Positions 1 through 39,563 of a DNA stretch of 39,563 nucleotides are shown in pieces. The stretch lies in assembly GCA_029211095.1 (NCBI GenBank), contig JARGFS010000009.1, positions 1 to 39,563 on the forward strand. Direction: 5' to 3'. Every line of letters begins with the position of its first letter. The stretch's first letter is position 1. The stretch is from a bacterium. Lineage in GTDB: Bacteria > Zixibacteria > MSB-5A5 > GN15 > FEB-12. The position numbers and the translations under genes are program-made. The notes beneath the pieces are model-generated. The model ran no database searches, was not told the origin of the DNA, and saw only the letters and a list, made by a program, of their open reading frames with translations.

Positions 1-17
1 ATTGTACAAGAAAGCAA

Positions 18-1148
18 ATGCGTAATCTATCTAATAGAGTCTTATCGGTCTGCTTCGCCCTGCTTTTGGTACTGCTGACCCAGGCTGTCGAGGGGAAATC
101 TTCGGACAAGTCCGTGCGACCGTTCTTTCTCGATTTTTCAGTGGCTGTCCCCAAAGAGATTCCCAGGGAGATTCCTTCGGCTAGTAGTCCCCGGATTAGA
201 AGCGACCAATTGATTAAAGCGATCCTGGAGATTGACAAAAAGGGGAAGGTCAACTCGGTCTCAGCCGCGCCGGAAGCGGATACGGCATACCTTACCTTTT
301 GTACGGAGTACCTTCGGAACCTAAAATTCGACCCTGCGCTGAGAGGGAAGAAGAAGGTAAAGTCACGATTGCCGGTACTGGTGCATCTGGAACCGAGGCG
401 AGCGCTGCCCGATCTGCACTTTCCGGTCGATTCCAATCTATCTATTGCTAATCGATCACTCTATGAAGATGCCTTGGAGCTAAACGAATTCCAATTTCCG
501 AAGATAGAATACTTTCCCTCTTATTACAGCAATTTGAGGTGGTCGGACTCTACCCTGATAGTGCCGTATGTTCTGCTCAAACTTAGTCTGGATGCAGCTG
601 GCGAGATTACAGCTGTGGATGAGTTGAAATCAAGTTATCCCGCCTTCTCGGGACAATTGAGAACAGCCACACAATATGCACGTTTCACACCGATGACTAT
701 CGATGAAAAGGCAGTCAGTTGCAACTGTTATCTGATGGTCTCTTTCTTCCCCCAGGTCAACTATCCCAACAAGGCCTGGCGACCTGAGAATGTTCCGGGC
801 TTTTCCTTTGCGGAACTTAAGCAGTTGACGCTGTTCCCTGACACAGTTGGCCTGCTGTCACCTCCGTTGCCATCGTTCAATCATGGTGATCAATTCCCGG
901 TGCCGGACCGCTACGACAACCTCGTCGAAACAGTGACAGCTTATGTCACAATTGACACTACTGGTCTGCCGCAGCTGCTGCGAACAAACAAAAGCACGCC
1001 GAGACTGGTTGCGGCAACCCGAAAAATGTTTAACTCCATGCACTTTTATCCTTCCATAAATTATGCAGGGCAGCCCCGGCGGTTTTCCGGTTTAATGCGA
1101 ATCCACTTTAATGGTAGTGGAACCGTACGACTTGAATATCTTTGGTAA
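18..1148 (+). CDS. Secreted protein with three TonB-C-terminal-like repeats
   Basis: This 376-residue protein starts with a signal peptide (about residues 1-26: Arg near the N-terminus, Leu/Val-rich core, Ala-Val-Glu-Gly end). Three stretches (about 63-128, 180-250 and 305-370) each follow the TonB C-terminal domain layout: a beta strand, a D-x-x-G turn (IDKKGKV, LDAAGEI, IDTTGLP), a helix, then an F-x-P strand (LKFDPA, ARFTPM, MHFYPS) and a closing strand. No transmembrane anchor or proline-rich spacer follows the signal peptide, so it is not a normal TonB. The exbB-exbD-tonB cluster lies downstream on the same strand, which suggests a periplasmic accessory role. The repeat assignment is from pattern reading and the function is unknown. 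The ribosome site is weak and the upstream region is cut off by the window edge. Confidence 0.75.
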   Translation: MRNLSNRVLSVCFALLLVLLTQAVEGKSSDKSVRPFFLDFSVAVPKEIPREIPSASSPRIRSDQLIKAILEIDKKGKVNSVSAAPEADTAYLTFCTEYLRNLKFDPALRGKKKVKSRLPVLVHLEPRRALPDLHFPVDSNLSIANRSLYEDALELNEFQFPKIEYFPSYYSNLRWSDSTLIVPYVLLKLSLDAAGEITAVDELKSSYPAFSGQLRTATQYARFTPMTIDEKAVSCNCYLMVSFFPQVNYPNKAWRPENVPGFSFAELKQLTLFPDTVGLLSPPLPSFNHGDQFPVPDRYDNLVETVTAYVTIDTTGLPQLLRTNKSTPRLVAATRKMFNSMHFYPSINYAGQPRRFSGLMRIHFNGSGTVRLEYLW

Positions 1149-1418
1149 TCAAGAAGATTCAGGTCAGAGCACCCGTAACATAAGGACCAGCAATGAGTTG
1201 GGCGTGGGTGCCGTTTTGTCTCGCTTGAGCGAAAACCGCAAATGTTGCGCGTGGTCCGGGAGATTTTTACGGGGCGGTCTCTTTTTGTGATTGTAAGTCG
1301 TTGAAATACAAGCAGAAGAGATGACCTGCCGTGATTGCGATGCCCGTCTGGCATGGTTATTGAACCGTATAGCTTAGAATGACAACTGTGTGAAGGCTGG
1401 AAGAACCGGAGGGCTTGC
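1149..1418. other. Intergenic gap with no recognised gene
   Basis: This 270-base gap separates the TonB-C repeat protein from the small membrane protein. I found no convincing ORF, tRNA or strong terminator. A short imperfect hairpin (CGCT/AGCG, flanked by GTTTT/AAAAC) lies around 1215-1245. A promoter for the downstream genes may be here but I cannot single one out. Confidence 0.4.
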
Positions 1419-1688
1419 GTGTATAAGGATCAGAAAATAGCCAAGCTTCGAATGTGGACGACTATTCTCGACCGTGCTACAATCGTCGTGCTGACCATCG
1501 CCGCTCTCTATATTCAGTTGGCCTTTTCGATGGTGCTTTCAAACTGGTTTCGACTGCTGCTCGGGAGTCTGGCAATGGTGCTTTTTCTGATCGGATTTTG
1601 GTCGGAAATGGCACGAATTACTCGTCACATTACGGAGAATCTGGCCCGTATTCGTGGCGGTAAATATTCGCTTGACAATAGGTTGTAA
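1419..1688 (+). CDS. Small two-helix inner-membrane protein
   Basis: This 89-residue protein starts at GTG and has a clear ribosome site (GGAGGG about six bases upstream). Two hydrophobic segments are visible, about residues 17-40 and 44-62. They are followed by a basic cytoplasmic-looking tail containing RITRHITENLARIRGGKY. I do not recognise the family. It lies 32 bases before the TPR gene and points the same way into the ExbB/ExbD/TonB genes, so it is probably co-transcribed with them. A role as a small membrane subunit of that apparatus is only an inference from position. Confidence 0.6.
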   Translation: MYKDQKIAKLRMWTTILDRATIVVLTIAALYIQLAFSMVLSNWFRLLLGSLAMVLFLIGFWSEMARITRHITENLARIRGGKYSLDNRL

Positions 1689-1735
1689 AGCGTTAATTTG
1701 GCTAACCTGTGTGGCTTTAGATGAGGAATTCTGCT

Positions 1736-3676
1736 GTGGAAAAACGTAATAAATTGATTTTTTCTGCCTCCAAGTCCGTCCTGTTTTTGCTTATGGCGTT
1801 GGTGTTTTTCCAGCCGATCAACTCCGCTGATTTGAAGCCGGAAATTGCCGAAGCGCTTGATCAGGGAGACTCGGCCAAAGCGCTGGAAATGCTCAAGAGC
1901 GAAATTGAACTGGACAAGGGGTACTACTTTAATTATTACATGCTCGGTCTGATCTATTTCAATCAGGGGCAGTATGACAAAGCTCGTGAACCACTGGAAA
2001 CGGCGGTTGACAAGAAGAGCAAGCACTGGGAGTCAGTTTACCACCTGGGGCGGACCTATCTTTATCTGGGCGAACTGGAACTGGCCGAAAAAACCCTGAC
2101 CAAGGGCCTCAAGAAGTCAAGAGATCTCAAGCATCTTTTTGAGAACGGACTCGGTCTGATTGAGATGCGGCGGGAGAATTACTCAGACGCCGATCGGTAC
2201 TTCCGATCCGCTATCGTGGCGGACGACAAAAACGCTGAGTACCATATCAACCTGGGAGATGCAAATTTCTACCAGGGAATTCCATCACTTGCTATCAGTG
2301 AATACAAGACAGCCCTGGAACTGGACACGGCCGGACTGGAAGTTTACTACCACTGGGCCGAGGCCTGTCTTGAGATGAAAGACTATGGCTGCGCCATTGA
2401 GAAATTGAAAGTTGTTTTGAGTAAAGACTCAACCCATGCTCCGGCCTGGAACCGGGCGGGCGGAATCTATTTCAAGGCGGCCCTCTCAACCAGAACTCGG
2501 GATGAGCGCAAACAGCGTTTCATGGAGACAATCGGCTCCTACAAAAAATATCTCGAACTTTCCGGGGCCAAAGCGGACAGCAGCACGGTTCGTGCCTACT
2601 TTGAAACCGCTCTGTCTTATGCGAACATATTCGGCTTCGAAGATGCGGCGAAATATTTTGAGATGGTTCTCAGTATTCCGTATGAACCGAGAGATATTCA
2701 TTTCTATTATGGCAAATCTCTCTGGGGTATAAAAAAATATGAAGAAGCCGCCACACAGTTGCTCCGTCATATTGAGTGGGTGGCGGAGCAGGACGAAGAC
2801 TACCGCAATAATGTTGATGAAGCCGAACTCTACCGGCTGCTTGGAGACTCTTATTACTATCGTAAACCGGGGAAAGATTTCTTCTCGGCTATCAAATATT
2901 ACAAGAAATCTCTGGAAAACGACCCGGACCAGAAGCGAATTCTGCAGAACGTAGCGGTTGGCTATCACAGCACCAAAAGCTATGTGCAGGCGATTGAATA
3001 TTATGAAAAGCGGATCGCCCTCGGTCTTGACACAAACTCTGCCTCCATTTACAAGAACGCCGGCTATTGTGCCCTCAATATTGCCAACAACGGTGCCTCC
3101 GGTGAGGAAGACATTGATATCATGGACGAAGAAGAGGGCGAAGATATAGGTGGCGAGGCTGATCTCGGTGGCGTTGATCCGAATGTCGACTACTACCAGT
3201 TGGCCGTTGACTATATGGATAAATTTCTGGAGTACCATCCAACCGACACCAAAGTGTTGCTCCTCGTTGCCGACACCTACTTCCGCCAGATGGGCAATTG
3301 TGCCAAGGGGGTAGCCACTTATGAGCGACTTCTGGCGCTGGATGCCAACAATTGCGATGCCAAGAAGGCAATCGGCTACGCCTACTTTGGCGGTGAATGG
3401 TGTGAAAAGAATTATGATAAAGCGCTCAGGTATTTGCATGATGCGCAGAAATGTGTGAGCGCTGCCTCCGGTAATTGCGGCGATGCCGATTTGATGCTAT
3501 GGATTGCCCAGTGCTATCATCTGAAAGCTGCCGACATTGTCGCTGCCAAGGGAGATGCCAACGAAGAATTTAAGCAGGCCTTTACCTGGTATGGAAAAGT
3601 TCTCAAGTGTGAGCCAAACAATGAGCCCGCCAAGAAGGGACAGGATGACACACGCTTTGAGTTTTTTGATAAATAA
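1736..3676 (+). CDS. Secreted TPR-repeat protein of the Ton cluster
   Basis: About 646 residues. A signal-like hydrophobic segment near the N-terminus (SVLFLLMALVFFQPINSA) is followed by about a dozen tetratricopeptide repeats with the usual A-x-x-x-Y/F and A-x-x-x-A-L-x-x-x-P spacing. I chose the GTG at 1736 because GAGGAA sits seven bases upstream of it. The in-frame ATG at 1721 has no ribosome site, although it would only add five residues. An acidic insert (about residues 453-480, EEDIDIMDEEEGED) breaks the repeat array, and Cys residues accumulate in the C-terminal repeats. TPR proteins encoded beside ExbB/ExbD/TonB sets are known in other Gram-negatives as periplasmic partners. I infer the same here and do not see which protein it binds. 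Confidence 0.85.
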   Translation: MEKRNKLIFSASKSVLFLLMALVFFQPINSADLKPEIAEALDQGDSAKALEMLKSEIELDKGYYFNYYMLGLIYFNQGQYDKAREPLETAVDKKSKHWESVYHLGRTYLYLGELELAEKTLTKGLKKSRDLKHLFENGLGLIEMRRENYSDADRYFRSAIVADDKNAEYHINLGDANFYQGIPSLAISEYKTALELDTAGLEVYYHWAEACLEMKDYGCAIEKLKVVLSKDSTHAPAWNRAGGIYFKAALSTRTRDERKQRFMETIGSYKKYLELSGAKADSSTVRAYFETALSYANIFGFEDAAKYFEMVLSIPYEPRDIHFYYGKSLWGIKKYEEAATQLLRHIEWVAEQDEDYRNNVDEAELYRLLGDSYYYRKPGKDFFSAIKYYKKSLENDPDQKRILQNVAVGYHSTKSYVQAIEYYEKRIALGLDTNSASIYKNAGYCALNIANNGASGEEDIDIMDEEEGEDIGGEADLGGVDPNVDYYQLAVDYMDKFLEYHPTDTKVLLLVADTYFRQMGNCAKGVATYERLLALDANNCDAKKAIGYAYFGGEWCEKNYDKALRYLHDAQKCVSAASGNCGDADLMLWIAQCYHLKAADIVAAKGDANEEFKQAFTWYGKVLKCEPNNEPAKKGQDDTRFEFFDK

Positions 3677-3707
3677 CTACTCTAACTAAAACGTTCCCGG
3701 AGCATGA

Positions 3708-4718
3708 ATGACGGATAAAGGAAAAAAGGAAGATAGTTCAGGCCGAATTAAAGAGTCAAAGAGATTCAGCTATATCGGTTTTGAAGTATTCCCCGGTGAG
3801 CCGAAAGATCTCTTTAAGTCTGATGCTGAAAAAAAGAAATTCGTTGGGAATGTCCAGGCGCGGCGCGATCGCCACGACATAGTACGCGAAGACTGCAAAC
3901 TGCTTGAAGAGCGCGTCTCACTGCTTGACAAAGTAGTGATGACGATTGCTTCGATTGTAGTTATTGCCGCCATCTTCGCCCCCTGGTATTCAGTCTATAA
4001 CGAAGTTGTCGATGAGCCGACCGCAGAGCCTGCCGTGGTTAACCAGGCTGACTCTCTGGGTCTGCTCGCACAGTTGGATGATTCACTGGCGACAGTAACT
4101 GATAGCGACGCCCTCAACAACGCTGCCGATGCAGTTGAAGACTCGGTGAGTGCTTTGGCGGCCACTGCAGCTGCTGATGCCGAGGAGCCACCAGAAGGCA
4201 CTGATGGTGCCGCTGCCGAAGGTTCTGGCGGTGTGATCGAGAATACTGCCAACGAGCAGATTCTTCATGGTTATGTCGGGCGTAAGAGTGTTCACAAAGA
4301 GTACGAGTATCTTAGCGGATTGGGGATGCTTACTACTTTGGGATCAGTCGGTTCGTCGGTATTCTCCTCCGGATTTGTTCTGATTATATCGGCGGTGCTG
4401 ATGCTTTTGTATCTGGTTTTATGCATTGCTCTTCCCGGCTACACTCTGTATGGTTTGTACGGACTCAAAGGGGATGCCGATCAAAAAGCTCTGGCACTCA
4501 AAAGAATTGTCAGATTCAATTGGATTCCTGTCATAATGTTTGTGCTCCTGCTGTTCATCTCTTTTTTTGGAGCAGACTATGGATTTGATGCCGAGTCTAT
4601 GTATTCATCGCTGGGCAGTTCATATGGCATAGGTACGCTGTTTGGAACACTCAATTGGGGGGTATTGGTATCTCTCTGCGGGTTTGTTCTGGTAGCGGCC
4701 AAAGGTTCGGAAATATAA
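3708..4718 (+). CDS. Four-helix membrane protein with acidic periplasmic loop
   Basis: 336 residues, family not recognised. The first 75 residues are charged and cytoplasmic-looking (contains YIGFEVFPGEPKD). One helix follows at about 76-92, then a long Ala/Asp/Glu-rich loop (about 99-180) of low complexity, then three more helices (about 222-245, 272-288 and 310-332). The start has GGAG five bases upstream. The gene lies between the TPR gene (31-base gap) and exbB (30-base gap), so it is very likely part of the same operon. It may be a structural membrane partner of the ExbB/ExbD motor. That is inference from position only. Confidence 0.7.
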   Translation: MTDKGKKEDSSGRIKESKRFSYIGFEVFPGEPKDLFKSDAEKKKFVGNVQARRDRHDIVREDCKLLEERVSLLDKVVMTIASIVVIAAIFAPWYSVYNEVVDEPTAEPAVVNQADSLGLLAQLDDSLATVTDSDALNNAADAVEDSVSALAATAAADAEEPPEGTDGAAAEGSGGVIENTANEQILHGYVGRKSVHKEYEYLSGLGMLTTLGSVGSSVFSSGFVLIISAVLMLLYLVLCIALPGYTLYGLYGLKGDADQKALALKRIVRFNWIPVIMFVLLLFISFFGADYGFDAESMYSSLGSSYGIGTLFGTLNWGVLVSLCGFVLVAAKGSEI

Positions 4719-4748
4719 ATAGTTAACATATTGTGGAGGTTCTTTTAA

Positions 4749-5504
4749 GTGGTTAAGCAAACAATTTTCGTGACTCTCAACGCTTTGATAGCGTTTGCCA
4801 TCTCAGCCGGTCTCTTTTATGGAGTCTTCCAGCACTCGACCAACCCGATTGTTCACTCTGTCTTTCAGGGCGGGCCTCTGGTTGTTCTGTTGATGATGAT
4901 CCTGCTGATGCTGATCGTCTTCATCGTTGAACGTTATCTCTCATTGTATGGCGCGGCCAAAGGAAAAAGCTCCGTTCAGGTCTTTTTCAAGAAGTTAGTC
5001 ACCCTGCTTCAGGCCGACGACCTTGATGGCGCCCTGGCCGCTTGTGACAAACAGCGTGGCACCACCGCCAATGTTCTTCGTTCCGGAATTGAACGGTACC
5101 GCGAAGTCAAAGATGGCGCCGGTGATGGCGAAAAGAGAATCCAGTTGACTCAGACGGCTATCGAAGAAGCTAATGCTCTTGAAGGACCGCTGCTCGAGCG
5201 CAACTTGATCGCCCTTTCTACGATTGCTTCAATTGCGACCATGGTAGGTCTGCTCGGAACAACCATCGGTATGATTCGTGCTTTTGCCGCGACTGGTAAC
5301 GTTGAAGGTGGCGTTATCGATGCTACCGCTCTGGCGACTGGTATTTCCGAGGCGCTGGTTAATACCGCCGGTGGTCTTATCTCCGGTATCCTCGGTATTT
5401 TCTTCTACAACTTTTTTGTTAACAAGGTAGACGCATTTAACTACACGACTGACGAAGCTACCTTTGAAGTTCTCCAGATTCTCAAGGAAAAACAGGGTAT
5501 CTAA
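4749..5504 (+). CDS. exbB: MotA/TolQ/ExbB proton-channel family protein
   Basis: 251 residues, inner membrane. ExbB forms the proton channel with ExbD and powers TonB. The family signature is plain: GLLGTTIGMIRAF followed by ATGISEALVNTAGGL in the last two helices (about 157-187 and 197-230), which line the channel. Two N-terminal helices (about 9-27 and 41-64) flank a short periplasmic loop, one helix more than the minimal ExbB topology. The start is GTG with TGGAGGT nine bases before it. It is followed three bases later by exbD. TolQ is the alternative name, but the two TonB-domain proteins downstream favour ExbB. Confidence 0.92.
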   Translation: MVKQTIFVTLNALIAFAISAGLFYGVFQHSTNPIVHSVFQGGPLVVLLMMILLMLIVFIVERYLSLYGAAKGKSSVQVFFKKLVTLLQADDLDGALAACDKQRGTTANVLRSGIERYREVKDGAGDGEKRIQLTQTAIEEANALEGPLLERNLIALSTIASIATMVGLLGTTIGMIRAFAATGNVEGGVIDATALATGISEALVNTAGGLISGILGIFFYNFFVNKVDAFNYTTDEATFEVLQILKEKQGI

Positions 5505-5507
5505 GCT

Positions 5508-5975
5508 ATGGCGATTAAGAAAAAACGGCGGGTCGCGATTAGAATTGATATGACACCAATGGTGGATATCGCATTCCTGCTGCTGATTTTCTACATGGCA
5601 ACAACCACCTTTAAGCCACCGGAAGCAAAAGCTGTGGAGCTTCCGCAGTCACATTCCCAGATTGAGTTGCCCGACAAGAACATTATCAATATTACCGTGA
5701 CTAAGTATGACTCGATCTATGTTGACTGGGTTGAGATTGCCAAGATCATGATTGATGGTCAGGAAGTTGAGACCACGGTCCGGGTTGTCAGGAATGCGGA
5801 CAAATACAGCGTAGCTCCTGAAATTCTCCGGGCGCGAGCCAAGAATATCAGGGCGTTGGTTGTGATTAAGGCGGATAGAAGAGCGCCTTATGGCACTATG
5901 GCTGATGTTATGACGGCTATGCAGGAAAACAGTTTGGAGAGGTTCTTGATCATTACTGATCAGGAAACAGAATAA
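5508..5975 (+). CDS. exbD: ExbD/TolR family protein (first copy)
   Basis: 155 residues, a single-helix inner-membrane protein with a periplasmic domain. A basic N-terminus precedes the diagnostic motif IDMTPMVDIAFLLLIFY. Asp20 is the expected proton-carrying aspartate. The C-terminal half (VVIKADRRAPYGTMADVMTAM) is the usual ExbD periplasmic fold. It starts three bases after the exbB stop with only a distant AGGG, so translational coupling is likely. It is one of two adjacent ExbD genes, suggesting a hetero-ExbD complex. Confidence 0.93.
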   Translation: MAIKKKRRVAIRIDMTPMVDIAFLLLIFYMATTTFKPPEAKAVELPQSHSQIELPDKNIINITVTKYDSIYVDWVEIAKIMIDGQEVETTVRVVRNADKYSVAPEILRARAKNIRALVVIKADRRAPYGTMADVMTAMQENSLERFLIITDQETE

Positions 5976-5988
5976 CCGTTTCCCTGAT
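5959..5988 (+). other. Hairpin straddling the first exbD stop codon
   Basis: ATCAGGAAAC (5959-5968) can pair with GTTTCCCTGAT (5978-5988) with a single bulged base. It covers the exbD stop and has no U-tract after it, so it is not a normal terminator. It could protect mRNA ends or tune expression of the second exbD. This is a sequence observation only. Confidence 0.35.
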
Positions 5989-6047
5989 GGAAAGATTCTT
6001 GGTCCATATGTGTATAAACAATGGAAATATAGGAGCTTGTTTGGTAT

Positions 6048-6695
6048 ATGGCTGGTGATGTTGTAGAACGGGCGTCAAAAGGCGGAAAAAAAGGTCTAAG
6101 ACGACCCAAACGAAGAATCTCAATTAGAATCGATATGACCCCAATGGTCGATATCGCTTTTCTGTTGTTGATTTTCTATATGGTTTCAACGGTGTTTTCC
6201 ATGCCTCAGGCAATGGAGATAAATCTCCCGCCAGCTGACTCCGATCAAGTTCCTGTTAAGGAATCGAATCTGTTCACGCTCAGGGTAGATGCTGAAAGCA
6301 GATTCTGGTGGAACCTCAAAACACCAACACCGGAGAACCTGCCGGTCTTGATTCCATCTGATCCGGAGGCGGCTGATTCTCTGGGATACCAGATGTGGCC
6401 GGACACCTTGCGTGAGTTGCTTCGCACTCAGAACCAGGAAAATCCAAAACTGAGTACGTTGATTTTGATCCATCCGAAAGCTACCTATGCTGACATGGTT
6501 AATATTCTTGATGAAATTGATCTGCTGGAACGATCCTGGAACCAATATACGGCCGATGATCTGGGTAAGGACGTCAAGGAACTCACCCGGGATGAGAAAT
6601 TCTCTTATCGATACGCCAACGGCCAATGGGAGGATCGGGATGACAAGATCATGGATGCCGCACTTCAACAAGCGATTGAAAGGGGTGAATTATAA
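6048..6695 (+). CDS. exbD: ExbD/TolR family protein (second copy, extended C-terminus)
   Basis: 215 residues. It carries the same signature as the first copy, IDMTPMVDIAFLLLIFYM, with the critical aspartate at residue 35. The cytoplasmic N-terminus is longer and more basic (KGGKKGLRRPKRR). The periplasmic domain ends about residue 165 (ILIHPKATYADMVNILDEID). An additional charged tail of roughly 45 residues then follows, ending KIMDAALQQAIERGEL, which is not part of a standard ExbD. AGGAG lies 12 bases before the ATG, which is long spacing. The stop overlaps the tonB start by one base (TAATG). Confidence 0.92.
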   Translation: MAGDVVERASKGGKKGLRRPKRRISIRIDMTPMVDIAFLLLIFYMVSTVFSMPQAMEINLPPADSDQVPVKESNLFTLRVDAESRFWWNLKTPTPENLPVLIPSDPEAADSLGYQMWPDTLRELLRTQNQENPKLSTLILIHPKATYADMVNILDEIDLLERSWNQYTADDLGKDVKELTRDEKFSYRYANGQWEDRDDKIMDAALQQAIERGEL

Positions 6696-7435
6696 TGTCG
6701 TCCCGTCGTCTTGAAAATACGCTGTATTCCCCGTATGGGGCTTATGAGTTGAAGTCCAAATATCAGAGGAACTTCTCGCTCGGATCGTTAACCAATCTCG
6801 TTATTGTCCTGCTTATCCTAGGGACCGCCTGGGTGATGAAGGCGATGAGTGCAGATGAAATTTTGGAAGCGCCGGCGGTGGTCATTAAAACAGTTGCTGA
6901 TTTGGGCCCGCCGCCGAGTATCGCCAAAAAGCCTCCACAGGTTCAGGTTGAAAAACCAAATGTGGCTATGCCCAAGGTTGGTATTCCAAAACCGGTAGCT
7001 GATGATGAGGTTCTTGATGAGGATGTTGTCATTGCTTCTCGCGAAGATTTGGCCGAAATTGTAGCTCCTGATATCACGGCCGGGGCGGGAGGTGGTGACA
7101 TTGTCGTTGACATTGCCGATGATGACTTCATTCCGGCTCCCGATGCCTTTGTTGCGGTAGAAATCTATCCAGAGATGATCTATGAGCATAAGTCTGATTA
7201 TCCCCGTCTGGCCAAACAGGCCGGACTTGAGGGAGTTGTCTGGGTCAAAGCTCTGGTTGATGAGAGCGGAAAAGTAATGAAGGCTATTGTCGGTAAGAGC
7301 TCTGGAGTGACTTCGTTGGATGAAGCAGCCGTACAGGCAGCCTTCAAATGCACCTATAAACCGGGCATTCAGAATGGTCGCCCGATCAAAGTCTGGGTCA
7401 CCTACAAGGTAGAATATAATTTGACCAAAGGCTAA
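6695..7435 (+). CDS. tonB: TonB-family energy transducer (first copy)
   Basis: 246 residues. The cytoplasmic N-terminus holds a motif shared with the second copy (YGAYELKSKYQRN, residues 14-26). One helix follows (about 31-49), then a Pro/Val-rich spacer (PPPSIAKKPPQVQVEKP), then a C-terminal TonB domain from about 155 (EMIYEHKSDYPRLAKQAGLEG ... CTYKPGIQNGRPIKVWV). TonB relays motor energy across the periplasm to outer-membrane receptors. The start codon overlaps the exbD stop, so it is translationally coupled. A strong terminator follows. No TonB-dependent receptor is in the window, so the substrate is unknown. Confidence 0.93.
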   Translation: MSSRRLENTLYSPYGAYELKSKYQRNFSLGSLTNLVIVLLILGTAWVMKAMSADEILEAPAVVIKTVADLGPPPSIAKKPPQVQVEKPNVAMPKVGIPKPVADDEVLDEDVVIASREDLAEIVAPDITAGAGGGDIVVDIADDDFIPAPDAFVAVEIYPEMIYEHKSDYPRLAKQAGLEGVVWVKALVDESGKVMKAIVGKSSGVTSLDEAAVQAAFKCTYKPGIQNGRPIKVWVTYKVEYNLTKG

Positions 7436-7460
7436 ACCCGGTTTATCCGAGAGATTTGTT

Positions 7461-7494
7461 AAAAGGCGTTCACGATGTGAACGCCTTTTTTTTG
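7461..7494 (+). terminator. Rho-independent terminator after tonB
   Basis: A perfect 12-bp stem (AAAAGGCGTTCA, 7461-7472, with TGAACGCCTTTT, 7478-7489) has a five-base loop and runs into a T-tract to 7493. It lies 26 bases after the first tonB and separates it from the second. Confidence 0.9.
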
Positions 7495-7610
7495 TTGTCA
7501 AATATCCGTTTAACAATTGAGTCCTCATAGTCGTCTATTAATTGTAGACAACAATTCAATACCCTCACATTAAAGCATATTACCCGGGACCGCCGGAAAG
7601 AGGGGATCGG

Positions 7611-8348
7611 ATGCACCCGAATAGAAAGCACCTTTACAACGAATATGGCGCTCACGCGCTGAAAAGATCGTACCAGCGGAATATGGGAATAGGTTTCTTG
7701 ACCGTGTTCATTATGGTCGTCACGGTGACAGGAGCAGGCTGGTTTCTGATTCCTGAGGCTGACGCCGTCGCGCCGCCGGTTGAACCGGGACCGGATACAA
7801 CCATTGTAAGGCTGATTCCGCCCCTCACAATTATTCCAGAGCCGCCCGCAGTCAGCAGGGGTGGTGCTGCCAGTATCGCTGCTGGAATCGGAATCCCGGT
7901 GCCAGTCCCGGACGAAGAGTTCATGGAGGACACAACTGTGATCGCTTCCCGCTCCGAACTGGCCGCTGTGGTCGGAGCCGCGGCGGAGCCCTCTGGCGAA
8001 AACGGGACAATGCCCCCTATTGATGGCGAGACGGGATTTTATCTGCCACCCCCCGATACATTTATCGCGCTTGAAATATACCCCGAGATGATCTATGAGC
8101 AGAAGCCGGAGTATCCACGGCTGGCCGTCCAGGCGGGGCTTGAGGGTGTCTTATGGGTTAAGGCGCTTATCGATGAAAAAGGAGAAGTCTTAAAGGCAAT
8201 TGTCGGTCGTTCGTCGGGTGTGAAGTCCCTTGATAATTCAGCGATCAAAGCGGCCTATAAAAACAGGTTCAAACCGGGAATACAGAACGGTCGTCCTGTA
8301 AAAATCTGGGTGACCTATAAAGTCAAATTCAGTCTTAGTACCGACTGA
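7611..8348 (+). CDS. tonB: TonB-family energy transducer (second copy)
   Basis: 245 residues and clearly a paralogue of the upstream TonB. It shares the N-terminal YGAHALKRSYQRN motif, one helix (about 27-46), a Pro-rich spacer, a DEEFMEDTTVIASRSEL segment matching the first copy, and the same C-terminal TonB domain ending KPGIQNGRPVKIWVTYKVKFSL. The ATG has GAGGGGAT just upstream. It sits after the terminator, so it needs its own promoter. None stands out in 7495-7610. The spacers differ most between the copies, which would let the two reach different outer-membrane partners (inference). Confidence 0.92.
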   Translation: MHPNRKHLYNEYGAHALKRSYQRNMGIGFLTVFIMVVTVTGAGWFLIPEADAVAPPVEPGPDTTIVRLIPPLTIIPEPPAVSRGGAASIAAGIGIPVPVPDEEFMEDTTVIASRSELAAVVGAAAEPSGENGTMPPIDGETGFYLPPPDTFIALEIYPEMIYEQKPEYPRLAVQAGLEGVLWVKALIDEKGEVLKAIVGRSSGVKSLDNSAIKAAYKNRFKPGIQNGRPVKIWVTYKVKFSLSTD

Positions 8349-8358
8349 GATTAAGTAG

Positions 8359-8407
8359 GTCGAAATCCCCTTGACTGTCCCGAGCTTGACAAGGGGTGGG
8401 TTTCGAC
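8359..8407. repeat. Inverted repeat of a dispersed type
   Basis: GTCGAAATCCCCTTG (8359-8373) pairs imperfectly with a right arm at 8390-8407 (CAAGGGGTGGGTTTCGAC). The middle holds GTCCCGAGCTTGAC, which resembles the GTCCTGAGCTAAGTCGAAGG at about 14168-14187. A second small palindrome, GGGACC-ATGAA-GGTCCC, lies at 8460-8476. This gap (8349-8554) has no gene. Confidence 0.5.
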
Positions 8408-8494
8408 ACTCCTATTGTACTCCAAGTCGTTGGTAGTGCTCAGATAGATATGAATTGTCGGGACCATGAAGGTCCCTACCTACGAAACAGAGCT

Positions 8495-8528
8495 GAAACA
8501 AAAAGGGCCGATGGTTCCATCGGCCCTT
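8495..8528 (-). terminator. Terminator of the LVIVD/dockerin gene
   Basis: On the minus strand an 11-bp GC-rich stem (AAGGGCCGATG / CATCGGCCCTT, 8503-8513 with 8518-8528) is followed by TTTTTGTTT. It lies 27 bases beyond the stop of the minus-strand gene at 8555. Confidence 0.8.
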
Positions 8529-8554
8529 AGAATTAAATTTCAATATTCGACTGA

Positions 8555-10387
8555 TTACTGACACATGGCCGGGAAAGGCCCCCCGCCAAAGAGGAACTCG
8601 ACAAAGTAAGTCAAATCACCAATGTCCACAGCCTTGGTGATATCCCCATTGATGTTAGCTTCGTCCGGGCAGGCAGGCGCGGCACCACCGGCAAAAAGGT
8701 AATCGACAAAGTAGGTCAGGTCGGTAACATCAATCGTCTGAAAGGGATCGCCATCTATATTGCCGGTGATACCAACACAGCATGAAAGGCCGACAGAGCC
8801 ATCAACTGTGGCCGGTTCGTAAATCAAGCAATGATATACAAAGAGAGGGATCTTGTCATTGTACGGTGTTAGAATAACTGGATTAGGACCGCCCGAGACT
8901 CCAAAGGGGACCGAGAACCAGAGACTCAAGATGGGACCACTGCCCACTGGCAAGTCTGGTGAGGAACCAAAGTTTGAAGATGTCAGCCGATAAGAAGCTT
9001 TCTTGTTGGCAAAATTCTGTCCGTTGAAAATCTGATCTTCAAAATACTCGGTCCGCAAGCCTGCCGTTGAAACTGAATCAAGCGTCAGGTTGTACGGGCC
9101 ATTCCAGTCAAACGGAATAATGAATTGGCGCATCGGCAGGTTATTGACCGCATGGACATCCACTCGGACATCTCCGCCCGGGGTTGCCTGGACATGCTCA
9201 ACATACATGGTGTCATCCAGAACGGCTGCCTGTTCTTCAAGGATGTGAAGCGTTCCATCCATGTTGGAGGCATACACCTTGCCACTGGGAGTGTACTGAT
9301 AAACCCCCCAACAGCCGTTGAAATTCGCGCTCTCGTCTGCCGGATAAGTATCATAGCGGCCGATCTCGACTGGAAAATTGGGATCGGAGATGTCCAGCAC
9401 AACTACCCCGGATTCATAATGAGAGATATGTACTCTATCGTTCCCGGTTACCTGGGCGTTGTGAGCCAGGTTGCTCGGAGCCAGGTACTCCCCCAGGAGT
9501 TGCACATTACCAATATCCTGAATGTCCCAGATCTTGACTGTGTGAAACCCGGTCTCTTCGGTTGTAACGCAGTACTTACCGTCATCGGTTGGCCAGATAT
9601 TATGGACATAACCACCGGTTGGTACCGTCACTCTGGTAAGCAGCTGAGGGCTGAATTTGTTGGACAGGTCCCAGATGGAAAAACTTGGGTCCCAGCCTTC
9701 GGCCAGGTAGGCAGTGTCATTCCGTACGTACAGGTCATGAATGCCACTGGAGGGACCAAAGGAATTGATGTAGTTCGGGGCGGCTGGATTTGCGAGGGAG
9801 AAGATGTGAATCGCGTAATCCGTGGCCGGACTTCCTTCGGTATAGAGATAACCGGCGGCAGTGTCAATCCAGAGATTGTGCGATGTGACCCCGCCCGAAT
9901 TGTTGATTGGCATGGAGCCGATGAGGTGGACCGAGTCGGGGAGAGTTGACATATCCATAATCAGCAGCCCCTGGTTGGAACCGCCGCACTCACTGACCGC
10001 GTAGGCGTAGTCCTGGTAAGTCTTGATATCTTTCCAGGTGCAGTTCTCCGCATACGGGATGACATCGACAATTTGAAGGATTTCAGTATTTATAAAAGCG
10101 ATTCCCGGTCCGTTGCCGGCGATAGCGTATTCGGTACCATCGGGAGCAGCCCATCCCCAGCAATCATTGCCCAGTCCGCCAAGCGAGACCGCTCCGATAG
10201 AGCAGAAGAGATGAGTAGTGTCAGTAGCCGCCGGAGCCGGTGGGGGCTTGAGGGTGGACTTGGTCGGCTGTGGCTGACCCATGGGAACTTCGTCCGGATA
10301 GGGGAAAGGGACCGCAATAGCGGTTGCGGCTAAGGCCGTAAGCGAGGCAAGGAGCAGACATAACTTGATAACGCTTCGTTGGTGCAT
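8555..10387 (-). CDS. Secreted LVIVD-type propeller protein with dockerin-like tail
   Basis: About 610 residues from the start I chose. The signal peptide is MHQRSVIKLCLLLASLTALAA. The body (roughly 55-390) has repeated strands of the LVIVD/choice-of-anchor-B type (LLIMDMSTLPDSVHLIGSM, VVLDISDPNFPVEIGRYD, HNLWID, IWDIQDI), which build a beta-propeller. A beta-sandwich-like segment follows. The tail has two dockerin-like units, DGDP..IDVTDLTYFVDYLF and NGD..AVDIGDLTYFVEFLF, each ending GG-x-x-P. The start at 10387 has AGGA eight bases upstream. An upstream ATG at 10396 is possible, but anything as far as 10459 would run into the promoter -10 box. Probably extracellular, with an unknown ligand. 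Confidence 0.85.
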   Translation of the reverse strand: MHQRSVIKLCLLLASLTALAATAIAVPFPYPDEVPMGQPQPTKSTLKPPPAPAATDTTHLFCSIGAVSLGGLGNDCWGWAAPDGTEYAIAGNGPGIAFINTEILQIVDVIPYAENCTWKDIKTYQDYAYAVSECGGSNQGLLIMDMSTLPDSVHLIGSMPINNSGGVTSHNLWIDTAAGYLYTEGSPATDYAIHIFSLANPAAPNYINSFGPSSGIHDLYVRNDTAYLAEGWDPSFSIWDLSNKFSPQLLTRVTVPTGGYVHNIWPTDDGKYCVTTEETGFHTVKIWDIQDIGNVQLLGEYLAPSNLAHNAQVTGNDRVHISHYESGVVVLDISDPNFPVEIGRYDTYPADESANFNGCWGVYQYTPSGKVYASNMDGTLHILEEQAAVLDDTMYVEHVQATPGGDVRVDVHAVNNLPMRQFIIPFDWNGPYNLTLDSVSTAGLRTEYFEDQIFNGQNFANKKASYRLTSSNFGSSPDLPVGSGPILSLWFSVPFGVSGGPNPVILTPYNDKIPLFVYHCLIYEPATVDGSVGLSCCVGITGNIDGDPFQTIDVTDLTYFVDYLFAGGAAPACPDEANINGDITKAVDIGDLTYFVEFLFGGGPFPAMCQ

Positions 10388-10457
10388 TTTTCTCATCCTA
10401 TGAGTTTTGTTCTTTTTTGGTCGGTCGGTAATTGTGGAAACAAATATATTTACGACC

Positions 10458-10485
10458 AATATAGTCCAAGTTTGTTTATTGTCAA
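10458..10485 (-). promoter_or_regulatory. Sigma-70-like promoter for the LVIVD/dockerin gene
   Basis: On the minus strand TTGACA (10485-10480), a 16-base spacer, then TATATT (10463-10458). Both boxes are near consensus. Transcription would start about 10450, giving a leader of about 60 bases and ruling out a start codon at 10459. Confidence 0.7.
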
Positions 10486-10843
10486 TAAGTTAAACGGCGG
10501 CTTAGCCGCTATTGTTTCACGCCAGTCGCACTTTTTTGGTTAGCGGTATCCTGCGCCATTTCTGCGCCAATTGGTGTCGAATGAGTATGATTTGGAGATA
10601 ACTGAACAAGTTTATCCTTGACTTCGTCTCATCAGCAGAATAAAGATTGAATGCAGGCCTTGGAGTGGGCGTTTTAGTGGTTGTTGCAGGGAGCGACTTG
10701 GAACTCTAACAGGGAAAGGAGTTCAAAATGAGAATAACGTAGTTGTCTGAAGGGGAGTATAAAAGTGCAGTATTCATTCAGAAAAGGGTATAATATGCAG
10801 GGATTACGTGAAAACCCCGGTGGACTTAAGAAAGGAAAGTAAA
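10486..10843. other. Divergent intergenic region
   Basis: About 360 bases lie between the minus-strand propeller gene promoter and the broken protease gene. No ORF is supported. A candidate forward promoter is listed at 10618-10646. The rest shows nothing I can assign. Confidence 0.4.
10618..10646 (+). promoter_or_regulatory. Candidate promoter of the broken metalloprotease gene
   Basis: TTGACT (10618-10623), a 17-base spacer, then TAAAGA (10641-10646). The match is fair, and the location about 200 bases upstream of the protease start is plausible. Confidence 0.3.
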
Positions 10844-11299
10844 ATGAAACGACTTATTATCATAATCGCAATTCTGGTGATTACGCCAACTATCTGGGCG
10901 ACACCACCAACAATCGTCCATCCACTTTATGTGGATATGGAGAGTATATCTTTTGATAAGGCGACTCGTACGGCAATAGTAGAAGTTAGCTTCACTCTAG
11001 CCAACGAGACGAGGTATCAGATATGCAAAGACTTTCAGATGGGCGAGACCATTATTCGGGAAGCCAGTCTGACCAGTCCGATTGACTGGAAAGTTAGTTT
11101 TGGGGATGAGACCAGACTCTCAAGAGAACTCGGATTTACAATTGGGCAACATGATACAGCATTGATCCAATTGACAATTTTGAGAATGGACCATGAAAAG
11201 TTTACCAGTATTCGACGATACTTTGTTGCAGGGGATACTTTGGAAATCTGGCAATCAAATCCAAGGGATGTGGCAAAAAAAAAAGATTCATCGAAGTGA
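10844..11299 (+). CDS. N-terminal piece of the broken metalloprotease (signal peptide domain)
   Basis: 151 residues. The start at 10844 is backed by AGGAAAG seven bases upstream and by the signal peptide that begins there (MKRLIIIIAILVITPTIWA). The rest looks like a beta-rich domain (PLYVDMESISFDKATRTAIVEVSFTL by position 24-49, key residues VDMESISF). The frame ends in VAKKKDSSK, a few codons after a run of ten A (11275-11284). Removing one A joins it to the next piece. It is secreted if expressed alone, and its function is unknown. Confidence 0.6.
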   Translation: MKRLIIIIAILVITPTIWATPPTIVHPLYVDMESISFDKATRTAIVEVSFTLANETRYQICKDFQMGETIIREASLTSPIDWKVSFGDETRLSRELGFTIGQHDTALIQLTILRMDHEKFTSIRRYFVAGDTLEIWQSNPRDVAKKKDSSK

Positions 11300-11567
11300 C
11301 CCAGACCCCGACACGCTTTCGGCAGAAGTGTTGGCAACAGTGTACGAAGTGTGCTTGGACCTTCGCGAAGAGAAGGACAGGGAAAGTGCTAAGAAGTACT
11401 TTGGTTATCTTCCAAGACTTGAAAGTGACCAGTTTGCGACTGTAAATATCTCCTTGAGTAGCCTCATAATCGTGGCTCAGGAGTATGAGATTCCATTCTA
11501 CTACGTGAACCCACCGGCTTGGTTGCTACAAGCCGATACTCTAATAATCAAAAAAAAAAATAAATGA
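11193..11567 (+). CDS. Second piece of the broken metalloprotease
   Basis: This frame is open from before 11193, but the meaningful part begins at the poly-A run near 11275. It reads KKKIHRSDPDPDTLSAEVLA, then YEVCLDLREEKDRESAKKYF and IPFYYVNPPAWLLQADTLI. The first part overlaps the previous piece in another frame and is shadow. It has no signal peptide and no ribosome site of its own, and it ends IIKKKNK within another A run (11550-11560). It is best read as the continuation of the upstream piece after a frameshift. Confidence 0.45.
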   Translation: MKSLPVFDDTLLQGILWKSGNQIQGMWQKKKIHRSDPDPDTLSAEVLATVYEVCLDLREEKDRESAKKYFGYLPRLESDQFATVNISLSSLIIVAQEYEIPFYYVNPPAWLLQADTLIIKKKNK

Positions 11568-11643
11568 ACGTGATTCTGATTTCGAGATAGATGCTCAGTC
11601 CCGCCTAACTCCACTTAATTCCCCTTCCGGCATTTCACTCTCA

Positions 11644-12291
11644 ATGGTAGATGGTGAATTTCAACCCGGAAAGATCGCCACTAATCGTCAAATCAAATTC
11701 TACATCAATTGGAACAATAACTATTCTGGCACGATGGAGGGGACGACCAACGGATTCAGGGTCTATTCACCAGATGGGGCTCAATGGAATAATACCACAG
11801 CGGAAAACGTATACCCGGGCTGGGACCTTCTCTGGGGACAATTCGGAACCAACTTGATAATCGGTTACAGTGATAACGGTTATGGGGCGGATACGATTGG
11901 ATTCCTAAACCTGGCCGATCCGGGGGCAGGGCTTCCTTCCGGTTTCGATGATACAGTCTCGACGATAACTATTGGGCCTATTTCCGATTGGGATGAGGGA
12001 AGGACGATCTGTATTGATTCGAGTTTCTTTGGCGGTACCGGATACTGGTCTTGGGCGAGACCATGGTCAGGAAATTACTACCCGGCTTGGGATGGCCCAC
12101 ACTGCTTTACAATAGAGTCCAATACCCTGACGTTTTCGGGTAATCTCTATTATCAAGACCCGGTTCCACCTGACACTCTTCCTGTTTTGATTAAGAGAAT
12201 GCGCATAGAGGCATGGGATGACGACCTCTGGCCGGCCCCGGATCAATTACTTGCCTCAGATGAGACCAACGACTACGGTCATTACGACTGA
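11644..12291 (+). CDS. Third piece of the broken metalloprotease (shared secreted domain)
   Basis: 215 residues from the first ATG. The frame is open back to the A run at 11550 (NERDSDFEIDAQSRLTP precedes it). It carries a domain matching residues about 25-190 of the protein at 24655: both have a YSPDGA/MSPDGA-x-W motif, GADT-I/V-GF, G-LP-x-GF-D/N-D, T-I/M-TIGPI, TIC-I/L-DS and W-x-GPHC. After that comes a linker (IKRMRIEAWDDDLWPAPDQLL). The piece ends at a TGA (12289-12291) beyond which the same frame stays open for the rest of the protein. No ribosome site is visible. Confidence 0.55.
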   Translation: MVDGEFQPGKIATNRQIKFYINWNNNYSGTMEGTTNGFRVYSPDGAQWNNTTAENVYPGWDLLWGQFGTNLIIGYSDNGYGADTIGFLNLADPGAGLPSGFDDTVSTITIGPISDWDEGRTICIDSSFFGGTGYWSWARPWSGNYYPAWDGPHCFTIESNTLTFSGNLYYQDPVPPDTLPVLIKRMRIEAWDDDLWPAPDQLLASDETNDYGHYD

Positions 12292-12420
12292 GGGCCGATT
12301 GATAATGGAACCGATATTTACGGAGGGCAGGACATTTTCTTCAGAATCATCCCTGATAACGAAGTCTGTTTTGTCACGTCAGATACTGACCCCAACCTTC
12401 TCTACCATTACCAATCAACT

Positions 12421-13485
12421 GTGACAAACGACATGGAGTCCGGGGAATATCAGGTTGACATCACCCTTGACTTGGAGCACAGCGCTCCATTTTACATCGT
12501 CGATGCAATACAAGAGGCATATGATGTCTGGGACTCACTGCGTCCAGGCGACGGACCGCCAAAAATACAAGTGGTATTGTCACCCGATGATACGGGATCA
12601 TGGTACAACGATCAATTCATTCATATCGAGAGTACTATAAATGAGGCTCATGCTTGGCCAGATACTTATGACAAGGACGTTATCATACATGAATATGGCC
12701 ATCATATCACAAAATCAATTTTGTTCTTCGACAATTACCCACTTGGCGTAGAGTCTCACTCATGGGATGAGCAACATACCGAGGGATTGGCTGCCTCTGA
12801 AGGCTTTTCCACTTTCTTTGCGAATGTAGTCCGTGATACGGCAGTCTTTCTTAACTTTTACAACGATTTTACGAAGTTTGCTTGGACGAACTCCGAGAGC
12901 GGTGAGTTTGGCGCTAACAATCTTGCCATTCCAGCTGGCTCGGGCAATAACTACGGTGATAGATGTGAGGCGGCGGTGGCTGGTATTCTCTGGGATATCT
13001 ACGATGATGATCCAATCACGGATGACTGGAGTACGTTTGGTGTTTGGCCTCAGCCCTATTATTCTATTCCCGATGGTATCGGTGATACCCTGGCAAAAGG
13101 CCCCGATAATATCCTAAAGGCTCTTATGGATCGCACTGTTGATGGGCACCGGCCAGATGATATTAATGAGCTCTGGGAGGCTTGGTTTTCTCTTCCATTT
13201 TTGGGGCACAGAAAGGGAATGATGGATATTTACAAAGAGCACGGGATTGTGGATTCCTGTTGTATTGGTCTGCGCGGAAATGCGGATGGTGATCCTAATG
13301 ACCAATGTGATATCTCTGACCTTACGTTTCTTGTTGATTTTGCGTTTGAGGGCGGCTTGCCGCCAGTTTGTTATCAAGAAGCTCTCGTAAGCAATATTTC
13401 GCCCGATATCTCAATCATTGATATTACCTATCTCATTAGCTATCTCTTTGGTGGTGGGCCCGCTCCCTATCCTTGCATTTTTTAG
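12421..13485 (+). CDS. C-terminal piece: zinc metalloprotease and dockerin-like tail
   Basis: 354 residues in the same frame as the preceding piece, starting at a GTG. The zinc motif HEYGHH has a downstream EGLAASEGFSTFF that can supply the third ligand, as in gluzincins. Upstream are the DSLRPGDGPPKIQVV and WPDTYDKDVIIHEYGH segments typical of secreted metalloproteases in this group. The tail begins CCIGLRGNADGDPNDQCD and has two dockerin-like units. The second (NISPDISIIDITYLISYLFGG) has lost some acidic calcium ligands. No signal peptide precedes this piece, so on its own it would stay in the cytoplasm. Confidence 0.65.
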   Translation: MTNDMESGEYQVDITLDLEHSAPFYIVDAIQEAYDVWDSLRPGDGPPKIQVVLSPDDTGSWYNDQFIHIESTINEAHAWPDTYDKDVIIHEYGHHITKSILFFDNYPLGVESHSWDEQHTEGLAASEGFSTFFANVVRDTAVFLNFYNDFTKFAWTNSESGEFGANNLAIPAGSGNNYGDRCEAAVAGILWDIYDDDPITDDWSTFGVWPQPYYSIPDGIGDTLAKGPDNILKALMDRTVDGHRPDDINELWEAWFSLPFLGHRKGMMDIYKEHGIVDSCCIGLRGNADGDPNDQCDISDLTFLVDFAFEGGLPPVCYQEALVSNISPDISIIDITYLISYLFGGGPAPYPCIF

Positions 13486-13570
13486 AGAATTATTAAACTC
13501 CCGTTTTTGGTGTTCTGGCGGCTTACATACTGTGTGGGTCGCTTTTTTACTCCTACTCTCTAATTCTCAC

Positions 13571-13599
13571 TTGACAACTGCACAAATGTGCAGTATTAT
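13571..13599 (+). promoter_or_regulatory. Near-consensus sigma-70 promoter
   Basis: TTGACA (13571-13576), a 17-base spacer and TATTAT (13594-13599). The spacer is almost entirely filled by a perfect palindrome, so the promoter should be repressible. Transcription would start about 13606 and run towards the zinc-ribbon protein and the helicase. Confidence 0.75.
13578..13593. promoter_or_regulatory. Candidate LexA (SOS) operator
   Basis: CTGCACAAATGTGCAG is a perfect 16-base palindrome. Its inner part, TGCAC-AAAT-GTGCA, exactly fits TGCNC-N4-GTGCA, which I recall as the LexA motif of Fibrobacter succinogenes, another FCB-group member. It sits between the -35 and -10 boxes, an effective repressor position. 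No lexA gene is in the window. Confidence 0.6.
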
Positions 13600-13805
13600 G
13601 GTTCTGAGCATCGAAGCTCTACTAAAGGCCCGACACAGTCGGTTTTTCTCCTTCGGACCGCGCCGGAGGGCATAGGTGCCAATGAAGAGAAGAGTGACAG
13701 AAGTATGTCATTCCAGCGTAGGCTGGAATCCAGCAGGACAGTATCTCTGCAATATGGAATTAAAGCAAAAGATAGACAATAACTCAGGATGAGGAGAGAT
13801 TGAAC

Positions 13806-14030
13806 ATGAGGACAGAGACTACAAGTGTGTACGGGGAGAGTGCCTCTCAGGTTGAGAATTTTGAGGACTACAGTTTTGATTTTATCCTCTCGGCTCGTAA
13901 CGATGCCCGTGAAAACGAGGATTACCAATGTCAGAATGCGGCCAGCTGCCCTGATTGTAACGGCGGGATGGTCCGTCTGGGGAGCTGCTTCAGTTGTCCC
14001 TCGTGTGGTTTTGAAAGCTGTCAGGCATAG
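13806..14030 (+). CDS. Small zinc-ribbon protein resembling the NrdJ C-terminal tail
   Basis: 74 residues starting at ATG, with AGGAG nine bases upstream and an in-frame stop just before (13773). The C-terminal third has Cys48-x2-Cys51, Cys61-x2-Cys64-x2-Cys67 and Cys72 in the layout CPDC-x9-CFSCPSCGFESC. This resembles the cysteine-rich tail of adenosylcobalamin-dependent class II ribonucleotide reductase (CPxCG ... C-x2-CG-x-x-x-C), which relays reducing power. No reductase catalytic domain is nearby. It could be a stand-alone redox or zinc protein, or the remnant of an nrdJ gene. It is the first gene after the LexA-like operator. Confidence 0.6.
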   Translation: MRTETTSVYGESASQVENFEDYSFDFILSARNDARENEDYQCQNAASCPDCNGGMVRLGSCFSCPSCGFESCQA

Positions 14031-14120
14031 CTGGCATAGCCAAATTGACTGGCATAGCCAGGTTGACTGGTATAGCCAGGTTGACTGGCATAGCCAGGTT
14101 GACTGGCATAGCCAGATTGA
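14031..14120 (+). repeat. Five tandem copies of an 18-bp repeat
   Basis: Five units of CTGGCATAGCCAGGTTGA run head to tail, each 18 bp, with one to three changes in the outer and third units. They start directly after the zinc-ribbon stop codon, where CAGGCATAG already resembles half a unit. Each unit contains TGGCATAGCCA, itself nearly palindromic (TGGC..GCCA), so every unit can form a small stem. Confidence 0.9.
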
Positions 14121-14353
14121 TTCCTGCGGACCGCGCCGCAGAATAGAGGTAGGGCAGCATCCCTGCCTGTCCTGAGCTAAGTCGAAGGGCGATGTTGCCA
14201 ATTGGAGATTGCAAGCCACAGATGAGACTGACTATGCCAGCTGGCAGGATCACGGGGATCCTGCCCTACGAAGAGTCAGGCTGCAGGTCGGCGTTTCGGC
14301 CCCGCCTTTAGGCAGGGGTGAAACCCGACAAATGGTTTTAAAAGGGGTATGAG
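14121..14353. other. Palindrome-rich gap before the helicase
   Basis: No gene. In order it holds CTGCGGACCGCGCCGCAG (perfect outer arms, same core as 13650-13669), TAGGGCAGCATCCCTGCC, and GTCCTGAGCTAAGTCGAAGG. Next come GGCAGGATC-ACGGG-GATCCTGCC (14243-14265) and an imperfect hairpin from GTCGG at 14287 to CCGAC at 14329 with the layout of the 8359-8407 element. These look like dispersed palindromic elements. Confidence 0.5.
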
Positions 14354-17137
14354 ATGCGAGTTTCAGATTTGGGAAAGTATGGAATGCCAGAACAGATAAT
14401 TGACATTTGGGAAAAGCGACAGGGAGCAACCCTGCTTCCGGTTCAGAGTCGGGCGGTACGGTCCGGCCTGCTGGGCGAGCGGATGAGTTGTTCGGGCTAT
14501 CAGCCGCTCAATATGCTGATCAGCGCCCCAACTTCATCCGGGAAATCGTTCTGCGCGGAAATGGCGGCTATCAAGGCGCTCTTGTCTCGGAAAAAAACAG
14601 TTATGCTTTTTCCTCTCAAATCATTGGCTGAACAAAAATACAAGCTGCTGCAAGAGAGTTATGCCGGGTTGGGGATCAAAATTATTATTGTCAGTGGGGA
14701 CCATCCGGAAAATGACCGGCTCTTTTTCAGCTCTGATTATCAGATTGCCCTCGTCATCTATGAGAAGTTTGACCTCCTTCTGACTTCATCGTTGGATACG
14801 CTCAAGAATATCGGTCTGGTTCTGGTCGATGAAATCCAGTCATTGTCGGAGCCGGGCCGCGGGGCTATCCTGGAACGTATTCTGACCAAGATTAAAGCCT
14901 CTGTCTATCAGCCCTCTTTGATTGGGCTCTCGGCTGTTATTTCCGGAAACGAAAGAACTCAGATTGCGGATAATAATATGGCTAATGTGGGTGGTTTAAC
15001 CACCTCGGCGGGTGGTTCAACCACCTTGACGAGTGGTTCAACCACTCTGGCCAGCTGGTTGGGGGCGGTCATCGTGGAGGAGACCGCCCGTCCAATCGAT
15101 CTGCTGCGTGGTGTGGCGGCCGAAGGTTCTTATCGGTACCGCTCCTACAACAGTCACCTTGATGGAGCCGAGCCGTTTGTTACGATTGAGCCGGGGGAGG
15201 AGAGCTTTGATGCTTTTATTCAGCAGATCAAGAGGGATGGAGGTTCAACGCTTGTTTTTCTTAAGTCACGCCGCGAGACAGTCGACTGTGCCTTCAGGAT
15301 GGCTGCTGCTGTTGACTGGGCTCCGGCTGCTCAGGCGATTGAACTGCTTGAGGAAGAAGAACCGTCATTTTTGATACGCTCACTCAAGCAGGCCATGTCC
15401 CGCGGAGTAGCTTTTCACAACTCTGACCTCTCTTTTAAGCAGAGAGAGATAGTTGAACAAGTCTTTGTAGATAAGCAGATTAAGGTACTCTTTTCAACTA
15501 CAACTTTATCTATGGGGGTAAACCTTCCGGCTGACACTGTCTATCTGGAGACAGTCAAGTATGCTTCGGGGGAGTACGGCAGTCGTCCTTCGTTAGTCCC
15601 GGTGAGCCGGGCTGAATTTGACAATATGTCCGGTCGGGCCGGTCGTCTTGGTTGTAAAGGGGAGTCGGAAGTTGGACGGGCCATCATAATGGCTGACAGC
15701 TCTTTTGATCGGGATGTTTTGTGGGAAAATTATATCGCTGACAATGATAGGTCTTCGGTACCGTCCGCTTTGGCTACGATGTCATCCGAGGATTGGGCTT
15801 TAAGCATGCTTGTTTCCGGACTGGCGGACAGCCGGGAGAGCCTTGGTTCTCTTTTTGGTCGGACTCTGTATGTCGCGACCGGTCAAACGATACCGGAAAA
15901 GGGGCTGGATCAAGCGGTTGAACTGCTTCAGCAGCAGGGTTTGGTTCTGTTTGATGAGGGGGTGTCGGCACTAATAGTGACTCCCCCGGGGAAGGCGGCG
16001 GCAACATCCTCTCTTTCCGTGCAGCAGGCGGCTCTCTTCAGGCGGAAACTGGAAACAGGTCTGCCCGATAATTTATCCGGCTGGATCGCGCTGGCTTTGA
16101 GTCTTCCTTCGATCAACCTGCCGCCATCCCTTCTGTCGCACTTTGAGCAGGTCAATAATAGGCCGCTTTTGATGCTGCATCAATTATTCCCTCATCTTGT
16201 GGATGATTGCCGATGGCTTCCTGGGGATTGCTTATCCGGCAAGCCGCTTTTGCGTCAGGAGGCGCTCTGTTTGAAATCTATGCTGCTTCTTTATAGCTGG
16301 TCAGAGTTGACTCCTTTACAAAAAATGGAGGAACGCTTCCAGGTGCATTTGGGGCAGATACTGAATCTTGGTGAAAGTGTTGCACATGTCATTACCGCCC
16401 TGGGTCGCCTTCTCGTGGCCAGCGAGGGGGACAGGCGGCTGGGGGAAAAGCTCCATGGATATGCTTTTTCTGTTCGTCATGGTCTGCCGCTAAAGTTCCG
16501 TGAGATATACAGGCACTTCGGCCACGAGCTGGGACGATCTGATTTTTTTGCTCTTGAGCAGGCCGGGGTTGAGAGCCTTGAACAGCTTTGCCAGTACGAT
16601 CAGGAAGCGCTCAAGGCAATCCCTTTATCTGAAAGTAAGTCATTGCAAATAAATAAGAAAATAGAAACACTTAAATTGGAGGTTGATATGCAGCCCGGTA
16701 ATTTTGATGTCAGAACAGAGCCTGGTAAAGGACAACATCGTGCTTTGTTGGTTCCGGATTCAGTCGAGATCGATGGTCGTCTTGAGGGGGAGCGGTATCT
16801 TATTAAGGTCAACGGTTTCCCGATTCGGCTGACCGGTAAGTCCTTTAAGTATTTTGCCAAGCTGGCCTACTCACGTCTGGTGGGGGATGCTGGCTGGATT
16901 TACAAAGAGGATATTGAAATGGGCTTTAACCAGGCGCGCTATTTGTACCGGATGAAGAACGAAGTCAACGCCGGACTGACCAATGGTTGGGATGTGGTGG
17001 AGAATAATCGTTTGGGTTATTACCGCTTGAATTGTAATCCCTCGCAGATCTCAATTGATTTTGATTCTCTTAAAGAGCATCCGGATTTTGAAGTTCGTCA
17101 ATTGGCCGAAGGGCATACCGGCTCGGTGGTGAATTAG
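14354..17137 (+). CDS. Hel308/Ski2-like superfamily 2 helicase with C-terminal winged helix
   Basis: 927 residues. Helicase motifs: I APTSSGKS (Lys64), Ia FPLKSLAEQK (86-95), II DEIQ (159-162), III GLSAV (191-195), a TTTLSMGVNLPA motif near 383-394, and VI SGRAGRLG near 426-433. A helix-hairpin-helix-like part follows at about 730-775 (LEQAGVESLEQLCQYDQEALKAI by position), as in Hel308. The last 100 residues (LIKVNGFPIRLTGKSFKYF ... YLYRMKNEV ... NNRLGYYRLN) have the OmpR/PhoB winged-helix pattern. AAGGGG lies six bases before the ATG. A 21-base, three-unit in-frame repeat sits at residues 213-233. Likely a 3'-5' DNA helicase in fork repair, perhaps SOS-controlled from 13571. Confidence 0.85.
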   Translation: MRVSDLGKYGMPEQIIDIWEKRQGATLLPVQSRAVRSGLLGERMSCSGYQPLNMLISAPTSSGKSFCAEMAAIKALLSRKKTVMLFPLKSLAEQKYKLLQESYAGLGIKIIIVSGDHPENDRLFFSSDYQIALVIYEKFDLLLTSSLDTLKNIGLVLVDEIQSLSEPGRGAILERILTKIKASVYQPSLIGLSAVISGNERTQIADNNMANVGGLTTSAGGSTTLTSGSTTLASWLGAVIVEETARPIDLLRGVAAEGSYRYRSYNSHLDGAEPFVTIEPGEESFDAFIQQIKRDGGSTLVFLKSRRETVDCAFRMAAAVDWAPAAQAIELLEEEEPSFLIRSLKQAMSRGVAFHNSDLSFKQREIVEQVFVDKQIKVLFSTTTLSMGVNLPADTVYLETVKYASGEYGSRPSLVPVSRAEFDNMSGRAGRLGCKGESEVGRAIIMADSSFDRDVLWENYIADNDRSSVPSALATMSSEDWALSMLVSGLADSRESLGSLFGRTLYVATGQTIPEKGLDQAVELLQQQGLVLFDEGVSALIVTPPGKAAATSSLSVQQAALFRRKLETGLPDNLSGWIALALSLPSINLPPSLLSHFEQVNNRPLLMLHQLFPHLVDDCRWLPGDCLSGKPLLRQEALCLKSMLLLYSWSELTPLQKMEERFQVHLGQILNLGESVAHVITALGRLLVASEGDRRLGEKLHGYAFSVRHGLPLKFREIYRHFGHELGRSDFFALEQAGVESLEQLCQYDQEALKAIPLSESKSLQINKKIETLKLEVDMQPGNFDVRTEPGKGQHRALLVPDSVEIDGRLEGERYLIKVNGFPIRLTGKSFKYFAKLAYSRLVGDAGWIYKEDIEMGFNQARYLYRMKNEVNAGLTNGWDVVENNRLGYYRLNCNPSQISIDFDSLKEHPDFEVRQLAEGHTGSVVN
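14990..15046 (+). repeat. Three in-frame palindromic repeats inside the helicase gene
   Basis: Near-palindromes GGTGGTTTAACCACC (14990-15004), GGTGGTTCAACCACC (15011-15025) and AGTGGTTCAACCACT (15032-15046) occur with an exact 21-base period. They encode the seven-residue units GGLTTSA, GGSTTLT and SGSTTLA just after helicase motif III. Confidence 0.9.
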
Positions 17138-17171
17138 ACTGTTTTTAAGTATACTCTGAGTTTTCAGTCTG

Positions 17172-19199
17172 TCATAAAAAGGGGGCCAGGTTCGGATACC
17201 TCGCAACAAGGCTGTCGACATAGGTTGAATCCATGCCGACATCAACTGCGCGTTTGACAACGGCTGCAGCCTGTCTATGAGCTTCTTTCTCTTCAAAGCG
17301 GATACCTATACGCATCAATACAGAAGGGGATATATTCGGTAACTCTGTCAGTCTCACGGCCATAGAGGAAGCTTCGGCGAGTTTCCCACGCGCGATGTAA
17401 AGCTCCGTCAATACAGCCAGAGCATCTGTCTGAGTGCTGTCCATCGAAACAGAACGTTTCAAATACTCTTCAGCCTTACCGGAATTGCCAAGCCGAAAAT
17501 GCGAAACCCCTAATATGGCGGCAAACTGAGCATTGAACGGATTCATACCATCGGCTATTTCAAGATAGTATAATGCGCTGTCGAATTGTCCGAGTGAAAA
17601 GAAGCTACCGCCGATATTGAAACAGGCATCCGAATACTCAGGGTTGATCCGCCATGCCTGCCGTGCTGCCTCAAGACTCAATCTGAATCGTCCTTCATCA
17701 ACGTGCTTTTGAGCGATCAAATTGAGTTCATATTCAGGGCACTCTCTGAGTCTTAACAATCTGTGCTCTTTCGCCGAAGAGCTGTCCCCATGCGCGTAGT
17801 AATAATCAATGAGGACTTGTCGGGCATTGAGAGATTTATGTGGTTCCCGTTTTATGTAATCACCAAAGTGAGCAACAGCCTGACGACTGTCGTTCTTAAT
17901 CATTATTCGGCTGCCAATATCTATAAATCCCAATCCAATCGTCAGGACGACAGCTACAAAAGACATGCGGGAGCGGTTGGAAATCCCAACATGGAAGAGA
18001 AGGAAGACGGTGGGAAGGACCATGACACTGAGCATATCCCAGTCCCTCCACTCTCCTAATCTTGCATCGACAGTTGCCAATGCTATCAAACCACATGCGG
18101 AAGCTGCCAAAACAAAACCAAAAGCCGAATCAGCGCCCCTGCCTCTTTTCAAAGGAGCTATTTGGGCAAAGCTGATGACCAGCAAGCCTGGAAACAACAG
18201 CAACAGCAAATTGGCCAAGTCGTACAGGTGATTCCAATCAAGTATGGCAGAAGACTGGTAGTCACCTAATCTTGGAAGAAGTGGAAGAAAGAAGACCCGG
18301 AAGCTGGACCAGTATTTCAGTGCGAGTGTGTACCCAATACAGGAAACAATGAACCCCAGAATCAAGTATAGGAGTTGGTTAGATAAGCCCTGCGACTTCC
18401 ATCGTTTAACCAGTCGGGAATTACGAACGAGCAAATAGAGTAGACTTGGCAAGAATACAATCGCAAGACCGTGAGCGAGAACAGCCATGCAAAAGCTGGA
18501 GACGGCCCACCAGATCGATATCACCGAGCGAGAGACGAGAACGCCGCAAAGCAGAAAGACAATCGTAAATGCAATGAGGGGGGCATAGTTCTCCACATGT
18601 CCCCAAAAGATCAGCATGTATCCTCCAGACAACATCCCAAGGAAGAACAGTATTCTCTGTCTTGTGTCGGGCCAGATTTTTGGAAGTAAAGAGGCAATCG
18701 CAATCAGAGACAGGATACCAAATATGCCGGATATGAATCGGTAAGTAACGACGGCCCGATCAGGAGTTGGAGCCTTCATACTCGAGTAGATAGTCGACGC
18801 CAGCCATGATACGGACGCATCCCAGATTTTTGGAGATTCAAAACCAGAATATAGTCGCGACAATAATTGATATCCGTCACCTGAGAAGTATGTGGTACCC
18901 GGAAACAGAATTGTTCCTCCTCCGAAGATAAAAATGGTGAGGATTGCCGTGAGCCAATACCAATTGTCAGAGATTTCCGTCTCGTCAAGTTGGCCTCTTA
19001 TCTGATTGAACCAGATAGCAGACAACACCGGCCCAAGAGCGTATGCGAATCCAGCTATTACCAAAAATGAAGTGGATTGGTAGGCCAGCCAAGACACACC
19101 CCACAGCTTAGATGGGAAATAGCATCCCAAGGTGAGCAACAAGCCTACCGAGAAATAAGCTCCAAATAATAAGTACTCTCGTCTTCGCAAAGAGTCCAA
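17172..19199 (-). CDS. Polytopic membrane protein with C-terminal TPR domain
   Basis: 675 residues. The first 430 or so contain about twelve hydrophobic helices with short loops. An early loop holds TTYFSGDGYQLLSRLY and a late one RLGEWRDWDMLS, acidic and aromatic patches as seen in GT-C type glycosyltransferases. From about 450 to 670 there are TPR-like helices (LDALAVLTELYIARGKLAEASSM by position; YSDACFNIGGSFFSLGQFDSALYYLE by position). The layout resembles membrane O-glycosyltransferases of the TMTC type, but I see no decisive catalytic motif. It is convergent with the helicase (34 bases apart) and follows cysE by 59 bases on the same strand. Confidence 0.7.
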   Translation of the reverse strand: MDSLRRREYLLFGAYFSVGLLLTLGCYFPSKLWGVSWLAYQSTSFLVIAGFAYALGPVLSAIWFNQIRGQLDETEISDNWYWLTAILTIFIFGGGTILFPGTTYFSGDGYQLLSRLYSGFESPKIWDASVSWLASTIYSSMKAPTPDRAVVTYRFISGIFGILSLIAIASLLPKIWPDTRQRILFFLGMLSGGYMLIFWGHVENYAPLIAFTIVFLLCGVLVSRSVISIWWAVSSFCMAVLAHGLAIVFLPSLLYLLVRNSRLVKRWKSQGLSNQLLYLILGFIVSCIGYTLALKYWSSFRVFFLPLLPRLGDYQSSAILDWNHLYDLANLLLLLFPGLLVISFAQIAPLKRGRGADSAFGFVLAASACGLIALATVDARLGEWRDWDMLSVMVLPTVFLLFHVGISNRSRMSFVAVVLTIGLGFIDIGSRIMIKNDSRQAVAHFGDYIKREPHKSLNARQVLIDYYYAHGDSSSAKEHRLLRLRECPEYELNLIAQKHVDEGRFRLSLEAARQAWRINPEYSDACFNIGGSFFSLGQFDSALYYLEIADGMNPFNAQFAAILGVSHFRLGNSGKAEEYLKRSVSMDSTQTDALAVLTELYIARGKLAEASSMAVRLTELPNISPSVLMRIGIRFEEKEAHRQAAAVVKRAVDVGMDSTYVDSLVARYPNLAPFL

Positions 19200-19258
19200 T
19201 CACGGGGATTTAGTTGTTTTGATATTAACCAATAAGAAACTGAAGGCGGGTGTAATTG

Positions 19259-19852
19259 TCAAGCTACATCGGAGTGGAGATTGTCCGGCGTGTGACCGTT
19301 GAGGCGGATGTTGGTCTTAGGGAGTTCTTCGTGACAATGGGTATCATTCCGCTTGGTGATCACAGCCGGGGTTCCGGCTACGGTGCAGTCTGAAGGAATA
19401 TCCCGCATGACAACAAAACTGTTGGCCCCAATCTTGACATTGTTGCCAACCACAATCGGTCCGAGCAGAATCGCCCCGGTACCTATCAGGACATTGTCAC
19501 CCAGGGTAGGATGTCGCTTGCCAATATGTTTTCCGGTCCCGCCCAGCGTTACGTTATGGAACAGGACACAGTCCCGCCCAATAATAGTGGTCTCACCGAT
19601 CACCAGTCCGGCACCATGATCGACAAAAAACCCTGGAGCAATCGTGGCTCCGGGATGAATTTCAAGGCCGGTCAAGAAGCGATTGACCTGAGACAGCATC
19701 CGTGGAATAAACGGAATCCCGATTTTCCACAGCAGGTGATTGAAGCGATGAAAGGTAATCGCATGAAACCCCGGATAGAGTAAAAACTCTATGTTACGAC
19801 AGGCAGGGTCATTTCGATAGATCGCCCGGATGTCTTCGATAATAGCCAACAT
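19259..19852 (-). CDS. cysE: Serine O-acetyltransferase
   Basis: 197 residues, a short EpsC-like form. It acetylates serine with acetyl-CoA, the first step of cysteine synthesis. The left-handed beta-helix hexapeptides are clear (HPGATIAPGFFVDHGAG, TIIGRDCVLFHNVTLGG, PTLGDNVLIGTGAILLG, VVGNNVKIGANSFVV). DHGAGLVIGE carries the catalytic His of this family. The C-terminus continues past the usual AGTPAVI for about 35 residues without the terminal Ile tail that inserts into CysK in enteric bacteria. It starts 22 bases after cysK, so they form an operon. Confidence 0.93.
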   Translation of the reverse strand: MLAIIEDIRAIYRNDPACRNIEFLLYPGFHAITFHRFNHLLWKIGIPFIPRMLSQVNRFLTGLEIHPGATIAPGFFVDHGAGLVIGETTIIGRDCVLFHNVTLGGTGKHIGKRHPTLGDNVLIGTGAILLGPIVVGNNVKIGANSFVVMRDIPSDCTVAGTPAVITKRNDTHCHEELPKTNIRLNGHTPDNLHSDVA

Positions 19853-19874
19853 ACTCTATTTGTCGGCAGATGCC

Positions 19875-20798
19875 CTAAAAATCAGACTCAAATAAAGCGG
19901 TCGTCAGATATCTTTCACCGGAATCACATATAACAGTTACAACCACCTTATCCGGACCCAGTTCTGAGGCTACTTTTAGGGCGGCAAAGACATTTGCCCC
20001 TGACGAGATACCGGCCAGGATTCCTTCCTGCCGGGCCAGCCGCCGCGAAGTCTCAAAAGCCTCGTCGTTAGTTACTCTCAAAACCTGGTCAACAACCGTA
20101 CCGTCGTAATTCTCAGGAATGAAACCAGCCCCAATCCCCTGGATTTTGTGAGGGCCGGGTTCGCCACCTGAAAGAACCGGTGAATCATCCGGCTCAACAG
20201 CGCAGACGCGGCAATCGTACTTCTTTTTTAGCGCTTTGCCCGTTCCGCTGATAGTCCCCCCGGTTCCGACTCCGGCAACAAAGGCATCCAGATGGATTTC
20301 ATCCAGATCGGCAATAATCTCCGGTCCGGTTGTGTTTAAATGAATAGCCGGATTGGCCGGATTGCTGAACTGCGAAGGATAGAAAAAGTTCTCCCCCCGG
20401 GCGGCTATCTCGGCAGCTTTGGCTATTGCTCCGTTCATCCCCTTATCAGCCGGTGTCAGCTCTATTTCCGCTCCCAGGCTTTTAATGATAGCTCTTCGTT
20501 CCAGAGTCATTGACTCCGGCATCGACAGCACACATTTATATCCCTTGGAGGCCGCCACCATTGCAAGCGCGATTCCGGTATTGCCCGAAGTTGGCTCGAC
20601 AATTGTCATGCCCGGTTTTAACCGGCCATCTTTTTCGGCTGCTTCAATCATGGCCAGGCCGATTCTATCTTTCACCGAGCTGCAAGGATTAAAGCTCTCC
20701 ATTTTAAGGTAAATGGTTGCCGAGTTGTCATCGGAAAGCCGGTTCAGCCTCACCAATGGAGTATGTCCTATTGATTGTGCAATACTATCAAATCTCAT
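19875..20798 (-). CDS. cysK: Cysteine synthase A (O-acetylserine sulfhydrylase)
   Basis: 307 residues, full length for the family. It turns O-acetylserine and sulfide into cysteine using pyridoxal phosphate. The PLP lysine is Lys43 in SSVKDRIG. The substrate loop EPTSGNTG, the phosphate loop GVGTGGTISGTG and the C-terminal ISSGANVFAAL and CDSGERYLTT are all present. It is first in the cysK-cysE operon, with 101 bases between it and the upstream rsmE. Confidence 0.96.
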   Translation of the reverse strand: MRFDSIAQSIGHTPLVRLNRLSDDNSATIYLKMESFNPCSSVKDRIGLAMIEAAEKDGRLKPGMTIVEPTSGNTGIALAMVAASKGYKCVLSMPESMTLERRAIIKSLGAEIELTPADKGMNGAIAKAAEIAARGENFFYPSQFSNPANPAIHLNTTGPEIIADLDEIHLDAFVAGVGTGGTISGTGKALKKKYDCRVCAVEPDDSPVLSGGEPGPHKIQGIGAGFIPENYDGTVVDQVLRVTNDEAFETSRRLARQEGILAGISSGANVFAALKVASELGPDKVVVTVICDSGERYLTTALFESDF

Positions 20799-20853
20799 TT
20801 TCTCTTCCTTGTTACGGATTCAGATTCTGAGCGCCAACCGGGTGGTCGTTCAT

Positions 20854-20892
20854 TCTATATATTTCGGAACTATTTTGTCTCTCTTTAGTTCC
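20854..20892 (-). promoter_or_regulatory. Candidate cysK promoter with inverted repeat
   Basis: On the minus strand GAGACA (20881-20876), 16 bases, TATAGA (20859-20854). The arms GGAACTA and TAGTTCC (20866-20872 and 20886-20892, 13-base spacer) bracket the -35 box. They could form a regulator site. Both boxes are only fair matches. Confidence 0.3.
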
Positions 20893-20899
20893 GGGCAGA

Positions 20900-21661
20900 T
20901 CAGGATTTTCTGGAAAGGGAAAGCAGCTCAATCTGGGCCAGGGCAGCCAGGGCGGCAGATTCAACCCTTAATACCGGGCGGGCCAATCGAACGGTACGGA
21001 AGCCGAGCTCGGTCATGAAGTCGATCTCAAAGTCCACCCAGCCTCCTTCGGGGCCAATCGCGATTACAATCTGTCGGCTGTCTGTCTCGAAGTGATGGCT
21101 CAGGTCAGTTTCGGCTTCGGGATGGGGAAGAAGTTTCAATCTGTCGGCTGGCTTGGATACTTCATCGCCGGTGGAAAATCTATGTTCAAAGAATGGTTTG
21201 AACCGCTGGTGAATTTCCACTACCGGCAGTCTTGTCTGTTTCCCCTGACTGAGACCATCGATCAGGAACGGTCTCATCTTGTCAGCCTCTAATAAGGGAG
21301 AGTGGTAGAAGCTCTTTTCAACCCGATTGGCTCGGATAAAATCAAGTTTTCTCAGCCCCCAGGTACCGGCCAGATTGAGGATTTTTTTTACCGTCTGGGG
21401 ACGGGGGAGAGCGCAGATCAGATCAATGCAAGGGCTGGGTAGTGGCGGCTGCTGGTCGGCTGGGACAAAGGTCAGAATCAATCGCTGTGGGTCAGAACGC
21501 TCTATTTGAGCCAGGCCCACCGGACCATTAACAATCCCGGCCTTGATCTGATCACCGGGCTCCAGTTTCAGGACCTGGTTGATATGATTTTGACGATCTC
21601 CGGAGACAGAAAACTCATGGTCCGAAATCCTGTCGTGCTCTTTCAGAATTAGTAAATTCAA
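20900..21661 (-). CDS. rsmE: 16S rRNA m3U1498 methyltransferase
   Basis: 253 residues, normal family length. It methylates N3 of U1498 of 16S rRNA with S-adenosylmethionine. The knotted SPOUT fold signature is present: AIGPEGGW around residue 200, then TVRLARPVLRVESAALAALAQIE forming the knot by position. The N-terminal PUA-like part includes NHINQVLKLEPGDQI. It is divergent from lon, with 210 bases between. Confidence 0.93.
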   Translation of the reverse strand: MNLLILKEHDRISDHEFSVSGDRQNHINQVLKLEPGDQIKAGIVNGPVGLAQIERSDPQRLILTFVPADQQPPLPSPCIDLICALPRPQTVKKILNLAGTWGLRKLDFIRANRVEKSFYHSPLLEADKMRPFLIDGLSQGKQTRLPVVEIHQRFKPFFEHRFSTGDEVSKPADRLKLLPHPEAETDLSHHFETDSRQIVIAIGPEGGWVDFEIDFMTELGFRTVRLARPVLRVESAALAALAQIELLSLSRKS

Positions 21662-21730
21662 CCTGCCTCATTTGTTTATGTCCATCCGGACAAGCTAATC
21701 CCGGACGGACGATGGTTCAAGCAGTTTGTG

Positions 21731-21809
21731 CGGCGTTAGTTTTAACAACGCCGTCAGATCACGGCAACGTATAAGAATTATAGGCAACTGCTGTTCAATT
21801 GGCTATTAT
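21731..21809 (+). promoter_or_regulatory. Candidate lon control region
   Basis: Within the 210-base divergent rsmE-lon gap, CGGCGTT (21731-21737) and AACGCCG (21747-21753) form an inverted repeat with nine bases between. A weak promoter TAGGCA (21781-21786), 17 bases, TATTAT (21804-21809) lies just downstream. No CIRCE-type heat-shock element is visible. Confidence 0.3.
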
Positions 21810-21871
21810 TCGTCTGTCTCTTTGTGTAGTCCGAGAAAGGGAAGCCGATACTAAGTTAGAATGGAACAAAT

Positions 21872-24364
21872 ATGATAATGAAATCTGAAAAAGAACTGCC
21901 GGTCATGGCCGCCGATAAAGTGGACCGCTATCCGGTGCTGCCCTTGAAAACCGGGATTCTGTTTCCCGGGAGTATGCTCACCCTTCAGATCGGCTTGCCC
22001 AGTAATGTCGAGCTGGTCAAGAAGTGTCTGGCCGACAAGAGTGATTTCATTGCTGCCTGGTCCCCCTCAGATGATGATTCCGATGAGAAGCAGTTGATTA
22101 GCCAGGTGGGCGTTCTGGCAAAAATTCGTGATAAACGGAAAGGGCCGGGAGATTCTCTTCTGGTGACGATTGAGGGACTAAAGCGGGCTGTTCTCCAGAA
22201 GACCATTTCAACTAAACCGTATATAACCGCCACCGCCGGTTGGTTCGCGCAGCCTTCGGCGGTACCGGGCAATATGAAGGAACGGATTGACCGGGTCATC
22301 TCAATTGTAGCGGAAATTACCGGAATAGACCCTACTTATGCTTCGGAAATAACTCGTATCGTTAAAATGAATTCCGCTCAGCCAGCCCTTCTGGCCGACA
22401 CAGTGGCCGCCCAGTTCCGTTTTTCGCTGGCCGGTAAGCAGGAAATTCTTGAAGCGTTCGATCTGGATCAGCGCTTTGACCTGCTGCTTGAGTATCTGAA
22501 TGCCGAACTAAACCGGGCCGCGACCTGGAAAAAGATTGACGCCAACGCCAGACAGGCGCTTGAACGGGACCAACAAAGACATTTCCTTCGCCAGCAACTC
22601 CACGAGATAAGAAAACAGCTTGGGGAAGATTTCACCGAGGAAAAGGAATCGGTTTATCTCAAAGGCCTGATTAAGGCCAACCATAATCTTCCACCCGAAG
22701 TTGTCTCACGGGCGATAATCGAAGCTGACCGGCTGTCCCAGCTTTCGACAGCGTCGGCTGAATATGGGGTTACCAAGAATTATCTGGAGTGGATTCTGTC
22801 CCTTCCCTGGGGAAAATGTACTCCGGAGGAATACGATATTGCCCAGGTGGAAAAAGTCCTCAGCGATGAATACTACGGTCCGACCTCGATCAAAGAGCAG
22901 ATACTGCAGCGCCTTTCCGTGCGCAAATTGCTTGGGGGCGTTGCCGAAGGACCAACCCTCTGTATCGTAGGCGCTCATGGAACGGGCAAAGCGGCGCTGG
23001 CTCGTGCTATTGCCTACGCTCTTGGTAAGGAATTTATCAGGATCTCAGCCGGAGGTATTGCCGAGGTCTCCGAAGTAAAAGGCGCCCCGAGGACATTCCT
23101 GGGGGCCATGCCGGGGAAGATCATCCGGACACTCAGGGATGCCGGAAGTTGCGATCCGGTTATCCTGATTGAAGATATTGATTACTTCAATATTGACAAT
23201 GACTCATCCGTGAATACTGCCCTTCTGGAAGTTATCGATGTCAGACGGAATTCCCGTTTTCTGGACAATTACCTGGGCGTCCCGTTTGATCTGAGCAAAG
23301 TCTTTTTCATCTGTTCGGTGCGGTCATACGAAGAGATCCCGGAGCAGTTTCTGGATCGGCTGGAGATTATCGAGTTCCCCGGATATATTGAGAAAGAGAA
23401 GATTGTCATCGCCAAGCGGTACGTTATTCCATCGCTGCTCAAAAAACACAAAATACAGCGATCGGAACTCAAACTGACCGATAAAGTTCTGGCCCGAATA
23501 ATCAACCATTATACCATGGAATCCGGTCTGTCATCTTTCGCTCAGCAGATTGAAAAGATATGCCGAAAGATTGCGTGGCAAAAAGCGGAGCAGCAGAATT
23601 CGAGCAAAAAACAAAAAGCTGTGTGGCGTATCAGCGAGACGAATCTCTCAACATATCTGGGGCAGCAGCTCTTCATACCCGAGAAACCGGACAACCAGCC
23701 GGAGATTGGTACGGCGGTCGGACTGGCCTGGACCGGCTCCGGGGGAGATCTGATGTTTATTGAAGGGCTCAAGATGAAAGGGGAGGGGGGCATTCTCACC
23801 ACCGGCTCCCTGGGCGAAGTGATGAAAGAGTCCATTCAGGCAGCCCACTCCTATGTTCGGTCCAAAGCAGACATGCTCGGGATTGACTTTGGAGATTTCA
23901 ACGAATTTGATATTCACATTCACTTCCCCTCGGGGTCAATCCCGAAAGATGGGCCTTCGGCAGGAGTCACCGTCTGTCTGGTGATCGCCTCCTGCATGGC
24001 CGAACGACCGATCCGCAACGACATAGCCATGACCGGCGAGGTGACCCTTCGGGGACGTGTCCTGCCCGTGGGCGGAATCAAAGAGAAAGTTTCGGCGGCC
24101 TATCGAGCCGGAATCTTCAATGTGGCTATTCCCAAAGAAAATAAGAAAGACCTGAAAGAGCTTCCGAAAGAGATTCTGAGGAAGACCAAGTTTACTTTTA
24201 TTGATCGCGTCGATGAATTGTTTGAGACCTGCCTGATGGATTTCACACCGTCAGCCTTCACACTCGAAAAAGTGTTTGCCAAAGAGATCGCCAAAGCGCG
24301 CAAAAAGAAAACTGCCGGTAAAGGCAAGCGGACCAAAGCGGCCAGCTCCGGTAAGAAGAAGTAA
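21872..24364 (+). CDS. lon: Lon-family protease with degenerate AAA+ motifs
   Basis: 830 residues, full Lon architecture: N-terminal substrate domain (from about 20, [15 protein letters not shown]), coiled helical region, AAA+ module, and protease domain. The proteolytic dyad is intact: Ser696 in PKDGPSAG and Lys739 in GGIKEK, 43 residues apart as in E. coli Lon. The ATPase is unusual. Walker A reads GAHGTGKAA (Lys373 kept, the Thr replaced by Ala374). Walker B reads ILIEDID instead of LLDEID (Glu434-Asp435). The sensor-1 Asn is absent (CSVRS), and the sensor-2 Arg is replaced (GLSSFAQQ). The arginine finger DRLE remains. The C-terminus is Lys-rich. ATP-driven unfolding may be altered or lost, so another, canonical Lon may exist elsewhere in the genome. 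Confidence 0.93.
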
Positions 24365-24393
24365 TAGCATTCCCCCATATTCCCAGTTTTTCC

Positions 24394-24423
24394 TTGACAG
24401 TTCAGCCTATCTGAATCTATTTT
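24394..24423 (+). promoter_or_regulatory. Candidate promoter of the BACON-repeat gene
   Basis: TTGACA (24394-24399), an 18-base spacer, then TATTTT (24418-24423). It lies 30 bases after the lon stop, in the 290-base gap before the next start. This would leave a leader of about 225 bases. Confidence 0.4.
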
Positions 24424-24654
24424 AGTATTGACGCTGAAATTACATTCCAGCCCGGTTTGCAACGGTTGGTTGGTTTGGTTCTGTATGGAACCGGCTGAAG
24501 ATGGTTGCAAAGGTGGAGAGTCAAATAAAGGCAAGACGCGCAGGCAATGACGGACAGGATTGATAATTTTGAACTTAAAAGACTTAATAGGTCGATCTTT
24601 GATTGCGACGGTAATAATCCAAGAGAGTATCACTTTATTGCATGGAGGCGAGTG

Positions 24655-26991
24655 ATGAAAAGAGTACTGTTTACTTCAGTGCTGATGTTACTACTTAGCT
24701 CAACGGCAGCTTTTTCGCAGGGGGAAGGGATCTACTCACTGGACCACGTAGATGGACTCTGGAACAGTGACACCCTTAACATAAATACTCCCATTGTCTT
24801 TCATATCCGGGTCGAAAACAACTCTGGTGCCAGTGTAACCGGCTTAACCGCGGGTCTTGAGATTATGTCCCCGGACGGGGCCCTCTGGGGATCGACCGCC
24901 GGAGGAGAGACAGGTACTATCAATTCCTCCCACTTTGAACAGACTTTTGTTAATCCTTTCAGCATAACCGGCTCCGGAGCCGACACGGTGGGGTTTTCTG
25001 CCTTCAGGATTTTCGCTCCCGGGCTTCCGGATGGATTTAATGATATTGCCTACACGATGACCATCGGCCCGATTGCGGCCAGCAATCACAAAAAGACAAT
25101 CTGTCTTGACTCCTGTTACTTCCCACCGGCCGGAAGTTGGAAATGGTCAACCACGGCGGGGGATAAGTTCCCTGATTGGAGTGGCCCTCACTGTTATGTT
25201 GTGTTCGATCCAAGCGCCCCTTCGGTCTCCAATCTTGTTATAACGCCGGATTCGCTTCATTTTGTCGGTACCGCTGGTGCAACAGCTCCGGCTCCTCAGG
25301 CTTTTGATATCGCCTCCGATGGAGCTCCGCTGAGTTTTACACTTGATGAAGATGCTGACTGGATTGTTCCAAGCCCGATTCTGGGGACAACACCTCGAAC
25401 TATCAACGTCTCGATTAACAATATTGGAGTCCCTTCCGGATTCTATCAGGATACCATTACGGTCGTTGCCGGCGATGCTGACAATTCACCCCGGGAGGTG
25501 ATTGTCACAATGGAACTACTGGAACCACCGGCGGTGATCTCGGTTGATCCCGGAGCCTTTTTCTTTAATGGAATTGCCGGTGGCTCCAATCCGGCTGACA
25601 AAATCATGACCGTCACCAATGATGGCGGTTCGGTTCTGGACTGGACTGTTTCCAGCAGCTCGGCCTGGCTCTCCCTGTCACCTGCATTCGGAACTGATTC
25701 CGGCGATGTGACTCTGTCGGTTGATATCACCGGGCTCGGATTTGATACCTATTACGACACTATCGTTGTCTCCGATCCTCTGGCGACCAATGATCCCGTC
25801 CTGGTACCGGTGACGCTGTCGGTCGGTTCTGATCTTCCGATTATCGAAATCGATACTCTCTTCCGAGTGGTTACGGTTCCAACCGGGGTTACTTCGATTC
25901 CCCCCAGAACGTTTGAGATCAGCAATGGTGGGGCAGGTAACCTGACTTTCACGCTATCTGAGAACTCATCGCGGATTCTGTCCATGACACCGAGCTCTGG
26001 ATCAGCTACGCAGGTTGTCTCAGTTGGTTTCAAGGTGACTTCCGGAACTGATGGAGACAGTTTCTTTGATACCGTCTGGGTAGATTCTCCGGAGGCTATC
26101 AACTCGCCTGTACCGGTTGTATTTAACCTCAAGTTCACTTCGGCACCGCCACAGATCCTGGCCACAATTGATACCATCAAGTTTACCGTATTCGAATGCG
26201 ATATGGGAGCTAACGTGTACATGCCGACCACGTTTTTCTCGATTAGCAACTTCGGCGGTGGTTTTGATCCGGTTGAGGTTTTCCTTCAGTATGAATCTGA
26301 CTACCTGACCCTGGACCATGAATCTGGATTTACTCCCATGTTCGTTTTGGCAACCGCCAAAGATGTGCAGCTTCCGCTGGGCACGTATTATGATACGATA
26401 ATTGTCAACGCCCCGGTGGCCATCAATTCACCGGACACAATTATTGTCGAATTTGTGATGAGTCCGGGAGTTGTTGATCCGGAAATATTCCTTGGCAAAG
26501 ACAGCTATACAATTCCGACTCAGGAAAACAGCGGCCCTACGCCGCAGGCTATTCTGGAGATTCTCAACAAGTTTGGCGGATGTATGGAGTGGGAGACCAC
26601 CGAAGCCATCCCCTGGTTGTACCCCGATGCTTCTACCGGAAACGTCCCCGGCTCGTTTAATTTTAATCTCAATTCGACCGGCTATCCACTGGGCGAATAC
26701 ACAGACACCTTCTTTGTGGAAGCATTGGATGCCACTAATTCGCCGCAGCCTGTATCTGTGACCATGCAGGTCTGGCGTTTTCACGGTGATTGGGACTGGA
26801 ATGGTGATATCAACATTCTGGACCTGGTGGCCAATGTGGACTACCTCTTTGGCGGAGGGCCGGACCCACTTCCGGAAAAGGCGGTCGGAAGTCTCAATTG
26901 TGATCGCTTTATTGACATTGTCGACCTGACGATCTTTGTCAGCTATTTGTGGGAGGGTGGGGATATTCCCTGCGGCAATCCTTACAAATAA
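24655..26991 (+). CDS. Secreted BACON-like repeat protein with dockerin-like tail
   Basis: About 778 residues. The start at 24655 has GGAGG six bases upstream and begins a signal peptide (MKRVLFTSVLMLLLSSTAAFS). An earlier in-frame ATG at 24547 would bury the signal peptide. Residues about 25-190 match the third piece of the broken protease (MSPDGALW, GADTVGF, TMTIGPI, TICLDS, WSGPHC). Then come about five Ig-like repeats of the BACON kind, each with W-x-x-x-x-P/S, a GF/GLG-x-Y-x-DTI strand and a N/DSP-V-x-V-x-V end (SGFYQDTITV, FDTYYDTIVV, LGTYYDTIIV, LGEYTDTFFV). The tail has two dockerin-like units (NGDINILDLVANVDYLFGGG; DRFIDIVDLTIFVSYLW). Probably surface-exposed, with carbohydrate or protein binding unproven. 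Confidence 0.87.
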   Translation: MKRVLFTSVLMLLLSSTAAFSQGEGIYSLDHVDGLWNSDTLNINTPIVFHIRVENNSGASVTGLTAGLEIMSPDGALWGSTAGGETGTINSSHFEQTFVNPFSITGSGADTVGFSAFRIFAPGLPDGFNDIAYTMTIGPIAASNHKKTICLDSCYFPPAGSWKWSTTAGDKFPDWSGPHCYVVFDPSAPSVSNLVITPDSLHFVGTAGATAPAPQAFDIASDGAPLSFTLDEDADWIVPSPILGTTPRTINVSINNIGVPSGFYQDTITVVAGDADNSPREVIVTMELLEPPAVISVDPGAFFFNGIAGGSNPADKIMTVTNDGGSVLDWTVSSSSAWLSLSPAFGTDSGDVTLSVDITGLGFDTYYDTIVVSDPLATNDPVLVPVTLSVGSDLPIIEIDTLFRVVTVPTGVTSIPPRTFEISNGGAGNLTFTLSENSSRILSMTPSSGSATQVVSVGFKVTSGTDGDSFFDTVWVDSPEAINSPVPVVFNLKFTSAPPQILATIDTIKFTVFECDMGANVYMPTTFFSISNFGGGFDPVEVFLQYESDYLTLDHESGFTPMFVLATAKDVQLPLGTYYDTIIVNAPVAINSPDTIIVEFVMSPGVVDPEIFLGKDSYTIPTQENSGPTPQAILEILNKFGGCMEWETTEAIPWLYPDASTGNVPGSFNFNLNSTGYPLGEYTDTFFVEALDATNSPQPVSVTMQVWRFHGDWDWNGDINILDLVANVDYLFGGGPDPLPEKAVGSLNCDRFIDIVDLTIFVSYLWEGGDIPCGNPYK

Positions 26992-27020
26992 ACCGACCGG
27001 ATAAAGCTATTGAAACTACT

Positions 27021-27063
27021 GCAGAGGCGCAGCCGAAATATCGGTTGCGCCTCTGCTTTTTTG
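27021..27063 (+). terminator. Rho-independent terminator
   Basis: A 16-bp stem (27021-27036 with 27041-27056, one G-U pair) has a four-base loop and a T6 tract. It follows the BACON-repeat gene by about 30 bases. Confidence 0.9.
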
Positions 27064-27146
27064 TCCGGCAGTTGCTTAAGGAACAGGAGATGCAGGCCGT
27101 TAATTCTATTATTATCGGTATATTCTGCGCAGTTCCGGTTTTCGTC

Positions 27147-27174
27147 TTGACAAATAGGCTAACTGTGGTACGTT
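27147..27174 (+). promoter_or_regulatory. Candidate promoter of the M1 peptidase gene
   Basis: TTGACA (27147-27152), a 16-base spacer, TACGTT (27169-27174). The -35 is perfect and the -10 fair. It lies between a terminator and the peptidase start at 27262. Confidence 0.45.
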
Positions 27175-27261
27175 GAGAGTGTACCGCGGCTTGATCGTAG
27201 AGATGATAAGCCCATAATTGACAACGATTTGAATGACAGTGTACAGTAGGAGGTAGTCTGG

Positions 27262-29499
27262 GTGAAGAGGAATTGGAAAATTGCAAAAACGATCCTGGCG
27301 ACGGGATTGATTCTGGTGGCAGCCTCAGTCCTGGCTGGCAGTGATGACGGAGTTATCGTCGATTGGGACAAGGCTACGCCGAGCCAGATTCATGAGAAAC
27401 TCTGGGAGGGGAAGGCCAGGTCGCTTCTTGATCAAGAATTCACCAGAAGTCTCAAGAGTTCAGAAACAGCGGCAAACACGCAAACGAACTATGATGTCCT
27501 CTTTTATGATATCAATATCCGGGTTGATGACACCACCGAGAACCTGTACGGGGTAGTCAAGTTCGTTGCTACCGCAGTTGATCCCTCGGTCAGCCAGGTA
27601 GAGGTAGACTTTCAATCCAACATGACCGTTGATTCAATTGTCAATCCGACCGGAACCAACAGCTATACCCGAAGTGGCAACGTTGTCACCGTCACGCTCG
27701 ACAAGGCATATCTGCAGGGAGAGCAGTTCGAGTTCGACTTCTACTACCATGGACAACCGATCGAGGACGGACTGCAGGCTTTTTCCTTTGGATGGCGCTC
27801 TGGAGACCGAGTAATAGCTTCGCTCTCCGAGCCTTACCTGGCCCGTACCTGGTGGCCCTGCAAGGACAGGATGGATGACAAGGCGGATTCATTCTACATC
27901 TCGATAATGGTTGATACCGCTTTTTATGTCGGGTCCAACGGGCTGATCCAGTCTGTGGATACAACCGGCAATGCTCACAGTTATCATTATCGGGTTGGCT
28001 ATCCGATGGCGACATATCTCTTCTCTGTAGCCATCTCACCTTACACCGTCTGGCAGGATACCTGGTACTACAACGGCGGCCTTGACAGCATGCCGCTTAT
28101 TCATGCCGTTTTTCCGGATATGTACAATTACTCTCTGACCCATTACGATGCTACCCCTGAGGTACTGACACATCTGTCTGATGCTTTTGGCCAGTACCCC
28201 TTTGATCAGGAAAAATACGGTCACTCCAGCTTTCTGTGGGGGGGCGGCATGGAGCACCAGACCATGACTTCGATGACCGGCGGTACTTTTGGATTCTCCC
28301 TTCCGGTGGTTATTCATGAAGCTGCCCACCAGTGGTGGGGGGATATGATAACCTGTGAGTCCTGGCCGCACATCTGGCTCAACGAAGGCTGGGCCTCGTA
28401 TGCCGAAGCCGTGTTCTATCTTCAGAAATTCGGCTGGGCGGACTACCACAGCTACATGAATGGTATGGCTTACTCCGGCGGCGGCACGATCTATATCAGT
28501 GACACTACCGATGTCTGGAATATATTCAGCACCATCGTCTATGACAAGGGGGCCTGGGTTTGTCACATGCTCAGAGGCGTACTTGGTGATTCGCTCTTTA
28601 ACGAAGGAGTCAATGCCTATTACAATTCCCAGCACCAGTTCGCCGCCGCTACCACCGAGGATTTCCGGGATGTCTTTGAACAGGCAACCGGAGTGGAACT
28701 CGACTGGTTTTTTGAAGATTGGATTTACGGCACTTACCGCCCGGACTATGTACTTTCGTACTGGGAGGAACCGGCCGATTCGACCGGGTTTGACCTGTAC
28801 GTGCATGTCAGACAGAAACAGACCACCAGTCCGAACGTATTCCGCATGCCGGTTGATCTCTATTTTCAGTATGCCTCGGGTGGCGATTCAACTATGATGG
28901 TCGCCGATCTCAGGGACAAGACAGCCCGGTTCAACAACCCGGCCTCGGTAACAACCGTGAAAGTTGATCCTTCCAACTGGGTCTTGAAATACAGTTCCAC
29001 TGAAACATGGACGATGCATCTCATCTCCTTTGATGGTGATCTGGGCGATGGAGAGCAGCTGGCCGCCTATGAAGATACCGTTTACCTGCGCGGCGGCTCC
29101 GGTGACTACACCTATTCCATCAATGAGGGAAGCCTGCCGTCCGGTCTGTCAATCAACAGCAGCGGTATAATCAGCGGCACCACAACCGAAGTTGGCAGTT
29201 TTACCTTCACGGTCAACGTTCTGGATCGCCACGACTTCTACCGGGACAAACAGCCGTTTACTCTGAATATTCTCCCCATGAGTGGTGGTGTCCCCGGAGA
29301 TTTTGACGTCAGCTTTGAACTGAACATCAGCGATGTTACCGATTTGGTGGATTTCATGTTTGCCGGTGGAGCGGCACCCCTGGTCCCCAATCTGGTTGAT
29401 GTGGACGCCTCCTGCGATATCTCCATTACTGACCTTACGGCCATTGTTGATTATCTCTTCAATTCCGGAGCTCCGCTGGTGTTGGGGTGTGTGAACTAA
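27262..29499 (+). CDS. Secreted M1-family metallopeptidase with Ig-like and dockerin-like tail
   Basis: 745 residues. The GTG start has AGGAGGT seven bases upstream and opens a signal peptide. The M1 zinc site is complete: H352-E353-x-x-H356 in HEAAHQWWGD and Glu375 in LNEGWAS. The substrate-binding GxMEN motif reads GGMEHQ, with His where Asn is usual. Residues about 75-450 cover the N-terminal beta and catalytic domains. A putative Ig domain follows near 615-670 (YSINEGSLPSGLSIN, GIISGTTTEVGSFTFTV), then the dockerin-like tail (NISDVTDLVDFMFAGG, DISITDLTAIVDYLF). The C-terminal helical domain of aminopeptidase N is absent. Likely an extracellular aminopeptidase. Confidence 0.92.
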   Translation: MKRNWKIAKTILATGLILVAASVLAGSDDGVIVDWDKATPSQIHEKLWEGKARSLLDQEFTRSLKSSETAANTQTNYDVLFYDINIRVDDTTENLYGVVKFVATAVDPSVSQVEVDFQSNMTVDSIVNPTGTNSYTRSGNVVTVTLDKAYLQGEQFEFDFYYHGQPIEDGLQAFSFGWRSGDRVIASLSEPYLARTWWPCKDRMDDKADSFYISIMVDTAFYVGSNGLIQSVDTTGNAHSYHYRVGYPMATYLFSVAISPYTVWQDTWYYNGGLDSMPLIHAVFPDMYNYSLTHYDATPEVLTHLSDAFGQYPFDQEKYGHSSFLWGGGMEHQTMTSMTGGTFGFSLPVVIHEAAHQWWGDMITCESWPHIWLNEGWASYAEAVFYLQKFGWADYHSYMNGMAYSGGGTIYISDTTDVWNIFSTIVYDKGAWVCHMLRGVLGDSLFNEGVNAYYNSQHQFAAATTEDFRDVFEQATGVELDWFFEDWIYGTYRPDYVLSYWEEPADSTGFDLYVHVRQKQTTSPNVFRMPVDLYFQYASGGDSTMMVADLRDKTARFNNPASVTTVKVDPSNWVLKYSSTETWTMHLISFDGDLGDGEQLAAYEDTVYLRGGSGDYTYSINEGSLPSGLSINSSGIISGTTTEVGSFTFTVNVLDRHDFYRDKQPFTLNILPMSGGVPGDFDVSFELNISDVTDLVDFMFAGGAAPLVPNLVDVDASCDISITDLTAIVDYLFNSGAPLVLGCVN

Positions 29500-29527
29500 G
29501 AAGCAAAATTTACTTCTCTGTTTTGAG

Positions 29528-29558
29528 ACCGCGATGCACAAGTGTCGCGGTTTTTTTT
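29528..29558 (+). terminator. Rho-independent terminator
   Basis: ACCGCGA (29528-29534) pairs with TCGCGGT (29545-29551), followed by a run of seven more T. It sits about 30 bases after the M1 peptidase stop. Confidence 0.8.
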
Positions 29559-29636
29559 GGTTGCTATTTAGTCTGGATATCGTATCATTTTCGATAGTTT
29601 GGATCTGTTCAATGGTTCCTATCCTGGGGTTTTGAC

Positions 29637-30959
29637 GTGCGTAAAGAGAGAGAAATAGAGACTTTTCATATATCTACCTATGGTTGCCAGATGAATCTGG
29701 CTGATTCCTCCATTCTTGCTTCCACCCTTACAACCCGAGGCTACCGCCGCGTTGGAAAGGAGAAGGATGCTGACCTGATAATTCTCAACACCTGCTCAGT
29801 CAGAGAGAAGGCGGAGGATAGGATTTACGGGCGTCTGGGGGAGATTTACAAGTTCAAACGGCGCAAGCCGAATCTCAAGGTGGCCGTAGTTGGCTGCATG
29901 GCCCAGAGGCTGGGAGAACAACTTGCTTCCAAAGTGCCTCATGTGGATTACGTGCTGGGGACTGATCGACTTTTTGAGCTCCCGGATGTAATTGAGGGGA
30001 TTGAAGGTTCGCAGTCAGTCATGACCGCGTTCGGACACGAGAATATGGATATGATCGCCCCGATCAAAGAAACTCCCTATTCCGGATTCATAACCATCTC
30101 CCGCGGCTGTGACAACTTCTGTACCTATTGCATTGTCCCCTATGTCAGGGGGAAAGAGCGCTCTCACGCCGCTGACTACATTATCAATGCGGCCAACGAG
30201 ATGGCCGCTGAGGGTGTGGTCGAACTGACTCTGTTGGGCCAGAACGTGAACAGTTACCTATATGAAGATGTTGATTTCCCGGAATTGCTCCGGCGCGTTG
30301 CGGTCGAGACCGATATCGAGCGGATCAGGTACATGACCTCGCACCCTAAGGATTTGTCACGCAAACTGGTTGATGTTATGGCATCATCGGATAAGATACT
30401 TCCACACATCCATCTTCCGCTGCAGTCCGGCTCCAATCGAGTTCTTCAGAAGATGGGCAGGATTTACTCGGTTGAACACTATATGAAGATCATTGAGTAC
30501 ATCAAGTCTAATCTGGACTATGTCTCTATCACCACGGATCTGATTGTCGGCTTCCCCACCGAGACCGAAGATGAGTACCTCCAGACTCTGGAGGCGGTGG
30601 AGAAAGTTCGCTACGACAGCGCTTTCATGTTCCGCTACTCGGTCAGGCCGGGGACAGCGGCGGCCAAGTATGATGACGATGTTCCCGAGGAAACCAAGAT
30701 TCGTCGTCTCAATCGCCTGATCAAGCTGCAGCAGGAGATAGCCTACGATCAGAACCAGAGAGAAGTGGGAGAGATTCGCAACTCACTGATTGAAGGGCTT
30801 TCCCGACGAAGCAAGGAATCAATGCGAGCCCGTACCGATGGAAACAAAACGGTCATTTTCCCGGCCAGCAAAGATCTGTCTGAAGGAAACGTGGTACCGG
30901 TCAGGATCACTGCCGCCGATGCCTTCACTCTGCATGGCGAACTGGTGGAGGCCAACTGA
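29637..30959 (+). CDS. miaB: tRNA-2-methylthio-N6-dimethylallyladenosine synthase
   Basis: 440 residues, normal length. This radical-SAM enzyme adds a methylthio group to i6A37 of tRNAs. The N-terminal cluster cysteines are Cys17 (YGCQMNLADS), Cys53 (NTCSVREKAEDR) and Cys87 (VGCMAQRLG). The radical-SAM cluster is Cys158-x3-Cys162-x2-Cys165 in RGCDNFCTYCIVPYVRGKERS by position. A TRAM-like domain closes the protein. QMNLADS and RGKERS favour MiaB over RimO or MtaB. The start is GTG with GGGG about eight bases upstream. The stop overlaps the next gene by one base (TGATG). Confidence 0.95.
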   Translation: MRKEREIETFHISTYGCQMNLADSSILASTLTTRGYRRVGKEKDADLIILNTCSVREKAEDRIYGRLGEIYKFKRRKPNLKVAVVGCMAQRLGEQLASKVPHVDYVLGTDRLFELPDVIEGIEGSQSVMTAFGHENMDMIAPIKETPYSGFITISRGCDNFCTYCIVPYVRGKERSHAADYIINAANEMAAEGVVELTLLGQNVNSYLYEDVDFPELLRRVAVETDIERIRYMTSHPKDLSRKLVDVMASSDKILPHIHLPLQSGSNRVLQKMGRIYSVEHYMKIIEYIKSNLDYVSITTDLIVGFPTETEDEYLQTLEAVEKVRYDSAFMFRYSVRPGTAAAKYDDDVPEETKIRRLNRLIKLQQEIAYDQNQREVGEIRNSLIEGLSRRSKESMRARTDGNKTVIFPASKDLSEGNVVPVRITAADAFTLHGELVEAN

Positions 30960-33880
30960 TGCCCTCATGGTCAACATCGCTGATCTATCCACTGTCCGTA
31001 GTTCTGTTCACCACTTTTGTTATCATCAGATTTCAGTTTTTCAAACATAACGAATTGCCCGGACGGCTCCAGGTTCTGTTTGGTTCAGCCCTCTTGCTTG
31101 CGTCGGCAATATGGCAGGTGGTGAAAGGGCTCGATTCTTATCCTGATCTCTTCCTTCAGGATGCCTACCTCTATATTGACCTTGTCCAGGGGCTTGTTTT
31201 CGTGACCGGAGCATTCACTTTTGTGGCCGGTCTTGCATTTTATGCGGATTTCTGGCAGATCAGGCGGGAAGATTTGCTGGTTCAGGAGCAGAAACTTTCC
31301 ATCCTCTCGACCATTCAACAGGATGCGCGCGATCCCTACCATCTTCTTGAACTTCTGGACCTGGCTCTCAAAGAGATTGTGACCCACCTTCCGGAGAGTT
31401 CGGGGATGCTGTTTTTGATCAATCGCAAAAGTCGTCAATTTGTTCTGGCGGCCAGCGGTGGACTGACCAGAGAAGAGACGGCTTCGTTTGAGCGATACCC
31501 GTATCAGCGGAACAGACTCAGCCAGGTTATTGAGATTGGCGAAGCGGCCATCACCGGAAACTTTGCGCCTCCGGAAAGCGGGGAGGAGGCCGACTCCCGC
31601 TTTAAGTGCTGTCTGATGATTCCGTTGATATCGGGGACGGAACGGATCGGCGGTTTGGTGCTGCTCTCGGAAAACAGCAATCAATTTGGCAATTCCGAAG
31701 TCAAGTATCTCGGTCCGGTGGCCGAGTGGCTGGCGGAAAAAATCAAGACTTCACGTCTTACTCGAGAACTGGGGAAGATGCGCACGGAAGCTCAAACGAT
31801 TTCAGAAAGTCGTTCCGAGTTATTAGAGCGGGTGCGGGGCACGCTTACGACGAGAAAAGAGAGAAACCCCATCTCAGGCTACTGCAAACAGTTGGTAGGT
31901 CTGGTCGGGTCGGACAGCGTTCATCTGTGCCGTTTATCGGGCGGATCGGTGCAGTTTTTGGGGGGGAGCGAACCGCTCCTGGAATTGTCTGAGAACTATC
32001 AGACCGCGCTCATCAATGCTATTGGAAAAGGGAAACCGCTGATTGTAAATCAGGAAGTTACCGACGACAGCGGGCGGTCACATGTTTCTATCTCATCTCT
32101 TCTGTTCCCGGTTGGTAACTCGGCCCAGCCAACCGCTCTTTTGTTCAGGAAAGAGTCCTCCCCCATAAAAGTGAATGACGAGGAACTCGGTGAACTCCAG
32201 ATTTTCTCGCAGATAGTAGAGCTTCTCCTATCCTTGCAGGCTGGGAGCCTGAGCAGTTTGGCCCGTCGACAGGGATTTGAGCAGATCATTCAGTTGTTGC
32301 AAATGAAGAGAGTGGAACCATTCGCGGATAATCCCAATCACCTCAGGAAGGCGTTGAACGGACTACTGCCTGAGGGATCAGAAGTCCTGTTGTTCAAACG
32401 GGTGGAGGAGGGGTCGTTCTCGTTGGTCTCGGCGTCCGACCGCGCTGATGATACCCTGATCATGGGTGCGGGGGAAGGATCGATCGGGAAGGTGCTGGTT
32501 GATTTGAAGCCTGAGTTCCTGATTGGCCGCGCCAGCGTGGAGCAGATGATTTCATCCTTTGCCATGCCAGCCCGGGATTACTTTAATCGGGTCATTGGTG
32601 AGCAGGACCTCCCTTCATTTGCCGCCACTCTGCCGGTTATAAGATTTGATCGTCTGGTGGGGATTGTGATACTCTTGGGCCAGGAATCAGACGAAAACAG
32701 TCAGCAGGAGTTGGAACGGTTGGTCACCCTGGCGGTTGGCATGTACAATGTCGGACAGACAGTCAACCATCTCAATTCGGTTTCCACCAGGCGGGAAGTG
32801 GAGAAGTCCGGGCTCTCAGGTTCGGCTGAGATCATAAATGAAATCAATAATCGACTGGCCTCGGTCATCGGACAGGCGGAACTTGCGGCCGGGGAAGAGG
32901 CTCTTTCAGGCGATGTCCGCCAGAAGTTCATGGCGATTGTCGCAGAGTCCGAAAGAACCGCTGAATATGTCCGGGAATTTCTGACGGCCAAAGAGCCGGG
33001 AGAATCAGCGCCGGGAAGCTTGACTACGGCTCGCCAGTCACTTGGGGCAATAATCAATGACAGTCTGGAAAGCTGGCGGATCAGTGATGATCTTTACATG
33101 ATTGACGGCCTCCCCCGGGAGATCAATTGCAGGATTGGTCGGGAGACGGCGGACTTGCGGTTGAAAGGGGACACTGCAAATCTCTTTGACCGGGCTGTCA
33201 GCCATTTTGCGGCTTTGGTACAGGATGATGAAGTTATCTCAATCGAAACGTACGCTGAATCCGGCTATCTCTTTCTGGACATTTCAAGACATCGTAAGAA
33301 CTTTCCTGCGGTAGATAAAGTATCCAGTTTTGGACTCTATCAGGTACCCTCGGAGGTTTTAAAAAACCGTCCGCGTGAGGACTATCTTGGTTATCTGTCC
33401 GATGATTGTGCCTACTCATTTGACCGGTTTGCCGAACTTCCATCTTATATTTCATTCAGAATTCCGCTGGGAAGATCGACCGAGACTGATCCGCAGCTGG
33501 CCGGCGGTACAATAAATGTTCTGGCGGTCGATGATCAACCGCTGATTCTTGACCTTCTGACCGCGATGTGCCAGTCTATGGAGTACAATATCGAGACGGC
33601 CACCAATGGAGATCATGCCATAGAGCTGGCTCGGAAACAAGAATTTGATGTTGTCCTGACCGATTTGGCTATGCCCGGATTGTCGGGTCTTGAGACTGCC
33701 CGGGGGATCCGACACCTCCAACCTCAAACACCAATTATCCTGCTGACCGGTTGGGAGGCGACCATTGAGCAATCGGAACTGGATCGGGCCGGTATAACCG
33801 AAGTTCTGTATAAGCCTTTCCGGATCGAGCAGCTGACTGAGCTGATTCGCAAGAAAATCAGCGAAAAATTGCCTTCCTGA
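30959..33880 (+). CDS. Membrane GAF-domain protein with pseudokinase and receiver domain
   Basis: 973 residues. Three N-terminal helices (about 7-27, 38-56 and 72-95) are followed by GAF-like sensory segments (about 120-245, 290-430 and 440-600). Next is a segment like a histidine-kinase dimerisation helix, where the His box reads N627-E-I-N-N-RLASVIGQAEL, with Asn in the phospho-acceptor position. The following region (to about 845) lacks the kinase N and G boxes. A complete receiver domain closes the protein: Asp858-Asp859, phospho-acceptor Asp902 (LTDLAMPG), LLTG and Lys952. So it can probably receive but not make phosphate. It starts inside the miaB stop and is probably coupled to it. Confidence 0.82.
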   Translation: MPSWSTSLIYPLSVVLFTTFVIIRFQFFKHNELPGRLQVLFGSALLLASAIWQVVKGLDSYPDLFLQDAYLYIDLVQGLVFVTGAFTFVAGLAFYADFWQIRREDLLVQEQKLSILSTIQQDARDPYHLLELLDLALKEIVTHLPESSGMLFLINRKSRQFVLAASGGLTREETASFERYPYQRNRLSQVIEIGEAAITGNFAPPESGEEADSRFKCCLMIPLISGTERIGGLVLLSENSNQFGNSEVKYLGPVAEWLAEKIKTSRLTRELGKMRTEAQTISESRSELLERVRGTLTTRKERNPISGYCKQLVGLVGSDSVHLCRLSGGSVQFLGGSEPLLELSENYQTALINAIGKGKPLIVNQEVTDDSGRSHVSISSLLFPVGNSAQPTALLFRKESSPIKVNDEELGELQIFSQIVELLLSLQAGSLSSLARRQGFEQIIQLLQMKRVEPFADNPNHLRKALNGLLPEGSEVLLFKRVEEGSFSLVSASDRADDTLIMGAGEGSIGKVLVDLKPEFLIGRASVEQMISSFAMPARDYFNRVIGEQDLPSFAATLPVIRFDRLVGIVILLGQESDENSQQELERLVTLAVGMYNVGQTVNHLNSVSTRREVEKSGLSGSAEIINEINNRLASVIGQAELAAGEEALSGDVRQKFMAIVAESERTAEYVREFLTAKEPGESAPGSLTTARQSLGAIINDSLESWRISDDLYMIDGLPREINCRIGRETADLRLKGDTANLFDRAVSHFAALVQDDEVISIETYAESGYLFLDISRHRKNFPAVDKVSSFGLYQVPSEVLKNRPREDYLGYLSDDCAYSFDRFAELPSYISFRIPLGRSTETDPQLAGGTINVLAVDDQPLILDLLTAMCQSMEYNIETATNGDHAIELARKQEFDVVLTDLAMPGLSGLETARGIRHLQPQTPIILLTGWEATIEQSELDRAGITEVLYKPFRIEQLTELIRKKISEKLPS

Positions 33881-33958
33881 GTACACTTTCTTCCTCATCC
33901 GTTAAACCTTTCACGTCACCTTCCGATATTACTAACAGGTTTAATATGAGGTGTTTAC

Positions 33959-35284
33959 GTGAACAAGAATGACATTATTGAAGAACTGCAACGGGCCGAA
34001 CAGATCCTCTCCCTGCCCCAGGTATTGGCTCGGATTTTAGAAGAAGTTGGGAAGGAAGATTTTTCTGCTGACACGTTGTCAAAGATCATCCTGCAGGACC
34101 CGTCCCTGACCGGAAAAATCCTAAAGTTAGCCAATTCATCCGCCTATAAAAGGATGAGTGAGATAACCACTGTTCATCAGGCTGTGGCCATGCTGGGTGT
34201 TACCACCGTAAAATGTCTGGCGCTGTCCAGTTCAATCTTTCACCCGGAGACGATAGCGGCTGAAACCGGTATCGACCCAAAAGAGTTTTTCATCTACATT
34301 CTCTCAATCGCTGCAGCTTCGGACAAAATTGCCCGCGCGGTTGGGATCGAGGCTCCCGAGGAAGCAATGGTTGCGGGACTCCTCAATGATATTGGCTCGG
34401 TCTTTTTCCTGCACCACCATCCACGCGAATACCGCAAGGTTCTGTCTCATACCCGGAAGGGTGTCTCTGTCATCGAAGCGGAACGGAAGGTCTTTGGGGT
34501 TGATCATGCTGAAGTTGGGGCCAGGATTGCCACGATCTGGAAACTTCCGGAATTTGTCCGAAAGTCTATTGCCAGCAACCACGACTTGAATCAGATCAGC
34601 GAAACGGATAAGCTTTCAAACTGCGTTCGTCTGGCGACCCTGATATCTGATGAGAATTTCAGCGGTTACCAGCAGCCGGTGGCTGAGCGAATGGCCCGGA
34701 TTACCGAGGTTAGTGAAGCGCTCTCGCTAAGCAAGGCCGACGTCGATAGTATTTGCTCGTCGCTTCTGGCTGGCTCTGTTGAGATGGCGGAATATCTGGG
34801 TGTCGATGTTGGTGACTACGAGACCATGTTGGTCAAGGCCAATCAGGAGATCTGGCGCTCCTATCTGACAATAGAGAACCTCTTTAAAGAGCGGCAGGAA
34901 CTGAGCCAAAAGCTGCTTCAGGAAGAGCGGGAAAAGGGCGCGATACAATCAAAAAACGTAGCCATGGCGACCCTGTCTCACTATCTCAATAACGCTGCTA
35001 TGGCCGTCTACGGGAAGTCACAAATCATGCGGCTACTCCAGAAAAATGACAAACGGGATAAGCTGCTGGAGCAATTACCGGATACTCTTGATGTTATCGA
35101 CCGGGCGGTCATGAAGATTGTCGCGGTTTTGGAAGAGATGCGCGAAGTCTCGCCTATAGATGACGAATCATTCTGCTCTGTCTCAAGAGCTTTGAATCTT
35201 GATGACAAATTAGCCCAGCGCATGGGGGATATGAACGAAGACCAGAAGTGGAATCTGGAAGTTGTCGAGCAAACCTTGTTGTGA
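33959..35284 (+). CDS. HDOD-domain protein with C-terminal histidine-kinase-like helix
   Basis: 441 residues. Residues about 12-215 form an HDOD signalling domain (QVLARILEEVGKEDFSADTL, ILQDPSLTGKILKLANS, HQAVAMLG, GLLNDIG, DHAEVGARIATIWKLPEFV by position). A coiled region follows, then a His box, LSH341YLNNAAMAVYGKSQIM, similar to a dimerisation/phospho-transfer helix. Only 100 residues remain and no kinase ATPase domain is present. The start is GTG with GAGGTG six bases upstream. It follows the receiver protein by 78 bases, so His341 and the receiver Asp902 could be a phosphorelay pair (inference). Confidence 0.87.
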   Translation: MNKNDIIEELQRAEQILSLPQVLARILEEVGKEDFSADTLSKIILQDPSLTGKILKLANSSAYKRMSEITTVHQAVAMLGVTTVKCLALSSSIFHPETIAAETGIDPKEFFIYILSIAAASDKIARAVGIEAPEEAMVAGLLNDIGSVFFLHHHPREYRKVLSHTRKGVSVIEAERKVFGVDHAEVGARIATIWKLPEFVRKSIASNHDLNQISETDKLSNCVRLATLISDENFSGYQQPVAERMARITEVSEALSLSKADVDSICSSLLAGSVEMAEYLGVDVGDYETMLVKANQEIWRSYLTIENLFKERQELSQKLLQEEREKGAIQSKNVAMATLSHYLNNAAMAVYGKSQIMRLLQKNDKRDKLLEQLPDTLDVIDRAVMKIVAVLEEMREVSPIDDESFCSVSRALNLDDKLAQRMGDMNEDQKWNLEVVEQTLL

Positions 35285-35329
35285 TTCTGAATTGTTGACC
35301 TGGCCGGTTAACTGGCTTAGATTATTCAC

Positions 35330-36529
35330 ATGCTTAGATACTTAACCTCGGGAGAGTCACACGGGCCGCAATTGACCACAATTGTGGACGGTCTTCCGGC
35401 GGGGTTGCATATAAACCTGGACAAACTTAATTTTCAACTGGCTCGCCGCCAAAAGGGTTACGGCCGGGGCGGTCGGATGAAAATCGAGTCTGACCAGGCT
35501 CTCATTAAATCCGGTGTCAGGGGCGGGGTGACAATGGGCGGCCCCATTACGCTGGTGGTAGAAAATAAGGATTGGGAAAACTGGACGGCCATCATGGACC
35601 CGATCAACCCAATCTCCCCTGATCTGGGGATAAAAGAGAAGCGGCTGGCCTTTGAAACCACCAAACCGCGTCCCGGACACGCCGATCTTTCGGGCGGGAT
35701 AAAATGGAATCACCACGATCTCAGGAATGTCCTTGAACGAGCCTCGGCTCGTGAGACAGCGGCCAGAGTTGCCGCTTGTAGTTTGGCCAGGCAATTCCTG
35801 GAGGATTTCAGTATCAAACTGGTTGCCCACGTGGTTGCTATCGGTGATGTAAGACTCAAATCATCAATTGACTACCGAGACCTGGATAAACTGGCGGCTG
35901 TTACCGAGGCATCCGAAGTTCGCTGTGTTGACCCCGAAGCTGCGGCAGCAATGATCGAGCAGATTAAGCTGGCTAAGAAGGAACGGGACTCGCTGGGCGG
36001 GGTGGTGGAGTTGGTCGTACGCGGTCTTCCGGCCGGACTGGGCGGGCTGTCTCAATGGTCGGATCGTCTTGATGGACAATTGGCCCAGGCGCTTATGTCA
36101 ATCCAATCGGTCAAGGGAGTGGAGATCGGACTCGGTTTTGAGTCTTCGCGCCGCCGTGGCTCGGAAGTCCATGACGAGATATTCTATGACAAAGCGGGTG
36201 ATCCTGCCCGCAAAAAATTCTCTCGCAGTAGTAACAATGCCGGTGGTCTGGAAGGCGGCATTACCAATGGGGAAGACCTTATTATCAGAGTCGCCAACAA
36301 ACCAATCTCTACGCTGAATCGACCATTGAAAACAGTCGATGTCAACAGTAAGGAGTCGGCAGAAGCAATGGTTGAGCGGACCGATAATTGTGTTGTTCCT
36401 GCTCTCGGTGTTGTTTGCGAGGCGGCGGTCGCTCCGGTGCTGGCCGAGGCGTTTATGTCTAAGTTTGGATCGGACAACATGGCCGAAATTGAGCGGAACT
36501 ATCAGGCCTTTCTTGATTCTGAATACTAA
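35330..36529 (+). CDS. aroC: Chorismate synthase
   Basis: 399 residues. It converts 5-enolpyruvylshikimate-3-phosphate to chorismate with reduced FMN, the last step of the shikimate pathway. Family signatures are in place: GESHGPQLTTIVDGLPAGL near the start, RRQKGYGRGGRM, RPGHADLSGGIKW, RASARETAARVA and the FMN-site SNNAGGLEGGITNGE. No other aro gene is near. The spacing from the HDOD gene is 45 bases, so they may be co-transcribed. Confidence 0.96.
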   Translation: MLRYLTSGESHGPQLTTIVDGLPAGLHINLDKLNFQLARRQKGYGRGGRMKIESDQALIKSGVRGGVTMGGPITLVVENKDWENWTAIMDPINPISPDLGIKEKRLAFETTKPRPGHADLSGGIKWNHHDLRNVLERASARETAARVAACSLARQFLEDFSIKLVAHVVAIGDVRLKSSIDYRDLDKLAAVTEASEVRCVDPEAAAAMIEQIKLAKKERDSLGGVVELVVRGLPAGLGGLSQWSDRLDGQLAQALMSIQSVKGVEIGLGFESSRRRGSEVHDEIFYDKAGDPARKKFSRSSNNAGGLEGGITNGEDLIIRVANKPISTLNRPLKTVDVNSKESAEAMVERTDNCVVPALGVVCEAAVAPVLAEAFMSKFGSDNMAEIERNYQAFLDSEY

Positions 36530-36622
36530 TCGTATCTCCCTGTTCCACTTCTAACTTTCAAGCAGTTATCGTTGCGAAAACTGACGCGATGCCTTACCTT
36601 GTCAAAAACTCAGGAGGCATCT

Positions 36623-38116
36623 ATGCAATACTCTGTTATCACAGGAAAACCAGAATTAATCTCTGTCGACACTCTCGTTATTTTCGTAAGTAAATTTGAC
36701 AAACTGAATGACAGTTTGCTCAAACAGATAGATAGAGCCAGCGGCGGAAGTCTACGGACCATGCTGGAGTCCGGGCAATTTGAAGGAAAAAGCAACCAGA
36801 CCGCCGAGCTGTATGGAATCGATGGATTCCAGGCATCGAGGATCATTCTGGCCGGTACGGGGAAACACTCAGCCTCAGATGTCGATAAGTTCCGACAGGC
36901 CGCCGGTACCGTGGCCAGAATGCGCGGATTTCAAAAGTCTGAGTCGGTTCTTATTCACCTGGCAAACTCCAAAGCTCCCGAAGCGTTTCAAGCTGCCCTG
37001 GAAGGATGTCTTCTCGGAGGTTATAAATTCCTGGCGTTCAAGGGGGATGACGAAAGTCAGAAAGTGGAGTTTCCATCTTCAATCTCGTTCCTCATCACCG
37101 ATTCAAAAGCAAAGAGAAAAATAGAGAAGGGTGTCACCAAAGGGCAGATTATGGCCGAGGGGCAGCTTCTGGTGCGTGATTTGGCCTCAACACCGGGCAA
37201 CTTCCTGACCCCAAAACTGCTGGCAAGCCGAGTCGAGAAACTGGGCAAGGACCACAAGTTTTCGGTCTCTATCCTGGATGAGAAGCAGATAAAGCAGGAG
37301 AAAATGGGTGCGCTGCTGTCGGTCTCACGAGGTTCCACTGAACCGGCCCGGTTCATAATTATGAAACATAACGGTGGTCGAAAAGGTCAGGCCCCGGTAG
37401 TATTGGTTGGCAAGGGAGTTACCTTTGACAGTGGTGGGATTTCGCTTAAGCCGGGATTGAACTTGCATGAAATGAAAGGGGACATGACCGGCGGCGCTTG
37501 TGTGATTGCCGCATTGACCACGGCCGCTCGATTGAATCTACCCCTCAATGTTGTTGGTCTCGTTCCGGCCACGGAAAACATGCCGGCCGGCAACGCCACC
37601 AAGCCGGGGGATGTGGTGACTTCGCGCAAAGGACTGACAATCGAAATAATCAATACCGATGCCGAAGGGCGGTTGATTCTTGCTGACGCGCTTGACTATG
37701 CCAATGAGTTTAAGCCGCAGGCGGTAATCGATATAGCGACGCTGACCGGGGCTTCGCTCTACATTATCGGGTACGAAGGCGCCCCCTTCTTCAGCAACAA
37801 TAGGAAACTGAAAGCGAAGATCGAGTCAGCATCGAACACCACTTCCGAAAAAGTCTGGAATATGCCGTTGTGGGAAGCCTTTGCCGAAGGGATGAAATCT
37901 CCGGTGGCTGATCTCTTGAATTCCGGCGGTCGTGATGCCGGGACGTGCAAAGCGGCATCCTTCCTGGAGTATTTCATAGGTGATTGGCCGTGGGCGCATA
38001 TTGATATCGCTTATGTCGATGTTGAGCCGAGCGGACGGCCTTACATCCCCAAAGGAGCCACCGGTATTGGCCTGCGTTTATTGATCGAGACGCTGACCAA
38101 CTGGAAGAAATTGTAG
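36623..38116 (+). CDS. pepA: Leucyl aminopeptidase (M17)
   Basis: 497 residues. It is a cytoplasmic aminopeptidase with two metal ions. I chose the ATG at 36623 because AGGAGG lies six bases before it. An in-frame upstream start at 36572 would add 17 residues with no ribosome site. The M17 active site is complete: GKGVTFDSGGISLKPG (Lys264), MKGDMTGGA, and NTDAEGRLILADALDYA with the catalytic Arg. The N-terminal macro-like domain (VDTLVIFVSKF, RIILAGTGK) is present. PepA can also bind DNA in some bacteria, and nothing here shows that. Confidence 0.95.
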   Translation: MQYSVITGKPELISVDTLVIFVSKFDKLNDSLLKQIDRASGGSLRTMLESGQFEGKSNQTAELYGIDGFQASRIILAGTGKHSASDVDKFRQAAGTVARMRGFQKSESVLIHLANSKAPEAFQAALEGCLLGGYKFLAFKGDDESQKVEFPSSISFLITDSKAKRKIEKGVTKGQIMAEGQLLVRDLASTPGNFLTPKLLASRVEKLGKDHKFSVSILDEKQIKQEKMGALLSVSRGSTEPARFIIMKHNGGRKGQAPVVLVGKGVTFDSGGISLKPGLNLHEMKGDMTGGACVIAALTTAARLNLPLNVVGLVPATENMPAGNATKPGDVVTSRKGLTIEIINTDAEGRLILADALDYANEFKPQAVIDIATLTGASLYIIGYEGAPFFSNNRKLKAKIESASNTTSEKVWNMPLWEAFAEGMKSPVADLLNSGGRDAGTCKAASFLEYFIGDWPWAHIDIAYVDVEPSGRPYIPKGATGIGLRLLIETLTNWKKL

Positions 38117-38144
38117 TTAGTTGACATTTGAATTGGTAGAATAA

Positions 38145-38170
38145 AAAGGCCGCTCTATTGAGCGGCCTTT
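38145..38170 (-). terminator. Terminator between pepA and the PD40 gene
   Basis: A perfect 11-bp stem (AAAGGCCGCTC, 38145-38155, with GAGCGGCCTTT, 38160-38170) has a four-base loop. On the minus strand it is followed by TTAT, which makes a T5 run with the end of the stem. On the plus strand the stem also ends in TTT. It probably serves both convergent genes. Confidence 0.8.
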
Positions 38171-38202
38171 CTGATATCTAAGACTGAAGTCGTGATCTAA
38201 TT

Positions 38203-39222
38203 CTACTGTTTCGACCAGGTTGGCGCTTTGTCCAGGCCGGGAGGAGTCAAACGGCGTGCCCCCATGCCGGTGATGTCCGAGACCCAGATAGATCCATCGG
38301 TAGTCGAAAAAGTCAGCCACTTTGAATTGGGCGACCAGGATGGAGTGTAGGTGTTCATATAAGTTGAGACCGGGGGAGAAAAGACCAGATAACGCTCCGA
38401 GAAATCCGGAGTAGCAATGTACAGTCCGGCATCGTTGAGATCGTTATTGATATAGGCAATCCACTTGCCATCGGGGGAGAAGCAGGGAGAGACGAGGTTT
38501 CTGTTCCTCATCGCCATCACCTTTACTTTCTCAACGGACTCCATCAGATTAGTCTCGTCCAGAACCGCGATTCCCTGCGGTTTCTTCTGGAAGAAATGAA
38601 CGAAAGCGATCTTTCCGTCCGGGCTGCGCGAAGGAGCAATAAAGAACTCTTCGGCCTCTTCCATCAGCTGCCAGTCCTTGCGCAGGATTTCAACGTTGCC
38701 ATCAATCCCGTCCATAGTACAAAGCTGATAGTTGGGCATGGCCGCGTTGGCCTGGTTGGCATTCAAATCTTTCCAGAAAATTATCTTGCCATCGGGGCCC
38801 CATTCCGGATCACGGCTCCCGAGATCACTGGTCACCCGATACCACCACTGCTTGTTGCCGACCTCCATCGAGTCCATAAAAGCGACAAAGAGATCGTACA
38901 GTTTATGCTTGCCGCCCAGGAGGTCCGGTCCGCGCATATCCAGAAGACCGTTACGGGTAAAAAGGACCTGGCGTCCGTCGGGAGACCAGCTGAGGCGTCC
39001 GTCGGCATTGGTGACTTCGGTCAGCATCTGGATTTCGCTGGCCGCTACATTCATGACCCAGATGTTGCCATCCCGGATAAAAGCGATCCGGCCATCCGGC
39101 TGGCCCAGTTCGCCCGCTTTTTCAGCGGGCAGTTTGTCGGCTGCAAAGGCAGTCGAAAGGGAAACAAAGAGCATTGCCAGGACAATGAACAGGGAGTAGA
39201 AGGCCTTGTGAGCTTTTGTCAA
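38203..39222 (-). CDS. Periplasmic TolB-like PD40 beta-propeller protein
   Basis: 339 residues. Signal peptide at about 1-28 (KAFYSLFIVLAMLFVSLSTAFA). The rest is made of WD40-like PD40 repeats, each with a SPDG/GPDG turn and a W or F strand (LSWSPDGRQVLFT, PEWGPDGKIIFWK, PSRSPDGKIAFVHF, PCFSPDGKWIAYI, PSWSPNSKWLTF). There are five or six repeats, as in the TolB propeller, but the N-terminal TolB domain is absent. The protein is probably periplasmic, with an unknown ligand. It follows the beta-barrel gene on the same strand, 96 bases away, and the two may be transcribed together. Confidence 0.85.
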   Translation of the reverse strand: MTKAHKAFYSLFIVLAMLFVSLSTAFAADKLPAEKAGELGQPDGRIAFIRDGNIWVMNVAASEIQMLTEVTNADGRLSWSPDGRQVLFTRNGLLDMRGPDLLGGKHKLYDLFVAFMDSMEVGNKQWWYRVTSDLGSRDPEWGPDGKIIFWKDLNANQANAAMPNYQLCTMDGIDGNVEILRKDWQLMEEAEEFFIAPSRSPDGKIAFVHFFQKKPQGIAVLDETNLMESVEKVKVMAMRNRNLVSPCFSPDGKWIAYINNDLNDAGLYIATPDFSERYLVFSPPVSTYMNTYTPSWSPNSKWLTFSTTDGSIWVSDITGMGARRLTPPGLDKAPTWSKQ

Positions 39223-39318
39223 AATTTGAGTTCTCCGTTACATTCAATTAGGGTCAACTTAAGTCTCTAAAAGAAACGATCAGTTCATTGCCTGTCAATA
39301 CTAATTCTGTGCAGATTC

Positions 39319-39563
39319 TTACCAGTTGAAGAACCGCTTGAGCTCCAGTTTTCCCCGAACTCCGGAGAAATTCAGGTCAATCCGACCATCTTCGGTTCCG
39401 TCTACGGAGGCAACTACTTCCTGATCTATTGAGTTATACCAAGCAACATTTGTGAAGTTCAGGTAAAAGTAGCTCATGTCGGCCCCAAAGGAGAGACCGT
39501 AAAAATTAAGCGGGTAGTCCATTCCAAATCCTGCCGACAGACCGGGAGCGTTCCCTTTGAAGG
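39319..39563 (-). CDS. C-terminal end of a probable outer-membrane beta-barrel protein (partial)
   Basis: The last 81 or so codons of a gene that enters from beyond the window. The frame is open back to the edge (reads FKGNAPGLSAGFGMDYPLNF), so the ATG at 39522 is probably internal. Alternating aromatic and small residues (FYGLSFGADMSYFYLNFTN) and the final GKLELKRFFNW, ending in Trp, fit a membrane beta-barrel with the C-terminal aromatic used for outer-membrane insertion. The family is not recognisable from this fragment. Confidence 0.55.
   Translation of the reverse strand, partial: FKGNAPGLSAGFGMDYPLNFYGLSFGADMSYFYLNFTNVAWYNSIDQEVVASVDGTEDGRIDLNFSGVRGKLELKRFFNW

Follow-up and report, generated by a model that had tools for sequence, protein, structure and literature searches.

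In the SOS response, the LexA repressor blocks the promoters of its targets, and its damage-induced self-cleavage releases them. The E. coli-type LexA box is CTGT-N8-ACAG, and the recognition helix of E. coli LexA carries the residues SPNAAEE. In Fibrobacter succinogenes, which belongs with the Zixibacteria to the FCB superphylum, the LexA box is reportedly TGCNC-N4-GTGCA. The classic SOS genes include lexA-dinB, dinB and imuA-imuB-dnaE2, and an SOS regulon in which recA has no box is unusual. The Hel308 helicase family is known best from archaea and metazoans.

A literature search found no LexA study in Zixibacteria; the comparison reported here provides a predicted SOS box for this phylum. 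We analysed a window of 39,563 nucleotides, corresponding to contig C241 of a 3.06-Mb genome (241 contigs, completeness 96.6%). Within a promoter at 13571-13599, it carries a palindrome that is almost certainly the predicted LexA box of the Zixibacteria DNA-damage response. Very probably, this palindrome is a LexA operator placed between the -35 and -10 hexamers of a two-gene SOS operon, which would encode a stand-alone NrdJ-type cysteine-rich protein and then a Hel308-like helicase. The LexA-box variant is new, and the predicted SOS operon is conserved and previously undescribed.

A palindrome within a promoter spacer

The promoter consists of TTGACA (13571-13576), a 17-nt spacer (13577-13593) and TATTAT (13594-13599), with 11 of the 12 consensus bases. 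As the earlier note had described, it encloses the palindrome ACTGCACAAATGTGCAGT, made of perfect 8-bp arms flanking a central AA (ACTGCACA-AA-TGTGCAGT). The term "perfect palindrome" used there holds for the arms, in which every base pairs, but the 16-mer that it quoted is imperfect at two central bases. A promoter scan gave TTGACA-N17-TATTAT as the sole sigma70-like site within 13300-14500, and an Rfam search of 13400-14500 returned no match. The 354-aa ORF upstream (12421-13485) ends, by eye, in dockerin-like repeats and has no Pfam match. The features of the locus are listed in Table 1.

Table 1. Features predicted at the operator and in the two downstream genes.
Feature	Position	Strand	Basis
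Terminator-like hairpin between upstream gene and promoter	13517..13543	+	Promoter-region scan
Sigma70-type promoter TTGACA-N17-TATTAT	13571..13599	+	TTGACA -35 hexamer in 51/59 orthologous loci
Predicted LexA operator ACTGCACAAATGTGCAGT in promoter spacer	13577..13594	+	Register as in lexA promoters
Operator core TGCACAAATGTGCA	13579-13592	+	Comparative
74-aa stand-alone NrdJ-type cysteine-rich zinc-ribbon protein, CPDC-x9-CxxCxxCGxxxC	13806..14030	+	NCBIfam PRK08665
927-aa Hel308-like Ski2-family helicase	14354..17137	+	Pfam DEAD/Helicase_C, NCBIfam, AlphaFold
Helicase C-terminal domain, probable OmpR/PhoB-type winged helix	16754..17134	+	Conservation, Foldseek

Within the whole window, TGCAC-N4-GTGCA with at most one mismatch is present at this site only. 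About half of the shuffled windows also give a chance match at this level, so the palindrome by itself is weak proof and the case depends on comparative evidence. For scoring, a position weight matrix (PWM) was built solely from 30 lexA promoters of the same genome and its relatives. With 41.4 bits, the window site stands at the upper end of the range of the lexA sites (26.7-40.6 bits); the runner-up elsewhere in the window, not overlapping it, has 1.9 bits.

In the window, about 0.77 kb separate the box from the start of the helicase, and both the leader and the intergenic region hold inserted repeats. The operator might control no more than the small protein or a short leader transcript, the helicase being separately promoted or not co-transcribed in this strain. 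Such an arrangement would fit a terminator-like hairpin after the promoter and the repeat-rich stretch, about 320 bp long, that separates the two genes. We nevertheless consider it unlikely: the gap is shorter in most relatives, the sister species is without the inserts, the scan of 13300-14500 shows no second sigma70-like promoter, and in two distant loci (L226 and L227) the helicase begins about 120 bp after the box. This distance would leave no room for the small ORF, which points to the helicase as the most constant target of the operator.

Several repeats were observed around the two genes. The leader (13629-13800), largely missing in the sister species (L024), includes the terminator-like hairpin CCGACACAGTCGG-TTTTT at 13630-13642, which could attenuate transcription, together with a palindrome, GTCATTCCAGCGTAGGCTGGAATCCAG, resembling an interspersed repeat. 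Tandem 18-bp repeats (CTGGCATAGCCAGGTTGA, 14031-14120) separate the small ORF from the helicase gene; the sister species lacks them or has them in reduced form. An inverted-repeat element (GTCGGCGTTTCGGCCCCGCCTTTAGGCAGGGGTGAAACCCGAC, about 14287-14332) just 5' of the helicase gene also occurs in the sister species and has no match in Rfam.

The predicted LexA box across Zixibacteria

The Pfam model detected one LexA in the genome of the window, with the domains S24 and LexA_DNA_bind. Its promoter, TTGACA-GA-TGAACATCTGAGCA-GTATTAG, has the same hexamer and register as the window site, with a related but imperfect dyad. The register TTGACA-N2-[TGNACA-N2-TGNGCA]-GTATT was found at this promoter and at all 35 unique lexA loci. 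When 30 lexA sites were aligned, TTGA was present in all 30 and TTGAC in 29, several box positions were invariant, and GTA followed the box.

We then considered the orthologues of the window helicase. The operator was found upstream of 59 of the 60 unique orthologues with enough upstream sequence; the lone exception (L179) has just 543 bp upstream, while boxes elsewhere lie up to 822 bp away. Among these 59 boxes, 34 are identical to TGCACAAATGTGCA, and 48 form perfect 6+6 dyads, compared with 3 of the 35 lexA boxes. As these lexA and helicase loci belong to related species within a single phylum, their counts are not independent events; the stronger argument is that the operator is retained intact down to about 32-36% protein identity between helicases.

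Of 133 Zixibacteria genomes, 94 contain the exact pattern TTGACN3TGN2CN3TGNGCAGTA, and none contains its reversed control. The loci newly found by this search (L267-L294) are mostly lexA or helicase loci by BLAST, the two exceptions being the start of a small-ORF-helicase pair lying at the end of a contig (L268) and a dinB locus (L272). From the lexA loci, the helicase orthologues and this pattern search, the predicted Zixibacteria LexA box is about TGNACA-N2-TGNGCA, within the promoter spacer. The exact combined promoter-operator is absent from 17 of the 18 genomes G115-G132 (families f16-f19, same class), where the LexA box may have changed.

The earlier note had expected this site to define the SOS box of the lineage. 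By comparison it does, in the relaxed form given above instead of the strict TGCNC-N4-GTGCA, and with recA left outside. The strict motif occurs at five places in the genome of the window, only the window site being relevant, and at neither lexA nor recA. Such a scan misses lexA because its consensus is too strict for the lexA sites, which are usually imperfect dyads.

The segment STNG[VI]R of the LexA recognition helix is invariant across the 35 distinct LexA sequences compared, which is consistent with one constant box across families. The box also precedes imuA-imuB-dnaE2 in one relative (L155, G009:C10), and a similar box is found at an imuB-like / imuA-imuB-dnaE2 locus of another (L265, G010:C265). 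In relatives, it is also present at lexA loci that hold dinB as well, and at L272 it stands before a small gene and a DinB-like ORF. Its position before classic SOS genes in relatives supports LexA as the binder.

Another dimeric repressor could occupy the site, such as the helicase acting on its own promoter through its OmpR-like domain, the resemblance to lexA promoters then being secondary. The C-terminal domain of the helicase is indeed conserved and probably DNA-binding, judging from its model, and the helicase operator surpasses the lexA operator in dyad symmetry. This explanation is improbable, however, as the same box and register occur at every lexA locus and at the imuAB-dnaE2 and dinB loci, where LexA is expected, and as the LexA recognition helix does not vary.

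Extent of the predicted regulon

In the genome of the window, only two exact promoter-operator matches were found, lexA and the window operon. A scan allowing up to 3 mismatches gave three further matches, all with 3 mismatches, which is as many as the control gives. With a relaxed 18-mer at 3 mismatches, the 47 matches were indistinguishable from the 40 of the reversed control. No box was found when we looked for it at umuDC of this genome.

The box was found in none of the recA upstream regions of 30 genomes, the best score (5.4) reaching neither the 95% level of shuffled sequences (6.6) nor the lowest lexA score (17.0). When whole recA loci were scanned, a single score of 15.5 was obtained. 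On these sequences, recA is predicted not to belong to the regulon through the Zixibacteria LexA box. Since the genomes are mostly MAGs, fragmentation could account in part for the absence of other regulon members; the recA loci examined had upstream sequence.

By contrast with recA, the Hel308-like helicase is, in this comparative genomics, the most constant member of the predicted regulon besides lexA. Its assignment to the SOS regulon, proposed earlier from the window only, is upheld by the operator upstream of its orthologues, in the register common to lexA.

In three relatives, an exact LexA-type box lies 19-120 bp upstream of SocA_Panacea antitoxin-like genes (L151 2050-2625; L152 2041-2523, minus strand; L153 2311-2913, minus strand). 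This suggests that Panacea toxin-antitoxin modules may be under SOS control in these three relatives.

A Hel308-like helicase

The helicase belongs to the Ski2 family and is closest to Hel308. It matches the NCBIfam models PRK02362 (E = 5.7e-73) and Hel308 (E = 7.9e-57) with 246.4 and 192.9 bits, below the curated cut-offs of 887 and 1200 bits, respectively. Because it is far below the curated Hel308 cut-offs, we call it Hel308-like and not Hel308. Its AlphaFold model (pLDDT 83) has the Hel308 fold and matches archaeal Hel308 structures with a target-normalised TM of 0.83-0.90, as well as the POLQ helicase domain. The "repair-type helicase" of the earlier reading can thus be narrowed, from NCBIfam and AlphaFold, to a Hel308-like protein with an added C-terminal domain.

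The C-terminal 125 residues or so are the most conserved part of the protein (LTGKSFKY, NQARYLYR, ENNRxGYYRL). Pfam gave nothing meaningful for this domain, and the best hit of a PDB sequence search was a response regulator (E = 0.11). Modelled alone (pLDDT 87), the domain has its best Foldseek matches among OmpR/PhoB-family effector domains, with E = 0.012 at best. Given such weak scores, an OmpR/PhoB-type winged helix is probable but not proven.

The helicase was found in 39 of the 41 near relatives searched, and its named relatives are overwhelmingly Candidatus Zixiibacteriota MAGs. Three orthologues (L208, L216 and L236) come from MAGs whose titles read Calditrichota/Calditrichaeota or Ignavibacterium; they may be mislabelled Zixibacteria or cases of transfer.

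PADLOC HamB models match the helicase core, as they would if the operon were a mobile anti-phage defence system with a Hachiman-like helicase, incidentally SOS-regulated. This is very improbable: the helicase is nearer to Hel308 than to HamB and nearly always present in near relatives, no HamA-like partner was recognised, and the neighbouring gene is the NrdJ-tail-like ORF, without PADLOC match. That the palindrome lies over the promoter by chance is refuted by its conservation at the orthologous loci and by the empty reversed control, even though a window of this size often yields one near match.

A stand-alone NrdJ-type tail protein

The small protein matches NCBIfam PRK08665 (E = 6e-5), the match being confined to the NrdJ tail and to the C-terminus of the small protein. 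What had been read as a reductase-tail-like zinc ribbon is indeed of this type, and can be refined to a stand-alone copy of the cysteine-rich tail of the class II ribonucleotide reductase (RNR) NrdJ. Its sequence contains the six-cysteine array expected for a zinc or redox function. The genome also encodes a full NrdJ that keeps its own tail, EICPDCSEAMNYDSGCYYCKFCGYSNC, with a cysteine spacing identical to that of the small protein.

A small ORF stands between operator and helicase in all 27 near-relative loci having upstream sequence; the proteins range from 61 to 150 aa, and the NrdJ model matches the ORF independently in many genomes. Compared with the sister species, it shows 21 synonymous-only and 4 nonsynonymous codon changes, and is thus under purifying selection.

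Zinc binding and electron transfer have been connected with the equivalent six cysteines of S. nassauensis NrdJ, in which transfer can also take place between subunits (PMC5704485). A separately expressed cysteine-rich domain (CRD) did not restore the activity of a CRD-deleted NrdJ (PMC5704485); we therefore only infer that the small protein could act in trans, as donor or competitor.

Proposed mechanism

In an undamaged cell, a LexA dimer on the promoter spacer would block RNA polymerase. Upon damage, RecA on single-stranded DNA would trigger LexA self-cleavage and the operator would empty, allowing transcription of both the lexA operon and the window operon, the latter presumably as one transcript. 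By analogy with operator strength in E. coli, LexA probably has a higher affinity for the window operator than for its autoregulatory site, since the former is a near-perfect dyad and the lexA operator usually is not; the operon would then be derepressed later, or only at heavier damage. Like Hel308/HELQ, the helicase might act on stalled forks or on recombination intermediates and remodel them. The small protein might adjust RNR, as an electron shuttle or as a competitor of the NrdJ tail, so that dNTP supply would be matched to repair.

These steps could form a minimal, recA-free LexA regulon whose constant core is lexA and a dedicated operon; this operon would join a bacterial Hel308-like fork or recombination helicase with an RNR tail acting in trans to modulate RNR during damage. 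We put this forward tentatively, as a possibility that is rather doubtful in its complete form. If true, dNTP supply would be tied to helicase repair in an SOS output of a new type. A role of the stand-alone RNR tail protein in the DNA-damage response is now directly testable.

Comparison with known systems

The window site fits exactly the consensus reported for Fibrobacter. The lexA sites of Zixibacteria differ from it, as they need only TGNACA-N2-TGNGCA, are usually imperfect dyads, and come with a recA that the box would not control. With the E. coli-type system, the locus shares the outer ACTG-N10-CAGT spacing and the domain architecture of LexA, while the inner bases differ (ACTGCACA...TGTGCAGT in the window) and the recognition helix reads STNGVR instead of SPNAAEE.

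Among the Hel308/HELQ/POLQ helicases, the window protein shares the fold of Hel308, with about 23% identity. Unlike Hel308, the protein is bacterial, its gene is preceded by a predicted LexA box, and it has an additional C-terminal domain; motif IVa, given as F/YHHAGL in PMC10484726, has the variant AFHNSDLS here. The six cysteines of the small protein share their order with the NrdJ CRD (PMC5704485), and their CPDC-x9-CxxCxxCGxxxC spacing is that of the NrdJ tail of the same genome. The CRD is fused to the catalytic chain in NrdJ, whereas the small protein is a free-standing ORF apart from nrdJ.
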